64,000 bases of DNA. Origin: Candidatus Methanoperedens sp. GTDB lineage: Archaea > Halobacteriota > Methanosarcinia > Methanosarcinales > Methanoperedenaceae. The position numbers and the translations under genes are program-made. The stretch covers positions 1 to 64,000 of the forward strand of contig VEPM01000012.1 of the NCBI GenBank assembly GCA_012026795.1, written 5' to 3'. Shown here piece by piece: positions 1 through 64,000 of this stretch. Each line of letters opens with the position of its first letter. The stretch's first letter is position 1. The notes under the pieces are model-generated. The model worked only from the letters and a program-made list of their open reading frames with translations. It ran no database searches and was not told the DNA's origin.

Positions 1-69
1 TTGGTTTTCTCTGCTTATACCGCAAGAATAATAAGACGATACAGCAGTATTTATTTTTCATGTTTATCT

Positions 70-87
70 ATGAACCAGCAGGTTCAT
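70..87. repeat. short perfect inverted repeat
   Basis: A 7-bp arm (ATGAACC) is followed by a 4-nt spacer (AGCA) and the exact reverse complement (GGTTCAT). It lies about 60 bp upstream of the decayed integrase reading frame. It could be an operator or recombinase site of the lost element, or chance. The sequence alone cannot decide. Confidence 0.35.
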
Positions 88-145
88 GATTAGTTTCACA
101 TTGCTCTCTGAGGGTTTAAGCAATATGATGGGAGTGAAGTAAGGA

Positions 146-775
146 ATGTTGTACAACTATGAAAAGAATCTCAGGACGACTGAGGAAAGAGTAAGAAGTT
201 CAAACACCAGTGAGGCGAATAAGCAGGTAATATTTGAGTATGAGAGCTATTGTTTTGCAGAAGACCTGAAAGTGGTGAGGGTGATAAAGCATTTAATGGA
301 GCTCAAAGTATTGGCAGAGGTGTTTGGAAAAGATTTCAGTAAGGCTTCCAAACAGGATGTTATTAAACTTGTGGGAGCTATAGAGCGTATGGATAGGTCT
401 GAAGCAACGAAGCGAGACTACAAGAATGAGAGCGGCGCCAGGATAAGCGAGCTTGGAAACCTTAAGATCAAGCATGTGAAGTTTGACCAGTATGGAGCCG
501 TTCTCATGGTAGATGGGAAGACCGGCATGCGTAGAGTGAGGATAATCTTCTCATCGCCTTACCTTGCCACTTGGCTCGTGAATCATCCTTTCAGGGATAA
601 TCCAGAGGCTTTTGTCTGGGTTAGGGATAGGCACCGTCGGCAGAAATGTACCCATGCAATATGGTGCTATCAGGATGCATCTTAAAAGAATGTGCGATCC
701 AGTTGAAAGATAGCCAAGGAGGAAAAAGAGCAACCACTCATATATTTTCCGAGATATTGCCTTGCTCAAGTCCAT
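146..775 (+). pseudogene. decayed tyrosine recombinase (integrase)
   Basis: The open frame (146-685) joins an archaeal integrase-like N-terminal SAM-like region (residues about 1-92) directly to the start of a catalytic domain: GARISELGNLKIKHV carries the box I Arg, followed by VDGKTGMRRVRI. The linker that normally separates them is missing, so an internal deletion is likely. After about 640 the catalytic homology continues in another frame (AIRMHLKRM, then KSNHSYIFRD, resembling the HPHLFRH box II), which has its own stop. The C-terminal Tyr region is not recognisable. I read this as the remnant of an integrated element whose recombinase has lost function through a deletion and at least one frameshift. 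Confidence 0.7.
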
Positions 776-823
776 AATCTCTTCAGTCCTTTATTTTTTA
801 AATTCATTAATTAAATATTATTA

Positions 824-1171
824 TTAGATTTGATCCTTGATCATTCGTTCCAGTTCTTTTAAAATCTCTTCTATTTCTACTTCTTTCGATTCAAGAACCT
901 CTTCCTTGGAATGCTTATGATATGGAAAAGTCTTTATTTGCCTGTGGTGCGGTGCGTTATCCCATCTCACAATAAGATTCGACCCTGATGACACATGATA
1001 AGCGTATCTTCGCAATCCAGGCATGGCATGTTCCCAGACGTGGAGTTTCCAGCCGTTTATCAAGCGTACCTGAATTTTTAGCCTATAGTATTCACCAAAA
1101 GCATCCGAATCAATAGAGAGAATAGATTCAATGATACTGGATTCCCTTAAAATTTTAACTGTTCTATGCAC
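824..1171 (-). CDS. TumE-family toxin-like protein
   Basis: A 115-aa protein with the hallmark stretch RWDNAPHHRQIKTFPYHKH near residues 69-88, preceded by W-x-L-H-V-W-E-H. This is characteristic of the TumE (DUF6516) family annotated as toxins of toxin-antitoxin pairs. It overlaps the upstream gene by 8 bp on the same strand, so the two are translationally coupled, antitoxin first. Molecular activity is not apparent from the sequence. The C-terminal third is a charged helix (EVEIEEILKELERM). Family assignment is fairly secure from the His-rich motif; toxicity is inferred from the family and gene order. Confidence 0.7.
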   Translation of the reverse strand: MHRTVKILRESSIIESILSIDSDAFGEYYRLKIQVRLINGWKLHVWEHAMPGLRRYAYHVSSGSNLIVRWDNAPHHRQIKTFPYHKHSKEEVLESKEVEIEEILKELERMIKDQI

Positions 1172-1484
1172 TTACACCAGTCTCTTTGGCCGCTTGCTTC
1201 CACACTTTTAACATGTTTTCGGCAGCTTCCCATTCCATCCAGTCGTCTTCCTCAGGGATAGATGCGCCTTTTTCCAGTTTCTTTGAAAAAGTGCCAAAAG
1301 ACGCACCATATTTTTTCTCAAAAGCCTTGAGCTGTTTTTTATAAAATTCTATTTTGTTTTTGATGAATTCTGAAGTTACATCCCTGATGAATTCTCTGGT
1401 GGATCCGTATAGACCAAGTTCCACCAGTGGTCTAGCAGCGTGCTTTAATTCGGTCAGGACCTCATTTTCAATTTCCGAACTCAT
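1164..1484 (-). CDS. putative antitoxin partner of TumE-like toxin
   Basis: A 106-aa acidic, helical protein immediately upstream of the TumE-like gene and overlapping it. The N-terminal half (VLTELKHAARPLVELGLYGSTREFIRDV) resembles the start of short archaeal antitoxins. The middle (KIEFYKKQLKAFEKKYG) is probably coiled coil, and the acidic tail (EEDDWMEWEAAENML) would suit toxin binding. No clear helix-turn-helix is visible. Its role is inferred from order, overlap and size. It could be a TumA-like antitoxin of an unlabelled subfamily. Confidence 0.55.
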   Translation of the reverse strand: MSSEIENEVLTELKHAARPLVELGLYGSTREFIRDVTSEFIKNKIEFYKKQLKAFEKKYGASFGTFSKKLEKGASIPEEDDWMEWEAAENMLKVWKQAAKETGVSA

Positions 1485-1604
1485 AATCTCTTCTCAGAGT
1501 CATTAGAATAAAAGCCTTTTGATGTTGATGTTGAGGATTCGTCCACTTTAATAACATATCTTATGAGAACTTAAAGAAATTCAGATGACGACCCGTGACG
1601 ACTC

Positions 1605-1919
1605 TCAGAAACAATCATTCTTGTTGATCAGGCCATCATGAATATGATGCAGAGCCTGTCCAAGTTGAAATCCAGCATCGTTTTCTTTACCGCTTATCCA
1701 GAAGCGGCGGGCTTGCCCTATCAAGTCTATAATCTTACCGATGTTTGGATTATGGTGCGATTCCATTGATCTTCCATGTTCCTTCCTCCAGCTATTGGTC
1801 TTATCCGGGTATATTACACCTTCTAATAATCCTCTATATGTGGCATGAGGGACTTACTGCTTCCTTGCTGCCGCTATAACAAGTCGTCTATGATCTTTCC
1901 ATTTCATTTTAAGATACAT
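1605..1919 (-). pseudogene. zinc-dependent phospholipase C-like small protein, in-frame stop
   Basis: On the minus strand a frame starts with ATG at 1919 (MYLKMKWKDHRRLVIAAARK), meets TAA at 1856-1854, and continues in the same frame for about 82 codons to a TGA at 1607-1605. The downstream part includes HATYRGLLEGVIYPDK, HHNPNIGKIIDLIGQARRFW and FQLGQALHHIHDG. The pattern of Asp/His residues around 'YPD', 'HH' and 'ALHHIHD' recalls small archaeal relatives of zinc-dependent phospholipase C/S1-P1 nuclease folds. A single in-frame stop separates a good start from the conserved body, so this is best read as a recently inactivated gene. A sequencing error is the alternative. Confidence 0.5.
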
Positions 1920-1979
1920 ATCATACAAGATGAACAAGTAAATGTATTTGTCAATTGTCCATCTTCCTCTCTCCTAAAA

Positions 1980-2116
1980 CTGGTTTCGAAAACGGTTCTG
2001 CATATCGCCGAGGTCGCCCGAAGGGTGGGCGAGGCGCTCAAACCAGAAGAATAATACAAGTATGGCAAGCAGCCGCCGATGTTGAGTGAAGCGAAGCTGA
2101 GGCGGCGTACACTTGT
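1980..2116. ncRNA. candidate structured RNA: two tandem GC-rich compound hairpins
   Basis: Two nested inverted repeats lie side by side. The first has outer arms CTGGTTT (1980-1986) and AAACCAG (2040-2046), inner arms CGCC (2006-2009)/GGCG (2033-2036) and TCGCCC (2014-2019)/GGGCGA (2027-2032). The second has outer arms ACAAGT (2056-2061)/ACTTGT (2111-2116) and inner arms GCCGCC (2072-2077)/GGCGGC (2101-2106). The block is far more GC-rich than its surroundings and contains no convincing protein frame. Strand is undetermined. It could be a non-coding RNA or a palindromic repeat element; I recognise no known family. Confidence 0.4.
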
Positions 2117-2218
2117 CAGATCCGACAGATCTATATTTTGAAGCCAATCATCCAGTCAATTCCTGATGCTGAACGAATGCCCAACCGGAGCGTACCTTAA
2201 CCACATTCTGAAAAACCC

Positions 2219-3871
2219 CTATTTTGCACACAAAACCTCATGTATGGTTTTGAGTAACTTCCCGGTGGTGTAAGGTTTTGGCAAAAAAGCATCTGCAAGG
2301 TCTGAGACTTTCGCAAGTCTATCTTTTTCTGTCAATCCGCTTACTGCAATGATCTTGACATCGGGATTAATTCTCCGGATCGCCCGGATGCTTGACTGGC
2401 CATCCATTACCGGCATCATCATATCCATTAGAATAACTTTGATTTTATCTATATTTCCAGCATACAATGCTACTGCTTCTGCACCATCGTTAGCATTAAG
2501 CACTTTATACCCGTTATCTTCCAATATCGAAAAAGTAACATTACGAATTGCTTCTTCATCTTCAACAACAAGAATCCATTCCCCTTTTCCTGCGAGCAAT
2601 TCAGGTTGTTTCCGCTCCTCACATACCTTGTGTATTTCAGCTATTTCTGTTTTAATCGCAGGCAAATATATTCTGAATGCTGTTCCTTTCCCGATTTCGC
2701 TATACACATTAATGAATCCGCCGTGGCTTTTCACTATCGCAAGAGCAGTTGAAAGACCAAGACCTGTGCCTTTGCCATGCTCCTTTGTTGTGAAAAACGG
2801 TTCAAAAATCCTATCCATTATTTTAGGAGAAATACCTGTTCCGGTATCCGAGACTGCAATGACAACGTAAGAACCAACCTTTGCATCGGTATGCATCATC
2901 ACATAGTTCTTATCAACAAAAAAATTCGAGGCTATGATACTCAATACACCGCCACCTGGCATGGCATCACGGGCATTCACGCACAAATTCATTATAACCT
3001 GGTGCAACTGTGTGGCATCTCCTGAGATGGTAAAGAGATCATCCGGTACATCAGTCTGGAGTTTGATATCTCTTGGGAATGTCTCTTCTGCAATTTTCTC
3101 AATTTCAGATATAAGATGTGTTACCTCAAGAGGTTTGCGTTCACCTTCAACACCCCGTGCAAATGACATGACCTGCTTTATTAAATCAGCACTGCGCTGG
3201 GAGTTCATTTCAAGGATAGTAAGCAATTTCTGGCTCTGTTCATCTTTGAATTTTTCCTTTAGCATACGCAGAGACAGCATCATTGGCGTGAGCATATTGT
3301 TAAGATTATGCGCTATGCCGCCTGAAAGAATGCCTATGCTCTCCATCCGCTGCGCCCGCAATAACTGCGATTCAAGCCTTTTTCTCTCTGTGATGTCGAT
3401 TATCGCTGTTCTACATTGGCTGAAGTTACCCTCTCTATCCTGCACTGCAAGGCTCTCCAGCTGGACATCGAATTGATTCTTATTCTTATCCACAAGTCTA
3501 ATTTCGCAACTTTGCCTGGTTTTGGTTCTAAAAACATTACGCAGATGGCGATAAAACACATCTTTACTATTAAAATCCACGTAAAGAGAAAACGGTGTTT
3601 TAATCAAAAAACTCCTCTCTATTCTTAATTTATTAGCACCAGTTAGGTTTACTTCTATGATAAGCCCGTTTTTATCAAAAGTAAAATAACCTATTGGAGC
3701 GAAATCATATAGGTTAGAATACCTGTTGCGTGAGTCTTCAAGTTCGCTCTGTGTCCTGCGAAGCTCTTCGTTCTGCATTTCCAGTTCCATCTGGTGCACT
3801 TGCAGTTCATGAACCAGATGTTGGACATCCTTGGTCGATAGCTTCTGCAAGTCTACTGTCTGAGGTTTCAA
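2219..3871 (-). CDS. hybrid PAS sensor histidine kinase with receiver domain
   Basis: A 550-aa soluble hybrid kinase. A helical N-terminus (VQHLVHELQVHQMELEMQNEELRR) leads into a PAS domain (about 50-165). HisKA carries the phospho-acceptor His in GGIAHNLNNML. The HATPase domain has an N-box (NLCVNARDAMP), G1 (DTGTGIS) and G2 (GKGTGLGLS). The receiver domain (about 425-545) has acidic EDEE, phospho-acceptor Asp in LMDMMMP and Lys in LPKPY. All catalytic residues are present. There is no membrane segment, so it senses a cytoplasmic cue. The listed start is TTG. The frame stays open upstream to the TAA at 3970-3968, and that extension (SETLRKQAEIA) looks family-like but has no ATG. It follows the CheB-CheR genes on the same strand. 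Confidence 0.85.
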   Translation of the reverse strand: MKPQTVDLQKLSTKDVQHLVHELQVHQMELEMQNEELRRTQSELEDSRNRYSNLYDFAPIGYFTFDKNGLIIEVNLTGANKLRIERSFLIKTPFSLYVDFNSKDVFYRHLRNVFRTKTRQSCEIRLVDKNKNQFDVQLESLAVQDREGNFSQCRTAIIDITERKRLESQLLRAQRMESIGILSGGIAHNLNNMLTPMMLSLRMLKEKFKDEQSQKLLTILEMNSQRSADLIKQVMSFARGVEGERKPLEVTHLISEIEKIAEETFPRDIKLQTDVPDDLFTISGDATQLHQVIMNLCVNARDAMPGGGVLSIIASNFFVDKNYVMMHTDAKVGSYVVIAVSDTGTGISPKIMDRIFEPFFTTKEHGKGTGLGLSTALAIVKSHGGFINVYSEIGKGTAFRIYLPAIKTEIAEIHKVCEERKQPELLAGKGEWILVVEDEEAIRNVTFSILEDNGYKVLNANDGAEAVALYAGNIDKIKVILMDMMMPVMDGQSSIRAIRRINPDVKIIAVSGLTEKDRLAKVSDLADAFLPKPYTTGKLLKTIHEVLCAK

Positions 3872-3967
3872 CGCTATTTCAGCCTGTTTGCGCAGGGTTT
3901 CTGATTTTTCTTGTTTAGATGTAATTCTTTTATCTCCCGCTCTGCTTGAGTTCAGTTTATACTCGCA

Positions 3968-6900
3968 TTAGAGCTTGTCTGAATATCTATTCTGGACAGG
4001 ATTAATTTTCATCCTGTAAATCCTGTCCAAACATTCAGTAATGTCTTCAATAGCCAGGAGTATTCTCTCTGCGCCCTCCGGCTGATATATCTTGTGTGCA
4101 TTGAGCAGCATTACCTTTCGCCCTGTGCCGGAAAACTCATGTTCAACTACGAAATCATTGAGCGCAGTGCCTTTCTGTAAGACATCCTCAAGCTTTTCTT
4201 TCAACTCCGGGATGTCCCACTGGCGGTTGCCTGTGTCGTAGAGGTGTTTGTTCATAGTGTCTTCCTGCGAAACCTGAAATGTCCTGTAAAAAGACTTATT
4301 GGCCATTATAACTTTCAGGTCTTTATCTAGCACCAGAACAGACTCGCGCATTGTATCTATGATGTTGTCAGTAAATACTCTGGCATCATGCTCTAATTTC
4401 TCACATCTCTTTCGCTCTGTGATATTAATGAATGTAATAACAACACCTTCAATAATGTTTTCAGCAGTCCGGTAGGGTAAAATTTTCATCAGGTACCACT
4501 TTTTATTTTTGGTATCCTGCATCTCTGACTCCCTGGGTACTAAAGTGTTGAGCACTTCGTCTGCATCTTTACTCAGATCCTTGTACACCAGGTTCGTGGC
4601 AATATCGATGATTGGTCTTCCGATATCAGTCCTGATCAGGTTTATTATCCTTGTGGCAGCCGGAGTAAAACCTTTAATGCGTGAATCGCCATCCAGAAAG
4701 ATGGTAGCGATCTCACTGCTTGAGATGACATTGTTCAGGTCGCTCACGGTTCTTGACAACTCTTCAATCTTGGTCTGATGCTCTGAGTTGAGAGTTACCA
4801 GCTCCTCGTTGAGCGACTGCAGCTCCTCTTTGGATGCATTCAGCTCCTCGTTTGTGCTCTGCAGTTCCTCATTTGCTGATTGTAGCTCCTCATTTGTCGA
4901 TCTTAGCTCCTCGTTGGAAGCCTGCAATTCCTCTATTGTTGCCTGGAGGTTCTCCCTTGTGGATTTCAATTCCTTTTCCAGATTCGAAACATACTTTTTA
5001 AGCTCTTCTGGCTCATAGACCGCTTTTTTTTCTTCTGATACTTCATGTTCATGCACCGGTACATCCTCAAAAGTGACCAGTATCAGCCCGGCCATGGTTT
5101 CCGGCTCCCTGATGGGCTTTATAGTTAAATTAATGGTTTGATAACCGCCGTTTGTCTTTACGCTCAAATCCCGAAAGATGGCATCCTTTTTCTGCGTTAC
5201 TGCTGTGTGAAGTGCTATGTTCAGTTCCGTTCTTATACCTTCACGCGCCATCTCAAGTATATTCCAGCTCGGTCTGCCAGGTGCAGGTTCAAGGTATTTG
5301 CCAGTTCTGCCGTGGATATAGAGGATATCACCTTTTTCATTCGCAATAACGCAGGGAGGGGCGTAGGCATCAAGCAGTATTTTCTCTGCCTGTTCTGCAA
5401 TCCTTGCCTGTCCATGTCTTACTTCACCCGGTCTGGTAACCTCAATCCTCGGTGCAGGGACTGGTGGTGCTATCAGAGGTAAATGTGCCTTCTCACCTGT
5501 GCTTCTGAAGATTTTCCATTTTTTATCAACAGCAGTATAGAGATCTGTGAGTTCTCCTATGGTCTCTGAACTTCCAAGGAAAAGGAACCCGGCCGGGTTT
5601 AAAGAATAGTGGAAAAGATACAATAGTTTTTTCTGTACATCTGGGACGAGGTAAATCAACAGGTTCCTGCAAATGATAAGGTCTATCTTTAAGAAAGGTG
5701 GGTCACTTATGACATTTTGGGGTGCAAATACCACCATCTCTCTTATATCTTTCTTAATACTGTAGCCCGGCAGGTCGGATTTTTTAACAAAAAAACGGCT
5801 CAAACGCTCAGGAGATACATCAATTGCGATGTTCTCAGGATAAACACCGGTACGGGCTACTTCAATCGCCTCCCTGTCCACATCGGTGGCGAAGATCTGG
5901 ATTTTGAAGTTGCTCTTTACCTCATCCATATATTCTCTGAAGATTATGGCTAAGGAATAGGCTTCTTCACCGGTGGAACATGCAGTCACCCAGCAGCGCA
6001 CCGGTTGAGAATAATTCCTGCCCTTCAGTACCTCCGGTATTGAGTTTTTTTTCAGGTTCTCAAAAGCATCAGGATCCCTGAAAAAACTGGTAACCCCAAT
6101 TAAAAATTCTTTGTAGAGAATATAAATCTCAGGCTGGTTCTCCTGAAGGTAATGGACATAATCTGCTATTTTATCTATCTGGTGAAGATTCATCCTCCGC
6201 TCTATCCTGCGTATGAGAGTACCCTGTTTGTAGTGGGAGAAATCCAGCCCTGTGTTATCCCGGACAAGAATAATTATTTTCTGGAGATGACTGGCAATCT
6301 GCTCGCTTATGACTTTTGCGGGTCTTATACCTGTAGCGTAGAATTGTTTTACATAGTTTAACAGTTGCTCAGGAATCTTCTCAGGCGGCAGGATGAAATC
6401 AACAAGCTCCGTGGCTATGGCGCTCCTGGGCATGCCGTCATAGAGTGCGGATTCTATGTTCTGGACAATGACCATGCCTCCTTCACCTTTTATGGCTTTC
6501 AAGCCCAGGGTGCCTTCCGTCCCTGTTCCTGAGAGAATAATGCAGATAGCCTTTTCTTTCTGGTCATCGGCTAATGATCTGAAAAAGAAATCTATTGGAT
6601 GCCGGACACCCCTGTGCACTATGGGTTCATAAAGATGCAGTATCCCGTGCAGAATTGCCATATCCTTGTTGGGTGGAATGATGTACACGCAGTTCTGCCT
6701 GACCTTCATCCCGTCTTCTACCTGAAAGACTTCCATTTTTGTATATCTCTTTAATATATCAGGCATGACGCTCTTGGCTTTGGGATCAAAGTGCATAACG
6801 ATTATAAAAGCTATTTCGCTGTCAGAAGGCATGTTAGCAAAAAATTTCTCTAAAGCCTCAAGTCCACCTGCTGATGCACCTATGCCCACTATAGGGAAAG

Positions 6901-7048
6901 TTTCCTTTTCATCTTGTTTATCGGTTTCGCTCCAGGCTTGAGAAGAAGGCTCTTCGGTATTTCCGGGGTTCTGGTCTCCTTTTGAGAGATCCGGGTTCTG
7001 CTTTTTGTTGTTATCTGATGTCTTTACCTTTTCAGTCATTTCACACAA
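3968..7048 (-). CDS. CheB-CheR fusion with PAS domains (copy 1)
   Basis: A 1026-aa cytoplasmic protein. After a charged linker comes a CheB methylesterase domain (about 51-235) with GASAGG nucleophile Ser59 and VMHFDP His, but the usual catalytic Asp in 'GTGxDG' is Glu (GTGTEGTLG). CheR follows (about 250-510) with SAM motif [10 protein letters not shown] and ICRNLLIY. Then come a PAS-like region, a heptad coiled coil built of repeated 'EELQSxNEEL' units (about 690-765), and two C-terminal PAS domains. The last residues ([21 protein letters not shown]) are encoded by a dispersed repeat, unlike the paralogue's end. A more usual start is the ATG at 7036. Role: receptor methylation/demethylation or a PAS signalling hub; no receptor gene is nearby. 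Confidence 0.85.
3970..4031. repeat. dispersed inverted-repeat element, copy A (partial)
   Basis: Read on the minus strand, this stretch (GGACAGGATTTACAGGAT, then AATCCTGTCCAGAATA, then ATTCAGACAAGCTCT) is nearly identical to 36403-36474. Differences are a few substitutions and a roughly 10-nt tandem unit. It carries one terminal arm (AGAGCTTGTCTGAA at 3970). The repeat supplies the last 20 or so codons and the stop of the CheB-CheR gene whose 3' end it occupies. Confidence 0.7.
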
Positions 7049-7100
7049 CCAGTATGGTATTAGTAACCATTTATTAATTAACCTGACGATGTTGGTTACA

Positions 7101-10100
7101 TCAGCTTTTCTCCTGGCTGCGCCCCGTTATATCTTCAATGGCAAGAAGGATTCTCTCTGTGCCCTTACCTTCCTGATAGATTCTGCGCGCATTGAGCAGT
7201 AATACCTTTTGTCCTATCCCGGGGAAGTCATGCTCGACCCTGAAATCATTGAACTGAGTGCTCTTCGGTACGATCTCCTCAAGCAGTTTTCTCAATTGCG
7301 GAATATCCCACTGGCGGTAACCAAGGTCGTAGATGAATCTGCTTTCAGTCTCATCCGGCGAAACTTTAAACATCCTGTAAAAAGATCGATTTGCAAGTAT
7401 GATCGTAAGGTTTTCATCCAGTACCAGAAGAGGCTCTCTTATCGTATCTATTATGCTCGTGGTAAATACCCGGTAATCCTGCTCCAGCATCATCTCAGCA
7501 TGCTTGAGCCTGGTGATATCAATGAATGAAATAACAACTCCATCGATAACGTTATCAATTGTCCGGTAGGGCGTAATCCTCATTAAATACCGTTTTTTAT
7601 TTCTTGTATCTTCTACCTCTTTTTCCCTGAAGACTAAATTGTCGAGCACCTGATCCGAATCTTTAGCCAGATCCACGTCCTTCAGGTTCAGAACAATATC
7701 ACTGATCGGGCGACCAATGTCGGTCCGAATGAGATTCATTATCCTGTTAGCTGAAGGGGTAAAACCTTTAATGATCAGGCTATTATCCAGAAAGATAGTG
7801 GCGATCTCCGTGCTTATGAGCACATTGCTCAGGTCGCTGGCAGATTTTGAGAGTTCGTCGATCTTGGTCTGGTGCTCCGCGTTGAGCGTTACCAGCTCCT
7901 CGTTGAGCGATTGCAGTTCTTCTTTGGATGCATTCAGCTCCTCGTTCGTGCTCTGCAGTTCCTCGTTGGCTGACTGCAATTCCTCGTTGGTCGATTTGAG
8001 TTCCTCGTTTGAGGTCTGAAGTTCCTCTATTGTTGCCTGCAGATTTTCTCTTGTGTACTTTAACTCTTTCTCCATTTCAGTAACATATTCTTCAGTCTGT
8101 TTCGATCCGGATGTTAGCTCAGCCGGCTTTGGGACTTCGCGGGGCGGCACATCCTCAAAGACCACCATTATCAGCCCCTGCAATCTTTCCGGCTCGTTTA
8201 TGGGCCTGACCGTCAGGTTGATGGTTTGAACAGAGCCGTTTGTTTTTACATTCAAATTCCGAAAGATAGCGTCCTTTTTTTGCGTTACGACTGTATGAAG
8301 TGCTATGTTCAACTCGGTCCTTATGCCCTGGCGCGCCATCTCCCGCACGTTCAGACTCGGTCTGCCGGACGCCGGCTCCAGATACTTACCCGTCCTCCCG
8401 TGGATATATAGAATATCACCTTTTTCATTTACAATAACACTCGGCGGTGTATAGGTATCGAGCAGCATCTTTTCGATCAGTTCGCCAATATTGACCGGTC
8501 TGGTTTTTATTTCACCCCGTCCCGGCACCTCGACCCTTAGAGCTGAGGGTATAACTCCCGGTACAGGGAGCAGAGGTGTCCTCTCCCCTTTACGTTTAAA
8601 GAGCTTCCATTTTTTATCAACAGGGGAGTAGAGATCTGTGGACTCACCTATAGTTTCTGAACTTCCAATGAAAAGAAATCCATCCTGGTTCAGAGAATAT
8701 TGGAAAATGAGAAGTAATTTTTTCTGTACCTCTGGTACAAGGTATATCATAAGATTCCTGCAACTGATAAGATCCATCCTGAGGAAAGGCGGGTCGCTTA
8801 TGACGTTTTGCGGTGCAAAGACCACCATTTCCCTTATATCTTTATTTACATTATAACTGTCGGAGTTTTTTATAAAAAAACGGCTCAAACGCTCAGGAGA
8901 TACATCGAGAGCGATATTCTCAGGATAAACACCGGTGCGGGCTGCCTCAATCGCTTCCCTGTCAACGTCGGTGGCAAAAATCTGGGCTTTGATATCGCTT
9001 TTTGTCTCATCCATGTATTCTTTCAGGATTATGGCTAAAGAATATGCTTCTTCACCGGTTGAGCACGCAGGAACCCATATCCTCACAGTCTGGTCAGGTG
9101 TCTTATTTTTAAATATCTCCGGCACTACCTCTTCTTTGAGAGCCTTGAAAGCCTCAGGTTCCCTGAAAAAACTTGTAACTCCAATTAAAAACTCTTTATG
9201 GAGAATCTGGATCTCAGCCGGGTTCTCCTGGAGGTAGCGGACATAATCCGATATCCTGCTAATCTGGTGCAGGTTCATCCGCCGGTCGATCCTGCGGATA
9301 AGTGTGCTTTGTTTGTATTGTGAAAAATCCAGCCCTGTCTGGTTCCGGATAAGTATAATTATTTTCTGCAGGTAATTAGTGATCTGTTCGCTCACTATTT
9401 TTTCAGGTCTTATACCTGTAGCATAGAATTGTTTTACATAGTTTAACAGTTGCTCAGGCATCTTCTCAGGCGGCAGGATGAAATCAACAAGCCCTGTGGC
9501 TATGGCGCTTCTTGGCATGCCATCGTAGGCAGCGGATTCTATACTTTGCACCATGACCGCCCCGCCCTCGCCCTTTATGGCTCGTAATCCCAGGGTGCCT
9601 TCGGTGCCTGTCCCTGAGAGAACGATGCAGATAGCATATTCCTTCTGGTCATCTGATAAAGACCTGAAAAAGAAATCTATCGGGTGTCTTACTCCCCTGT
9701 GCACTACAGGTTCGTATAAGTGCAGCGTCCTGTGCAGTATTGCCATGTCCTTGTTGGGCGGAATGATGTACACACAGTTCTGCCTGATTCTCATCCCGTC
9801 ATCTACCTGAAATACCTCCATATTTGTGTACTTCTTTAATATATCTGCCATAATGCTCTTGCCTGTAGGATCGAAGTGCATGACGACCACGAAAGCCACT
9901 CTGCTGTCGGATGGCATATTTGTGAAAAATTTTTCTAAAGCATCAAGACCGCCTGCTGAGGCGCCTATGCCTACTATGGGGAAGATGCCCTCTTCATCAG
10001 CAGTTTTATTTTCTATATCGGGAACAGATTCCCCGTCTTCTTTACTGTCAGATTCCTTTGGGAGCTCATGTCTTTCTTTGTTATTGGTTTTTGATTTCTT

Positions 10101-10115
10101 TCCCTTGTTAGTCAT
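7101..10115 (-). CDS. CheB-CheR fusion with PAS domains (copy 2)
   Basis: A 1004-aa paralogue of the downstream gene, with the same domain order and long identical runs in CheB, CheR and the coiled coil (about 675-750). CheB keeps GASAGG and VMHFDP but again has Glu in GTGTEGTLG where Asp is expected. CheR has [10 protein letters not shown] and SCRNLMIYL. Two PAS domains follow the coil, and the protein ends soon after AIEDITGRSQ. The 52-bp gap to copy 1 suggests co-transcription with it and with the histidine kinase. It starts 27 bp from the ORF that holds the separate plus-strand CheB, so this is a divergent control region. Tandem duplication with divergence is the simplest origin. Confidence 0.87.
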   Translation of the reverse strand: MTNKGKKSKTNNKERHELPKESDSKEDGESVPDIENKTADEEGIFPIVGIGASAGGLDALEKFFTNMPSDSRVAFVVVMHFDPTGKSIMADILKKYTNMEVFQVDDGMRIRQNCVYIIPPNKDMAILHRTLHLYEPVVHRGVRHPIDFFFRSLSDDQKEYAICIVLSGTGTEGTLGLRAIKGEGGAVMVQSIESAAYDGMPRSAIATGLVDFILPPEKMPEQLLNYVKQFYATGIRPEKIVSEQITNYLQKIIILIRNQTGLDFSQYKQSTLIRRIDRRMNLHQISRISDYVRYLQENPAEIQILHKEFLIGVTSFFREPEAFKALKEEVVPEIFKNKTPDQTVRIWVPACSTGEEAYSLAIILKEYMDETKSDIKAQIFATDVDREAIEAARTGVYPENIALDVSPERLSRFFIKNSDSYNVNKDIREMVVFAPQNVISDPPFLRMDLISCRNLMIYLVPEVQKKLLLIFQYSLNQDGFLFIGSSETIGESTDLYSPVDKKWKLFKRKGERTPLLPVPGVIPSALRVEVPGRGEIKTRPVNIGELIEKMLLDTYTPPSVIVNEKGDILYIHGRTGKYLEPASGRPSLNVREMARQGIRTELNIALHTVVTQKKDAIFRNLNVKTNGSVQTINLTVRPINEPERLQGLIMVVFEDVPPREVPKPAELTSGSKQTEEYVTEMEKELKYTRENLQATIEELQTSNEELKSTNEELQSANEELQSTNEELNASKEELQSLNEELVTLNAEHQTKIDELSKSASDLSNVLISTEIATIFLDNSLIIKGFTPSANRIMNLIRTDIGRPISDIVLNLKDVDLAKDSDQVLDNLVFREKEVEDTRNKKRYLMRITPYRTIDNVIDGVVISFIDITRLKHAEMMLEQDYRVFTTSIIDTIREPLLVLDENLTIILANRSFYRMFKVSPDETESRFIYDLGYRQWDIPQLRKLLEEIVPKSTQFNDFRVEHDFPGIGQKVLLLNARRIYQEGKGTERILLAIEDITGRSQEKS

Positions 10116-10274
10116 ACAAAGCCATTGTTATAGATAGCAACTATGATATTCAATGTTATCTCAAAATACAAGAAGTTTGTTCATTTCCTAATATCGAAAA
10201 CCCAAGACTTATTAAACATAAGAACGATATTATCCATGATAAATTCTGTCTGGATTCTGACCAGGAAGTGGAAA

Positions 10275-10844
10275 ATGGGGCAATTTAATATTGTCGCGAT
10301 AGGTTCATCTGCAGGAGGGCTCAAAGCACTATCAACTGTTTTATCAGGTTTGTCTGGAGACCTGCCTGTTGCTGTACTCGTTGTCCAGCATCTTGAACCA
10401 AGGCATAAGAGCCTGATGGCTGAGATATTGCAGCGGAACTGCAAGATGAAGGTAAAGGAGGCCGAGCACGGGGAGGATCTAAATATCAATGCTGTATACA
10501 TTGCGCCGCCGAACAAGCATATGCTTGCAAACGACGGGAAAATAGTGCTAACCTCCACCGCATTCGTGCATTTCGTCCGCCCTTCGATAGACCTCCTGTT
10601 CGAATCTGTGGCAGCTGATTTTGGTGACAGGTCTATAGGCGTTATCCTGACAGGGACAGGGTCTGATGGTTCGATGGGTATCCGGGCTATAAAAGAAAGA
10701 GGAGGGACAACGATCGCCTCGGATGAGAAAACATCCGAATTCTTCGGGATGCCCCAGGCAGCTATTGCCACAGGTGCGGTGGACTTTATCCTGCCGCTCC
10801 AGGATATAGCTCATGCCATAGAGGTTCTGGTAAGGGGTGAATAG
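10275..10844 (+). CDS. stand-alone CheB methylesterase domain
   Basis: A 189-aa single-domain CheB without a receiver. I place the start at ATG 10275 (MGQFNIVAIGSSAGG), because the 44 upstream codons have no CheB character and a purine-rich AGGAAGTGG precedes it. The triad is complete: Ser in GSSAGG, His in VQHLEP, Asp in GTGSDGSMG. It would hydrolyse glutamate methyl esters on receptors. It abuts the CheR-PAS gene with no gap, so the pair acts as the split version of the two fused giants opposite. Without a receiver domain its control must come through partners. Confidence 0.8.
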   Translation: MGQFNIVAIGSSAGGLKALSTVLSGLSGDLPVAVLVVQHLEPRHKSLMAEILQRNCKMKVKEAEHGEDLNINAVYIAPPNKHMLANDGKIVLTSTAFVHFVRPSIDLLFESVAADFGDRSIGVILTGTGSDGSMGIRAIKERGGTTIASDEKTSEFFGMPQAAIATGAVDFILPLQDIAHAIEVLVRGE

Positions 10845-12731
10845 ATGCAAAACAATGATAAGTCTGCCGCCGGGAAAGATGAGGTCGAAGCATTAGTGCA
10901 GAAGGTGCGGGAGGCGCGCGGACTGGACCTGAGTGAATACAGCAGGGACAAAATCAGGGATGTTGCGCAGGGAAGGCTCAAAGCGAACAAACTCACTTCT
11001 TACAAAGAATACATGGGACTGCTGGACAGGCAACCTGATGAATACGGACAGCTATTCAATGCGCTGCTTATAAACAGGTATGATTTCTTTTTCGATCCCG
11101 AAGCCCTGGAGGTACTCAAAGAGGAGATAATCCCGCGGATAATACCAGACAAGAGAAGAGACAGTTCTATCAGGGTGTGGAGCGCAACCTGTGCAGAAGG
11201 GTCTGAGCCTTATTCTATAGGGATAATGCTTGCTGATAAGCTGGGTGATTCATTCTATGATTACAACATAAGGATATATGCGACTGATTTAGACGGTAAT
11301 GAGATTGTTAAAGCGCGAACAGGAACATACCACATGGACAGGCTTAAAAATATCAGGAAAGAAGACCTTAATAAATACTTTATCCCTGAAAACTCAGGCT
11401 ATCTCATCCGCACTGATATACGGCAGAGAGTGATCTTCAGCAAGCAGAACCTGACAGTTGATGCGCCTTTTTATAACATTGACCTCATTATATACAGGTA
11501 CGCGCTGGTTTACTATAACCTTGAACAGCAGAACAAGCTCATGGAAAAGATGCACTTTGCTCTGAATGATAATGGCTATGTAGTATTTGGAAGATACGAA
11601 ATTACACCCCGGAACTCAAAGCTGTTCAAACCTGTGTACGGTGAGTCAGGGATTTACCAGAAATCAACTCAACCTGAAGCAGTCATAGTACCCAGGATAG
11701 AGAGGCGTGAGATACTGGAGGACCTGATCATCGAAAGGGCCGCCAGAGAAGCTAAAAGAGAGCTTGAAGCCATGGATCTTTACAATCGCGGTATCATCCA
11801 GAATCTCAACTTCGGTCTTATAGTTATTAATACCAATAACATTGTGTCCCACTGGAACCGCTCTGCCGGGGAGATATGGCTGATAAAGCCTGAGAACGCG
11901 ATAGGCAAAAGTCTCTATGAACTCGGAATAAATGAGCGTATACCCGGCATCCTGCAGAAAATCGAGGAGACGGGACGACTCAGAAAAATCACCAGGTTTG
12001 AAGATACAGAGGTCACTGATTTTAAGGGTGAGAAGAGGCTCATGGATATAGTCCTTACTCCGCTGATAGACCAGACCGGAGAGATGCGAGGTGTGATAAT
12101 AACAAGTATCGATACGCTCGGACATGTAAAGTGCAGGGAGGATATCAGTAAATTAAACGAGGAATTCAAATCGATAAAAGAAAAGCTCGTGGCCACTAAT
12201 AAGAAACTTATATCTGCCACTTATGATCTTCTGGTTAAATCCCATGAGCTTGAATCAACGAAAGAGGAGTTAAGATCCCTTAATGAAGAACTGGGAGCCA
12301 CAAGGGATGAGCTCATGGCCAGGAGCGAGCGTTTCAACTCAAGGGAACAAATCAATAAAATGATTTTGCAGAACATTAACCAGGGCCTTATCGAACTTGA
12401 TGAAAACCATACGATCAAGTTATGGAACCCTGCTGATGAGAATATATGGAAAATAAAACGGTCTGGTGCGGTCGGAAAAAACATATTCAATCTGAATCTG
12501 GGCATCGAAGCCAAAGTATTGAAGCAAAAAATCGAGGGAGCAGGAGGAAAGAAAAAAATCCACCCTGAAGAGAAACTTCAATACACAGCGTCATCAGGCG
12601 AGAAAAGGCTCCTGGAACTGACCGTAATACCTCTTATTGATATCGAAGGTAAAACCGGGGGAGCTTTGCTGCTCGTGCAGGATATTACAGAGAGAAGACC
12701 GGGCGGGATGAAAAACCCGATAACAAGATGA
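10845..12731 (+). CDS. CheR-like domain with two PAS domains
   Basis: A 628-aa protein starting directly after the CheB stop. CheR-like region (about 15-280): an N-terminal helical domain, then a SAM-site motif modified to ATCAEGSEPYS, with Asp in ATDLDG. The usual 'CRNxxIY' motif is replaced by IYRYALVYYN, losing the Cys and Asn, so methyltransferase activity is doubtful. PAS domains lie at about 300-415 and 490-615, separated by a coiled coil (ELESTKEELRSLNEELGATRDEL). No kinase domain is present. It probably transmits a PAS signal or binds SAM without catalysis. It is paired with the upstream CheB by exact abutment. Confidence 0.8.
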   Translation: MQNNDKSAAGKDEVEALVQKVREARGLDLSEYSRDKIRDVAQGRLKANKLTSYKEYMGLLDRQPDEYGQLFNALLINRYDFFFDPEALEVLKEEIIPRIIPDKRRDSSIRVWSATCAEGSEPYSIGIMLADKLGDSFYDYNIRIYATDLDGNEIVKARTGTYHMDRLKNIRKEDLNKYFIPENSGYLIRTDIRQRVIFSKQNLTVDAPFYNIDLIIYRYALVYYNLEQQNKLMEKMHFALNDNGYVVFGRYEITPRNSKLFKPVYGESGIYQKSTQPEAVIVPRIERREILEDLIIERAAREAKRELEAMDLYNRGIIQNLNFGLIVINTNNIVSHWNRSAGEIWLIKPENAIGKSLYELGINERIPGILQKIEETGRLRKITRFEDTEVTDFKGEKRLMDIVLTPLIDQTGEMRGVIITSIDTLGHVKCREDISKLNEEFKSIKEKLVATNKKLISATYDLLVKSHELESTKEELRSLNEELGATRDELMARSERFNSREQINKMILQNINQGLIELDENHTIKLWNPADENIWKIKRSGAVGKNIFNLNLGIEAKVLKQKIEGAGGKKKIHPEEKLQYTASSGEKRLLELTVIPLIDIEGKTGGALLLVQDITERRPGGMKNPITR

Positions 12732-12765
12732 CAGGGAAGAAATTATAGTATTCTGCATAACAATC

Positions 12766-12796
12766 CACAAAATTTTAAATCTATTTGGATTTTGTG
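12766..12796. terminator. hairpin between convergent genes
   Basis: Perfect 8-bp arms CACAAAAT and ATTTTGTG enclose a 15-nt loop, between the 3' ends of the convergent CheR-PAS gene and the nucleotidyltransferase-like gene. Its position suits a bidirectional transcription end or an RNA 3' structure. Archaeal termination relies mainly on U tracts, so this is tentative. Confidence 0.35.
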
Positions 12797-12813
12797 TAAA
12801 CAGTCGCTTTTTC

Positions 12814-13363
12814 TCATTCAGGCTGTAGAGACCACATTTCTCTGAATACTTTGAGCACACCTTCATTTTTTGACCTATCCTCCAAATATCTAAAGTCAAT
12901 TCTGTTTCTATAATATTGAATCAGAAACCGTGCCTGCTCACAATCTCTTATAGACTTCCAGTGAATACATGCATTAAGACGGTCTATTATCAAGTCTTCA
13001 ATTCCAATTACACGAACCTCTATACCTTCAATTCGTATTGTATTTATCTTATCTTTGTTTCCTGCTAAATGACTGCTTGGTACTTCTACAGAAAGACCTA
13101 TCTGCTCATTTATCCAGTGTCTTCCGTTTGGTTTAAAACCGAATACTGTTTCTAATATTTCACCAATTTTTTTTCTGTTGCTCACTAAATCAATATCATA
13201 ACTTGGGTAAATCCCTTCTGTATAAAAATCAACGGCTGACTCTCCAACAACGATAGGCTGCACTTCTCTTTTTTTCAGCTTCCCGTGTTAAGAGTCCCAT
13301 AAAATATAGTTTTTTATCGACTAAATTTTGTATGGATGCAACCTTTTGCAGTTCTGATGTCAC
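12814..13363 (-). pseudogene. nucleotidyltransferase-like (DUF6036-type) gene with frameshift
   Basis: The body (PIVVGESAVDFYTEG, then SYDIDLVSNRKK) has the G-S-x(n)-D-x-D arrangement of nucleotidyltransferase-fold toxin-like proteins. Its natural N-terminus is found in another frame beginning at GTG 13363 (TSELQKVASIQNLVDKKLYF), which overlaps the stop of the AbrB gene (GTGA). The two frames meet at a 7-A run (plus-strand T7 at 13269-13275). Removing one A gives a continuous protein (EAEKREVQPIVVGESAV). The gene is therefore either inactivated by a homopolymer insertion or carries a sequence error. Coupling to the AbrB-type gene suggests a toxin-antitoxin-like pair. Confidence 0.6.
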
Positions 13364-13635
13364 AGTTTTCTCTCCATTATCTTTTTACTTACCCATGTGG
13401 TTTTTCCTTTATCGATATTGTCTTCAATTTTTGATTTCATCAAATTATAAAATCCATTAGTTTCATCCATATTCCGTGGCTTACGGCTAACAGGCTTCTC
13501 GAATACTGGATTTAGAAGTATGCCGTCTTCGGTTAAAGTTATGTTTACTGCCACAGGAGAACCTATTTCCTGCAAGATATATTCCGGAATTATTATTCCT
13601 TTGCTGTTTCCTATTTTCCTGATTGTTTTAATCAT
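13360..13635 (-). CDS. AbrB/MazE-type antitoxin-like DNA-binding protein
   Basis: A 91-aa protein whose first 50 residues form a swapped-hairpin AbrB domain (MIKTIRKIGNSKGIIIPEYI, ITLTEDGILLNP). The C-terminal half is charged, as in antitoxins that hold a partner. Its stop overlaps the GTG start of the downstream nucleotidyltransferase-like gene by the shared GTGA, implying translational coupling and probably autoregulation of the pair. Confidence 0.7.
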   Translation of the reverse strand: MIKTIRKIGNSKGIIIPEYILQEIGSPVAVNITLTEDGILLNPVFEKPVSRKPRNMDETNGFYNLMKSKIEDNIDKGKTTWVSKKIMERKL

Positions 13636-13786
13636 GTTATAACATTGTTATAACATCTATACTATATATGACTATCCCTCACCACGCCTTTGGAAAAAGT
13701 CCCTTCAAAACCTCACTTATTACACAAAGTCGCTGAAAATACCATAAATAATTGTTGATTGAATATAAGAGCTGTTATAAAGATTT

Positions 13787-14142
13787 TTAAGATAGATGAT
13801 AATGAAAAACATCCAGAAGTTGAAATATATCTAATAATTTATATAATATTAAACTCAGGGTAAATCTTATCTGGATTGGCAACTTTATTTTTCCGTATTT
13901 TTTGGCACAATAAGGATGATAATATTCCTCATTGCCATTCTTTTTTTGCACAAAATACTCACCCTCTATTTTATGGTTACAGTCTGTGCAGATTATAGGT
14001 TTCCCTGTTTGCAAATATACCATCCCTCTGTTTTTAAAATTTCATCCCTTCTCCCCCTGCTATCGCCACGAACAGATTCTCCACATTCAGAACAGAATTT
14101 TGTATTACCAGTAAATTCATGGCCACACTCTTTGCATTTCAT
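13787..14142 (-). pseudogene. small zinc-ribbon protein split over two frames
   Basis: A frame starting at ATG 14142 reads MKCKECGHEFTGNTKFCSEC and is a clear CxxC...CxxC ribbon, ending at 13993. An overlapping frame from ATG 14023 (MVYLQTGKPIICTDC, then HPYCAKKYG) contains a second Cys/His cluster of LIM-like spacing, running to 13787. Together they look like one double zinc-finger protein with a frameshift in the overlap, though two coupled small genes are possible. The tail after KKYGK is hydrophobic and probably read-through beyond the original end. Function unknown. Confidence 0.45.
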
Positions 14143-14205
14143 ACAAAGTCTTTAGTTATCACCCTGTATAAATCTATCGATTTAATGTGGCTTTCGGGAC
14201 AAAAT

Positions 14206-15144
14206 TCAGCCCTGCCAGAACATCGCAAGCATAACAGTAGCAATGATCAATATTCCCTCCCTGAGTAATGCAGAATAGATCATAATTTGTGTTCCAAGTT
14301 TTGAGCCGAATATTCCCACATAATATGGGATCAGGATTCTTATACTCATAATGCTTGAAAGGATCTTTCCAACAAGTAAAGACACTACTATTTCTTTCGT
14401 GTTAAGTATTCCTGTAGATAACAGGTTTCCGGCAATGGTATATGCTGCAATATTGGCTGTAAATTGTGCGGCTATTATCGGTAGTGCTTCTCCCGGAACA
14501 GGCACGAAAACAGCATGTTCTTTTAAGAAAGATGCCAGCACTTCGAAAAATCCTGCATCGATCATGACGAAAACAAGTATTGTGACCGGAACGGTCATTG
14601 TAATAATCCTGTATATTGTTTTTCTCGACTTTTCAAAACTCATTTTTAAGGATTTTGAAAACGAATGCGGTTGATGGATTATATTATTCGGTACATACTG
14701 CTTCTCACTCAGCAGGAAACGTCCGATCAATAAAGTGACAAGCGTCCTTAAGAGGCCGACAGCAGTGAGAATTCCCAGGTAGATCATTCCTGCCATTCCG
14801 AGAAGAGGAATAAAAACCGGCAACAGCGTTCTCCAGTGCATTATTATGGATGGAAACGAATTTATCAATGAAGCTACAATCAGCTCTTTTCGTTCGATAA
14901 GTCCATCATCATATAATTTTTTGAGCATCGAATTGGATGCAGCCGGAGAACCGAATGCTGTGATGAAACTTATGCTGCATTCTTCGCGCAAATGTGCAAA
15001 TCTTGTCAATGGTGAAACCATAAAGCCTATCTTGTGTATCCAGCCGATCTCTACCAGGAATTCCGCTGCTACAACTCCTATCACCATTACCGGAATTATA
15101 GTAAGAAGATAATCAACAGACAGGTAAAAAGCATCAATGAGCAT
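14206..15144 (-). CDS. GATE/nucleoside-recognition-domain membrane protein (paralogue 1)
   Basis: A polytopic membrane protein of about 312 aa if begun at ATG 15144 (MLIDAFYLSVDYL). The longer start at 15195 would overlap the ChrB-like gene by 44 bp. Several hydrophobic segments surround the signature FAHLREECSISFITAFGSPAASNSML, typical of 'nucleoside recognition'/GATE-fold archaeal proteins related to spore-maturation proteins. A clear paralogue lies at 58993-59925. Transport substrate is unknown. It probably shares a transcript with the ChrB-like gene just upstream. Confidence 0.7.
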   Translation of the reverse strand: MLIDAFYLSVDYLLTIIPVMVIGVVAAEFLVEIGWIHKIGFMVSPLTRFAHLREECSISFITAFGSPAASNSMLKKLYDDGLIERKELIVASLINSFPSIIMHWRTLLPVFIPLLGMAGMIYLGILTAVGLLRTLVTLLIGRFLLSEKQYVPNNIIHQPHSFSKSLKMSFEKSRKTIYRIITMTVPVTILVFVMIDAGFFEVLASFLKEHAVFVPVPGEALPIIAAQFTANIAAYTIAGNLLSTGILNTKEIVVSLLVGKILSSIMSIRILIPYYVGIFGSKLGTQIMIYSALLREGILIIATVMLAMFWQG

Positions 15145-15151
15145 AAGCTGT

Positions 15152-15688
15152 CTATTGACCTGCTGCTTTGCCTTTTTGAAGGACTTTATCTTCAAATTCG
15201 TTTAATCGTTCTTTACATTTCCTGATTTCTTCATTCAAAATCCCTATATTAGTTGTGTCAAGACCATGTTTCCGGATCAGCTTTATTCTCCATCGATCAA
15301 GTTTATGAATATCATCGCTCAATTCTTCCAGTTCAAAGACCTTGAATTTTTTATTTGAAATTCTTTTAGTTACATCAGAAATAAAATCTTCACATTCATT
15401 AGAAAATTCCTTAATTTCCGCACCAATTTCTTCTGCAATCAGTTTATTTAACTTCTGCTCCTTCCCTTCATTAAAAGTATCTGCAAAAAACTGTAAAACT
15501 TCACCATTTCTTTCATGTACTATTTCTTCAATATTTAAGGCGATAATCCTGTTTTCCTCAGTGTCGTGTAATAAATATACTGAATGAGATAACGAAACAG
15601 CGGCAGTGTTTTTTATATTTCGCCAGATAAACATCCGGTCTCTTGATGAAACATTTGTAGATTTAATTATCAGTAATATCCATTTCAT
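15152..15688 (-). CDS. ChrB N-terminal-domain-like protein
   Basis: A 178-aa protein opening with MKWILLIIKSTNVSSRDRMFIWRNIKN, then LSHSVYLLHDTEEN. This matches the opening of ChrB-type proteins ('W-L-L-L-x-Y-K...R-x-x-x-W-R-x-L'). The C-terminal half is helical and charged. ChrB proteins are linked to chromate resistance in bacteria, but here no ChrA is nearby and the neighbour is a GATE-type membrane protein, so a regulatory or accessory role for that protein is as likely. Function uncertain. Confidence 0.55.
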   Translation of the reverse strand: MKWILLIIKSTNVSSRDRMFIWRNIKNTAAVSLSHSVYLLHDTEENRIIALNIEEIVHERNGEVLQFFADTFNEGKEQKLNKLIAEEIGAEIKEFSNECEDFISDVTKRISNKKFKVFELEELSDDIHKLDRWRIKLIRKHGLDTTNIGILNEEIRKCKERLNEFEDKVLQKGKAAGQ

Positions 15689-15806
15689 GCGTTAAATGAC
15701 AAATACATCATATTTAAATGTTATGTTTGTAACAATTTTAATTGTATAATTTGAACTTTAGGGCTTGATTCGAAGCGGGAACAAGCAGGAACATCACCTG
15801 AACATG

Positions 15807-16910
15807 CTATTCGGATGGGAAAAGTGCTTTTTGAGTCTTCCTCATCACTTTCTCTTCGGTTTTCTTTTTTCTTTTCCGTGATTTTACCGGGTTATTGAGT
15901 CGGGTTTTATGTTCTTTTATTTCTTGTGGGTTCAGATTTTCAGAGTCACGTTCTGTATCTATTTCAGAAGTAGATGATGACGCAGCTAGCGGTTCTTCTT
16001 CATTTATAATCGGGTGGAGGAATCCAACTATAGGTTCATTGCATCTACCTTCATCCATGAGCCTTTTAATGGCTTCAATAGCCGTTTCTTCTTTAATACC
16101 CAGAATTTCCCTTGCAGTTTCCACAAGCTCTATGTAGCTTACTACCTTCTGGGGCACTCTGTCACTTACTTCTATCATTAAGGACAATATTTTTGTTCTC
16201 ACTTCGTCCGATTGTTCATCCTTTCGAATAGATTGTTCAATAAGTGGGCTGGCAGGAATATCCCCTTGATGAGGTTCTGTTGGTACTGTTTGTTCTGCTG
16301 ATGCTGTTGTTTCCATTGGTTCTTTCGGAATCTCCGGTAGATATTTACTTATCTCCTGTGGCAAATCGATGAGTTTTGTTAAAGCGTTCCTGCAAATTTG
16401 CCTGTATTTTTCTTTTTCTGTCTCCGGTAGCTGGCTTCTTTCAACCCGTTCTATGGTCCTGGATACGGTTTCTTTAATCCAGTAATCCCGTGTTTTTGCA
16501 TCGATTTCAACGATAGTTTCAGGTCTTATGGATACAATTGTTGTTTTTTCATCAGGTCTGTATGCATTAGCTTTACCAACTACTGCTACGAAGCAGGGTA
16601 TAGTGAAACCGGATAGGGCTCGTAAAGCATCTGGTTGGTATTGGCCCGCGTACACGTTGAATGCTCCTGTCGGATCAATTATTCTGCCTCGCAGATAGTC
16701 TCCTGAAGATTCGACATTATCGACTTCTACAAGAACACCTGTCATAAAGACTCTTTTTACTTTAACCCCGGACGGCGTTAGCTGGTAGCGACTATCGTAA
16801 TCTCTCCCGTCAACGTGTTCGGTTATCGTTTGTTTGGATTCTGCCAGCTCAGCAGCAAAGAGCCTGAGAGCTGGTTGTCGTTTGAATTTTTCATTTTGTT
16901 CGATTGTCAT
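15807..16910 (-). CDS. RPA-associated OB-fold protein
   Basis: A 367-aa protein. The N-terminal 110 residues form an OB-fold (KVKRVFMTGVLVEVDNV, YLRGRIIDPTGAFNVYAGQY) like the COG3390 RPA-associated family that works with archaeal single-strand DNA-binding RPA. A helical middle is followed by a winged-helix-like part (VVSYIELVETAREILGIKEETAIEAIKRLMDEGRC) and a basic tail (NNPVKSRKRKKKTEEKVMRK). In many euryarchaea this gene sits beside an RPA subunit; here it stands alone in a divergent position to tupA. Confidence 0.75.
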   Translation of the reverse strand: MTIEQNEKFKRQPALRLFAAELAESKQTITEHVDGRDYDSRYQLTPSGVKVKRVFMTGVLVEVDNVESSGDYLRGRIIDPTGAFNVYAGQYQPDALRALSGFTIPCFVAVVGKANAYRPDEKTTIVSIRPETIVEIDAKTRDYWIKETVSRTIERVERSQLPETEKEKYRQICRNALTKLIDLPQEISKYLPEIPKEPMETTASAEQTVPTEPHQGDIPASPLIEQSIRKDEQSDEVRTKILSLMIEVSDRVPQKVVSYIELVETAREILGIKEETAIEAIKRLMDEGRCNEPIVGFLHPIINEEEPLAASSSTSEIDTERDSENLNPQEIKEHKTRLNNPVKSRKRKKKTEEKVMRKTQKALFPSE

Positions 16911-17024
16911 AATATTTTGATAGCCCGGATATTATGTAAAACATGCTGAACTAAGATTGAGAAGTTTTTCGAAGAATTTATTTACAATAGCGTTATGTTC
17001 AAACGAATATAAGGCGGTAATTAT

Positions 17025-17918
17025 ATGAAAAATCTATTTGCACACATATTATTAGCATTGGTTTTAATGTCGTTATTTGCCGGATGTGTCCAGCAGGCAC
17101 CGGCCGGGAATACAACAACTCCATCATCAACAATATCCACAGTATCTGCCCCGCAGAAGCTGCGTCTGGCTACTACAACTTCAACCTGCGATACCGGATT
17201 ACTCGATGTATTTAACAAAAGGTTCGAGAAAGAAAATAATGTAAATATATCAACGATATGCGAGGGCACAGGAAAAGCAATAGCTACAGGCGAACTCGGA
17301 GCAGCAGACGTTCTGATGGTGCATGCAGTCCAGTCCGAATTAAAAGCTGTCGCCAACGGCAGTTTCATCAACCGCACTTATATGATGTACAATTATTTCG
17401 TGATAATCGGACCTGAGAACGACCCGGCAGGGATAAAAGATGCCAGCAATGCTACTGATGCTTTTCGTAAAATCGCAGCAAAACAGGCTCCTTTTATTTC
17501 CCGTGGTGATGAGTCAGGCACTCACGTAATGGAAAAATCAATCTGGAAAGCCGCCAATATCACACCTGCAGGAACTTGGTACCAGTCAGTGGGCAAAGGC
17601 ATGGGAGACACGATCACAACCGCTGACATCAAGAATGGTTATACACTCTCGGACAGGGGAACATATCTTGCAATGAAGGATAAAATAAAATTGAAGATTC
17701 TTTTCGAATCTGACCTGAAATACCTTTTCAATCCATATCATGTCATGGCTGTGAACCCTGCCAAATTCCCGAATGTGAAATACGACCTTGCCATGAAGTA
17801 TATCAATTATGCGACATCTCCGGAAGGACAGGATATAATAAGGAATTATGGCAAGGATGAATTCGGGGAGGCGCTATTCGTGCCTGAGGAAGATGCCGGG
17901 AATGTAACAAGTCCCTGA
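17025..17918 (+). CDS. tupA: tungstate ABC transporter substrate-binding lipoprotein
   Basis: A 297-aa lipoprotein: hydrophobic signal with lipobox-like FAGC (Cys21), a Thr/Ser-rich linker, then a periplasmic-binding fold of the TupA type (LRLATTTSTCDTGLLDVFNKRFE, ADVLMVHAVQSE, ISRGDESGTHVMEKSIW, SDRGTYLAMK). It binds the oxyanion outside the cell for import. The tupB and tupC genes are not in the window. It lies 6-15 bp upstream of fwdE, so tungstate capture appears to be co-expressed with the W/Mo-dependent formylmethanofuran dehydrogenase. Shine-Dalgarno-like AAGGCGG precedes the ATG. Confidence 0.85.
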   Translation: MKNLFAHILLALVLMSLFAGCVQQAPAGNTTTPSSTISTVSAPQKLRLATTTSTCDTGLLDVFNKRFEKENNVNISTICEGTGKAIATGELGAADVLMVHAVQSELKAVANGSFINRTYMMYNYFVIIGPENDPAGIKDASNATDAFRKIAAKQAPFISRGDESGTHVMEKSIWKAANITPAGTWYQSVGKGMGDTITTADIKNGYTLSDRGTYLAMKDKIKLKILFESDLKYLFNPYHVMAVNPAKFPNVKYDLAMKYINYATSPEGQDIIRNYGKDEFGEALFVPEEDAGNVTSP

Positions 17919-17933
17919 ACTGAGGTGACAGGT

Positions 17934-18623
17934 TTGAATCAGGCTGCACCTGATGTTTGTATTCATTCGGATTATGGCAATCCCTTCGAAGTAGAAGCAG
18001 GAAATAAAATCCCGATGGAAAATGTTTTAAAAAAAATCACCGATCCCTATCTTCTTTTCCAGATAGAGCGGGTAAGTTCATTTCATGGATACTTAAGCAC
18101 CGGAGCATTCATCGGCATCCAGATGCTCAACATTGCAAAAAGGGTGCTTGATGCTGATCCTGGAGAGCAGCTCTATGTCACCTGTGAAACGTACAACTGC
18201 CTTCCTGACCCGTTCCAGGTCCTTGCAGGATGCACTATCGGGAACAAGAAATTGAAGATCAAGGATCATGGAAAGATGGCTGTGATAGTTAACAAGAAAG
18301 CAGATGTTGATAAGAAACCTGTCAGAAGTGTCAGGATAATGCTTGATCCTGCAAAAACCGCACAATATCCCAGGCTGCATGAGTGGTACATGAAACTATG
18401 CAAAGTTCCTCATGAGGAAGCGATATCCATCCTGATAGATGCCAGGGAAGGTGTCTACACATATGATATTATGGACATCGAATTGCAGGAAAAACCTGAA
18501 AAACGCATAACTCTTTGCATTAATTGCGGTGAGAGTTTTGTTAAGAAAAACGATGGGGCAAAAGATGAGGCTTTATGCCTTTCGTGTATGGAAAATAATG
18601 GAGTTTTAAGGAGTAAAATATGA
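17934..18623 (+). CDS. fwdE: formylmethanofuran dehydrogenase subunit E
   Basis: A protein of about 229 aa. The core FHGYLSTGAFIGIQMLNIAKRVL with CETYNCLPDPFQVLAGCTIGNKKL is the FmdE family signature. A C-terminal zinc ribbon has CINCGES and CLSCMEN. I prefer TTG 17934, since GAGGTGA (17922-17928) is ideally spaced before it; GTG at 17925 would lie inside that site. It is the first fwd gene and overlaps fwdF by 4 bp. FmdE accompanies formylmethanofuran dehydrogenase but is not always in the core complex; cofactor handling has been suggested for the family. Confidence 0.85.
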   Translation: MNQAAPDVCIHSDYGNPFEVEAGNKIPMENVLKKITDPYLLFQIERVSSFHGYLSTGAFIGIQMLNIAKRVLDADPGEQLYVTCETYNCLPDPFQVLAGCTIGNKKLKIKDHGKMAVIVNKKADVDKKPVRSVRIMLDPAKTAQYPRLHEWYMKLCKVPHEEAISILIDAREGVYTYDIMDIELQEKPEKRITLCINCGESFVKKNDGAKDEALCLSCMENNGVLRSKI

Positions 18624-19648
18624 AAGAGGTTATATTTCAAACGAAGGAAGATAAGACACTGGTATATCTTCCGGAAAAGTGTATAGGATGTGCTACATGT
18701 ACGATGATCTGCCCGAAAGAAGATATCGTGATTGGCTCTGTGGGGGCGGTGGCGCGGGGTCTTATCAATAAGGACTTCCTTTCGAAAGGAGGCGGAGGAT
18801 GCACAATATGCAGCATGTGTTCGAAGGTATGCCCGACTGGCGCACTTGAAGTGAGAAAAGCTGGCAAAGCCGAGATTGATAACTCTTATCTATATGGCGC
18901 ATTGAAACCCACGCTTGTCAATGAAAAATGTGTGAAATGCGGGATGTGCGAAGAAGTATGCCCTCAGGAGTGCATAGAAGTTCAAAATCGCAAACTTTCG
19001 CAGGATGCAAATCTACGCATGGATGGCAAAACCATCATCGATCTGAAAAGCTGCGTGCACTGCGGATGGTGCGCCCAGATATGCCCTGTTGAAGCCATAA
19101 CAATGGAAAAACCCTTTTCAGGCGAATTCTCGCGTGATGAGAATGTGTGCCAGGCGTGCCGCACATGTGTGGATACCTGTCCCTGCAATGCCCTGTTCAA
19201 CAAGGAGTGGAAGGCCGGCGAGAGGATTGAGAAAGTGACACACAGGAAGGATGCTTGCATATACTGCGGCGCATGCTCTGTAGCCTGTCCTGTGGGAGCA
19301 ATAACAGTAAAGAAGACTGCAATACTACCTGACATGAACAAAAAGCAGATATTTGAGAAAAAGCTTACAGCGCAGCCCACTCCAAGACCTTTGCTGACCT
19401 CGACACTTATCACTGATGAAGAAGCATGCCTTGGCTGTGGCAATTGCATTATCGCCTGTCCTGTTAACTCCCTGTCGGACCCATATCTTGCAGCAGGCCA
19501 TCTCAATGAACTCGATACGAAACCCCTGCTTGAGGTTGAGAACGGAAAAGTGAAAGTTGTTGATCAGGAAGTATGCGGTTCGTGTGCCACATGCAGCCTG
19601 ATTTGCCCCACAGAGGCTATACGGCTTGAGAAAAAGGAGGTGGCGTAA
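18620..19648 (+). CDS. fwdF: formylmethanofuran dehydrogenase polyferredoxin subunit F
   Basis: A 342-aa polyferredoxin with eight CxxCxxCxxxC motifs (starting CIGCATC, CTICSMC, CVKCGMC, CVHCGWC, CQACRTC, CIYCGAC, CLGCGNC, CGSCATC), enough for eight [4Fe-4S] clusters. It wires electrons between the FwdB active site and outside partners in CO2 reduction to formylmethanofuran, or the reverse in methane oxidation. It overlaps fwdE (4 bp) and abuts fwdA (ATG shares its last base with the fwdF stop), indicating tight translational coupling. Confidence 0.95.
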   Translation: MKEVIFQTKEDKTLVYLPEKCIGCATCTMICPKEDIVIGSVGAVARGLINKDFLSKGGGGCTICSMCSKVCPTGALEVRKAGKAEIDNSYLYGALKPTLVNEKCVKCGMCEEVCPQECIEVQNRKLSQDANLRMDGKTIIDLKSCVHCGWCAQICPVEAITMEKPFSGEFSRDENVCQACRTCVDTCPCNALFNKEWKAGERIEKVTHRKDACIYCGACSVACPVGAITVKKTAILPDMNKKQIFEKKLTAQPTPRPLLTSTLITDEEACLGCGNCIIACPVNSLSDPYLAAGHLNELDTKPLLEVENGKVKVVDQEVCGSCATCSLICPTEAIRLEKKEVA

Positions 19649-21423
19649 TGCCTGGTACAGTTGTAATTAGAAATGGGTATGTCTTTGATCCATTGAATGA
19701 AATAGACGGGGAAATAAAGGATGTTTTTATAAAAAATGGAAAGATCGTAGAAGAAATAAAAGGCAATAGTTTACGGGATGCAAAGATAATTGATGCGAAA
19801 GGTAAAACCGTGATGCCAGGGGGTGTTGATTCGCATTCCCATGTAGCAGGTGCCAAAGTTAACGGCGGAAGGATGATGTGTCCTGAAGACCGCTACAAAT
19901 GGGTTACAAAGAAAACTGATCTCACCCATAGCGGGAGCGGGAATACCGTGCCTTCGGTGTATGTACAGGGTTATGATTATGCAAAAATGGGATATACCAC
20001 TGTTTTTGAGGCAGCAATACCTCCGATGGAAGCGCGGCATACCCATGAAGAGATGCGTGCAACCCCGATCCTTGATATGGGCGGGTACCTTGTGCTTGGC
20101 AATAACTGGTTCATAATGCGCTACCTGAAAGAAGGGAATATCGAGAAAGCTGCGGCTTACGTTGCCTGGATGATGAAAACGCATAAAGCTTATGGCATAA
20201 AATGCGTCAATCCGGCTGGAGTTGAGAACTGGGGCTGGGGAGTGGATGTTACAAAATCCCTTGACGAGCCAAACATACATTTTGGGATCACACCCGGGGA
20301 AATTATCCACGGGCTTGCAGAAGTGAATGAAATGCTTGGAATGCCAATGTCGCTGCACCTTCATGCCAACAACCTGGGAAATCCCGGATGCTGGGAGGTA
20401 ACAAGAGATTCCCTTGAAATAACACGCGATGTTAAGGTGGAGTGCAAAATGGATGTGGAATGGCAAGAGACAAAAATCGACCCAAAGAGAAAACAGAGCG
20501 TATATCTGGCGCATGCCCAGTTCAATTCTTTTGGCGGCACATCATGGGGGGATTTTGAGTCAGGAGCAAAAGGCCTGGTAGATTATGTAAATAAAACCGA
20601 TCATGTGGTTATTGATAATGGGGCAGTACCATTCGGGCCAGCAACCGTAATGACAGGAGACGGGCCAGCCATACATCATCTCTACCAGCTTACAGGCAAC
20701 AAGTGGTCTAATAAAGATATTGAGCTTGAATGCGGTTCAGGTATACTTTCATTCAATTACCTGAAAGCAAATCCTGTTCACAGCGTTGAATGGGCGATCG
20801 GCTTAGAGCTTTTGCTTATGGTCAATGATCCATGGAAGACCATTATGACCACAGACCACCCCAACGGAGGGCCTTTTACCAGGTACCCGCAGGTGATCAC
20901 ATGGCTCATGTCAGAGAAAGCAAGGCAAGCCACTTTTGCAGAATGTCACAAGTGGGCGCAGGACAGGAGCAGCCTTGGCGGTGTAGATCGCGAAATGACT
21001 CTGTACGAAATAGCGATCCTGACACGTGCAAATCCAGCGAGGACTGTGGGAATAGCACACAGGAAAGGGCATCTCAGTCCGGGAGCTGATGGGGATGTAA
21101 CCATATATGATTTCGATCCGACGAAATTCGATGTGAACGATTATACAAAGATCACGAAAGGATTCCAGAATGCCGCTTACACTATAAAGGACGGCGGGGT
21201 TGTGGCGCAAAACGGAGAGATAATGTCGGTTCCACAGGGCAGGACATTCTTCAGTGAACCGCATACAGACGACGGGATTGAGAAAGAAATGCTAAAAGAT
21301 GTTAAACAATGGTTCAAGTACTATACTCTGGGCTTTGCGAATTACCCTGTGCCTGATAAGTATATTCGCAACCCTTCGCCTGTGCAGGTAAATAAACCCA
21401 TTGAAGCGATCGTGGGAAGGTGA
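19648..21423 (+). CDS. fwdA: formylmethanofuran dehydrogenase subunit A
   Basis: A 591-aa amidohydrolase-fold subunit. Metal-binding HxH in DSHSHVAGA, the Lys-containing GIKCVNPAGVENWGWG (carboxylated Lys in the family), His in LAHAQFNSFGG and Asp in TTDHPNGGPFTRYPQ are all present. FwdA condenses formate with methanofuran at a binuclear zinc site, fed through an internal channel from FwdB. Full length for the family. It overlaps fwdF, and fwdC starts just downstream. Confidence 0.96.
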   Translation: MPGTVVIRNGYVFDPLNEIDGEIKDVFIKNGKIVEEIKGNSLRDAKIIDAKGKTVMPGGVDSHSHVAGAKVNGGRMMCPEDRYKWVTKKTDLTHSGSGNTVPSVYVQGYDYAKMGYTTVFEAAIPPMEARHTHEEMRATPILDMGGYLVLGNNWFIMRYLKEGNIEKAAAYVAWMMKTHKAYGIKCVNPAGVENWGWGVDVTKSLDEPNIHFGITPGEIIHGLAEVNEMLGMPMSLHLHANNLGNPGCWEVTRDSLEITRDVKVECKMDVEWQETKIDPKRKQSVYLAHAQFNSFGGTSWGDFESGAKGLVDYVNKTDHVVIDNGAVPFGPATVMTGDGPAIHHLYQLTGNKWSNKDIELECGSGILSFNYLKANPVHSVEWAIGLELLLMVNDPWKTIMTTDHPNGGPFTRYPQVITWLMSEKARQATFAECHKWAQDRSSLGGVDREMTLYEIAILTRANPARTVGIAHRKGHLSPGADGDVTIYDFDPTKFDVNDYTKITKGFQNAAYTIKDGGVVAQNGEIMSVPQGRTFFSEPHTDDGIEKEMLKDVKQWFKYYTLGFANYPVPDKYIRNPSPVQVNKPIEAIVGR

Positions 21424-21427
21424 ACCG

Positions 21428-22240
21428 ATGAACGAAGTAATACTGAGGCCAAAAGGCAGCATCGATATAATGGTTGAGGCAGAGGTCATTAACCCGGATA
21501 TCTTTGCGGGAAAGACAAAGGGTGAAATTGGACAGTTGATCGTCTGGCAGGGATCAAAACAACTCTCTCTTTCCGAATTCTTTGATGTTGATGGGAGCGC
21601 GAGAGCTGCCGCAGATATGAAGATCATTATCGAAGGCGATGTATCCAGGGTAAAGCATATCGGGCATGGTATGAAAGCCGGCGAGATAGTGATAGACGGT
21701 TCGGCAGGCATGCATGTGGGATCAGAGATGATCGGGGGAAGCATTCTTGTGAAAGGGAATGCAGGATCATGGGCAGGTATGGAGATGAAAGGCGGGACCC
21801 TGCACATAACCGGAAATACAGGCGACCATGTAGGATGTGCCTACAGGGGAAGCTGGCGGGGAATGAACGGAGGTAAAATAATCATTGACGGAAGCGCAAA
21901 GAGCCAGCTCGGAGGCGGAATGAGCGGAGGAGAGATACATGTTGGCGGAAATGTTGAGAACTTTGCGGGGATACGAATGAATAGCGGTCTTATTGTGGTA
22001 AAAGGTGATGCGATCCGCGGCGCAGGTGCCCAGATGTCAGGAGGCACATTCGTTGTGTGCGGAAAAATCAGACAGTTTTCGCCAGGCTTTGATTATATGG
22101 GAACTGAGAAAAACCCAAAAATCGGTGAAACAGTACTATCAGGCGAATTTGGGAAGTTCACAGGCGACTTTGCGATAAGCAAGAACCCAAAAGGAATTCT
22201 GTTTACATCAGAAGAAGCCAATGAGGGGGTGGGAAAATGA
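21428..22240 (+). CDS. fwdC: formylmethanofuran dehydrogenase subunit C
   Basis: A 270-aa beta-helix subunit built of GXGXG repeats (GSAGMHVGSEMIGG, GNAGSWAGMEMKGG, GSAKSQLGGGMSGG). I start at ATG 21428 (MNEVILRPKGSIDI), preceded by GGAAGGTGA; a longer frame begins inside fwdA. It bridges FwdA with the FwdB/D module. It overlaps fwdD by 4 bp. A diverged GXGXG relative is at 30024-30989. Confidence 0.93.
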   Translation: MNEVILRPKGSIDIMVEAEVINPDIFAGKTKGEIGQLIVWQGSKQLSLSEFFDVDGSARAAADMKIIIEGDVSRVKHIGHGMKAGEIVIDGSAGMHVGSEMIGGSILVKGNAGSWAGMEMKGGTLHITGNTGDHVGCAYRGSWRGMNGGKIIIDGSAKSQLGGGMSGGEIHVGGNVENFAGIRMNSGLIVVKGDAIRGAGAQMSGGTFVVCGKIRQFSPGFDYMGTEKNPKIGETVLSGEFGKFTGDFAISKNPKGILFTSEEANEGVGK

Positions 22241-22632
22241 GACTCCGGGTATTATTGAATTCAGGAAGCACGATAAATGAAGGAAGGCTTGCCAAAGGAG
22301 GAGACAAGCTTTCACCGGAATACCAGAAGGAATGCGCTGTGGCAGTGATTCATCCCAGGATATTCAAAGAACTGGGCTGTCCTGAAAGGATAAAAGTGAT
22401 TTCAAATGATGAAACCCGTGAAGTCGTTGTCACTGCAAAGTGCGAAGATTCTGTAGCAGAAGAGATGATATTCATGCCAAGAGCGATATGGGCTAATGTG
22501 GTGGTGGAACCTGAGACCTTCTCGACAGGTTCTCCTCTGTATAAAGGAAGTCCGGTGTTCATAGAAGCCACGGAGGAAGAAGTGAGAACTTCAGAGGATA
22601 TCGTATTAAAAGTCTATGCAGGAAGGAGATAA
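22237..22632 (+). CDS. fwdD: formylmethanofuran dehydrogenase subunit D
   Basis: A 131-aa molybdopterin-dinucleotide-binding fold (MRLRVLLNSGSTINEGRLAKGG, SPEYQKECAVAVIHP, FSTGSPLYKGSPVFIEATEEEV). It corresponds to the C-terminal cofactor-binding domain of formate dehydrogenases, here a separate subunit that closes the W/Mo-bis-pyranopterin site with FwdB. It overlaps fwdC and directly precedes fwdB. Confidence 0.92.
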   Translation: MRLRVLLNSGSTINEGRLAKGGDKLSPEYQKECAVAVIHPRIFKELGCPERIKVISNDETREVVVTAKCEDSVAEEMIFMPRAIWANVVVEPETFSTGSPLYKGSPVFIEATEEEVRTSEDIVLKVYAGRR

Positions 22633-22633
22633 C

Positions 22634-23935
22634 ATGGTCAGCAAGAATATAATCTGCCCTGTGTGCGGGGCATCATGTGATGATATCCAGGTGGATTACA
22701 ATGGTGAAAACATCAATGTAAAGAACGCATGCAAGATGGGTAATGCCAAGTTCCATGAGCTTGTGAGCCACCACAGGATAAGGGAGCCTCAGATTAAAGA
22801 AAATGGAACATTCAGGAAAGCGCAATGGAATGAGGCGCTGGACAGGGCTGCCGAAATACTGGTGAATGCAAAGCGTCCCCTGCTCTTTATGGGCAGTGAG
22901 ACTTCATGCGAAGCCATGGAAGTGGGTCTGCATATTGCCGAGTACCTTGGTGCAGTTGTTGATTCCAATGCCACCGAATGCCACGGCCCGACTGCCATGG
23001 GCATACAGGAAGCAGGAAGAGTAGGGTCCACAGCAGGGCAGCCAAAGCAGAGGGGTAGCCTTGCGATTTACTGGGGGACAAACCCGCTTGAATCCATGCC
23101 AAGGCACATGTCGCGTTACAGCGTTTTCCCGCGGGGATACTGGACAAAGCGCGGGAGGTTTGACAGGACCATAATTACAGTGGATCCGAGAAGAAGTATC
23201 ACCGCCGAAGCCTCTGATCTGCATATACAGCTTAAGCCCAATACGGATTATGAACTGCTCTCTGCTCTCCTCACGCTTCTGCACGGTAAGAAACCGCATC
23301 CTTCGGTTGAGGAAATAACCGGCGTTCCCATTTCTACTATGGAAGAAATGCTTGGGATGATGAAAAGCACAAACTTCGGGGCGATATATGTGGGACTGGG
23401 TATTGCATCCTCATACGGGAAGCACAGGAATGCAGAGCTTGCGTTTAACCTTGTAAAGGAACTCAATAACCACACCAAGTTCGTAATAGGAGCTCTACGC
23501 GGTCACTGCAATGTCGCAGGATTTAACCAGATAGCTTCTTATCTTTATGGCTACCCGTTCGGGATCGACTTTGCGCGCGGATTCCCGAGATACAATCCCG
23601 GCGAATACACGTCTGTTGATGTGCTAAGGGAAAAAGATGTAGATGCCGCATTTGTAATGTCTGCTGACCTTGTTTCTCACTTTCCTGCAACATGCGCGGA
23701 ATACTTAAAGGAGATACCCATGGCGTGCATTGATATCGCCCCGTGCCCCACAACACTGGCTTCTGATGTCGTATTGCCCGGTGTTATCGATGCCATGGAA
23801 TGCGATGGTACGTTCTACAGGCTGGATGATGTGCCTGTGTATTTCCAGCCATTCACGAAATCGCCTTTCGGGTTCACGCAGAGTAATGAGGATACGATGA
23901 AACAGTTATTTGAGAAGATAAAGAGGTTGAGATAA
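22634..23935 (+). CDS. fwdB: formylmethanofuran dehydrogenase subunit B
   Basis: A 433-aa catalytic subunit, homologous to the formate dehydrogenase large chain. The N-terminal iron-sulfur motif begins CPVCGASCDD. The active-site loop is NATECHGPTAMG, with Cys as metal ligand (no Sec codon). Start ATG 22634 follows GGAAGGAG. It reduces CO2 to formate at a W- or Mo-pterin; the sequence does not settle which metal. It ends the fwd operon. A second, truncated copy of its C-terminal part lies 0.9 kb downstream. Confidence 0.95.
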   Translation: MVSKNIICPVCGASCDDIQVDYNGENINVKNACKMGNAKFHELVSHHRIREPQIKENGTFRKAQWNEALDRAAEILVNAKRPLLFMGSETSCEAMEVGLHIAEYLGAVVDSNATECHGPTAMGIQEAGRVGSTAGQPKQRGSLAIYWGTNPLESMPRHMSRYSVFPRGYWTKRGRFDRTIITVDPRRSITAEASDLHIQLKPNTDYELLSALLTLLHGKKPHPSVEEITGVPISTMEEMLGMMKSTNFGAIYVGLGIASSYGKHRNAELAFNLVKELNNHTKFVIGALRGHCNVAGFNQIASYLYGYPFGIDFARGFPRYNPGEYTSVDVLREKDVDAAFVMSADLVSHFPATCAEYLKEIPMACIDIAPCPTTLASDVVLPGVIDAMECDGTFYRLDDVPVYFQPFTKSPFGFTQSNEDTMKQLFEKIKRLR

Positions 23936-24065
23936 ACAGCGAACTGATACGGACCCGGAACTAACTCTGGCTGGAGGTTTGTGAGTTGGTTACGGATTCG
24001 GGGGTACTTTTTTCGAGTTTTTTATTTCACTCCGCTTACCAAAATGCGTTGGCGACACGGGTTGA

Positions 24066-24485
24066 TCATAAAAGATTCTTTATTGCACTACTTATATTCC
24101 AAACTTGTATAATATTCTCTTTCGATATTCTATCAAAATGTTTGTCGTTAGTAATCAATATCGCATTTTCCTGAAGACATGTGGCTGCATGAATAATATC
24201 AACAATATTATTTTTTGTAATGTATTGTGAACATGTTTTGATATAATTTTCACCGACTTCAACAACTTCCATTTTATCTTTTAATTTTTCTATCAAATAG
24301 GTCGTTGTTCCGGATTTAAATTTCTCGGAATACTTATCGAATTCCAATAAAAGCAGGTCGTTGCCCACAAGATGAATTTCCCTATTTGATATAAGTTCCA
24401 AAATTAAGTCAAGAGCACCAGCTTTCTTTTCGGGATTCTTGATCGCTGCAACAAATAAATTTGTATCAACCAAGAATTGCTGCAT
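24066..24485 (-). CDS. PIN-domain toxin-like ribonuclease
   Basis: A PIN-domain protein of about 139 aa starting MQQFLVDTNLFVAAIKNP (first Asp in VDTN). Acidic residues follow in NDLLLLEFDKY, and NNIVDIIHAATCLQENAILITNDKHFDRI carries the distal Asp cluster. Metal-dependent RNase activity is expected from the family. ATG 24485 gives a 20-bp overlap with the AbrB gene upstream, and a longer start at 24506 is possible. It forms a VapBC-like pair inserted between fwdB and its truncated duplicate. Confidence 0.75.
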   Translation of the reverse strand: MQQFLVDTNLFVAAIKNPEKKAGALDLILELISNREIHLVGNDLLLLEFDKYSEKFKSGTTTYLIEKLKDKMEVVEVGENYIKTCSQYITKNNIVDIIHAATCLQENAILITNDKHFDRISKENIIQVWNISSAIKNLL

Positions 24486-24729
24486 ATCTCTTTTTGGCGA
24501 CTTCATGCACTTCGGTTCTAACTTCAGAAACTATTTGATTTATATCTGCTCCTTTAAGTTCCTCTCTGAGCTTTTTCTCAATTTCATCTCTATCCAGTTT
24601 TTTGATCAATATTTTATCATCATCCAATTCAGTAATAAGAAGCGGCACATTTTTTGTTAAATGTAATTTTTTCCGAATGAATTCGGGAATGACGAGCCTT
24701 CCTGCATTGTCTATCGTTACTATTTCCAT
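24466..24729 (-). CDS. AbrB/VapB-type antitoxin
   Basis: The AbrB swapped-hairpin domain opens MEIVTIDNAGRLVIPEFIRKKL, followed by LITELDDDKILIKKLD and a helical C-terminal part (EIEKKLREELKGADINQIVSEV). An alternative ATG lies at 24741. It should bind its own operator and neutralise the overlapping PIN toxin. The upstream end of this module touches the junction with the fwdB fragment at about 24804. Confidence 0.7.
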   Translation of the reverse strand: MEIVTIDNAGRLVIPEFIRKKLHLTKNVPLLITELDDDKILIKKLDRDEIEKKLREELKGADINQIVSEVRTEVHEVAKKRYAAILG

Positions 24730-24803
24730 ATTTACCAGCATGGTAATAATGGCATTTATGGTATTAAATCCTATCTGGTATCTTCGGGCTTGACTTCTCA
24801 CAA

Positions 24804-25100
24804 GGTTTCCCGATATACAATCTCGGTGAATTCACATCTGTTGACGTGCTAAGGGAAAGGGACGTAGATGCCGCATTTGTAATGTCGGCTGACCTTGTTT
24901 CTCATTTCCCTGCAACATGCGCGGAATACCTGAAGGAAATACCCATGGCATGTATTGACATCGCTCCGTGCCCGACAACACTGGCTTCTGATGTCGTATT
25001 GCCCGGCGTTATCGACGCCATGGAATGCGACGGTACGTTCTACAGGCTGGATGGTGTGCCTGTATATTTCCAGCCATTCACGAAATCGCCTTTCGGGTTC
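24804..25100 (+). pseudogene. truncated second fwdB (C-terminal part)
   Basis: About 297 bp match 23582-23878 of the intact fwdB. The reading frame is preserved (GFPIYNLGEFTSVDVLRERD through FQPFTKSPFGF). Base differences are many but nearly all synonymous; only a few residues change (for example R to I, P to L, Y to F, K to R, D to G). Homology stops abruptly at TTTCGGGTTC, before the gene's true end. The pattern means the source was a functioning, diverged fwdB paralogue rather than a fresh duplicate. No start or stop signals of its own are evident. Confidence 0.85.
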
Positions 25101-25212
25101 TTTGTTATATTTTTATATATCAAACTGAAAATGTAATAGAAAGTCTCCACTGGCAAGGATATATTTAATGAGATGTAATGAAATATATAAAAACAAAATG
25201 TTGAGGCACTCA

Positions 25213-25527
25213 ATGACCACACCCCGCATAAACATCCCCAAAGAAACCATAGCAGAATTCTGCAAAAAGTGGAAAATACGTGAATTCGCTTTTTTCGGTT
25301 CGGTACTCTGCGATGATTTTCGTCCGGACAGCGACATTGATGTACTTGTGACTTTCAGCGAAGATGCAAAGCATACACTGTTCGATCTCATCCACATGGA
25401 AAAAGAACTTAAAGAGATTTTTGGACGTGAAGTGGATATAGTCAGCCGCAGGGGAATTGAATCCAGCAGGAATTATATTCGGAAAAACGCTATTTTGAGT
25501 TCGGCGGAGGCTGTTTATGCAGCGTGA
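25213..25527 (+). CDS. MNT-type nucleotidyltransferase (MntA-like)
   Basis: A protein of about 104 aa from ATG 25213 (MTTPRINIPKETIAEF). It has the minimal nucleotidyltransferase motif FFGSVLCDDFRPDSDIDVLV (GSx9-10DxD) and a third acidic position in REVDIVSRRGIES. In MNT/HEPN modules such proteins AMPylate and silence a HEPN RNase toxin. The following gene begins with a HEPN start but is truncated, so this antitoxin-like enzyme appears to have lost its partner. Confidence 0.8.
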   Translation: MTTPRINIPKETIAEFCKKWKIREFAFFGSVLCDDFRPDSDIDVLVTFSEDAKHTLFDLIHMEKELKEIFGREVDIVSRRGIESSRNYIRKNAILSSAEAVYAA

Positions 25528-25597
25528 CAGAGAATATATGATAGATATTCTTGAGGCTGCAAGTGAGATGGGCACGGAAGGATTAAAATGTGGTTAA
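25517..25597 (+). pseudogene. truncated HEPN (HepT-like) gene
   Basis: It overlaps the nucleotidyltransferase stop by 11 bp and starts MQRDREYMIDILEAASEM, the usual opening of HepT RNases ('RD...ML.DILEAA'). It ends after 26 codons at TAA 25597, before the RX4-6H catalytic motif. The remaining sequence does not resemble HEPN, so the toxin is gone. Confidence 0.65.
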
Positions 25598-25665
25598 GGA
25601 TTACTTTATTGTTTATAAGCTATTATAAAGTATTCAAAATGAACTTAACAAAATGATTAATAAAT

Positions 25666-27486
25666 ATGCCCATAAATGAAAAAATAAATCTGGAATACAT
25701 AATTAAGAATGAATCCTTTTTAACTGATCCTTTTCTTTCAACAGATAGATTCATTTCATATTGCAATGATTGCGGCATTGTAACATCAAAAGAACAATTA
25801 GAGCAATTTGAAAAGTTGGGAATTTTTTATCCTATTGCGCGTGTTCAGAATCCGAAAATAAAAATTAAAGTCGAATATATTAACGAAGGCAGTGCATATC
25901 GAGATTTAGGGCCATTGAAAGAAGGTGAAGATTGGTCAGGAGACACTAAAGAAAATTATGTTTATTTTTCATTTGGAGAAGATCCGAGTAACTGGTTAAA
26001 AGAAGGATTCTTATGGGAGCCGTCATCCAGACCTTTCCAAAAATGGAAGACATTTTTTGATGAAAATAGAAAAATGGAAAATTTCTATTCAATTTTTCAA
26101 TGTTATAGCCTTTACAATCTAATCCAATCAACTGAATGTTGTCATATAGGGTTTGAATGGTGGGTCGATTATGATATTGAAACAATTAATAAATTGATAG
26201 AAAACATTTCAAGCTGGTCAAAATTAACTATTGACAGTTTAAAGAAAAATGGGATTAGAGGAGAAAAAGCTGTAATAATTTGTCAAATAATTTCAAATAG
26301 ATATTTCCCCTTAACACAATCAGATAAGCGGACAATCCAAGTACCTGGATACGATAAATTTTATCATTATAAGAATTGGCATGAATATTGCCGTAACTGG
26401 GATGCTAAAAAAGTACTTTTAGATATCGGAATTGGCATTGATGAACTGAAACATTTACAAGAACTGACGGCTACATATGCTAATGATATTGATCCTTTGG
26501 AAATATGGTATGATCTTATCAATTTTGTTTCTATAGAAAAGAAGAAAAAATTGAAAGGTAAAGCCTTGTTTGCTCAAACTCTTCATTCGATGGAAAAAAT
26601 GTTGCGATTTTTCTATGAAGACTTAACGGGCATAAAATTACCCTCTCCAGATGAATTGTATAATAATTGGAAAGAACGAAGATATGGAAAAGAGGTTACG
26701 AATGACGAATTGCAATATTTAGAATTTCTTGCCAATGAATACCATCTCAACCCAAGGCCTAAGTTAATTCTTGTAGTTGAGGGTAATGGGGAAGAAGAAC
26801 AATTCCCTCGGCTTGCCAAAGAACTCTTTGGGATTTCTTTTTCAACATTAGGTATCGAAGTTATAAATATACATGGCATAGGGGGATTTGAAGGTGAAAA
26901 AAGTACGGAAAAATCTGGTGCTTTAGAGAAATTCATTGATGATTATCATTTTAGACAAACCATTGTTTTTGTAGTTTTAGATAATGAAGGACGCGTATTT
27001 AAAATTAAACACAAACTTATTGGTTTAACATCCAAACGCTATCCAAAAAGAAAAGTTACGAAAGAAGAATATATCCAATTATGGAATAAGAATATAGAAT
27101 TCGACAATTTTAACCATGAAGAAATTGCTAAGGCTATGTCAGAATTTTGTGACAGAAGATATACATTTATGATTTATGAAATCCAAGAATGCGAAAAACT
27201 CTACTCCAAAGAAAGGAATCCCCTGGGGAAACTTTTCAAAGAAAAACTCAATTATGATCTGGATAAACCTAAACTTTTGAATATATTGTTTGGATATATT
27301 ATATTAAATTCGAGTAATGAATTTGACTCCAATGGAAATGCAAAAAGACCTGTAGTTAAAATAATGCAGAGAATAATTAAACTTGCTAAGGATAACTCCT
27401 ATTGTCAACCACATTCACGAGATACGTGGGAATGGAATCAAGAATCAGGGAATTTTGGCGATTCCACCATGGCAGGATGTAAATGA
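25666..27486 (+). CDS. large TOPRIM-domain protein, unknown function
   Basis: A 606-aa, visibly AT-rich gene compared with its neighbours. A TOPRIM fold is clear at about 365-460: LILVVEGNGEEEQFPRLAKE supplies the conserved Glu, and IVFVVLDNEG the acidic strand-end motif. The roughly 360-residue N-terminal part (Trp/Tyr-rich, FLTDPFLSTDRFISYCNDCG) and the C-terminal 130 residues match nothing I recognise. There is no Walker ATPase as in OLD nucleases, and no primase zinc finger. The accessory setting (TA modules, truncated genes) suggests a defence or mobile-element nuclease. Function not assigned. Confidence 0.65.
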   Translation: MPINEKINLEYIIKNESFLTDPFLSTDRFISYCNDCGIVTSKEQLEQFEKLGIFYPIARVQNPKIKIKVEYINEGSAYRDLGPLKEGEDWSGDTKENYVYFSFGEDPSNWLKEGFLWEPSSRPFQKWKTFFDENRKMENFYSIFQCYSLYNLIQSTECCHIGFEWWVDYDIETINKLIENISSWSKLTIDSLKKNGIRGEKAVIICQIISNRYFPLTQSDKRTIQVPGYDKFYHYKNWHEYCRNWDAKKVLLDIGIGIDELKHLQELTATYANDIDPLEIWYDLINFVSIEKKKKLKGKALFAQTLHSMEKMLRFFYEDLTGIKLPSPDELYNNWKERRYGKEVTNDELQYLEFLANEYHLNPRPKLILVVEGNGEEEQFPRLAKELFGISFSTLGIEVINIHGIGGFEGEKSTEKSGALEKFIDDYHFRQTIVFVVLDNEGRVFKIKHKLIGLTSKRYPKRKVTKEEYIQLWNKNIEFDNFNHEEIAKAMSEFCDRRYTFMIYEIQECEKLYSKERNPLGKLFKEKLNYDLDKPKLLNILFGYIILNSSNEFDSNGNAKRPVVKIMQRIIKLAKDNSYCQPHSRDTWEWNQESGNFGDSTMAGCK

Positions 27487-27508
27487 TGGTTTTCAAACCG
27501 AATGTGTA

Positions 27509-27649
27509 ATGATTGATTCATTGATTCAAAGATGGACAAAAGAGCAGGCAGAAGAAATCTAAGATCAAATCCATGGATTAAAACGGGAAGAAACCGCCAG
27601 AATTCTTGGCGTAAGTCAGCCAGCTTCTTGTCAGTTCAGTTATTTTTAG
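27509..27649 (+). pseudogene. HTH remnant (SatD-like C-terminal region)
   Basis: The frame from ATG 27509 reads MIDSLIQRWTKEQAEEI, hits TAA at 27560-27562, then continues DQIHGLKREETARILGVSQPAS to a TAG at 27647. The second part is a plain helix-turn-helix of the kind found at the end of SatD-like and sigma-like proteins ('TQEEIAEKLGISQSAVSQ'). The interior stop and missing N-terminal domain mark it as a remnant. Confidence 0.55.
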
Positions 27650-27781
27650 AGGGTTTTAAAACTATTATACGATATAAGGTTGTAGAATAATATCTAAGAA
27701 AAATAATGTCAAGGACTTATAATAATTACATCTCGTGTGAGATAAATAGGAAATACGTTTATACATTACTGCACTTTTAGC

Positions 27782-28660
27782 ATGCGAATGAAAGCTAACT
27801 GGCACGCTGAAAAAGCAGGAAAATGGACAAGTTACTGGAAGGATGAGGCGCATGATCCTTCTGCCCCATATATTTTGACAAAGTGTATGGAAATTTCCGG
27901 ATCAGATAGAAAAGAACTCGAGCTGGATGTTGTGGAAGAAGAAAGCATAAAGATCATGCTGAACGGGCGCCACCTCGTTACCCTTCTTGCCCTTCCGGGA
28001 AAACTTCGTGAACTTGCTGCCGGGTTTCTTGTATGTGAGGGTGTGCTTAAGGGAATCGGGGATATACGTTCAATAAATGTACAGGAAAATACCGTTTTTT
28101 GCGAAAGCACAATTGATGCCGGTGAGCTTGAACTATGGAAGGAAGTCAGAAGCTCAGGCTGCATAGGCATCAAGTCTTCATGGGAAGGGATTGAATCCAT
28201 ATCATCAAGCGTCCGGATGAAAAAAGAAGTGCTGCTGAATGCTATCGAGCAAATAAAAGAGCAGGGGAAAATATGGAGACGGACTGGCGGCACGCATTCC
28301 TCGCTTATTTGCACTGAAGGAGGCGATATCGTATCGTTTTCTGAGGATGTCAGCAGGGCGTGTTCCGTTGACAAAGCTGCCGGAGCAGCGCTACTTTCAG
28401 GTAGAGACCTTTCGAATTGCGCCCTTGTAACCACCGGAAGGCTTTCAGGCGGGATGGTGGCAAAGGCGGCGCGTGCCGGGATTCCTATCGTTGTGAGCAA
28501 GGCTGCGCCTTTAAGTACCGGAGTTCGGCTTTCAAAAATGGTCGGGATGACTCTCGTGGCATTTGTAAGGAAACCTGACCTGTATATATATTCAGGCGAA
28601 GAAAGGATATCGTGGAAAAAATCATACACTGCAAAGCTCGCGAAGAGCGCAAAGATGTGA
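27782..28660 (+). CDS. fdhD: formate dehydrogenase accessory sulfurtransferase FdhD
   Basis: A 292-aa FdhD-family protein. LPGKLRELAAGFLVCEGVL, RRTGGTHSSLICTEGGD, FSEDVSRACSVDKAAGAALL and LVTTGRLSGGMVAKAARAGIPIVVSKAAPLSTGV are the conserved blocks. A Cys in the flexible SSGCIGIKSSW loop is the likely persulfide carrier. FdhD sulfurates the Mo/W-bis-pyranopterin of formate dehydrogenases. No canonical formate dehydrogenase is in the window, but the homologous FwdB is 4 kb upstream, so it may serve that enzyme (inference). TATA-like TTTATACAT lies about 25 bp upstream of the start. Confidence 0.88.
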   Translation: MRMKANWHAEKAGKWTSYWKDEAHDPSAPYILTKCMEISGSDRKELELDVVEEESIKIMLNGRHLVTLLALPGKLRELAAGFLVCEGVLKGIGDIRSINVQENTVFCESTIDAGELELWKEVRSSGCIGIKSSWEGIESISSSVRMKKEVLLNAIEQIKEQGKIWRRTGGTHSSLICTEGGDIVSFSEDVSRACSVDKAAGAALLSGRDLSNCALVTTGRLSGGMVAKAARAGIPIVVSKAAPLSTGVRLSKMVGMTLVAFVRKPDLYIYSGEERISWKKSYTAKLAKSAKM

Positions 28661-28706
28661 ATATTAATACTGGAACTGGAAAAAAGAGGAGATTTTTGAG
28701 ATGGAC

Positions 28707-28853
28707 TTATATAGCCCCTAAGCCACTGCACATTTCACAACGCTTCTTAGCTGGTGAACCCAGCCATTTAACAAGCTGGGCATAAGCAGGTTTGTATCTC
28801 CACCCCTTGCCATCGCAACTCGAGCACTTTCTAAATCTATGTGTGTTAAACAT
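28707..28853 (-). CDS. 48-aa double CxxCxGxG zinc-finger protein
   Basis: A small minus-strand frame from ATG 28853 to TAA 28707. It has FRKCSSCDGKGWRY near the N-terminus and KKRCEMCSGLGAI at the C-terminus, two DnaJ-type half zinc fingers (CxxCxGxG). The spacing of about 24 residues would let them form one zinc site. It fills the gap between fdhD and the FtsZ-like gene and is convergent with fdhD. No function can be assigned; intact paired motifs argue that it is a real gene. Confidence 0.6.
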   Translation of the reverse strand: MFNTHRFRKCSSCDGKGWRYKPAYAQLVKWLGSPAKKRCEMCSGLGAI

Positions 28854-28999
28854 TATTTCTAACCTCCAATCTATTGATTGTACTGCTTATTATATAAATT
28901 TTTTCTGAAGCATATCCATTGGTTAACTATATATCTTAATACAGAGATAAAAAGGTTAATAATTAAGGTACAAAGATAACATTTCCGGAGGAGATTTTC

Positions 29000-29977
29000 A
29001 TGACACTTGATTCAAGAATATCAGAGCTGGCAAAAGCAGCAAAACCCACAGTAGCGATCATTGGTCTTGGTGGAGCGGGCTGTAACATAGTCTCATGGAT
29101 AGCCCAAAAAGAGATAGCAGGAATCAAAATTATCTCAGCGGATACTGATGCTCCTCATTTATTAGAAGTGAAAGCCGATGTAAAGATCATAATGGGAGAA
29201 GAGGCTTATGGGGGAAAAGGGTGCGGCGGTTATGCAGAAAGAGGTACAGAAGCGGCAAGAAAAAGCATAAAGGAAATAAAAAAGGAACTTGCTGGTTCAA
29301 CACTGATATTCATTATAGCGGGAATGGGTGGAGGTACAGGCACAGGCGCTGCGCATATAGTTGCTGAGGCAACACAGGAAGCAGGGATATTGACCATAGG
29401 ATGCGTCATGATGCCATTCAGTTATGAACTTTCACGGAGAAAGAAAGCTATCAGCGGAATTAAATCCCTTGCCAATAATTGCGATTCCCTGGTCGTGATA
29501 GATAATTCAAGGTTGAGGGATATTGCCGGATCTTTGCCTTTACGAGAAGGTTTTGCCGTAGCGAATGAGTTTGTGGGTGCGTTCATAAAGAATATCTCTG
29601 AAACAATTACAAATGCAAGTCTTGTGAACCTTGATTATTCAGACCTTCGAAGCATAGTTGAGCGCGGAGGAATATCAGCTGTCGGGATAGGGCAGGCGCA
29701 AGGGGAGAAACGCATACAGAAAGCAGTTGAACTGGCTCTTGCATCGCCGCTTCTTGATGTATCTGATATTTCAGGGACATATGGTGTACTTATTCATATT
29801 ACAGGCGGCGAAGACATGACACTGGGTGAAGTAACGCAAGCAGGTGAGATCATTCTCCAGAAGGCGCCAAATACAGGACGAATCGTGTGGGGCGCAAAAA
29901 TTGATGAATCCCTCGAAGGAACCGTTAAGGTTACAGCAGTGCTGACAGGAGTTCTTGACCCTAAGAAACTTGTATGA
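29000..29977 (+). CDS. divergent FtsZ-family GTPase
   Basis: A 325-aa tubulin/FtsZ-fold protein. It has the tubulin signature GMGGGTGTGAAH, N-terminal IGLGGAGCNIVSWI, and T7-loop catalytic residues in NLDYSDLRSIVERGG, so GTP binding and hydrolysis at an interface look possible. The FtsZ 'GLGAGGNPEIG' segment is altered to GKGCGGYAERG. There is no C-terminal tail for membrane-anchor binding, so it is probably a paralogue rather than the main division FtsZ. A strong Shine-Dalgarno (CCGGAGGAGAT) precedes the ATG. The GXGXG gene follows 47 bp downstream. Confidence 0.8.
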   Translation: MTLDSRISELAKAAKPTVAIIGLGGAGCNIVSWIAQKEIAGIKIISADTDAPHLLEVKADVKIIMGEEAYGGKGCGGYAERGTEAARKSIKEIKKELAGSTLIFIIAGMGGGTGTGAAHIVAEATQEAGILTIGCVMMPFSYELSRRKKAISGIKSLANNCDSLVVIDNSRLRDIAGSLPLREGFAVANEFVGAFIKNISETITNASLVNLDYSDLRSIVERGGISAVGIGQAQGEKRIQKAVELALASPLLDVSDISGTYGVLIHITGGEDMTLGEVTQAGEIILQKAPNTGRIVWGAKIDESLEGTVKVTAVLTGVLDPKKLV

Positions 29978-30023
29978 TCTGCAATACAAAGTATTTTTAA
30001 GATAGGTCAACAGTTCGAATCCT

Positions 30024-30989
30024 ATGTTCCTGGCTTTAAAAGACCGCATCGATAACCTGTGCGATTACACATACAATTTCACATGGCAGAATAATAAAAT
30101 CCGTCCGGGGACAATCATCCCTTCCCAGGCTGGTACGAGTTACACTTATTTTGACCTTGTAAATGAGTTGAGGAAAGGGAAGGAGGTGCATATTTCAGGT
30201 AATGCAGGCAAAGGTCTGGGTTACAGCATGGGAGTGAACCTCAGGCATTTCGGAGGGACGGGAGCTATTGAAAGTGCAGGAAAACTCTATATCGATGGGG
30301 ATGTCTCATCAGAAATGGGGATGGGCATGGTTTCAGGAACCATATATATTAAAGGAAATGTGGAGCAGCCCACTGGAAATGTAATAGAGGCGGTATCGGA
30401 TGAACCAGGTTACAGGAAGTTTCGGTCTATTACGGATATCCTGTGCAATGGAACAGGGAAGGATGTGCTTATCAAGAACAAATATGATTTGCGAAAAAAA
30501 CATCTGCTACTCGATGATGGAATCATGCGAGGAACAATAGCTGCAAGATGCAACTGCGAAGCTGCAATCACAGTTGAGGGTGAGGCATATAATGGAACAG
30601 GGCTTTTGATGCAAAAAGGCAAGATCCATATCACAGGAGATGCAGGCATGAATACTGGCGCGCATCTTGATGGCGGTCTTATAATTATTGAAGGAGCAGC
30701 AGGTGAATTTGCCGGGGCGTATATGAAGAAGGGCATACTTATTTTAAATGATGCAAAGGGATACGCAGGGGCCAGTATGAAGGATGGGGCGATCTTATCA
30801 AAGAAAAAAGTCAATGTTTCGCCTCCGGTAGAAGAACTTGACATAGCGCAGGAAGATGCTAAACTGATTATGAAAAATCTGGGCATTGGTCATGTCGAAG
30901 CTATGAGCTATCATAAATACGGGATAGTTAAGGAGAGACTTGTCAGGATGAAGGATGGGTCGGTAGTTGTGAGAAAAGTCGGGGAGTGA
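30024..30989 (+). CDS. GXGXG-domain protein related to FwdC/GltB C-terminal domain
   Basis: A 321-aa protein with beta-helix repeats: GNAGKGLGYSMG, GDVSSEMGMGMVSG, GEAYNGTGLLMQKG, GDAGMNTGAHLDGG, GAAGEFAGAYMKKG, DAKGYAGASMKDG. It belongs to the GXGXG superfamily shared by FwdC and glutamate synthase. A central insertion contains Cys residues (DILCNGTG, ARCNCEAAITVEG). No glutaminase or FMN domains are present, and no glutamate synthase genes are close. Pairing with the FtsZ-like gene is suggestive only. Role unknown. Confidence 0.7.
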   Translation: MFLALKDRIDNLCDYTYNFTWQNNKIRPGTIIPSQAGTSYTYFDLVNELRKGKEVHISGNAGKGLGYSMGVNLRHFGGTGAIESAGKLYIDGDVSSEMGMGMVSGTIYIKGNVEQPTGNVIEAVSDEPGYRKFRSITDILCNGTGKDVLIKNKYDLRKKHLLLDDGIMRGTIAARCNCEAAITVEGEAYNGTGLLMQKGKIHITGDAGMNTGAHLDGGLIIIEGAAGEFAGAYMKKGILILNDAKGYAGASMKDGAILSKKKVNVSPPVEELDIAQEDAKLIMKNLGIGHVEAMSYHKYGIVKERLVRMKDGSVVVRKVGE

Positions 30990-31055
30990 TCCGTGGAACT
31001 GTAAGCTTTATGTGAGGAGAACTTGAAAGAAGTGAGATCTATCGACTATTTTTGA

Positions 31056-31064
31056 TTTATATAA
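31056..31064 (+). promoter_or_regulatory. TATA box, probable leaderless promoter
   Basis: TTTATATAA lies 20-29 bp before the clustered ATG codons at 31076, 31082 and 31085. An archaeal transcript start about 24-26 bp from the box would fall on these codons, so the mRNA of the next gene is likely leaderless and its true start may be 31082 or 31085. Confidence 0.5.
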
Positions 31065-31075
31065 GTTAATATTCT

Positions 31076-31705
31076 ATGATAATGATGTTTGACACCCAAA
31101 CGTATATCAGGTTTGTTACCAAATCTAATTTGTTCATGTCAGAATATTACAATATCCTTACAAAAGTGATGGCAAATAAGCAGATGTCAATCAGCAGCAT
31201 AGCAAGGGAATTGAAAAAGAACGGATACGACCAGCACAGGCTGATACTTACAGGATATCTTCGGGCTTTGCATGAAATCGGTTACGTGGAAGAGCTCGAC
31301 ATACCGCCATCAAAAGTATATATTTTAAAACCCGGTATGAAACGTGATGTTTATAGTATTGTGAAAGAGCATTTGAAAGATATTGATATTTCAAAAAGGT
31401 TAGAAATTGCAGTATTTATTCTTTCTTCACTTTTCCACCGCCCGTCTTTCAAATATGAGCTTGAATTGCTGGGTATCGAAGCGCGAAAGACCGACACAGT
31501 AAAGGAGTCAAAGGATGCCCTCCTCAATGAACACCGCACGGCCGTAACACGCATAAAAATTCCAGTAGATGATCCGGCTTTTGAGATGAACGGGGACATA
31601 AGTGAGATACAACTTCTTGGGAACAAAGTCCTTATAGATATTATTAAAGACCTGATCGACCTTGACGGATTAAAGGCAAAGTCGCAGCAGACAAAACTTG
31701 CCTGA
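31076..31705 (+). CDS. winged-helix protein of unknown function
   Basis: A 209-aa protein. A winged-helix-like region (residues about 22-85: YYNILTKVMANKQMSISSIARELKKNG, LTGYLRALHEIGYVEEL) resembles archaeal transcription regulators. The rest is helical with no recognised domain. The transcript is probably leaderless, so initiation at ATG 31082 or 31085 is as likely as 31076. No partner gene adjoins closely; it may regulate the following membrane-protein operon, but nothing in the sequence shows this. Confidence 0.55.
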   Translation: MIMMFDTQTYIRFVTKSNLFMSEYYNILTKVMANKQMSISSIARELKKNGYDQHRLILTGYLRALHEIGYVEELDIPPSKVYILKPGMKRDVYSIVKEHLKDIDISKRLEIAVFILSSLFHRPSFKYELELLGIEARKTDTVKESKDALLNEHRTAVTRIKIPVDDPAFEMNGDISEIQLLGNKVLIDIIKDLIDLDGLKAKSQQTKLA

Positions 31706-31833
31706 CATGAACTACTTTATCTCCTTTTCTCACACAGGAACAAAAAGGGATGATCGGATCGACAATAGAAAGCTTTAAGTAAATGTTATAAATATATAAC
31801 ATTAAGTTAGAACTACGCAACAAAGATGATATT

Positions 31834-32217
31834 ATGAAAAAAGAAAATAAAATAAGCATTGCAGTTGCTGTGGGCTTTCTTGCGCTTGGAATGATATTGA
31901 GCAATTATCCGGGCAGCGTAAGTTCCGGCATACTGTCAGGCATATTCGCGGTTGGGTTATCGATGCTATTCACAAGCCTGTACAGGCATTTCAAGTATGG
32001 CGAGGGAGTAGAGCAGGATGAAAGAACAAGAAAAGTAATGTATCGCGCGCTTGCAGGCTCCTGGTTTGCCACGTTAGTTCTGACAACGGTATTGATGTTT
32101 GCGGATAAGGTTAACGTAAACCTGGATATTCGGGGTGCTTTAAGCATTGTCTTTTTCTTCATGGTGTTCACATTCAGCGCATTCAATTGGTATTTTGAGA
32201 AAAAAGAGGATATGTAA
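31834..32217 (+). CDS. DUF2178-like membrane protein
   Basis: A 127-aa protein with four predicted membrane segments (ISIAVAVGFLALGMIL, ILSGIFAVGLSMLFTSLY, SWFATLVLTTVLMFA, ALSIVFFFMVFTFSAF) and the motif EQDERTRKVMYRALAGSW after the second, as in archaeal DUF2178 proteins. These proteins usually sit beside a short Cro/C1-type regulator, as here at 32550. It overlaps the next small gene by one base. TATA-like TATAAATATA lies upstream at about 31790. Function unknown. Confidence 0.7.
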   Translation: MKKENKISIAVAVGFLALGMILSNYPGSVSSGILSGIFAVGLSMLFTSLYRHFKYGEGVEQDERTRKVMYRALAGSWFATLVLTTVLMFADKVNVNLDIRGALSIVFFFMVFTFSAFNWYFEKKEDM

Positions 32218-32321
32218 TGAAACTTCTTTCGATAATTGGCGCGGCAGTGCTTGCCATCCCGTTTGTGCTTATTCAATATTTTGAAAGAAAGGGGATGCGC
32301 AGTGAAATTCAGAACCGATAA
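32217..32321 (+). CDS. 34-aa membrane peptide
   Basis: ATG 32217 overlaps the previous stop (TAATG). It encodes one hydrophobic helix (LLSIIGAAVLAIPFVLIQYF) followed by a basic tail ([12 protein letters not shown]). The following gene's GTG lies inside it, so the genes overlap in a chain. It is probably a small membrane protein of the operon, though a remnant of a longer protein is possible. Confidence 0.45.
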   Translation: MKLLSIIGAAVLAIPFVLIQYFERKGMRSEIQNR

Positions 32322-32553
32322 AGATATTTTGTTTGAAGCGGGTTTTTTTATTTTTTTGGTGTTAATTTTTTTTGCGCGTTGGCTTCAAAATACATCAAAT
32401 CAGCATCTGTCACTCTTTATTGCTATTTGGGCCACTATGCTGGTAAGAACGATATATCAATCAACAAAATCAAAACCAACAGTTATTCTTGTCGATGAAC
32501 GAGGACAATATGCGTTATTTGCATTTTATTTCCACAAAAAAGGCGATATATGA
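32302..32553 (+). CDS. 83-aa two-helix membrane protein
   Basis: Starting at GTG 32302 ([16 protein letters not shown]), it has hydrophobic segments [16 protein letters not shown] and [17 protein letters not shown], followed by [17 protein letters not shown]. The 'DER' motif after two membrane helices recalls a shortened DUF2178-like protein. It overlaps the HTH gene by 4 bp. The longer frame from 32236 would run through the 34-aa gene and is less likely. Confidence 0.5.
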
Positions 32554-32750
32554 TGAAAACCCGCATCAAGGAATTCCGCGCAAAATATGACCTGACTCAG
32601 GAAAAGCTTGCACAACAAGTCGGGGTCAGGCGTGAGACCATTGTTTTTCTTGAGCAGGGAAAGTACAATCCGTCGCTGAAGTTAGCGCATGATGTTGCAA
32701 AGGCGCTGAAATCGAAAATTGAGGAGTTATTTATTTTTGAAGATGATTAA
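32550..32750 (+). CDS. short Cro/C1-type HTH regulator
   Basis: A 66-aa single-domain regulator: [52 protein letters not shown] is a complete HTH_XRE of the YozG/immR-like archaeal type. It is preceded by small membrane proteins in an overlapping operon and followed at once by corA. It likely represses its own operon and responds through the membrane partners (inference from common gene order). Confidence 0.8.
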
Positions 32751-32752
32751 AA

Positions 32753-33811
32753 ATGCCTAAGAAAAAAAGGTCGGTCAAAACAGGTCTTCCGCCAGGGTCA
32801 TTGATCCATATCGGGGAGAAAAAATCTGAACATGTAAGGATCAGGATACTTGATTATGATGAAAATCAATTTGAGGAAAAAGAGGCCAGGACAATTGAGG
32901 AGTGTTTTCCCTTCAAAGACAAGCCAACGACCACATGGATAAATATTGATGGCCTTCACCAGGTTGATATAATTGAAAAGATAGGAAACAAATTTGGCTT
33001 CCATCCCCTTCTGCTTGAAGACATCCTGAATACAGAGCAGCGCCCCAAGATAGAGGATTTTGAGACACATATCTATATTGTCTTAAAGATGCTCTATTAT
33101 AATGAAAAAACACACAATATAGACATAGAACAGATCAGTATAATTTTTGGGCATAATTTTGTAATTTCGTTCCAGGAAAAAGAAGGTAATATTTTCGATC
33201 CTATAAGAGAAAGAATCCGGACTGGTAAAGGCCGTACCAGGAAGATGGGAGCAGATTATCTTTCATATAGCCTGGTGGATTTCATAGTTGACAGTTATTT
33301 TTCAATTCTTGAAAAATTGGGTGAGAATATCGAAGATGTTGAAGAAACAATGATTACCAATCCAAAACCTGCAACATTACATGGAATTCATTGTTTAAAA
33401 AGAAAGATGATCTCCCTGCGTAAGTCGGTGTGGCCTTTAAGAGATGTTCTCAGTGCCCTTGAAAGATCCGATTCTGCTTTAATCCAGGAACAGACGCGCA
33501 TATATCTTAAAGATGTTTATGATCACACAATCCAGGTGATTGATACAATAGAGACCTACAGGGATGTGCTATCGGGTATGCTTGATGTTTATCTTTCAAG
33601 TATCAGCAATAAAATGAACGAGATAATGAAGGTTTTAACGATAATTGCAACAATATTTATTCCCCTGACTTTTATAGCCGGTGTTTATGGGATGAATTTT
33701 GAATTTATGCCTGAACTCAGGTGGCGCTGGGGTTATCCTGCTGTCTGGATCGTAATGACCTGTGTAGGGATTTCAATGCTGGTTTATTTCAGGAAAAAGA
33801 AATGGATATAA
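32753..33811 (+). CDS. corA: CorA-family magnesium/cobalt transporter
   Basis: A 352-aa protein with a large soluble N-terminal domain, a long helix, then two C-terminal membrane segments (VLTIIATIFIPLTFIAGVY and YPAVWIVMTCVGISMLVYF). The diagnostic YGMNFEFMPEL loop lies between them. It should form a pentameric divalent-cation channel. Start is 2 bp after the HTH stop, so the genes are co-transcribed. Confidence 0.92.
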   Translation: MPKKKRSVKTGLPPGSLIHIGEKKSEHVRIRILDYDENQFEEKEARTIEECFPFKDKPTTTWINIDGLHQVDIIEKIGNKFGFHPLLLEDILNTEQRPKIEDFETHIYIVLKMLYYNEKTHNIDIEQISIIFGHNFVISFQEKEGNIFDPIRERIRTGKGRTRKMGADYLSYSLVDFIVDSYFSILEKLGENIEDVEETMITNPKPATLHGIHCLKRKMISLRKSVWPLRDVLSALERSDSALIQEQTRIYLKDVYDHTIQVIDTIETYRDVLSGMLDVYLSSISNKMNEIMKVLTIIATIFIPLTFIAGVYGMNFEFMPELRWRWGYPAVWIVMTCVGISMLVYFRKKKWI

Positions 33812-33835
33812 ATGTTGAGATAATAGAGGTGCTTG

Positions 33836-35020
33836 ATGAGATTTCTTTATGGGGATTCGACTGAATTCCGGATGCAAATAGACTTCCTGAGACTGCTGAA
33901 CAGTTTTGTAGATACAGGTGTTAAGACTATAAAATTTGAAAATGCTGTTTTTGATCTCAAAGAAACGATAATAGACAGGAGAAGACTTAAGAATTCTGTT
34001 ACAGATGAGATGGATAACTTTATCCTTGCAGTTGAGAACGCGATTGAGGGAGCGGTTACCAGGAGTAAAGAGCAGGAGACGATCGTTAAATATGCAGACA
34101 GGAGCAAAGAATATTTGAAAACATTGATAGAAGAAGGCAAGACAAAGTTCTCGGATGAAATATCCAGGGAGATCGCGCAGCTTGAAAAAAAGATTGAGGA
34201 GGCAAACGAGGAGAACAGGAAATTACTGGAGACCTTCTTTATCTACGATCCCATACCTGCGACAGGCAAAAAATATACTATCAAACTTATAGAAAAAGGT
34301 TACTCTGCAAACGTACAGGTAGACTATGAAAGTGGAATTTCCTGCCTTTTTTACATTGCATCACCAGAATCCGGGTTCTGGAAAAGTCATGTAAGGGCTC
34401 ATGATTTTGTAAAAGGTATAGAAATACCTGCAAGGATGAAAAAATCTTTCCTTAAAAAAGAACTTGTGCCTGATAATGTGAACATCGATTTTTTTCTTCT
34501 CAGTGATCTTATTCTCTCAGATAAAGAGCTTGAAGTCGTTTTCAGGAAAAGATACGGCGCCAGGGCTGAACAATTCAGACTGAAAATGATTTTAACAGAA
34601 GAATTTTCAGTTGATGTGTCCTATACAGAGGAGAATGGTGTAGAGACGAGCGTTAATGCTGTTCCTGAATTGAAAAATGAATTAAATATGTTAAGACTTC
34701 AGGAATTCGGGAAAAAAATTGCCGAGAAGACAAATGATCTTTATCTCAAGAAACAAAAGTTAGAGACCATATTCCTGGAAGAAAAGGATATTTTTGAGGA
34801 GAAACTTGTTTTTGAGCTTATGCAGAAGGTTGCATCAATATTCGCTCCTACGGTAGCAGAGATAAAAAAACACAGTCCTTCGGGCGAAGAACTGTCTCTT
34901 AAATCGGAAGATGAATATGGTGGAAGACATGAAATATATCTTAAAAAATCAGAGGTAAAGGATAAACTTAATGTGATAGAAGAAAAGGGTCAAAAGTTGT
35001 TAGAGATCCTGCTTGTCTGA
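33836..35020 (+). CDS. conserved hypothetical coiled-coil protein
   Basis: About 394 aa, beginning MRFLYGDSTEFRMQIDFLRLLNSFVDTGVK. The 'LYGDST.F' opening followed by a Leu-rich helix is a recurring start in uncharacterised bacterial and archaeal proteins. A coiled coil follows (about 90-140: ISREIAQLEKKIEEANEENRKLL), then a mixed alpha/beta middle and a second helical region (about 285-330). No catalytic motif is recognised. The stop codon TGA lies in the left arm of an inverted-repeat element, so the C-terminus may have been altered by it. Confidence 0.6.
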   Translation: MRFLYGDSTEFRMQIDFLRLLNSFVDTGVKTIKFENAVFDLKETIIDRRRLKNSVTDEMDNFILAVENAIEGAVTRSKEQETIVKYADRSKEYLKTLIEEGKTKFSDEISREIAQLEKKIEEANEENRKLLETFFIYDPIPATGKKYTIKLIEKGYSANVQVDYESGISCLFYIASPESGFWKSHVRAHDFVKGIEIPARMKKSFLKKELVPDNVNIDFFLLSDLILSDKELEVVFRKRYGARAEQFRLKMILTEEFSVDVSYTEENGVETSVNAVPELKNELNMLRLQEFGKKIAEKTNDLYLKKQKLETIFLEEKDIFEEKLVFELMQKVASIFAPTVAEIKKHSPSGEELSLKSEDEYGGRHEIYLKKSEVKDKLNVIEEKGQKLLEILLV

Positions 35021-35114
35021 AAATATAAGTATTTCGACAATTGGAAACTTAAATAGCCACTGTTGGCGATTGGGAAAAATCGTTATCAGTTATGAAAATA
35101 TCCAGACAAGCTCT
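35011..35114. repeat. inverted-repeat element, copy B
   Basis: Arms GCTTGTCTGAAAATAT (35011-35026) and ATATCCAGACAAGCTCT (35098-35114) are imperfect inverted repeats sharing the GCxTGTCTGAA core of copies A and C. About 70 bp of AT-rich sequence lies between. There is no coding potential. It overlaps the 3' end of the preceding gene. Confidence 0.5.
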
Positions 35115-35145
35115 TATAGAAAAAATAAAAATAGAAATCGTAGAA

Positions 35146-36158
35146 TCAATTTCCAGTCTCAAGGGTTACACTATCGGATGAATCGATCTGGACACCCAGA
35201 CCGCACCCGGTAACTAGCTGCTGCGCCACCCATGAGGGTTCAAATGCATCACTAAACCCTGTTAAAATTGTAGCGGGTCCCGGGTACTGGTTGCAATAAT
35301 TTAAGTCATAAACCTCTAGCTGCGACGATGTGACTCCGATAGCCTCCCCATCGTATATGTATATCCCCGAACTCGCAAGAGCAGGCGATGCGGTACCCGA
35401 TGGTCCTTTGTCAGCCGTCCATAGCATCCACCAGTGAGGACTATAAGTAAACACTCCCCCTTGGATCCAATTACTAACCGGCACTCTTATTCTGGTGCCG
35501 TTAACGTAGATACTTCGGTCAGTCCATACAAAGACCGGGTTCATAACCCAATATTGGTATCCTGTCTGTCCCCATTCTATTACGGGCTGTAATATGGTCG
35601 TGGCGCCAACTAATGAGCCAAAATAGGCGCTAAACTGGCTTCCTTTGTTAGGTGGTTCCCTGGAACTTTCATGAATGTGCCGAAATTCCAATTTGGCTTG
35701 TTGGTTGGATCTGGTATCCATGAATATGCCTGTTCAACGGCATAGTTTACTGTTTCCACGTGCACTGTCGTAGTTGGAATCTCACCAAGCTTAATGAGTT
35801 GGTAAGTGCATTCCCCATTCTCGCATGTTACGCTTAATGCAGTATCATGCTGGTTTTCATCGATTAACTTATTGTTCTTTATTACTTCGACCATATCGCT
35901 GCCAAAAGAACTCTTATTTTTTTCCTCGGGTTGCTTGAATTTTCCGGTTTTTATTACAATGTTTTTCTCAAGGTCGGCTTTTTTAACGATCTTGCCTGTT
36001 CCCGGAATTATAATATCATCAGGCGATCGATTATATTTTCCATCCACTTTTGCAGGGTCATCGCTCTGTTGCGGCACCGCGAAGCCAATGCTGGATGCAA
36101 CAATCAGCATCACGATTGCGCATGCTATATATTTTATTCTGTCCCTATTCCATTTCAT
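35146..36158 (-). pseudogene. secreted protein of unknown function, frameshifted
   Basis: From ATG 36158 (preceded by GGGAGGAAAAAG) a signal peptide (YIACAIVMLIVASSIGFAVP) is followed by a mature protein up to NWNFGTFMKVPGN. The frame is then lost at about 35640-35660, and the continuation (PPNKGSQFSAYFGSLVGATTILQPVIEWG, then YQYWVMNPVFVW) is in the next frame to TGA near 35145. The joined product is about 335 aa and extracellular. The 'ILQPVIEWG...W' part weakly recalls secreted beta-sandwich proteins of the neprosin kind. A single-base indel explains both frames, so the gene is recently broken or mis-sequenced. Confidence 0.6.
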
Positions 36159-36317
36159 ACTTTTTCCTCCCAATATTTTTCTTAAAAGTCATCATAACCA
36201 AAGTCATACAGACAAACTCAGGTCAGAAATTTTATTTACTCAGCTCGAGTTTCAACCCCACCAAGGGCTGATTTACTAATATACTCCATTACCATATAAT
36301 TCTTTTCAATCTCTCTT

Positions 36318-36474
36318 AGAGCCTGTCTGAAAATTTGACCTACATTTGGTTTTCACACCGATTCGATGCACATAATTGGTTATGAGTGAGTATTCAGAGG
36401 CATTTTTGGACAGGATTACAGGATTTACAGGATGGAAATTAATCCTGTCCAGAATAAATATTCAGACATGCTCT
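36318..36474. repeat. inverted-repeat (MITE-like) element, copy C
   Basis: A 157-bp element bounded by AGAGCCTGTCTGAA (36318-36331) and TTCAGACATGCTCT (36461-36474), 13/14 complementary. The right half (36403-36474) matches copy A at 3970-4031. It contains an internal dyad GGACAGGATT...AATCCTGTCC. There is no transposase frame and no obvious target-site duplication. It has the size and form of a non-autonomous transposable element, lying between two secreted-protein genes. Confidence 0.65.
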
Positions 36475-36504
36475 CAGGTAAATTCATATTGTTTATTTCT
36501 TTTA

Positions 36505-38460
36505 TCAGATCTTCTCCAGTTGCACATTATCAATGAAGTACTTGTCTCCTGCTTTCGCAAATGGTGCAAGCCAGAACATTAAACGTCCATCGGTTACCGC
36601 ACCTGCAAAACCAGTCGTATCAAATTCAGTCGTAAAAGACTGCCAGCTCGTGCCAAGATTTGCCCTGTAGGATAAACCGTAGTTGGTATATGGTGAACCG
36701 TGCTTAATTAAATTCACACTAAGATCATGTCCGGACGTCGAATATGCTGAAAAAGTCAGCCGATAGCGTGTGTTTGGTTCCAGTGGTATCCCCTTCTGAT
36801 ATAATTGGACATTCGTACCCCCACTATTCAGAACAATATTTGCAGAATTAGATCCCTCAGAGGCTGGTGGGCCTGTAGTGAATGTCCCGGTTCCATTTGT
36901 ATAGAAGTTCCAGGAAGCAGTACCGGATTCAAACCCGGGGTTCTTGATAATATTAGTGTGTGTGCTGACAGTACCTGCTGAAAGTGATTTTACATACTCC
37001 ACCAGGTCTCCCTTTTCCTGGGCTGTCAGGTTCAGATTAAAGAAGGTGTTATAATGATCCACTACATCCAGCAATGTCTTGAAGCGCCCATCATGATAGA
37101 AGCCGCCCTTGTTCTCAGGCTTCATGAATAAACCGTTCTCGCGCACAAACACACCTGCGAGGTTCATGGTCTTATATACTCCGTCCGGCGCCCGGTCTGC
37201 CTGGAAACTGTCTATACCGATTTCAGATGGCTTATGCAGGTTCCATCCTGGCTCGGTCCAGAGCGGTTCTACATGGCAGTTGTTGCATTGCGCCTTTCCG
37301 CTGAAGAGTTCATCTCCGCGCTCTGCAGCTTCCTTATCAAAGTCTATGCCAGGCTTCGGCACAGGCGATGGAATGGCCAGTTGATAGAACTGAAGGGCCG
37401 GAAGTTTAGACGTGATCAGGTCACTATCAGGATCGGTTCGCACGTTCCCAAATCCGTTGGCAGCAGCTATCGGGAACCTGGTTGAGTCATTCAACCTGGG
37501 ATCATAGAACACTCCTTTCCCGTGCATTTCAAGATTGGCGACAAAAGCGTTCCAGTACGGGACCGAACCCCATGCGCCTGTCCATGTATGCTGGTTGAAC
37601 CCTGCCAGTCCGAAAGCGTTCGGGATCAAAGTAGCACCTGATACGTTCGTCCCTGTTACAACGCCATCGGTCATCTGCTGGGGATTAAACGCTTTGCCAT
37701 CCAGGAACAGTTCTGCATCGAATTTCCCGGGACCCCAGCTGTTAAGCACTGTTCTTACTGTAGGTTCTGAAACGTTCAGAAGATTGGCTACCAGAGTAAG
37801 ATCAGGAGAAAGATTTACAATTGCGCCTACATTGAGATCATGGTTTGCCCAGCCGTCCAGCCTTCGCCCGATGCCTGGAGCAAACGAATCATCCACTGTT
37901 GAGTGGCAAACAGCACATGTAATCCCAACAGTCGTGAGTTTCCCGTCATTATCAAATGAACCGTTAATACCAACAACTGCGTTGAGTTTGATTAAAGCAA
38001 GCGTTGTAGCCGGATCATCAAGATTTACATTTCCTTTTTCAAGGTCTTCGACCAGGTCCCTGGGAAGCGCATCCACATCAACTTTTAAGCCCACGTCCAG
38101 TGCGGTCTTCGGGCTGACGCCAGGCCCCACCCCTCCGTTTGCTTCGCCTGCAATGGCCTGGTGTATTTTAAGAGTGTCACCCCAGAATGCCTCGTCACCG
38201 AAAGTGTCAAAGCGAAAGATTTGCCTGCCTTCCATAAGCATTCTATGCGCATTTGCATGAATCGGGTCTTCTTTCATTTTCCCATGAACATTCATCATCC
38301 CGTTATCTGTGCTAAATTCATTGTCATCAATTTGTTGTGTATTTTCATCAATTTGATTCACTGTAGTTTCCTCAGAAGTTGCATTTACTGCGTTGAAGCC
38401 AACAACACCCCAGACAATAAGTGTAGCAACTAAAATACCGAATATGTATCTCTTACTCAT
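36505..38460 (-). CDS. diheme cytochrome c peroxidase/MauG-like protein with C-terminal carbohydrate-binding-like domain
   Basis: A 651-aa exported protein: signal peptide or anchor at 5-25, two c-heme motifs (CAVCH at about 179, CNNCH at about 385) in a cytochrome-c-peroxidase/MauG-like frame with FYHDGRFKTLLDVVDHYN near the end of that domain. Then comes an added domain of about 145 residues (NIIKNPGFESGTASWNF through YFIDNVQLEKI) typical of CBM4/9-like beta-sandwiches. The cytochrome part would accept or deliver electrons outside the cell, and the beta-sandwich may hold it on cell-surface or extracellular glycans. Shine-Dalgarno GGAGGGA precedes the ATG. Confidence 0.8.
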   Translation of the reverse strand: MSKRYIFGILVATLIVWGVVGFNAVNATSEETTVNQIDENTQQIDDNEFSTDNGMMNVHGKMKEDPIHANAHRMLMEGRQIFRFDTFGDEAFWGDTLKIHQAIAGEANGGVGPGVSPKTALDVGLKVDVDALPRDLVEDLEKGNVNLDDPATTLALIKLNAVVGINGSFDNDGKLTTVGITCAVCHSTVDDSFAPGIGRRLDGWANHDLNVGAIVNLSPDLTLVANLLNVSEPTVRTVLNSWGPGKFDAELFLDGKAFNPQQMTDGVVTGTNVSGATLIPNAFGLAGFNQHTWTGAWGSVPYWNAFVANLEMHGKGVFYDPRLNDSTRFPIAAANGFGNVRTDPDSDLITSKLPALQFYQLAIPSPVPKPGIDFDKEAAERGDELFSGKAQCNNCHVEPLWTEPGWNLHKPSEIGIDSFQADRAPDGVYKTMNLAGVFVRENGLFMKPENKGGFYHDGRFKTLLDVVDHYNTFFNLNLTAQEKGDLVEYVKSLSAGTVSTHTNIIKNPGFESGTASWNFYTNGTGTFTTGPPASEGSNSANIVLNSGGTNVQLYQKGIPLEPNTRYRLTFSAYSTSGHDLSVNLIKHGSPYTNYGLSYRANLGTSWQSFTTEFDTTGFAGAVTDGRLMFWLAPFAKAGDKYFIDNVQLEKI

Positions 38461-38482
38461 ATAATCCCTCCACTTTACCTAA

Positions 38483-38526
38483 TATCAGAATTCTGATAGT
38501 AATACTATAAAACATTACTATATATA
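38483..38526 (-). promoter_or_regulatory. cytochrome promoter with 16-bp palindromic operator
   Basis: TATATATA (38519-38526) is a TATA box for the minus-strand cytochrome gene. About 25 bp downstream, where transcription should start, sits a perfect 16-bp palindrome, TATCAGAATTCTGATA (38483-38498). That geometry fits a repressor blocking initiation. The regulator is unknown. Confidence 0.5.
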
Positions 38527-38587
38527 CTTTTTCTGACCGGTGCTGTAAAGTTGTCGGTTGTTAATGTTAATAATTATATTAAGTAAA

Positions 38588-39691
38588 TCATAAGCAGTTG
38601 CCTTTCTTAATGTTCAATCCCTCGATCACAGCATCATACCTCTGGCAGACCCTCTTCACCACATCCATTTCTGCCTTTTTATGAGTGGGTATCAGAATAT
38701 CGGCCCCCCCTCCGATCTCCTTTCCTTCGCTCGATGTACCATAATCCGGCGCTATCTTTATGCCATCCGCTGAAATCCCCAGGCCCATTTCATTGATCAT
38801 ACGCGAGACCATTTCTGTCTGGGGCATGACTTTTGCAGTTATGAAATTGGATTTATCGATATACTGAGCCTTTAGTTCAGAAATGTATTCAATGCTTTCC
38901 TTTACTTTTCTTTTGCTTCCGTATTCTGCAAGGATATTAATGGAGTTGATAATATCTTCAAAAGTTGTTGCCTGGATCTCGATTATCCTTCCGTCAAAAA
39001 TATTGCTCACCCTTTCCTTATATCCTTTTGAAATTACAAGAACACCCATTTCCTGTATGCGGTCATGCTCCTCTTCCGTAGGTGTATACGGATTGATCAC
39101 AGTATATTCTGCTATACCACAAAGCTCCATCAAAGATTCATACATGGGACTTACACCGATCCCCTGCTTTCCGAGCCATTTGTCAAGACCCATTTTCTGT
39201 TCCCTGGCAAGCTCTATGATCTTTCTTTTTATAGCTTCAGGATCGCCTGATTCAAGGTTAAAATACTCCGCAAATCTCTGCGTAGTCGCAAGAAGCCGCG
39301 TTCTTCCCTGCTGGACTGCTGAGATAAAACCGCTTTCTTCAAGTTCCCTCACATGATCATAGGTCGCAGGACCTCTCCTGTCAACAAGTTCTGCTACTGT
39401 TATGGGCTGGTGATATGCTATCATGGCAAGTGTCCGCAGAACCGGCGAGCGCAGCTCTTTAGGCGCTATTGACCTTACCCTGTCAGCAAATTCCGGTTTT
39501 ACCTGCATTATGAACCTGTCATCCATTTCCTTTATCTCAATAGCACTATCGTGCGCTATATATTCATCTGCCAGTTGCCGGAGCAGTTCCCTGACATTCT
39601 TTCCCCGCACCAGGTTTTTAAGCTGCCCGATATGAAGGGGCTCACCGGACGCAAAAAGCGCAGCTTCCAGTATCTCCTTATCCCTGCTCAT
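38588..39691 (-). CDS. scpB: ScpB chromosome segregation protein with C-terminal extension
   Basis: A 367-aa protein. Residues 1-165 are ScpB with its tandem winged helices (ILEAALFASGEPL, TLAMIAYHQPITVAELVDRRG, LEESGFISAVQQGRTRLLATT). It partners ScpA and SMC in condensin-like complexes. The remaining 200 or so residues (MYESLMELCGIAEYTVINPYTPT through DILIPTHKKAEMDVVKRVCQRYD) are not part of bacterial ScpB and match no domain I recognise. It overlaps scpA by 4 bp, downstream of it. Confidence 0.85.
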   Translation of the reverse strand: MSRDKEILEAALFASGEPLHIGQLKNLVRGKNVRELLRQLADEYIAHDSAIEIKEMDDRFIMQVKPEFADRVRSIAPKELRSPVLRTLAMIAYHQPITVAELVDRRGPATYDHVRELEESGFISAVQQGRTRLLATTQRFAEYFNLESGDPEAIKRKIIELAREQKMGLDKWLGKQGIGVSPMYESLMELCGIAEYTVINPYTPTEEEHDRIQEMGVLVISKGYKERVSNIFDGRIIEIQATTFEDIINSINILAEYGSKRKVKESIEYISELKAQYIDKSNFITAKVMPQTEMVSRMINEMGLGISADGIKIAPDYGTSSEGKEIGGGADILIPTHKKAEMDVVKRVCQRYDAVIEGLNIKKGNCL

Positions 39692-40380
39692 GATGCCACC
39701 CTGCTTATGAAAATTTCACCAAAGAATTCTTCCTGTTCAATCCATATCTCCTTTCTTGTAGCAAGGAATAAAATCGCAAGATAAGCCATTAACATCCCTG
39801 CCCTGTCAAGGGGAGAGGACAGTTCCGAAAATTTAATAGATTTTTGTTTTTCCAATAATTCATTTAATATTAATCTCATCTTCCCAATCCTGCTTTCTAT
39901 ATCTTCTTCGTGGGCCACTGAAAGAACATCCTCAAGAGTAGCCCTGATCTCATCTTTTTTATTGTCAACCCGATTAAGCCTCTTTTTTTCAAATGCTTCT
40001 GCCTTCTTTAGCTCAGTCAGTAATTCTTCAAGCGTCACCGGTCTTTTCGAATAACGGCGAAGGGGCATGGAAGGTACAGGATAATCGCTTATTTCAAAAT
40101 TATCCGACTCAATATCTATCTCCTCCTGAGGCTCTTCCACTTCAACCAGTGCATTTGATTTCATGCGCAGCAATATCGAAGCGTAAAGGAGAGTTCGCCC
40201 CGAAACGCGAAGATCCATTTTCTCAATATTGTCTACCATCTTTAAGAATTTGTCCGTAAGTTCAACGATGTTGATATTCCAGGGGTCGATTTCACCATTT
40301 TTGGCAAGATTTACCAGGATCTCAATTGGTTCTCCGAGTATATCCTCTTCCGGAATTACCTTATCCTCTCCTTCAGTCAT
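39688..40380 (-). CDS. scpA: ScpA kleisin chromosome segregation protein
   Basis: A 230-aa kleisin with the hallmark opening EPIEILVNLAKNGEIDPWNINIVELTDKFL. A middle (GRTLLYASILLRMKSNALVE) and a C-terminal winged helix (FSELSSPLDRAGMLMAYLAILFLATRKEIWIEQEEFFGEI) follow. It bridges SMC heads with ScpB. It is coupled to scpB by a 4-bp overlap. No smc gene is in the window. Confidence 0.92.
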   Translation of the reverse strand: MTEGEDKVIPEEDILGEPIEILVNLAKNGEIDPWNINIVELTDKFLKMVDNIEKMDLRVSGRTLLYASILLRMKSNALVEVEEPQEEIDIESDNFEISDYPVPSMPLRRYSKRPVTLEELLTELKKAEAFEKKRLNRVDNKKDEIRATLEDVLSVAHEEDIESRIGKMRLILNELLEKQKSIKFSELSSPLDRAGMLMAYLAILFLATRKEIWIEQEEFFGEIFISRVAS

Positions 40381-40421
40381 ATTCTGATGATAATAAGCAT
40401 ATAAAGCACATAAGCATTTTG

Positions 40422-41351
40422 TTATATATTTTGTTTCCTGCCATCCTTCGATAGCAGCACTACCCGGCTTCCACTCGAATCATCTGCAATACAATATTCA
40501 AGCGCCTGTGCAACCTGTTTTGAAAAACCAAGAACCTCCTCATGTGAAGGCATATTATCCTGAGAAAGCCGCTTTCTTGAAAAACCAAGATGCATATATG
40601 CTTTCAATTCTACATAATCAGGCCGGGCAAGTTCTATAAGCCGCGCGTAACCTCTCGGGTCCACCATATTCACTCCTTTTGTCAGGGTTATCCTGATGGC
40701 CGTCCTTGTGCCCGGACGCTTCAGGATTTCAAGAGACTGCTTTATGTTTTCCCAGCTATTCCCGATTGGGGAACATGCTTTTTCATATGTATTTTCATCC
40801 GGCGCATTAAGGCTTATATAAAGCTGCGTGGGTTTTATTTTTTTTACCATGTCAGGGATCGTGCCGTTTGTGACCACAAAAGTGGTCAGATCATTTTTAT
40901 GGAACTCTTTTATCAATTCAGGAAGATAGGGATACATTGTTGGCTCGCCTGATAACGAAATTGCTACGTGTTTCGGGGAAAATGCCTCTTTCCACCTTGT
41001 TTTATCCATGAATTCCGAACCGCCATAACCTGAAACAAGCCTGCGGTGTTCATTAAAAACTCCCTTTACAATATCTTCGGGCGAATCCCATACAGGGGGT
41101 ACTTCTACTGGTACTTCGACCGCCCGCCAGCAGTGAAGGCACCTGTGGTTGCAGACAAGCGTGGGAGTCATCTGTATACACCTGTGGGATGTCATCCCAT
41201 AGAACTTTGATTTATAACATGCTCCCGTATTACGGATACTTTTGTTGAGCCACAGGCATGTTTTCACAGCGCTGTGGGTTCCAGCAAGGTGATAACCATG
41301 TTTTTTAAGGAGCGTTTTTGTAGTTTCCGGTAAAGAAGTCATTTCTTTCAT
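40422..41351 (-). CDS. taw1: 4-demethylwyosine synthase (radical SAM)
   Basis: A 309-aa TYW1/Taw1 enzyme that makes the tricyclic base at position 37 of tRNA-Phe from m1G and pyruvate. The radical-SAM motif is CNHRCLHCW. A second set of cysteines for the auxiliary cluster appears upstream (TCLWLNKSIRNTGACYKSKFYG). HVAISLSGEPTMYPYL and YISLNAPDENTYEKACSP are family blocks. It lies 42 bp downstream of nothing co-directional but close to scpA, so a shared transcript is possible. Confidence 0.92.
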   Translation of the reverse strand: MKEMTSLPETTKTLLKKHGYHLAGTHSAVKTCLWLNKSIRNTGACYKSKFYGMTSHRCIQMTPTLVCNHRCLHCWRAVEVPVEVPPVWDSPEDIVKGVFNEHRRLVSGYGGSEFMDKTRWKEAFSPKHVAISLSGEPTMYPYLPELIKEFHKNDLTTFVVTNGTIPDMVKKIKPTQLYISLNAPDENTYEKACSPIGNSWENIKQSLEILKRPGTRTAIRITLTKGVNMVDPRGYARLIELARPDYVELKAYMHLGFSRKRLSQDNMPSHEEVLGFSKQVAQALEYCIADDSSGSRVVLLSKDGRKQNI

Positions 41352-41467
41352 TTTTCTGTAAATTTATTATCCAGCATTAAATTAACATGAATAAATAGAT
41401 TTACATAAACAAAAAGTTATTATATGGTAAATAGCATCATTTGAAGAAAACCTTTTGAGGTAATTAA

Positions 41468-42664
41468 ATGGCAAGAAACATTCGCGTGGAAAAAATCACA
41501 CAGACTCCAATTGAAAAACAGGAGATTGAAATAGTAGAACGAAAAGGTGTAGGGCACCCGGACAGCATGGCTGACGGTTTTGCAGAATCGGTAAGCAGGG
41601 CGCTTTGCAATGAATATATCAAAAAATGCGGCACAATCCTTCATCATAATACAGACCAGGTCGAGGTCGTAGCCGGGCGTTCCTGCCCTGAATGCCGGGG
41701 CGGGGAATTGATCTCACCTATCTATGTATTGCTTGTTGGAAGGGCAACAAAAGAATTTAAAGATACAAAAATAGCCACAGATACCACAGCAATAAGAGCT
41801 GCAAAGAATTATCTTAAAACCACTCTTCCTGATATTGATTCGGAACATGATATTATCATAGATTGTAAACTTGGTACGGGCTCAACAGACCTCCAGAGTG
41901 TTTTTAATCGCAGGAAAGCGCCAATGGCCAACGATACATCTTTTGGTGTAGGCCATGCCCCGTTTTCAGAAGTGGAGAATATAGTTTATAATACCGAACG
42001 CCAGATGGTCTTGAATTTCAAGAAGGATCTTCCCGCCATCGGAACAGACATCAAGGTCATGGGTATGAGGAAGAATGAAAAAATAACCCTCACAGTAGCA
42101 TGCGCCATGATAGGCAAACATATTGATGACAATTCACATTACTTCAATATAAAGGATGAACTCCGCGACAAAATATGCGACCTTGCTGAAGAATATACCG
42201 ACCGCGAGGTAGAAGTCTTCATAAATACGGGTGATGATGAAAAAACAGGCTCGATTTACCTGACAGTTACAGGAACTTCTGCTGAAATGGGTGACGATGG
42301 CTCAGTCGGGCGCGGCAACAGGTGCAACGGCCTGATCACGCCCAACAGGCCCATGAGCATGGAAGCCACAAGCGGGAAGAATCCAATAAACCATGTAGGA
42401 AAACTATACAACCTTCTTTCTAACCAGATTGCCAAGGATATTGCAGCAAATGTCCCTGGCATCGAAGATGCGTATATCAGGATTCTTTCCCAGATCGGTC
42501 ATCCGATCGATGAGCCATTGATCGCAAGCGCCCAGATAATACCGCAGGATGGCGCCAATATGAAAGCCATCAAATCCGAGTCTGAAGTTATAATTGATAA
42601 ATGGCTCAACGATATTACAAAGATCACCGATATGACTACAAGGGGAGAGCTGGAAACTTTCTAG
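41468..42664 (+). CDS. archaeal-type S-adenosylmethionine synthetase (divergent copy)
   Basis: A 398-aa archaeal MAT-family enzyme ([65 protein letters not shown]). It makes SAM from methionine and ATP. A second family member is at 52586-53785, and the two differ through most of their length. This copy carries an insertion with CPECRGGEL near residue 75 that the other lacks. Shine-Dalgarno GAGGT precedes the ATG. The neighbours taw1 and yjbQ are unrelated to methionine synthesis. Confidence 0.85.
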
Positions 42665-43050
42665 CTTTCCATTATTTTTATATTTACAGTGCGCTTGCGG
42701 GGGCCGTCAAGTTCGACGAAGAAAATGCTTTGCCATGTGCCAAGCACAGGATGCCCATCTTCGACCGGGATTGTTTCGCTCATTCCCAGAAGCACGGCAC
42801 GCAGGTGTGCGTGTGCATTATTATCTATCTGGTTATGGGCGTAGCTTTTGTTTTCCAGAACAAGGTTTTCTAACATCTCCAATATATCATTCCTGAGCCC
42901 GCGTTCGTTCTCGTTGATTATTATACTGCCTGTGCTGTGGCGCGTGGAGATGACGCAAATACCATCCTTTACCCCACTTTCCCGTACTGCTGTACGAACC
43001 CGGTCAGTTATATCGATCAATTCTGTTTGTGTTGTGGTTTGAATATCCAT
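42661..43050 (-). CDS. YjbQ/UPF0047 family protein
   Basis: About 129 aa from ATG 43050 (MDIQTTTQTELIDITDRVRTAV). The UPF0047 blocks are GICVISTRHSTGSIIINENE, NAHAHLRAVLLGMSETIPVEDG and LGTWQSIFFVELDGPRKRTV. The clustered His residues form the active site of this family, for which thiamine-phosphate synthase side activity has been reported. It overlaps the convergent MAT gene by 4 bp. Confidence 0.85.
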   Translation of the reverse strand: MDIQTTTQTELIDITDRVRTAVRESGVKDGICVISTRHSTGSIIINENERGLRNDILEMLENLVLENKSYAHNQIDNNAHAHLRAVLLGMSETIPVEDGHPVLGTWQSIFFVELDGPRKRTVNIKIMES

Positions 43051-43128
43051 GATTTTCACTTTCCCATTGGTAAATAAATTTGAGAAATGCATAAGCTTTT
43101 TCATTATTTACCAGGATATAGGTAGTAA

Positions 43129-43737
43129 ATGGTACCAAAAGGAAAATTAATCACTCTTGAAGGGATTGACGGCACAGGAAAATCAAGTATTGCAAATATG
43201 CTTAAAAATAAATTTCCAGAAGTTGTTTTCACACGGGAACCCACTCATAACTGGATTGGAAAAGCAGTGAAAACATCGATTGAATCTGATACTGACCCTC
43301 TTGCGGAACTTTTCCTGTTTGTGGCAGACCATGCCGAACATATTGCCAGGGTAATAAAACCTGCTATTGAAGAAGGAAAGAACGTAATATCAGACCGATA
43401 TTCTGACAGCAGGTATGCATATCAGGGTGCAACTCTATCTAATATTTTCGATGATGCGATGGAATTTGTTATAGGTATCCACAAAGGCTGGACAATCATT
43501 CCCGATCTGACCATTCTTTTCACTATCGATCCAGCCATTGCTGTAACAAGATGCGGTGTTCGCGGAGAAAAAACAAAATTCGAAAAGATTGAGTTCTTAA
43601 AGACAGTTCAGGGAAATTTTCTAAAACTTGCAGAAAGAGAACCTGAAAGGTTTGTGATAATAGATGCCGGAGATGAACTCGCATCTGTTGAATGTCAGGT
43701 TGAGTCTGTTATTAAGAAATTCCTGAATAATGAATAA
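43129..43737 (+). CDS. tmk: thymidylate kinase
   Basis: A 202-aa dTMP kinase. P-loop LEGIDGTGKSSIA, DRY motif ISDRYSDSRYAYQGA, FTREPT substrate motif and a Lys/Arg-containing lid (RCGVRGEKTKFEK) are all present. It phosphorylates dTMP to dTDP for DNA synthesis. It starts 78 bp from the divergent yjbQ start. Confidence 0.93.
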   Translation: MVPKGKLITLEGIDGTGKSSIANMLKNKFPEVVFTREPTHNWIGKAVKTSIESDTDPLAELFLFVADHAEHIARVIKPAIEEGKNVISDRYSDSRYAYQGATLSNIFDDAMEFVIGIHKGWTIIPDLTILFTIDPAIAVTRCGVRGEKTKFEKIEFLKTVQGNFLKLAEREPERFVIIDAGDELASVECQVESVIKKFLNNE

Positions 43738-43763
43738 AACACTGGAAAAAATATTTGGGTTAC

Positions 43764-43772
43764 TTTTATATA
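43764..43772 (+). promoter_or_regulatory. TATA box of amt-glnK operon
   Basis: TTTTATATA sits about 56-64 bp before the amt ATG and just after the tmk stop. A transcript starting some 25 bp downstream would carry a leader of about 30 nt with GAGGTT close to the start codon. No clear NrpR-type operator could be identified. Confidence 0.5.
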
Positions 43773-43827
43773 CAATAAAATCTTCAGTGGATTGCCTTTT
43801 GCCTTGTAAAGATTTGAGGTTCAATAT

Positions 43828-45138
43828 ATGATAAAACAGCTCATTGTGTTCATCATCCTCGTGTTGTTATTTTCAATACCCGCCCTCGCCGCAGAATCCA
43901 TTGATAGCCCCATCAACGGTGCAGATACCGTCTGGGTACTCATTTCAACCGCCCTTGTCATGCTCATGACCCCCGCCGTCGGTCTTTTTTACGGTGGGAT
44001 GGTACGGAAAAAGAACGTACTTTCAATTATCACACAAAGCTTCATCGTTCTTGCACTTATCAGCATCCAGTGGATACTTTTAGGGTACAGTCTTGCATTC
44101 GGTCCGGACGTTGGCGGGCAAGGCCTGATTGGCGGGCTCCAGTGGGTCGGGCTAAATGGTGTTGGAGCCGCTACCAATGCTGATTATGCCCCTACGATAC
44201 CGGCATCCGTATTCATGATATACCAGGCGATGTTCGCAATCATAACCCCGGTCCTCATCACTGGCGCTTTTGCTGACCGGATGAAATTCAGCACCTTTAT
44301 TGTTTTCACTCTCATCTGGACTACAATCGTATATGATCCAATAGCGCATTGGGTCTGGGGAACAGGGGGTTGGCTGCGGGAACTTGGCGCCCTTGATTTC
44401 GCAGGCGGTCTTGTTGTACATACAAGCGCAGGGTTATCAGCGCTTGCTGCAGCGATCATCATCGGGAAACGCATTGGTTTTAAGAGCGAAAACATGGCGC
44501 CGCATAATGTCCCGATGACAATACTGGGCGGAATCCTTCTGTGGTTTGGCTGGTTCGGGTTCAACGCGGGAAGTGCAGTTTCTGCTGGAAGCCTTGCCGC
44601 AAATGCTTTCATCGCGACAAATACATCCGCAGCCGCAGGAGCGCTCACCTGGATGGCAGTAAGCTGGAAGCATGGCGGAAAACCAAATGCCCTTGGAATT
44701 GTCACAGGCGGAGTCGCAGGTCTTGCTGCAATTACACCGGCATCAGGATATGTGGGGCCGCTTGCAGCAATAATCATAGGCGGCGCAGCCGGGATCTTAT
44801 GCTATTTTGCAATGCACTTCAAGAACCACAAAACCAATATCGACGACTCACTTGATGTATTTGCATGTCATGGTGTGGGAAGCGCATGGGGTGTCCTTGC
44901 TACCGGGATTTTCGCATCGATTGCGATTAATTCTGCCGGAGCAAATGGTCTGGTTTTTGGTAGCTCCAGTCTGATAATATCGCAAATTGTAGCCATTGTC
45001 GTGACTGGCGTTTATTCATTTGTAATGACAGTTATTATATTAAAGATACTCAATGCAACCATGGGTCTTCGTGTCCGCGATGATGAAGAGGTAGAAGGTC
45101 TTGATATTACTCAGCATGGAGAGAAGGCATATGTTTAA
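43828..45138 (+). CDS. amtB: ammonium transporter
   Basis: A 436-aa Amt/Rh channel with N-terminal signal (LIVFIILVLLFSIPALA) and eleven predicted membrane helices. Family signatures are DTVWVLISTALVMLMTPAVGLFYGGMV, DFAGGLVVHTSAGLSALAAAIIIGKR and DVFACHGVGSAWGVLATG with the pore histidines. It is followed 38 bp downstream by glnK, the usual pair in which GlnK plugs the channel when nitrogen is plentiful. Confidence 0.96.
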   Translation: MIKQLIVFIILVLLFSIPALAAESIDSPINGADTVWVLISTALVMLMTPAVGLFYGGMVRKKNVLSIITQSFIVLALISIQWILLGYSLAFGPDVGGQGLIGGLQWVGLNGVGAATNADYAPTIPASVFMIYQAMFAIITPVLITGAFADRMKFSTFIVFTLIWTTIVYDPIAHWVWGTGGWLRELGALDFAGGLVVHTSAGLSALAAAIIIGKRIGFKSENMAPHNVPMTILGGILLWFGWFGFNAGSAVSAGSLAANAFIATNTSAAAGALTWMAVSWKHGGKPNALGIVTGGVAGLAAITPASGYVGPLAAIIIGGAAGILCYFAMHFKNHKTNIDDSLDVFACHGVGSAWGVLATGIFASIAINSAGANGLVFGSSSLIISQIVAIVVTGVYSFVMTVIILKILNATMGLRVRDDEEVEGLDITQHGEKAYV

Positions 45139-45155
45139 AAAGAAGGATAGCTTAA

Positions 45156-46081
<926 letters not shown>

Positions 46082-46311
46082 AGCCCTATTCTCGGCGTAT
46101 CCGGGCGTTTGGTTTATCGGCGTGGATATTATAGAAATGTGTGATCGTTGTCAGGCGATTCAAACCAATTTCCCAAATAGGGGCATTTTAATATGATGAA
46201 AACAAATCAATCTAACAAAATGAACATATGAGGACAGGGGCGTAATTCTCAAACGGGAACCAGAGAGAATGATGTTCGCAAGTTTGAAGAAGTTACTGGA
46301 GGACTAATATT

Positions 46312-46725
46312 ATGAGAGATTCTATAAAAAAACTATTTGCAGATTACGAAAAAGCATTCAATTCACTTGATGTTGAAAAGCAGGTGCCGTTGTTTGCAGA
46401 ACATTTCATTTCAGCAGGTCCTAAGGGCAGTATCGCGCTGGGAAGAGATGAATTCGCCAGGATGGCGGGCAAGGCTGCGGAATTTTACAGAAGCGTAGGG
46501 CAGACATCCGCAAAAATCCTGTCCATGGACGAAATCCCAATCAGCAATGAATATTCGATGATCAAAGTCCACTGGGGAGCGACGTTCAAAAAGACCGGGA
46601 ATAAGCTGATCGAATTTGATGTTACGTATTTTGTCCAAGAAACCGACACCGAACCAAAAATCATCATGTTCATAGCTCACCAGGATGAGGAGAAAGCCAT
46701 GAAAGAACTTGGTCTCTCAGGGTGA
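46312..46725 (+). CDS. NTF2-like (SnoaL/DUF4440-type) protein
   Basis: A 137-aa protein with the cone-shaped NTF2 pattern (IKKLFADYEKAFNSLDVEKQVPLFAEHFISAGPKG, then IKVHWGATFKKTGNKLIEFDVTYFVQE). No catalytic residues can be picked out, and such proteins range from enzymes to binding domains. Start is supported by GGAGG upstream. It opens a cluster with VOC and RibD-like genes that looks bacterial in origin. Confidence 0.65.
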   Translation: MRDSIKKLFADYEKAFNSLDVEKQVPLFAEHFISAGPKGSIALGRDEFARMAGKAAEFYRSVGQTSAKILSMDEIPISNEYSMIKVHWGATFKKTGNKLIEFDVTYFVQETDTEPKIIMFIAHQDEEKAMKELGLSG

Positions 46726-46791
46726 AATTTATGAACCCGCGAAAAATCCTTATATCATCAATTACATAATTATCTTATATGGGGGAATATA

Positions 46792-47211
46792 ATGAAAATG
46801 AATCCTGTCGTACATTTTGAAATGCCGGCGAAAGATAAGGATCGTATGAGGAATTTTTACGAGACTGCCTTTGGCTGGAAGACGGAACAGCTTGGTAAGG
46901 AGATGGGCGAGTATGTGCTGGTCGCTACCACCGAAAGCGATGAGAAAACCGGTCTTCCCAGGAGACCCGGCGCAATCAACGGCGGCTTTTACGAGAGCAC
47001 CGATCCTCTGTTGCAGTATCCATCAGTCGTCATTGCAGTTGACGATATCAAGGAGGCGATGAAAATGGTGGAAGAAGCAGGCGGAAAAGTGCTGGGAGGA
47101 CAGGTACTCGGAAAACCTGACAGTATCCCTGGTGTCGGACTTTATGTGTCATTCATAGACACAGAAGGCAACCGCGTGAGCATGCTTGAGCCAGAGCCCA
47201 TGCAACAGTAG
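46792..47211 (+). CDS. VOC-family (glyoxalase-like) protein
   Basis: A 139-aa single VOC domain (MNPVVHFEMPAKDKDRMRNFYETAFGWKTEQL, GGFYESTDPLLQYPSVVIAVDDIKEAMKMVEEAGGKVLG, YVSFIDTEGNRVSMLEPE). It resembles glyoxalase/bleomycin-resistance proteins with putative metal ligands His8 and a C-terminal Glu. The substrate is unknown. GGGGGAAT precedes the ATG. Confidence 0.8.
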   Translation: MKMNPVVHFEMPAKDKDRMRNFYETAFGWKTEQLGKEMGEYVLVATTESDEKTGLPRRPGAINGGFYESTDPLLQYPSVVIAVDDIKEAMKMVEEAGGKVLGGQVLGKPDSIPGVGLYVSFIDTEGNRVSMLEPEPMQQ

Positions 47212-47247
47212 TCGGAGGAATATACTTAAACCTCAGGAGAAACGATT

Positions 47248-47916
47248 ATGAGAAAACTTATTGTAACCACATTTATAACGCTTGATGGGGTTATGCAGGC
47301 GCCAGGGGGACCAGAGGAAGATCCGGCAGGCGGTTTTACTTATGGCGGATGGTCTGTCAATTACTGGGATGACATGATGGGGCAGGTCATGGGCGAATTT
47401 ATGGCAAAGCCTTCTGAATTATTATTGGGCAGGAAGACCTATGAAATCTTTGCTGCGTACTGGCCATACATTAAAGATGATCCGATTGCCGATAAACTGA
47501 ACAGCGTCAGGAAGTATGTTGTCTCCAGAACGCTTGATGAAGTGGATTGGAATAATTCCACACTTGTTACAGGAAATGTGGAGCAGGCAATAAGAAATCT
47601 CAAGGAACAAACCGGTCCAGATATCCAGGTGCACGGCAGCGGCAATCTTATTCAAACGCTGCTTAAACATGATCTTATCGATGAGTTCCGGTTATGGATT
47701 TTCCCGGTTACGATAGGGAAGGGAAAAAGGCTATTTAGCGACGGGACAAAGCCTGCCAGTCTCAAGCTTACCGATAGCAAGATATCTACCACCGGTGTCA
47801 TCATCACTACCTATGAACCCGCCGGGGAACTCAAGACCGGATCGTTTGGGCTTGATAATCCAAGTGAAGCGGAAATTGAAAGACGCAAACGACTGGCCAA
47901 TGAAGGCAAGAAGTAG
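47248..47916 (+). CDS. RibD C-terminal/dihydrofolate-reductase-like protein
   Basis: A 222-aa protein of the 'dihydrofolate reductase family' with a RibD C-terminal fold. MRKLIVTTFITLDGVMQAPGGPEED, LLLGRKTYEIFAAYWP, VVSRTLDEVDW, IQVHGSGNLIQTLLKHDLIDEFRLWIFPVTIGKGKRLF are the NADPH-fold blocks. True folate or riboflavin activity is not implied. It is common in bacteria beside VOC and DUF4440 genes, as here. Confidence 0.85.
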   Translation: MRKLIVTTFITLDGVMQAPGGPEEDPAGGFTYGGWSVNYWDDMMGQVMGEFMAKPSELLLGRKTYEIFAAYWPYIKDDPIADKLNSVRKYVVSRTLDEVDWNNSTLVTGNVEQAIRNLKEQTGPDIQVHGSGNLIQTLLKHDLIDEFRLWIFPVTIGKGKRLFSDGTKPASLKLTDSKISTTGVIITTYEPAGELKTGSFGLDNPSEAEIERRKRLANEGKK

Positions 47917-47937
47917 GAAAAATAATAGGAGTAAATT

Positions 47938-48861
47938 ATGACAAACATGAACATCAAACAAAAAATCAATCCCTGCTTATGGTTTGACCATCAGGCAGAA
48001 GAAGCGGCGGAATTTTACACTTCTGTTTTCAAAAATTCCAGGGTCATGAATATTACTCGCTATGGCGAAGCAGGCGCGAAGGCATCAGGAAGAGCAGAGG
48101 GAACGGTAATGACCACTGAATTTGAGATTGAGGGGCAAGAATTCATTGCACTTAACGGCGGACCGATATTCAAATTCACTCCAGCTATATCATTTCTTGT
48201 TGCTTGTAGTACTAAGGAGGAAGTCGATACAATATGGGAAAAACTCTCTGAAGGGGGTGTGGCACTCATGGAGCTTGGTAAATATCCCTTCAGCGAAAAA
48301 TATGGATGGACGCAGGACAGGTACGGTCTTTCATGGCAGGTGATGTTCATGGGCGATCGTAAGATTAAGCAGAAAATCACCCCGACGCTTATGTTTGTGG
48401 GTGGGCAGTCCGGAAAAGCAGAGGCTGCGATCATTTTTTACACATCGGTATTCAAGAATGTGGAGATTGGCAACATCCTACGCTACGGCAAAGGCGAGGA
48501 ACCCGACAAAGAAGGAACAATAAAACATGCCGACTTCACGCTTGAGAATCAGGGGTTTGCGGCTATGGATAGCGCTCGTAAGCACGACTTTAGCTTCAAT
48601 GAGGCCATTTCGCTTATGGTTAAATGCAAAAACCAGGAAGAAATCGATTACTACTGGGAGAGACTCACAGCAGACGGAGGGCAAGAAAGTGTATGCGGCT
48701 GGCTCAAGGATAAGTTCGGTGTTTCATGGCAGGTTGCTCCCGCTGGCCTGGACGAGATGCTGCGAGACCACGATAAAGAGAAGGTGGAACGCGTTACCAA
48801 TGCTTTCCTGAAAATGAAAAAGTTTGACATTGGAGAATTGAGGAAAGCATACGAGGGCTAA
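47938..48861 (+). CDS. tandem PhnB-like VOC-domain protein
   Basis: A 307-aa protein of two PhnB/3-demethylubiquinone methyltransferase-like VOC domains (1-150 and 155-280). Each begins 'INPCLWFDHQAEEAAEFYTSVFKNS'-like or 'ITPTLMFVGGQSGKAEAAIIFY'-like and ends with a Trp-rich block (DRYGLSWQVMF, DKFGVSWQVAP). The last helix (DKEKVERVTNAFLKMKKFDIGELRKAYEG) is typical. Despite the name, no methyltransferase motifs exist. It is followed directly by a remnant of a further relative. Confidence 0.8.
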   Translation: MTNMNIKQKINPCLWFDHQAEEAAEFYTSVFKNSRVMNITRYGEAGAKASGRAEGTVMTTEFEIEGQEFIALNGGPIFKFTPAISFLVACSTKEEVDTIWEKLSEGGVALMELGKYPFSEKYGWTQDRYGLSWQVMFMGDRKIKQKITPTLMFVGGQSGKAEAAIIFYTSVFKNVEIGNILRYGKGEEPDKEGTIKHADFTLENQGFAAMDSARKHDFSFNEAISLMVKCKNQEEIDYYWERLTADGGQESVCGWLKDKFGVSWQVAPAGLDEMLRDHDKEKVERVTNAFLKMKKFDIGELRKAYEG

Positions 48862-48924
48862 TGTTTTACGGATAAGTTCGGAGTGCAGTGGATGGTGATT
48901 TATACCTACCCGAAAGAGAAGTGA
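48862..48924 (+). pseudogene. C-terminal scrap of a PhnB-like VOC gene
   Basis: Immediately after the stop of the tandem VOC gene the sequence reads CFTDKFGVQWMVIYTYPKEK and stop, the usual C-terminal end of single-domain PhnB-like proteins. The rest of the gene is absent, so it marks a deletion at this point. Confidence 0.6.
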
Positions 48925-48936
48925 AAATTAACAAAA

Positions 48937-49021
48937 CGCCGAGGGGGAGATTTGAACTCCCGCTGTGCGGTGCACAACCGGTTTTCAAAACCGGCGCCTT
49001 AGGCCGCTGGGCTACCTCGGC
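48937..49021 (-). tRNA. tRNA-Ser (UGA)
   Basis: On the minus strand: acceptor GCCGAGG pairing with CCTCGGC, discriminator G, anticodon stem CCGGT/ACCGG with loop TTTGAAA (anticodon TGA), a long variable arm (TTGTGCACCGCACA) as expected for serine, and T-arm GGGAGTTCAAATCTCCC. No intron, and CCA is not encoded. Its downstream neighbour on the plus strand is a TnpB transposon. Confidence 0.95.
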
Positions 49022-49224
49022 ATACTTCCTGCGAAATGGTTGGCATGGGTAATAAAATCGTAGGTTAAAGGGTAGAGAAAATCCATTTGCTTTACCAACG
49101 GGATGAAATCTTACCCCCTTTTTTAATTGTAATGCCTATGCCGGAAAAGCAATTGTCGAGAAAGCACATCAAGGAGATGCATAACGATAAATAGTTTCAA
49201 AACAATATAAAGATGTTGTGGGAA

Positions 49225-50409
49225 ATGAGAAAAGCATATCAATTCAGGATATACCCGAACAAGAATCAGGAAGTTAAACTGAACAGAACACTTTCCATAT
49301 GCAGACACCTATACAATGATTCACTTGCAGAGAGAAAACGACAATCTGAGCTTAATAATCTATGTAAAACCTTCGAAGTTACTCCATGGGGAAAACCCGA
49401 ATGGATCTCATATGTAGATCAAGCGAACGCTCTTCCTGATAATAAAACTATTTTTCAGAAAGAAGTACATTCGCAAGTGCTTCAAAATACCTTAAAAAGA
49501 GTAGAGAGGAGTTTTAAGAATTTCTTCAAAGGCTTCGGATACCCAAGATTCCAGGGAAGAGATAGATACAATTCATTCACATATCCACAAAGTGGGATTA
49601 ATCTTGAAGAGGAGAAACTTAACATTTCTAAAATCGGAGTTGTCAAGATCGTTCAGCATCGAGAGATAGAGGGTAAAATCAAGACATGTACGATTAAGAA
49701 GGATGTTGATCAATGGTATGCAATATTTTCAGTTAAAATAGACAGACCAATAATTCCAGTTGAGATCAAGAGACCAATAGGCATAGATGTTGGATTGAGA
49801 TCATTACTAACCCTTAGCAATGGTGAACAAATAGAACCGCCCAAGTTCCTGAGATGTTCCGAAAAGAGATTAACAAGAGAACAGATCAAGCTTTCAAGGA
49901 AAAAGAAAAGAAGTAATAACAGAAAGAATCAGGCTACGATCGTAGCCAGAACACACAGGACAATCAGGAATCAAAGAAAAGATTTTGCTAATAAAACATC
50001 AAGAATACTGGTAGATACCTATGATAAAATCGTATTTGAGGATTTGCAGATAAAAAACATGGTGCACAACCATCGTCTTGCAAAATCCATCAACGATGCA
50101 GGATGGTATCAGTTGATCAGATTTACAAAATCCAAAGCAGAATACGCTGGGAAAATAGTTGAATTGGTCAATGCCAGGAACACAAGTCAGAATTGCAGCA
50201 AATGTGGTAATTTCGTATCGAAGAACATTTCAGTCAGGAAACATTCTTGTCCTTTCTGTGGCCTTGTTCTGGATAGAGACCATAATGCTGCAATCAATAT
50301 ACTAAAAAGATCAAATACCGCAGGAACTGCGGAATTCAAAGCCTGCCCGAGTAGTCTGAGCACAGACACAATGACGCAGGAAGCCTCAAAGCGTGAGGTA
50401 GTTCACTAA
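49225..50409 (+). CDS. tnpB: TnpB (IS200/IS605-family RNA-guided nuclease)
   Basis: About 394 aa from ATG 49225 (MRKAYQFRIYPNKNQEVKLN). The RuvC-like catalytic residues are intact: Asp in IGIDVGLRSL, Glu in IVFEDLQIKNM, Asp in LDRDHNAAINIL. The zinc ribbon CSKCG...CPFCG is complete. No tnpA adjoins, so this is an IS1341-type element that would need TnpA in trans. TnpB proteins cleave DNA guided by an RNA from the element's right end, whose hairpin overlaps the 3' end of this gene. Inserted between tRNA-Ser and the DsrE-like genes. Confidence 0.93.
   Translation: MRKAYQFRIYPNKNQEVKLNRTLSICRHLYNDSLAERKRQSELNNLCKTFEVTPWGKPEWISYVDQANALPDNKTIFQKEVHSQVLQNTLKRVERSFKNFFKGFGYPRFQGRDRYNSFTYPQSGINLEEEKLNISKIGVVKIVQHREIEGKIKTCTIKKDVDQWYAIFSVKIDRPIIPVEIKRPIGIDVGLRSLLTLSNGEQIEPPKFLRCSEKRLTREQIKLSRKKKRSNNRKNQATIVARTHRTIRNQRKDFANKTSRILVDTYDKIVFEDLQIKNMVHNHRLAKSINDAGWYQLIRFTKSKAEYAGKIVELVNARNTSQNCSKCGNFVSKNISVRKHSCPFCGLVLDRDHNAAINILKRSNTAGTAEFKACPSSLSTDTMTQEASKREVVH
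50340..50406 (+). ncRNA. candidate right end/omega RNA scaffold of the TnpB element
   Basis: At the 3' end of tnpB a hairpin GCCTCA (50383-50388) / TGAGGT (50394-50399) is followed by AGTTCAC (50400-50406), a form typical of IS1341/IS605 right ends. The guide RNA of TnpB would extend from within the coding end across this hairpin, with the guide formed by flanking DNA after 50406. The 5' limit is a guess; the hairpin itself is plain. Confidence 0.5.
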
Positions 50410-50485
50410 TATTGCCTACATGGAAACATTTAAAACTCAATCGATAATTATTAACCCCTCTAATCATAGAATCAGAGAAAGAAAA

Positions 50486-50809
50486 ATGACAAATCTGTTA
50501 CTCGTCCTATCGAAAGACCCGTATACTACGGAAACACCCGACCTTGTGCTTGATATCGGGTTGAATGCAAAAGAAAAAGGAAATGATGTCTCATTATATC
50601 TCATTGAAGACGGCATAACCGCTGCAAGAAAGTCCGAGTTTGGAAATAAACTCGCAGCAGCCCAGAAGAAGGGCATCAGGATATATGCTGACGATAAAGC
50701 AGTACTTTCAAGATCGCTCACCAACAAATTAATTGGCGGTGTGGAAATAAAAGAAATCGGCGCACTTCTTGATTACATAATGGAATATGACAGGGTAGTC
50801 TGGTTTTAG
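50486..50809 (+). CDS. DsrE/TusD-like sulfur-carrier-family protein 1
   Basis: About 107 aa from ATG 50486 (MTNLLLVLSKDPYTTETPDLVLDIGLNAK); a longer frame from 50420 begins in the transposon flank. The DsrE/F/H fold is indicated by alternating strands and helices and by VSLYLIEDGITAARKS. No Cys is present, so on its own it cannot carry persulfide; it resembles the DsrH/TusB role of closing a heteromer. It is the first of three consecutive DsrE-family genes. Confidence 0.65.
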   Translation: MTNLLLVLSKDPYTTETPDLVLDIGLNAKEKGNDVSLYLIEDGITAARKSEFGNKLAAAQKKGIRIYADDKAVLSRSLTNKLIGGVEIKEIGALLDYIMEYDRVVWF

Positions 50810-50823
50810 GTGAAGGTGATAAA

Positions 50824-51192
50824 ATGACAGGAAAACAACTTACGATCGTTTCGATAAACGGCCCATACAGGGATGAAGGAGTATTTACATTGATAAGACT
50901 TGCACACGCGGCTAAAGAAAAAGGCATAACTGTCAACTTCTTTAACTATCTTGATGCAACAATAATCGCCCACAGGGACCAGGCACCAAAAGAGTTTCCT
51001 CCGGTAGAGACAATTTTCGGGACAATAGTCAAAAAAGGGATAAAACAGCCAAAAGCAGATGCTATCGCCTGTATAAAATGCACGGATGCCAGAGGCGTAA
51101 CAAAACAGCAGACAGAGGGCGTCATTATCGGCGGACTCTATGACCTTGGCGAATGGACAGCAGAATCCGATAAGACAATACTTATAGGGTGA
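50824..51192 (+). CDS. DsrE/TusD-like sulfur-carrier-family protein 2
   Basis: A 122-aa DsrE-fold protein (LTIVSINGPYRDEGVFTLIRLAHAAKEKGITVNFFNYLDATII). Cys residues occur in IACIKCTDARGV, at the position where DsrE/TusD carries its active-site Cys, so this is the likely persulfide-bearing subunit. It is 14 bp downstream of the first DsrE-like gene and overlaps the frame of the third by 4 bp. Confidence 0.72.
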   Translation: MTGKQLTIVSINGPYRDEGVFTLIRLAHAAKEKGITVNFFNYLDATIIAHRDQAPKEFPPVETIFGTIVKKGIKQPKADAIACIKCTDARGVTKQQTEGVIIGGLYDLGEWTAESDKTILIG

Positions 51193-51197
51193 TCAAC

Positions 51198-51572
51198 ATG
51201 AGCAAAAAAGTAAATGTAATCGTAACGCAGCCCCCTTATGGAAAAGAAGATGCATTTTCAGCAATCCCGATGGCTGCTTCGCAGGTCGCAGCAGGAAATG
51301 AGGCTTCTGTGATTTTCGTCAGTGGCGGCGTTCATTCGATCGTGAAAGGACAGAAAACAGGATACGGGGATCTGGCAGTCTGGTTCAAGGATGTCCCGTC
51401 CGTGGAATCTGAGATCACAAAGAACATAGAACTTGTGGGTTTCTATGCACTTGATAAGGATATTGCAAAACGCAACATAACAGATTCGGAGATCATAAAC
51501 GGGATAAAAAAGATAACGCTTCCGGAATTGACTGACATGATACTTGAAGCGGATGTGAATCTGGTGTTTTAA
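51198..51572 (+). CDS. DsrE/DsrF-like sulfur-carrier-family protein 3
   Basis: About 124 aa from ATG 51198 (MSKKVNVIVTQPPYGKEDAFSAIPMAASQVA). DsrF/TusC-like fold (NEASVIFVSGGVHSIVKGQKT). No Cys is visible. With the two preceding genes it completes a DsrEFH/TusBCD-like trio that in bacteria relays sulfur for tRNA thiolation or sulfur oxidation. The archaeal partner enzyme is not in the window. Confidence 0.7.
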   Translation: MSKKVNVIVTQPPYGKEDAFSAIPMAASQVAAGNEASVIFVSGGVHSIVKGQKTGYGDLAVWFKDVPSVESEITKNIELVGFYALDKDIAKRNITDSEIINGIKKITLPELTDMILEADVNLVF

Positions 51573-51647
51573 ATATCCGATAGCTATAGATATCCAATCA
51601 TCTTATAATATGACTATGATATATGTGTAAATGCGCTCGGTGATAAA

Positions 51648-51863
51648 ATGGAAACACAAGTTATCACATCAAAATTAGATCAATTGCCAGAAGATCTGAA
51701 AGAAGAAGTTTTGGATTATATAGAATTTTTATTGCAAAAAGGAACATATCAACGAAGAGCAAAAAAAAATAAGTTTAAATTTGACTGGGAAGGAGGTTTG
51801 TCAGACCTAAAAAAAAAATATACCTCAGTATCACTCCAACATAAAGCATTGGAGTGGAGGTAA
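51648..51863 (+). CDS. DUF2281-like antitoxin
   Basis: A 71-aa protein starting METQVITSKLDQLPEDLKEEVLDYIEFLLQK, the DUF2281 pattern of small VapB-like antitoxins, with a basic middle and a short C-terminal tail (WEGGLSDLKKKY) likely to wrap a PIN partner. Its stop overlaps the ATG of the PIN gene by one base (GGTAATG), giving translational coupling. Confidence 0.75.
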   Translation: METQVITSKLDQLPEDLKEEVLDYIEFLLQKGTYQRRAKKNKFKFDWEGGLSDLKKKYTSVSLQHKALEWR

Positions 51864-52243
51864 TGTACCTCATTGATACAAATATTTTTTTGGAAGTTCT
51901 GCTAACACAAGAAAGACAAGAAGCCTGCAAAGAATTTCTCGAAAAAAACATTGGGAACCTATGCATTTCTGACTTTTCTTTGCATTCGATTGGAGTAATA
52001 TTATTCAGGAATAAAAAAGAAAAAATTTTCCAGAAATTTGTAAAAGATATTCTTCCGAATGTAAAAATTATTACTTTATCAAAACTATCATATCAAAATC
52101 TGTCTGATATGAGAAGGAAATTCGGGCTGGATTTTGATGATGCTTACCAGTATAAAATCGCGAAAGATAGTGATTTTAAATTAGTTACTCTATATAGAGA
52201 TTTTGAAAAAATTAAGAATGATTTGGTCGTGATGTTTTTATGA
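51863..52243 (+). CDS. PIN-domain toxin (VapC-like)
   Basis: About 126 aa from ATG 51863: MYLIDTNIFLEVLLTQERQEACKEFLEK. Asp residues at the PIN positions are in LIDTN and in FGLDFDDAYQYKIAKDSDFKLVTLYRDFEK; conserved Ser in ISDFSLHSIG. Predicted Mg-dependent endoribonuclease neutralised by the upstream DUF2281 protein. It is AT-rich relative to its flanks, consistent with mobile TA gain. Confidence 0.8.
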   Translation: MYLIDTNIFLEVLLTQERQEACKEFLEKNIGNLCISDFSLHSIGVILFRNKKEKIFQKFVKDILPNVKIITLSKLSYQNLSDMRRKFGLDFDDAYQYKIAKDSDFKLVTLYRDFEKIKNDLVVMFL

Positions 52244-52270
52244 TGCACTATTTAATGAATGGAGAACTTC

Positions 52271-52585
52271 ATGAGACAATTATCAGACCTTGATAAAAAA
52301 ATCCTCAATAAACTCGCTCCCGAACTCGAAGGCGCAACCGGTCCCGCGCCCGGACATGACTACAAATTCATCCTGCTTCCGGTCTCGCATAAGTTATCCG
52401 AATCCCCGGAGGACTTTGCGAACAGGGCTAACAGGCTGACGGATGAGGAGCTTGTTTACCTTGTGGATCTTATTTTGCGAGGAGACGAGGATGTGCGCTC
52501 GCTTGCTGAAGGGGATTACGATGCACTTCTTGAAATGATTAAGAAGAGGCTGCCGGAAAAGGTTAAAGAACTAAAAGATCGCTGA
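52271..52585 (+). CDS. hypothetical protein
   Basis: About 104 aa from ATG 52271 (MRQLSDLDKKILNKLAPELEGATG), with TGGAGAAC upstream; an in-frame ATG at 52259 is the alternative. A short Pro/Gly-rich segment (GATGPAPGHDYKFILLPV) divides two helical parts (EDFANRANRLTDEELVYLVDLILRGDED and DYDALLEMIKKRLPEKVKELKDR). No motif is recognised. Its stop directly abuts the 3' end of the convergent AdoMet synthetase gene. Confidence 0.6.
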   Translation: MRQLSDLDKKILNKLAPELEGATGPAPGHDYKFILLPVSHKLSESPEDFANRANRLTDEELVYLVDLILRGDEDVRSLAEGDYDALLEMIKKRLPEKVKELKDR

Positions 52586-53785
52586 TCAGTTAACTGGTAT
52601 TTTCCCATACGCCAGTTCCATGCAGAATTCCTGGATGCTGGCAAGTTCCCTGTCGATAACCTCATCTATCTCTTTTTCCACACTTTCAAGAGTTCCTCTC
52701 TCCATAATGACCTGCGCTGCTGCTATCCTTGGCTGGTCGATTGGCTCTCCTATCTGGCTCAAAAGCCATACATAGACTTCTTTTATGTCCGGGACATTGG
52801 CATATATCTTATTTGCGATCCTGTGGCTCAGGGCGTTGTATATTTTTCCCACATGGCTTACAGGGTTTTTTCCGGCGGCTGCTTCACTGCTTACCGGACG
52901 GTTCAATGGAATGATGCCGTTCACGCGGTTCCCGCGCCCCACCTGGCCGGAATCCGCATCCTCAGCAGAAGTTCCGGTTACGGTGAGGTAAATCCCGCCC
53001 ATGCCCCGCCTTTCCCTGTCAAGCGTGTTCAGGGAAATGGAAGGTTCAAATTCCATCTTCCCGGTAACATAAGTTCGTATCTCTTCCAGCAATTCTTCTT
53101 TTTTCCTGAAATACCCTGCTTCTGATTCGACATACATATCTATAAGAGGGTCTGCAATGGTCAAATTGAGTTTATTCTTTTCCCGCAAACCCATGACCTT
53201 AATATCCTCACCCGATTCAGGGAATCTTTTCTTAAAATCCGGGGAGTTCAAATACTTCTCAGTTTCAAGAACCAGTGTCTCCGTGGGTGTCATAGGTGCA
53301 TATCCAACAGCCGCCGAGGTATCATTAGCGCCAAGTATTGCATCTTTTCTCTTGAATATATCCGTAAGTTCTGCCGAACCCCTTGCAAGTTCAACCTGAT
53401 AAAGAATAGAATCACTATTTACAAAGCGCAAGTTCTCATTAATCCATTCTTTTGCGGCTTCAATAGCAATAGTATTTACATCTATAACCTCATTTTCGAC
53501 CTCAAAAGTAGCCCTGTCCCCGAAAATGATGCGCATCGGTTTTAGTATCACCCCGCCTCCAAATTTTGTCTTCACCTCGCCTGCAACAAGCATCCCCTTA
53601 TCGATATTATGGTGCATGATAGCTCCAAACCTCTCCATATATTCCTTACACAGGCGAATGGAGACCTCGTTCATTATGGAATCACAGATATAATCAGGAT
53701 GTCCAAGTCCTTTTCGTTCTACAACTTCGACTTTTCGCTCAGTTATCGGGGTTGCACTGAATTCGTCAATTTCAATATTTCTCAA
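52586..53785 (-). CDS. mat: archaeal S-adenosylmethionine synthetase
   Basis: A 399-aa archaeal [123 protein letters not shown] in the family's order. It looks like the orthodox archaeal enzyme, against the more divergent copy at 41468-42664. The 5' side faces the gamma-carbonic-anhydrase-like gene, which is upstream on the same strand by 9 bp, suggesting a common transcript. Confidence 0.93.
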   Translation of the reverse strand: MRNIEIDEFSATPITERKVEVVERKGLGHPDYICDSIMNEVSIRLCKEYMERFGAIMHHNIDKGMLVAGEVKTKFGGGVILKPMRIIFGDRATFEVENEVIDVNTIAIEAAKEWINENLRFVNSDSILYQVELARGSAELTDIFKRKDAILGANDTSAAVGYAPMTPTETLVLETEKYLNSPDFKKRFPESGEDIKVMGLREKNKLNLTIADPLIDMYVESEAGYFRKKEELLEEIRTYVTGKMEFEPSISLNTLDRERRGMGGIYLTVTGTSAEDADSGQVGRGNRVNGIIPLNRPVSSEAAAGKNPVSHVGKIYNALSHRIANKIYANVPDIKEVYVWLLSQIGEPIDQPRIAAAQVIMERGTLESVEKEIDEVIDRELASIQEFCMELAYGKIPVN

Positions 53786-53794
53786 GTATTCACC

Positions 53795-54325
53795 TTATTT
53801 TTGTTGATTTCTATTGATTTTTATTGATTTCAAATATTGTCTGGTCAATTTTTCATAATTATTCTGCGTATTTCTTATCATAGCAAGATCTTCTTCTGTT
53901 GCCATCCTGATAATTTTACATGGCACACCCAGAGCCACACTGTGGGCAGGTATTTTATAACCCGGAGGCACTAACGCGCCTGCTCCGATTATTGCTGATT
54001 CCCCTATCCGGGCCCCATGAAGTATTGTGGCATTCATGCCAATAAGGGCATTGTTTTCAATGGAGCGCCCATGCATCACGCAAGAGTGACCTATGATAAC
54101 CCCGTCACCAATTTCAACATCAATTTCGTCAGAATGTATTACAGTGTTATCCTGGATACTGCAATTTTTACCTATATTTATTTTTGCCCTGTCAGCGCGA
54201 ATGACAGTATTGAACCACACGCTTGTTCCTTCACCTATTGATACGTCTCCGATAAGACATGCAGTATCCGCGATAAAAGCATTTTTTGCAATAACGGGCT
54301 TTTTATCTTCAAATCTGTATAACAT
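53795..54325 (-). CDS. gamma-carbonic-anhydrase-like hexapeptide protein
   Basis: About 176 aa from ATG 54325 (MLYRFEDKKPVIAKNAFIADTACLIGDVSIGEG), a left-handed beta-helix of hexapeptide repeats. Metal-ligand His residues are in HSDEI, IIGHSCVMHG as in CamH/YrdA proteins, so it may be a gamma-carbonic anhydrase, but members of this subfamily are also acyl-carnitine-related or inactive. An upstream ATG (54364) would add MREVAKGKNRKWS, which is less typical. Confidence 0.82.
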   Translation of the reverse strand: MLYRFEDKKPVIAKNAFIADTACLIGDVSIGEGTSVWFNTVIRADRAKINIGKNCSIQDNTVIHSDEIDVEIGDGVIIGHSCVMHGRSIENNALIGMNATILHGARIGESAIIGAGALVPPGYKIPAHSVALGVPCKIIRMATEEDLAMIRNTQNNYEKLTRQYLKSIKINRNQQK

Positions 54326-54449
54326 GCTCCATTTGCGATTTTTCCCTTTTGCAACCTCCCGCATATAATAAGAACCTGTTTACATAAATAGATTTTCAGG
54401 TATAAGACACAAGCAATTAAATAGTTTAACCACAATAAAATAATACGCA

Positions 54450-55049
54450 ATGGACAACATAATAAAGTTCTTTTTATATTTCATTTTTTTTGCGGTCATT
54501 CACAGTCTTCTTGCTACGGATCATGTCAAAAATAAGGTAGAAAAGCTGCCTGGAAAAGCCTTCAGGTATTACAGGCTACTATATTCTTTGATCAGCATTC
54601 CCTTATTTGCTCCTGCTTTGATGGTGTGGATATCGTATTCAAATTCCACCCCTGTAATTTATGTGATCCCGCAGAATTTGTATCCGGTTGTTGTCCTTGT
54701 GCGCCTGGGCGCTATCGGTATGTTCGGGTATGCCCTGTTGCAGACAGACGTCCTTGAATTTATCGGCATAAAGAGGCAGAAGAAAAAAGTACTTGTTACA
54801 CGCGGAGCTTATGCAAAAGTCCGCCATCCGCTTTACACAGCAGGAATTCTCCTTCTGGTTACTCAGATGCAAATGACTCTGCTTGATTTAACAGCAGTGC
54901 TGCTGATAACAGGTTATTTTCTTATAGGTGCGTTCATTGAAGAGAAAAGACTGCTCTCAACATTCGGGGATGAATACAGGAAATATCAGGAACAAGTGTC
55001 TATGTTCATCCCTGTTAAATGGTTCATGAAAAAGATATCAAGGATATGA
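54450..55049 (+). CDS. membrane methyltransferase-like protein (NnrU/ICMT type)
   Basis: A 199-aa protein with about five membrane segments and the ICMT/PEMT-like signature RHPLYTAGILLLVTQMQ followed by EEKRLLSTFGDEYRKYQEQVSMFIPV. In this superfamily the RHP and EE motifs form the SAM site. Substrate is unknown: isoprenylcysteine, phospholipid and NnrU-like roles are all seen. It lies between divergent and convergent genes and stands alone. Confidence 0.7.
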   Translation: MDNIIKFFLYFIFFAVIHSLLATDHVKNKVEKLPGKAFRYYRLLYSLISIPLFAPALMVWISYSNSTPVIYVIPQNLYPVVVLVRLGAIGMFGYALLQTDVLEFIGIKRQKKKVLVTRGAYAKVRHPLYTAGILLLVTQMQMTLLDLTAVLLITGYFLIGAFIEEKRLLSTFGDEYRKYQEQVSMFIPVKWFMKKISRI

Positions 55050-55081
55050 ATTCTTGAATACAGATGTTAAACCATTAGAGT

Positions 55082-57355
55082 TTAACCTTTATACCCCCCG
55101 CTCACAACTTCTCTTATCCTGTCTGCTGTCTTTGGTCCCACAAGTTCCACGGCCATCAATTCCTCACGTGTCGCTGTCATGATCCGTTCTACGCTGCCAA
55201 AGTGCCGCAGCAGGTTTCTTGCCACGACCGGTCCTATTTCTGAGATAGCAGACACCAGATATTCCTGCTGTTCAGGAAGTGTTGAGGCAGATTTCATCCC
55301 GTGAAGGTTTATTTCCTTTTTCGGGTCGTCTGCCTGTTCCCTTTTTGCAATTACACTTATCAGTGACGCAGTATCTTCTTCATCCCTGCTGAATAACACC
55401 GGGACACCAAAATCAATTGCAACAGTTGAAAGCGCGCCGCGAATTGCATTGGGATTGATCTGGCGCTTTGAATAAAGTCCCTCGCCCTCAATTATAAGGA
55501 GTGGGCGCCTGTAAGCGCGCGCAAGGTCTGATATCTGGCCAAAGAGGTCCCTGCCATCAAGGAAAGTGCTAAGGAAATCTTCTGTTGTTTTTCTCTCTAT
55601 GCCAACACGGTCACTCACTATGTAATCTCCCACTTCAAGTGTTCTTAAGATCACTTCTGCACCCATATTTTCAAGGGAATGTGCAACATGGGAACGGATC
55701 TCCCTCTTATCGACATAGATTTTCACCTTATGAACCCCGGAATTCGAATTCGATAGCTGGGAAGCTGAAAAATCCATTAATTTCATTTGCCCGTCTGGTT
55801 CGTCTGTTTTATCTTCCGAAGCATCAAGGTCAATATCCAGGTTTTTCATGGTCTTGACCATCCGTCTCTCCTTGTAATTACTACTCCAGTGATATGCCTC
55901 ATCTTTTGATCCTTTTGCCATGAGGACAACAACTCTTCCTGCGTGTTTTCTTCCTGTCCTTCCTTTTCGCTGTATGCTCCTTATTTCAGATGGCACGGGT
56001 TCAAAAAACACCACAAGGTCAGTGGCAGGTATATCCAGTCCTTCCTCGGCAACGGAAGTTGCAACCAGAGTGTTATATTCCCCGTCCTTGAATTTCTGGA
56101 TAATGTCTACCTGCTGTTTCTGGGTGAGACCTGTGTCTTTATATTTACTTGCCTGCCCGACGAACCTTACAGGCTTGATACCCGCTATCTCTTTAAGTGA
56201 ATTTGCAACAAGTTCTGCTGTATCCCTGTAATTGGTGAATACGATAACACGTGATTGAGGTGCGTCACGAATTTGCTTTTCAACAAGCTCTTTTACCACA
56301 TTCAATTTCGGGTTGTTGCCATCACAGCCCCCGAGATGATGCACAGCCTGGCGCATACTCAGGTCCTCCATGAGGCGCTTTGCAGCTTTACTTCCCTCCC
56401 TCGATAATGCCTCATTCTCAAGCCGCTCAAAGTATTTTGACAGGGCTGATGACCCCTGTGTTTCTGATATCTCGATAGCATGGCTGACCTTGAAGATCTC
56501 GGCAAGAAGGGATATCCCCTGGTATATCTTCTGGTCTGGAAAAGAACGAACCTGCGCCTGCAAACGCACCTGGAGATCAAGCATTTCCCTTTTTGAGAGC
56601 CGTTTCTGGAAATCTGATAAAAGCCCGAGTTCCTGTAATTTTGTCAGCCTGTCATTCAGGACTTTATCCATTAATCCCTTCAGACCTTTCATTTCGACAG
56701 GTACGGAAACATATATCCTTTCGATATCCTTATCAAAAATATACGGTTTAACATCCGGGTCTGAATCAGTCCTTATCTCAACTGACTTTAAATGGAGATT
56801 TGCACAAACCTCCTGTATCTTTTCAGAATTACTTCCGGGACTTGCCGTAATTCCAAGGACGAGAGGGGCGGGGTTTTGCTCTATATACTTTCTCGCGATA
56901 TAAACATAGGAATAATTCCCGGTTGCCCTGTGCGCTTCGTCGAAGATGATGCAGGAAACGTTTTCAAGGCTTATTTTTTTTCCGAGCAGGTCATTCTCTA
57001 TGACCTGGGGTGTGGAGATGATAAGCTGGGCTTTCTCATACATGCTTTCCCGTTTGCCAGGATTTGTATTCCCGGTAAACAATACAACGTTTTCAGGAGG
57101 AATATTAAGAGTATCCTTGAAAAAAGCCGCATGCTGTTCCACAAGCGGTTTTGTCGGGGAAAGAAGCAATACTTTCCCTTTAGGCAGACATGATACCATC
57201 ACGAGTAATGCTACTATGGTTTTCCCAAGGCCTGTAGGAAGCACTATGAGACTTGATTTCTTAATAGCTTCCCCTGCAAGGGAGAGCTGGTATAATCTCT
57301 GCTCGACGGTATCAGGTTTTATGAGAGGATGTTTAATGAATTCAACATCATTCAT
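55082..57355 (-). CDS. hef: Hef helicase/structure-specific nuclease
   Basis: A 757-aa archaeal Hef. SF2 helicase: Walker A LPTGLGKTIVALLV, DEAH box in FDEAHRATG, motif VI QRKGRTGRKHAGR. Then ERCC4/XPF nuclease with ERKTTEDFLSTFLDGRDLF (about 590-610) and a C-terminal double helix-hairpin-helix (ISEIGPVVARNLLRHFGSVERIM, LVGPKTADRIREV). It handles stalled forks and branched DNA with PCNA. Catalytic residues of both halves are intact. A short HTH gene lies just upstream, 13 bp away. Confidence 0.95.
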   Translation of the reverse strand: MNDVEFIKHPLIKPDTVEQRLYQLSLAGEAIKKSSLIVLPTGLGKTIVALLVMVSCLPKGKVLLLSPTKPLVEQHAAFFKDTLNIPPENVVLFTGNTNPGKRESMYEKAQLIISTPQVIENDLLGKKISLENVSCIIFDEAHRATGNYSYVYIARKYIEQNPAPLVLGITASPGSNSEKIQEVCANLHLKSVEIRTDSDPDVKPYIFDKDIERIYVSVPVEMKGLKGLMDKVLNDRLTKLQELGLLSDFQKRLSKREMLDLQVRLQAQVRSFPDQKIYQGISLLAEIFKVSHAIEISETQGSSALSKYFERLENEALSREGSKAAKRLMEDLSMRQAVHHLGGCDGNNPKLNVVKELVEKQIRDAPQSRVIVFTNYRDTAELVANSLKEIAGIKPVRFVGQASKYKDTGLTQKQQVDIIQKFKDGEYNTLVATSVAEEGLDIPATDLVVFFEPVPSEIRSIQRKGRTGRKHAGRVVVLMAKGSKDEAYHWSSNYKERRMVKTMKNLDIDLDASEDKTDEPDGQMKLMDFSASQLSNSNSGVHKVKIYVDKREIRSHVAHSLENMGAEVILRTLEVGDYIVSDRVGIERKTTEDFLSTFLDGRDLFGQISDLARAYRRPLLIIEGEGLYSKRQINPNAIRGALSTVAIDFGVPVLFSRDEEDTASLISVIAKREQADDPKKEINLHGMKSASTLPEQQEYLVSAISEIGPVVARNLLRHFGSVERIMTATREELMAVELVGPKTADRIREVVSGGYKG

Positions 57356-57368
57356 TCTTAAATTTTAT

Positions 57369-57587
57369 TTAATCCATCGTTTCGCCTGTATCTTTCGAGC
57401 GGAGGTCAGATAAGGAAAAGGCTACCTGTTTTAATTTATATTGTTCTATATCCGTGGGTTCTTCACCTTTCTTTATGGCCTTTACCCTTTCAACAGGTAA
57501 ACCTGTATATTGAGCTACTTGTTCGTAAGTAAGTTTATGCATGTGCAACAATTCAATCAGATAACGTTTGGTTGCTGGAAGTCCCAT
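57369..57587 (-). CDS. small HTH protein
   Basis: About 72 aa from ATG 57587 (MGLPATKRYLIELLHMHKLTYEQVAQYTGLPVERVKAIKKGE). A simple helix-turn-helix of sigma/XRE style (YEQVAQYTGLPVERVKAI), followed by an acidic linker. It sits 13 bp upstream of hef in the same direction and could regulate it or bind nucleic acid; no evidence decides. Confidence 0.6.
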   Translation of the reverse strand: MGLPATKRYLIELLHMHKLTYEQVAQYTGLPVERVKAIKKGEEPTDIEQYKLKQVAFSLSDLRSKDTGETMD

Positions 57588-57656
57588 AAGTATCACCTTT
57601 AATAGTATGGTTTAATACATAAGCTGGTATATCAAGGTTCTTATGGTGTGATAAAA

Positions 57657-57977
57657 ATGGCAGAAAATGACGCTGATATGATCCAGACTACCGAAACCGA
57701 GATCGGTGGAGTGAAAAAAACCTTAAAGAAATTCAAAAGGAAATGTACTGTTGTAAGAGTGGCACAGGCAAAAGGCTGGAGAAATGTAGTTGTATTGGAT
57801 GGAAAGGCAGATAAGAAATACTTTTTCGGCAAGACACCAAATGCACCCCCGGAAATAAATCCGGGTGATGAATTATATGTAGGGTTTGAAGAGTTACCTT
57901 ATGATCTGCCTGGCCTGAAGCAGAAGATAATCCTCATGACCCTTGATGGGTTCCAGCTTGACTGGACCATGGTTTAA
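57657..57977 (+). CDS. hypothetical small protein
   Basis: About 106 aa (MAENDADMIQTTETEIGGVKKTLKKFKRKCTVVRVAQAKGWRNVVVLDGKADKKYFFGKTPN, then PPEINPGDELYVGFEELPYDLPG). A basic region leads to a beta-rich part of roughly 60 residues, possibly an SH3- or OB-like barrel. No known family is recognised. Convergent and 4-bp overlapping with the cupredoxin-like gene. Confidence 0.55.
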   Translation: MAENDADMIQTTETEIGGVKKTLKKFKRKCTVVRVAQAKGWRNVVVLDGKADKKYFFGKTPNAPPEINPGDELYVGFEELPYDLPGLKQKIILMTLDGFQLDWTMV

Positions 57978-58714
57978 GGTTCAACGATTATATTCCCGGC
58001 AAGGTTTTTATCCCCTTTAAGATAGAAACTGAAATTCCCGGACTTCCTGAATGTATAATTTGTGCGTTTGGCATTATTCAGGAACTTATCTTCAAAAAGA
58101 CCTTCGGAACTTACGAGAGTAACTGCGTATGTTCCATCATTTGTCCATACAACTTCATCGCCGGCCTTTACTGTGACTGATTTTGGATTAATACCTCTAT
58201 TTGTTTCAAGTTTCACCGATATTTGCTTTCCTGACGCCGTAACTTCCGGAACAACTGTGATTGCCGGGGTCAGGACCGGAGTGCTGGTAATTGCTGGTGT
58301 TGAAGCCGCAACCGGAGTATCCTGTTTTTCTTCAGCCGTATCCATGAAAAATACCCATGCAATAGCACTTACAACGAGGATTGCCAGAGCAATCATGATC
58401 AACGAATTGATACTGGATACAGAATCTGCCGGGCTTGAAGAGGGGGCAGTCAAATCCAGTGGTTTTACCCGGGGCGTTGTTTGCACTTTTTGCCCTTTTT
58501 CCTCTTTTTGTGCTTTTTTCTCTTCTTTTTTAACTTCACCTGAATCCTGCATTACAGGTGTTGCAGCTATATCTCCTGCACCTGTCAGGTCTTTGTTCCA
58601 ATTGCATTTCGGACATGTCTGGGCAACCGGATAGTCAATACTGCCAAGACCTATTTTTTTCTTAATGGTCCTGGTTATAAGGGTTTCACCGCATTTCGGA
58701 CATTTATCTTCCAT
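57974..58714 (-). CDS. zinc-ribbon, membrane-anchored cupredoxin-like protein
   Basis: 246 aa: a cytoplasmic zinc ribbon (CPKCGETL...CPKCNWN), a Lys/Glu-rich linker, one membrane helix (SLIMIALAILVVSAIAWVFF at about 105-125), a Thr/Pro-rich stalk, and an outer cupredoxin-like beta-sandwich (about 165-246: SVTVKAGDEVVWTNDGTYAVTLVS, KSGNFSFYLKGDKNLAGNIIVEP). The copper ligands usual for cupredoxins (His, Cys, His, Met) are absent, so it is a degenerate or structural member. This architecture, zinc ribbon inside with cupredoxin outside, is unusual. Confidence 0.7.
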   Translation of the reverse strand: MEDKCPKCGETLITRTIKKKIGLGSIDYPVAQTCPKCNWNKDLTGAGDIAATPVMQDSGEVKKEEKKAQKEEKGQKVQTTPRVKPLDLTAPSSSPADSVSSINSLIMIALAILVVSAIAWVFFMDTAEEKQDTPVAASTPAITSTPVLTPAITVVPEVTASGKQISVKLETNRGINPKSVTVKAGDEVVWTNDGTYAVTLVSSEGLFEDKFLNNAKRTNYTFRKSGNFSFYLKGDKNLAGNIIVEP

Positions 58715-58862
58715 TTCGACACCATACTAAAAACCCTTCTTTGCACTATATAAATATATCGACTGATATTTGAAAAATCTGAAAATTACCGGCAGTTTAG
58801 ACTTTCAATTAATTTTTCTTACCAAACCGTTAAATATAGTTGTGTATTATTAGGCCTACTGC

Positions 58863-58970
58863 GCTCCGATAGTGTAGCAGGCCAATCATTCTGGCCTTTC
58901 AAGTTTTAAGCGCCAGAAGGTGCTGAAATAAAGATAGCCAGTGACTCGGGTTCAAATCCCGATCGGAGCA
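58863..58970 (+). tRNA. tRNA-Glu (UUC) with 34-nt intron
   Basis: Acceptor GCTCCGA pairs with TCGGAGC (58863-58869/58963-58969), discriminator A. T-arm ACTCGGGTTCAAATCCCGA. Anticodon stem CTGGC (58891-58895)/GCCAG (58937-58941), anticodon TTC at 58898-58900. Between position 37 (58901) and position 38 (58936) lies an intron (58902-58935) with its own hairpin AGCGCC/GGTGCT, at the standard archaeal site for the splicing endonuclease. Confidence 0.93.
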
Positions 58971-58992
58971 TTTGCGGTTAGTTCAAATCCGG

Positions 58993-59925
58993 TTACCATA
59001 AGACCACAAGAAAGGTAATAACAATTATGGTTAATCCTTCCTGCATCAGCGTGGCAAGAAGCATTATTTGCATTCCCAATTTAGGAGAGAAAATCCCTGT
59101 ATAATAAGGAACGGTGAATCGCAGGCGCACTATGCTTGAAAGCACCCGGCCCAGGAGTAACGTTATCACGATTTCTTTTGACGTCATTACGCCATCAGCT
59201 AAAAGCTTACCTGCTATCGTATATGCCCCGACGTTACTTGCAAACCATGCTGCAATGATGGGGAGAGCCTGCACCGGAAGAGATTTCAGGACAGGCAGGC
59301 CTTTCAGATATGCAGATAGCATATCGAAAAAACCGATATCGATAAGCTGAAATACGATTATTGCAGCTATTATCATTGTTGGGATAATTCTCCGCAGGGG
59401 AACCCATGAAGATAATATCGAACTTTTCAGTGCATCCCTGAATTTCTTTGTCTTTATTCCCTGTTGTATAATTACACTCTTCTTGGGAGGCAATAGAAAG
59501 CGGCCGAGAATAAGGGATATTGCTGTCCGAAGAAGCCCGACTCCAACAACTATGCCAAGATAAATGATTCCTGTTGTTCCGAGCAATATTAGAAGTACAG
59601 GAGTAAGATCCCTTACAAAGATGAATGTTGCAGGAAAAGATGTTACAAGAGAGGAAACCAGGGTTTCTTTATCGTCAATCAATCCTTTTTTGTTAAGCTG
59701 TGCCACCATTGAATTCCCGGCTGTTGGGGATCCGAAGGACACGAAGAAGCTCACGCCGATTTCCTCCCTGAGGTGCCCGAAGCGCATAAAGGGCGCAGTT
59801 ATGAAGCCAAGCCTCTGGACCCATCCCATTTCTATCAACAGTTCCATCAGGATAATACCTGCGATCGTTGCAGGTATCACTGATAAAAGATACTGTAAAG
59901 CCTGGCGGAGTGCGTCGAACCACAT
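58993..59925 (-). CDS. GATE/nucleoside-recognition-domain membrane protein (paralogue 2)
   Basis: A 310-aa membrane protein, close in layout to 14206-15144. Shared signature FGHLREEIGVSFFVSFGSPTAGNSM, several hydrophobic segments, and ending in MQIMLLATLMQEGLTIIVITFLVVLW. GATE-domain transporters include nucleoside-related and spore-maturation proteins. Substrate unknown. It follows tRNA-Glu and is convergent with it. A second copy in the window suggests two parallel uses. Confidence 0.72.
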   Translation of the reverse strand: MWFDALRQALQYLLSVIPATIAGIILMELLIEMGWVQRLGFITAPFMRFGHLREEIGVSFFVSFGSPTAGNSMVAQLNKKGLIDDKETLVSSLVTSFPATFIFVRDLTPVLLILLGTTGIIYLGIVVGVGLLRTAISLILGRFLLPPKKSVIIQQGIKTKKFRDALKSSILSSWVPLRRIIPTMIIAAIIVFQLIDIGFFDMLSAYLKGLPVLKSLPVQALPIIAAWFASNVGAYTIAGKLLADGVMTSKEIVITLLLGRVLSSIVRLRFTVPYYTGIFSPKLGMQIMLLATLMQEGLTIIVITFLVVLW

Positions 59926-60030
59926 TATGGATTAATTGGATTTCAATTTTAATAAATATAATATATGTTTTGTTTCCAGCAGAGGCGCAGCTCATCGATT
60001 AAACGACTTACGAAGTTTGAACAGAAGTGG

Positions 60031-60339
60031 CTAGATTTTCTCTATTACAGACTCTACTTTCTCCTCCATATCCTTTGGAGCATCCCTTCTATCATCGATT
60101 GTAAGGTGTGTGACAACCCTTTTTGCGCCTTTTTTTATAAGCGCTTCGTGAGCTGCTCTTGCTACGTTGAAAGCTTCATCGATAGAGGATACCTCTATTA
60201 CTGTCCCCATCGGGGTTAACTGGTATTTAATGCCCGACATTTCAATAGCCTTTACAGCCTCTGAAATATAAGGACTCATACTTGTGCTTCCGGTCCCCAG
60301 AGCTGCAATCTCAAGTTCTGCTGTGATAATCGATTTCAT
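60031..60339 (-). CDS. MTH1187-family thiamine-binding protein
   Basis: A 102-aa protein of the MTH1187/YkoF-like fold (MKSIITAELEIAALGTGSTSMSPYISEAVKAIEMSGIKYQLTPMGTVIE, RAAHEALIKKGAKRVVTHLTIDDRRD). It binds a small ligand in the fold, thiamine in characterised relatives. Single gene unit. Confidence 0.88.
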   Translation of the reverse strand: MKSIITAELEIAALGTGSTSMSPYISEAVKAIEMSGIKYQLTPMGTVIEVSSIDEAFNVARAAHEALIKKGAKRVVTHLTIDDRRDAPKDMEEKVESVIEKI

Positions 60340-60455
60340 ATCTAACCTCCTGAATATATGATTATAAGTAATCTTTTAACCAAATAACTAACCGCAAAAG
60401 TATTATGGATTTTGAGACATAAATATGTTATGGCAAAGAGCATCTGTTATCACTT

Positions 60456-61193
60456 TCATAGAATCAGTGTCTCCTTTCCGATTAATACAAGCTGTTCGAA
60501 TTTAGCGGCTCGCTCTTTGTGTATAAAGTAAGGTTCGATTATCCAGAGTCCATTCATCGGTCTGTTATTACTTGATGTAATAAAAGGTCCACTGGTTCCG
60601 AAGAGCAAATAATTAAGACCTGGTTCAGGAAATACCTGCCATAGTGGAGGGACCCTGCGTAAACGATGTCCCATGGAAATAAAGGGAGGATATGCTAAAG
60701 TATATTCAGGGTTTTTACCCGCGAGTTCCTGTGCCCAGCGAAATACATCTGCTACGATCATTCCCTCTTTTATATGCCCGGCAATCTTTACTGAAACGTC
60801 ATGCGCATATGCAGCCAGAGCCTCAAGGTCAGGATTGCTTCCCATTACATGATTTATTGTATAATCTCCCGGATAATCGTTGTAAATCGGAGCCATGTCT
60901 ATTAATATAATATCATTCTCCTGCAAAATACGCTTATCTTCTGTAAAATAGCTGGATACAAGAGCATACGCACTTCTCAATTTTGTGCTTCCTTCACCCA
61001 CACCTATGATAGGCATGTGCCAGTGCTGTTTCACACCATTCTTATTGAAAATCCGAGAGGCAACTTCCTTTACTTCCTTCTCAGTCATGCCGACTTTGAT
61101 ATTGCTCACTATCTCCTCACCAATTGTTCTGGTAAAATTTCTCGCTGCAAGATATCCTTCCAGATCTTCATCCGAAATTTCGATTTCATTCAT
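60456..61193 (-). CDS. M24-family metallopeptidase-like protein
   Basis: A 245-aa pita-bread fold (YLAARNFTRTIGEEIVSNIKVGMTEKEVKEVASRIF). Metal ligands are seen in DMAPIYNDYPGDYT (Asp/Asp), MGHRLRRVPP (His), and Glu residues near IIEPYFIHKERAAKFEQLVLI. Shorter than prolidase. Some M24 relatives are not peptidases (e.g. creatinase), so substrate remains open. Confidence 0.8.
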   Translation of the reverse strand: MNEIEISDEDLEGYLAARNFTRTIGEEIVSNIKVGMTEKEVKEVASRIFNKNGVKQHWHMPIIGVGEGSTKLRSAYALVSSYFTEDKRILQENDIILIDMAPIYNDYPGDYTINHVMGSNPDLEALAAYAHDVSVKIAGHIKEGMIVADVFRWAQELAGKNPEYTLAYPPFISMGHRLRRVPPLWQVFPEPGLNYLLFGTSGPFITSSNNRPMNGLWIIEPYFIHKERAAKFEQLVLIGKETLIL

Positions 61194-61376
61194 GATTTTC
61201 TCCCCACTTTGAAAAATGTCATATCTTCCTGAAGCATAACCAACTGCTGGCTATGAATGGTTTTCCATTGCTCCTGTAATAATACTGGTTTGGAATATTA
61301 AAAGTCTATTGCTCTGAACGAACCCATCCGAAAAGTCAAAATCACAGAGATTTTTTCTTCTTCTGATAAAAAGGAG

Positions 61377-61410
61377 ACGCCGTTGTGAACGGCGTGGCGA
61401 TGCATGTCGC
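61377..61410. repeat. GC-rich double hairpin
   Basis: ACGCCGTT GTG AACGGCGT (61377-61395) is a perfect 8-bp stem, and GCGA (61397-61400)/TCGC (61407-61410) forms a second small one. They lie 23 bp beyond the stop of the minus-strand Cys-rich frame and stand out in AT-rich DNA. Could be a transcript 3' end or a remnant of a mobile-element end. Confidence 0.45.
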
Positions 61411-61432
61411 GAATATATCTAATTAAAGAAAA

Positions 61433-61561
61433 TTAAGATAAGTTTGCTATTTGCTTATCCTGAAAATTACAGGATACTCCGAATTCACATGCCCGGAGCT
61501 CTTCACATTCTTTATTAATAATTCGCGTTACGCAGTTTATTTCCAGGTGCTTACATTTCAT
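61433..61561 (-). CDS. 42-aa Cys-rich protein
   Basis: ATG 61561 to TAA 61433, with five Cys in order (MKCKHLEINCV, NKECEELRACEFGVSC). It looks like a small metal- or cluster-binding protein of the sort common in methane archaea. GGAAGAAAT lies just before the ATG. No known family is recognised; short length keeps confidence low. Confidence 0.4.
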   Translation of the reverse strand: MKCKHLEINCVTRIINKECEELRACEFGVSCNFQDKQIANLS

Positions 61562-61609
61562 ATTTCTTCCATCCGTTAGACCCTTCATTCTAACCATCAT
61601 CAATAAAAC

Positions 61610-61861
61610 TCACACTTTGATTAATATAGGTGTGAAAAATATGTGGATTTCCATTGTAAGTGTGAAAGCCAGTGGATGTATTCAATAGTTAGAACCCAGA
61701 TCAAATTGATTAAAATCCTCCCTCAGGCTCCTGTTCTTTCTTTCAATCATTATTCTTGAGGTTATTGCCCTTCTCTTGAATTTTCTTGGTAAAACCATAA
61801 TCGATCCCGACACTTGCTAATCTTTTCACATTTTGATTAAGCTTGGTGTGAAGAACGTGTG
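61610..61861. repeat. pair of 36-bp direct repeats with internal dyads
   Basis: 61610-61645 and 61826-61861 match at 29 of 36 positions. Each has TCACA and (G)TGTGA arms, giving a TCACAC...GTGTGA palindrome in the first. Between them lies about 180 bp with a 38-codon basic frame on the minus strand (61682-61798), which I do not trust as a gene. Could be paired operators or ends of a small element. Confidence 0.45.
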
Positions 61862-61886
61862 AAACCTATGTGAGCCTGGATTTATT

Positions 61887-62297
61887 CTATTTATTCATTC
61901 CCCGCCACGTTCTCTTTAAACCCGGGATATTATCAAAATCCGTATCCTCTGAAAATATAATCTCTGCACCTGCAATGAACGCTGATGCTGCGTGTATAGC
62001 ATCCCGTGGGAGAAGATGATATCCCCTGATAAGTTCAAGAGCTTTCCATATTACACCATCATTAACATCAATAAACCTCATATTTGGCATAGTTAGAAAA
62101 GCTTCAAGATTTTTAATGGCCACACCAGGGCCTTTGACTTTTTTTACCTTATAAAAAACTTCATCAAATGTGAGAAAAGAAGTACAGGCAGTCATTTCCC
62201 CGGTCTGTATCCGTTCCATTAACTCTCTTGTCCACTCTCCAATCTCTGTTTCATCCAGCATCGCGTAGATTATCAGGTTTGAATCAAAATAATTCAA
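61887..62297 (-). CDS. vapC: PIN-domain toxin (VapC)
   Basis: A 136-aa PIN protein: MNYFDSNLIIYAMLDETEIGEW with the first Asp in FDSN, LTFDEVFYKVKK mid-part with Glu, and RDAIHAASAFIAGAEIIFSEDTDFDNIPGLKR carrying the distal Asp residues. Predicted RNase. It overlaps the AbrB antitoxin gene upstream by 4 bp. Confidence 0.88.
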   Translation of the reverse strand: MNYFDSNLIIYAMLDETEIGEWTRELMERIQTGEMTACTSFLTFDEVFYKVKKVKGPGVAIKNLEAFLTMPNMRFIDVNDGVIWKALELIRGYHLLPRDAIHAASAFIAGAEIIFSEDTDFDNIPGLKRTWRGMNK

Positions 62298-62536
62298 TTT
62301 ATCCTCTCTTCCAGTTCCTCTTCATACGCTTCATGAGGATGGAACTTGAGTTTACCCATGCCTTTTGCACTTTCCCTGAAGATGGCAACTGCATCCTGCG
62401 GAGGTTTTTCTATCTCTAATTTATTATTAACTAACCTGAAAAGTACCTTTGATCCAGGATAGATGTTCAGAGCATGTCTTATTTCCTGGGGAATGACTAC
62501 CTGCCCTTTTGGACCGACTTTCATTATGGCTTCCAT
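62294..62536 (-). CDS. vapB: AbrB-type antitoxin (VapB)
   Basis: An 80-aa AbrB-domain protein (MEAIMKVGPKGQVVIPQEIRHALNIYPGSKVLFRLVNNKLEIE), followed by a helical tail for toxin binding (HPHEAYEEELEERIN). It overlaps vapC by 4 bp (ATGA-type). It should autoregulate the pair. An ATG at 62524 (MKVGPKGQ) is an alternative start. Confidence 0.88.
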   Translation of the reverse strand: MEAIMKVGPKGQVVIPQEIRHALNIYPGSKVLFRLVNNKLEIEKPPQDAVAIFRESAKGMGKLKFHPHEAYEEELEERIN

Positions 62537-62588
62537 TTTGGTTATCTCCAGTGTTTATGTCTGGTATAACTTGTATTTATACTTAATC

Positions 62589-62656
62589 AGATTACACGGA
62601 TTTGCACGGATAATCCAATCCGCGCGTATCCGCGTCATCCGCACAATCCGTGTTCT
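62589..62656. repeat. imperfect palindromic repeat (CACGGATT family)
   Basis: Arms CACGGATT (62595-62602) and AATCCGTG (62645-62652) flank a core rich in further ATCCG/CGGAT copies, giving a long, branched inverted repeat. This 'ACACGGATTTGCACGGAT' type is a common dispersed sequence in prokaryotes. It lies upstream of the TPR gene and downstream of nothing coding. Confidence 0.55.
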
Positions 62657-62738
62657 ATGCCTGATTTTTCTCTTAACCGAGGACATACGATAATTATTCA
62701 GGATAGTTTTATTGCCTTTTGAATTATGTTTTGTCCAG

Positions 62739-63748
62739 ATGGTAGATATCCAGTTGTTCGGGATGGTCGTAGATTCCACAGTGCTTGCCCTGATAGTATC
62801 AGCCTTAGGGGTGATTATTGCTTACCTGAATTATCGCAAGAAACCTGCTGCCCATCCCCCCGTTGTCTCCCAATCTGCCTGCAACTCTTCAGGTGTAATT
62901 CAGCAGAACGCCAATAATATGAGTATCGAAGAGCGACTATAAAAATTAATTCACCTGAGATAAAAAATGCGTCTGCTCCCATTGTTAATCTTATTAATTG
63001 CACAATAAATATCCAGAATCTGAGTCCTCTTGATCTTGATAAAGAAACCGTTTTGAAAAATATCAGCGATTGTTTTATCCGGAATTTACCTGAAATGACA
63101 GGAGCCGTTATTAATGATGCTTCATTTGAACTCAGCAATGATAAGCTCAAACTCTTGAATGTAACGCGCGAGAAAGTTGACCAATATTCAAAAGTAAAAG
63201 GAAAGCCTGTTAAAGATGCCAATATTCTTCGTACTCTGGGTAATGAGGTATATTATCTAGGAAAACCTGAAGATGCCTTCAAGTATTTCACCGAAGCACT
63301 CGAAATAGATGAGGAACTTAAGGATATAAGGGGAAAACCAATAGATCTTAACAACATCGGACTTTTGTACCAGGACTGGGGAAAGCCGGAGAAAGCGCTG
63401 GAATTTTACGAGAAAGCGCTAAAAATAGATTAGGAGCTTAAGGATATAAGGGGAAAAGCAACACATCTCAACAATATCGCGGGTGTATATCAGGACTGGG
63501 GAAAACAGGAGAAAGCGCTGGAATTTTACGAGAAAGCACTAAAAATAGATGAGGAACTTAAGGATATAAGGGGAAAAGCAATAGACTTTAACAACATCGG
63601 ACTTGTGTACCAGGGCTGGGGAAAGCCAGAGAAAGCACTGGAATTTTATAATAAATCATTGATAATATTCAATGAATTGAAAGCTGTCAGAAGTGCGGAC
63701 ATTGTAAAGGGAAATATCGAGTTTTTGAGAGAAAATCTGAAAAATTAG
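62739..63748 (+). pseudogene. membrane-anchored TPR protein, frameshift and amber stop
   Basis: An N-terminal membrane helix (VLALIVSALGVIIAYLNY) in the frame 62739-62942 ends early. From about 62945 the next frame carries on without an own start: KINSPEIKNASAPIVNLINCTINIQNL, then TPR repeats. Three almost identical 120-bp units follow (from about 63300, 63420, 63540), each reading 'DEELKDIRGK...NNIG..YQ.WGKPEKALEFYEKALKI'. In the second unit a GAG codon is TAG (63431-63433); the third unit and C-terminus stay open to TAG 63746-63748. Two lesions suggest an inactive gene of about 335 codons. Confidence 0.65.
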
Positions 63749-64000
63749 CTTTTCACTCTTTCAACCGCTTCCTCCACCGTAACCAGCACCTGCTCCCCGG
63801 TCTTCATATCCTTAAGCGCCACCTTCCCTGCATCAAGCTCGTTCTTTCCCACGATAACCACATGACTTGCGCCAATCGTATTGGCATAAGCGATCTGGTC
63901 CTTGAACTTGCGCCCCATGACATCTAAGTATGTCGGGAGATGCTCCCTTAGCTTACTTGCAATAATTATTGCTTCTTTGCGCGTGTCCTCAAACGATACT
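63745..64000 (-). CDS. hisS: histidyl-tRNA synthetase (3' end only)
   Basis: The last 85 codons of hisS: anticodon-binding domain with EAIIIASKLREHLPTYLDV, GRKFKDQIAYANTIGASHVVIVGKNELDAGKVALKDMKTGEQVLV, ending VERVKS. The 5' part lies beyond the window. The stop overlaps the convergent TPR stop by 3 bp. Confidence 0.9.
   Translation of the reverse strand, partial: VSFEDTRKEAIIIASKLREHLPTYLDVMGRKFKDQIAYANTIGASHVVIVGKNELDAGKVALKDMKTGEQVLVTVEEAVERVKS

Follow-up and report, generated by a model that had tools for sequence, protein, structure and literature searches.

REP and BIME elements are short, GC-rich, imperfect hairpins with conserved mismatches that lie in pairs between genes and are linked to the RAYT Y1 transposases. 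The attC sites of integrons carry R'' and R' boxes, with consensus RYYYAAC and GTTRRRY, at the site ends. In Ghaly et al. 2022 (PMC9668308), attC sites are taken to be clustered when they are <4 kb apart, and integrase-less arrays (CALINs) are known for integrons, archaeal ones included. Here, we characterized an element with likenesses to both systems in a window of 64,000 nucleotides, the start of a 125-kb contig (C12) from the 3.6-Mb genome of a methane-oxidising archaeon, a genome that holds a single copy. Tentatively, and with confidence somewhat short of even, we read its module A, which is often joined to a second module B, as a structured DNA repeat at accessory-gene junctions whose likely working form is a folded single strand.

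Structure of the two-hairpin module

The element was delimited with an alignment (A1) of 14 strong copies and a covariance model (R1) built from them. A search with R1 then added a fifteenth strong copy (G006, 34.7 bits), which does not enter the covariation, strand, flank-permutation and boundary counts. The following parts were assigned in the window:

2005..2117, + strand: module A, comprising HP1, a spacer and HP2, ~112 nt (R1, 110.8 bits)
2005..2037, + strand: HP1, with outer stem CGCC/GGCG, an inner stem and a GAA triloop (alignment A1)
2038..2071, + strand: spacer between HP1 and HP2, variable, 32-43 nt across 14 copies (alignment A1)
2072..2106, + strand: HP2, with outer stem GCCGCC/GGCGGC, an inner stem and a GAA triloop (alignment A1)

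Both hairpins follow one rule, in which a GC-rich outer stem leads through a tandem G.A/A.G mismatch into an inner stem that is capped by a GAA or GGA triloop. The tandem mismatch is found in 14 of 14 copies and in both hairpins: it is invariant between the outer and inner stems of HP1 (alignment A1), and in HP2 the G.A/A.G mismatches, a T.T mismatch and a T.G wobble are all invariant. Two copies have a shortened HP2 without the GAA/GGA triloop. Double changes occurred at 8 pairs, in a total of 21 cells over the 14 copies, versus 8.7 in shuffles that leave the relatedness of the copies in place (0 of 500 as high), and slid controls gave at most 10 double-change cells. The HP1 inner pair at columns 16-22 is C-G in 8 of 14 copies and G-C in 6, the HP2 pair at columns 101-113 occurs as three types (G-C, T-A and C-G), and copy L021b carries two adjacent pair swaps in the HP2 outer stem. 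Together, these data support an inner-hairpin structure in both HP1 and HP2 that is conserved and under selection.

The non-Watson-Crick cells of the 31-pair structure differ by strand. Read on the + strand, the 14 copies hold 91 G.A and 39 G.T cells (130), versus 6 C.T and 4 A.C cells (10) of the opposite class; the remaining 34 are G.G, T.T, C.C or A.A. This asymmetry marks the + strand of the window as the one predicted to fold.

The folding energy of the window stretch by itself is a weak, unremarkable signal, with z-scores against dinucleotide-shuffled controls of -1.77 for the whole stretch on the + strand and, taken singly, -1.19 (first hairpin) and -2.92 (second hairpin); the main evidence for structure is conservation, not energy. 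The weak z-scores would suit chance nested inverted repeats within a GC-rich patch. This explanation is refuted by the conservation of 15 homologous copies with compensatory change, and we rejected pure chance on the covariation given above, leaving it extremely improbable.

The first-pass annotation had described two compound hairpins of a shared outer-plus-inner design at 1980-2116, and all four of the arm pairs that it named were found in the window sequence, as two nested inverted repeats:

1980-1986 and 2040-2046: arm pair CTGGTTT/AAACCAG, enclosing TCGCCC/GGGCGA
2056-2061 and 2111-2116: arm pair ACAAGT/ACTTGT, enclosing GCCGCC/GGCGGC

The compensatory changes in 14 copies bear out the inner hairpins but the outer arms fell to flank permutations. 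When flanks were swapped between the 14 copies, matched flanks paired no better than mismatched ones: the observed mean was reached by 5494 of 20000 permutations around HP1, 6631 of 20000 around HP2 and 6317 of 20000 for a helix enclosing both. The outer arms were rejected as conserved structure on this basis, which leaves the shared design unsupported. Only three copies, the window's included, share an upstream flank; there, 78% of outer-arm cells are paired, with 2 double-change pairs, and 48 of 500 shuffles score as high. The limits of the element are better set at 2005-2117 than at 1980-2116. That no protein frame explains the hairpins was confirmed: a 69-aa + strand ORF at 1845-2054 (ORF list) overlaps HP1, but indels between the copies would break a reading frame, their lengths not being divisible by three, and coding sequence was rejected.

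Copies, edges and neighbouring genes

A DNA search of 34 family genomes met diverged copies in several genomes of the same genus. The first-pass annotation had proposed a covariance search of related archaeal genomes, and this search succeeded: R1 returned 15 strong matches (E 1e-5 or better), homologues with compensatory changes, in 7 of the 34. The copy count excludes 7 weak rows of the family search (E 0.01-1), as well as L024:6482-6581 (23.1 bits) and other rows <24 bits. Across 237 genomes of the class, R1 found the same 7 genomes and one weak match (G049, E 0.005). Strong copies of module A number 1-4 per genome, with one by R1 in the window's own, and their core identity to the window's copy is about 67-82%. 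Five genomes have several copies, and each of them keeps its whole set on a single contig: one has 4 copies within 4.6 kb, one has 3 within 5.9 kb, and the other three have 2 each, within 1.5, 2.4 and 3.3 kb. The first-pass annotation had held that many dispersed identical copies would indicate a repeat element rather than an RNA gene. The element is indeed a repeat, with copies that are few, diverged and clustered rather than dispersed or identical. An HP1 pattern scan of named genomes met five of the array contigs, 3 from Candidatus Methanoperedens, 1 from a Methanosarcinales archaeon and 1 from an uncultured archaeon. At L021:6600-13000, about 6 kb with four module A copies contains almost no confident (large) ORF.

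By pairwise comparison, similarity between copies ends sharply at the HP1 foot. Of 91 copy pairs, 79 show 70% identity or more over the opening 20 nt of HP1, and 2 do so over the 20 nt directly upstream; random stretches, used as a control, reached at least 70% identity in 1 of 2000. At the other end, some copies run on beyond HP2 into a structured module B (HP3 and HP4), for which the model R2 gave 21 matches in 9 of 34 genomes, part of them clustered and part single. As R2 has no match in the window's own genome, the corresponding stretch of the window is at most a remnant of module B:

2118..2186, + strand: probable decayed module B remnant (L026:2320-2535 versus window 1976-2186, 70%)

A cassette with a 162-aa gene (L023) recurs with DNA that is 92% identical in G006 and 86% identical in G023 and G004. 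Module B follows the gene every time in these four genomes, and the sequence beyond module B is different in all four, with nothing common by eye. In L023, module A ends exactly at the cassette start, the break being the foot of HP1, and in L025 and L115 a B-like element precedes the cassette in place of module A. The 5' edge in L114 is uninformative because about 400 bp interrupt the 5' part of the cassette. Breaks are seen on the HP2 side as well (L022 versus L023). Separately, two genomes (L025:5300-17125 and L114:1303-7078) have both module B and the 162-aa cassette located 3' of a ~1075-aa ORF, which suggests a common chromosomal hot spot.

The genes around the copies include typical accessory cargo (TumE, AbiE, ArdC, glyoxalase, RibD_C and PNPOx) as well as PAS and methyltransferase proteins. 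The window's own neighbours are:

824-1171, - strand: TumE-type toxin (PF20126, E 8e-19)
1164-1484, - strand: partner ORF overlapping the TumE-type toxin, with no hit in the domain search
1564..1980, - strand: decayed gene next to the foot of HP1 (77% identity between window 1621-2137 and L024:8375-7865)
2219..3871, - strand: ORF flanking HP2 whose sequence, by eye, resembles a sensor kinase (ORF list)

Within 1564-1980, the ORF list contains no - strand ORF of at least 60 aa; the open L024 relative of the decayed gene matches PF00882 (Zn_dep_PLPC) at E 0.0006, under the curated cut-off. Both genes neighbouring the element in the window read opposite to the folded strand (ORF list), and a gene can be read on the HP1 side in 11 copies; by our own count it lies opposite to the folded strand in 6 of these and not in the other 5.

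Four further features of the window were recorded. At the contig edge, a short ORF at 146-685 (+) matches an integrase family weakly (phrog_216, E 0.009), has no Pfam hit and may be what is left of a tyrosine recombinase. A 108-nt Rfam tRNA match at 58863-58970 (+), absent from the ARAGORN output, is possibly an intron-containing archaeal tRNA. Two adjacent ORFs of ~1000 aa at 3968-10115 (-) are very similar, paralogue-like and contain repeated stretches, and two ORFs of ~400 aa, about 10 kb apart at 41468-42664 (+) and 52586-53785 (-), look by eye like archaeal S-adenosylmethionine synthetases.

RNA and passive repeats as alternatives

Compensatory changes in the hairpins, G.T wobbles kept on one strand and the sharp 5' edge at HP1 would fit a structured RNA from the + strand, either a free-standing ncRNA or one processed from a longer antisense transcript, as would RNA energy parameters, which favour the + strand of HP2 (-16.5 versus -11.2 kcal/mol). 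However, the upstream sequence is not common to the copies (the 2 of 91 pairs above), and in a simple consensus test for TATA-like boxes upstream of HP1 the best scores for 15 copies were 4-6 of 8 against a background mean of 4.56. Several copies are clustered per genome, and no Rfam family matched at its gathering score: Rfam 15 returned nothing but two tRNA matches in the whole window, window 1900-2250 and five loci, searched permissively, showed chance-level matches only, none near gathering score, and a curated Rfam family was rejected. We consider a structured RNA rather unlikely, though a serious rival. What stands of the structured RNA with archaeal homologues that the first-pass annotation had proposed is the conserved structure, the covariation and the strong preference for one strand; we do not favour a separate ncRNA gene of 130-150 nt, given up to four clustered copies, no common upstream sequence and no TATA-like box above background.

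The element could also be a passive palindromic repeat or a non-autonomous mobile element (REP- or MITE-like) that accumulates where accessory genes are gained and has no cassette function of its own. It is short and repeated, with unrelated flanks on both sides, and several long-form copies start GCGCCGGGG and end CCTCGGCGC on the gene-sense strand, ends that form an imperfect terminal inverted repeat by eye. Y1 transposase genes (PF01797) are at hand in 31 of 34 genomes, a frequency at which their presence is not discriminating, and they do not track the element, which occurs in 7 of 34. Moreover, a genome holds at most 4 module A copies, on one contig and not dispersed; the divergence of the copies from the window's (core identity as above) indicates no recent burst; and no target duplication was noticed by eye. 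We regard a repeat of this kind as rather unlikely, though a serious rival. In its short GC-rich imperfect hairpins with conserved mismatches, occurring in pairs between genes, the element is like REP/BIME. It is unlike them in that its strong copies (1-4) are few and clustered on one contig, as opposed to many dispersed genome-wide, in that it lacks a conserved sequence at the HP1 5' foot, and in that HP1 and HP2 share orientation.

Comparison with folded recombination sites

We favour, as a tentative model, a structured DNA element that sits at junctions within the mosaic stretches of accessory genes in Ca. Methanoperedens chromosomes. The + strand would fold into two hairpins and act in this single-stranded form, which a recombinase or transposase provided in trans would recognise; neighbouring genes would then be joined or moved at the HP1 foot, as at attC hairpins in integrons. 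The conserved and covarying hairpins, their strand asymmetry, the clustered copies, the sharp HP1 edge and one cassette whose neighbours differ at that edge were all observed and, with the accessory cargo, argue for a junction element; the single-stranded DNA working form and the recombinase we infer. Against this model, no recombinase accompanies the arrays and there are no attC boxes, the neighbouring genes are in mixed orientation, breaks on both sides of module A give no one fixed crossover point, and module B is found singly between ordinary chromosomal genes in L116. The shortness of the MAG contigs and the lone copy in the window's own genome also count against it.

Of 15 copies, 1 has GTTRRRY in the 40 nt outside HP1 and 0 have RYYYAAC in the 40 nt outside HP2; with no box pair in 15 copies, attC membership was rejected. 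The clustered copies lie <4 kb apart among small cassette genes, as attC sites do. Compared with attC sites (PMC9668308), the element is alike in its predicted strand-specific fold, its clustering between small accessory genes and the loss of similarity at the site edge, and differs in having two separate hairpins rather than one; unlike those of integrons, its arrays have mixed gene orientation.

No integron integrase (TIGR02249) exceeded the cut-off in the seven element-bearing genomes. Among the 34 genomes, matches over cut-off occurred only in G020 and G025, two genomes of this genus, neither with strong copies, on contigs of 3.4 and 3.9 kb (L096, G020:C157; L097, G025:C5); these may represent a true archaeal integron or misbinned contigs. 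R1 had no match on the two integron-integrase contigs and one weak match in L098 (19.6 bits). No recombinase adjoining the arrays was found on copy-bearing contigs, where Phage_integrase matches were confined to two genomes, at distances of about 50 kb (G030) and about 54 kb (G006). Plasmid and phage comparisons yielded none or one short match each (E about 0.7-0.8), and the HP1 pattern had 0 matches in viral contigs. Literature searches on Methanoperedens integrons, intergenic repeats or hairpins and structured or noncoding RNA, and on GCGAAGC/sheared hairpins, gave no paper that, by title and abstract opening, describes this element.

The HP1 pattern occurred in 27 stretches of the genome collection, 7 archaeal and 7 from Caldilineaceae (Chloroflexota). 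In several loci, the intergenic hairpins of Caldilineaceae have the identical 27-nt HP1 core, CCGAGGTCGAGCGAAGCGAGGGCGAGG. An HP2-like hairpin lies directly downstream of HP1 in L059 and L071; most Caldilineaceae loci lack HP2, and their outer stems differ (GGGCGGCCC/GGGCCGCCC in most). In one Chloroflexota locus (L138), the HP1 interior is kept within a different yet complementary outer stem, GGTTGCC/GGCAACC. R1 scored 20 non-archaeal loci as HP1-only or weak (best 27.7 bits). Hairpins of the Caldilineaceae type were clustered in the three genomes searched, and of 46 genomes from the order of one of these three, 6 matched at E<=0.01 (best 5e-4). In four genomes with such a hairpin, two of the Phage_integrase matches share a contig with hairpins, at least 13 kb away. 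Near the Caldilineaceae hairpin clusters (L071, about 2180-2400), inverted CCGTATAA...TTATA repeats with a short spacer were seen by eye, with translated traces in L059, L070 and L079; by eye, they resemble tyrosine-recombinase core sites. The likeness between archaeal and Chloroflexota hairpins may reflect descent, transfer, or convergence towards a hairpin design that is stable.

A broader proposal, which we consider doubtful, is a non-integron cassette system in Ca. Methanoperedens, with paired single-stranded DNA hairpins that keep tandem G.A mismatches and GAA-type triloops as recombination sites, and with related hairpins at work in Chloroflexota; if true, archaea and bacteria could exchange accessory genes through an enzyme yet to be named. 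A strand-specific, structurally conserved junction element offers a handle on the route by which Ca. Methanoperedens chromosomes gain accessory genes. With its strand-specific fold, its clustering and its edges at changes of neighbourhood, the element resembles folded single-strand recombination sites outside the attC family; were it a recombination site, attC would gain a counterpart that also works as folded single-stranded DNA and that has similar forms in archaea and bacteria.
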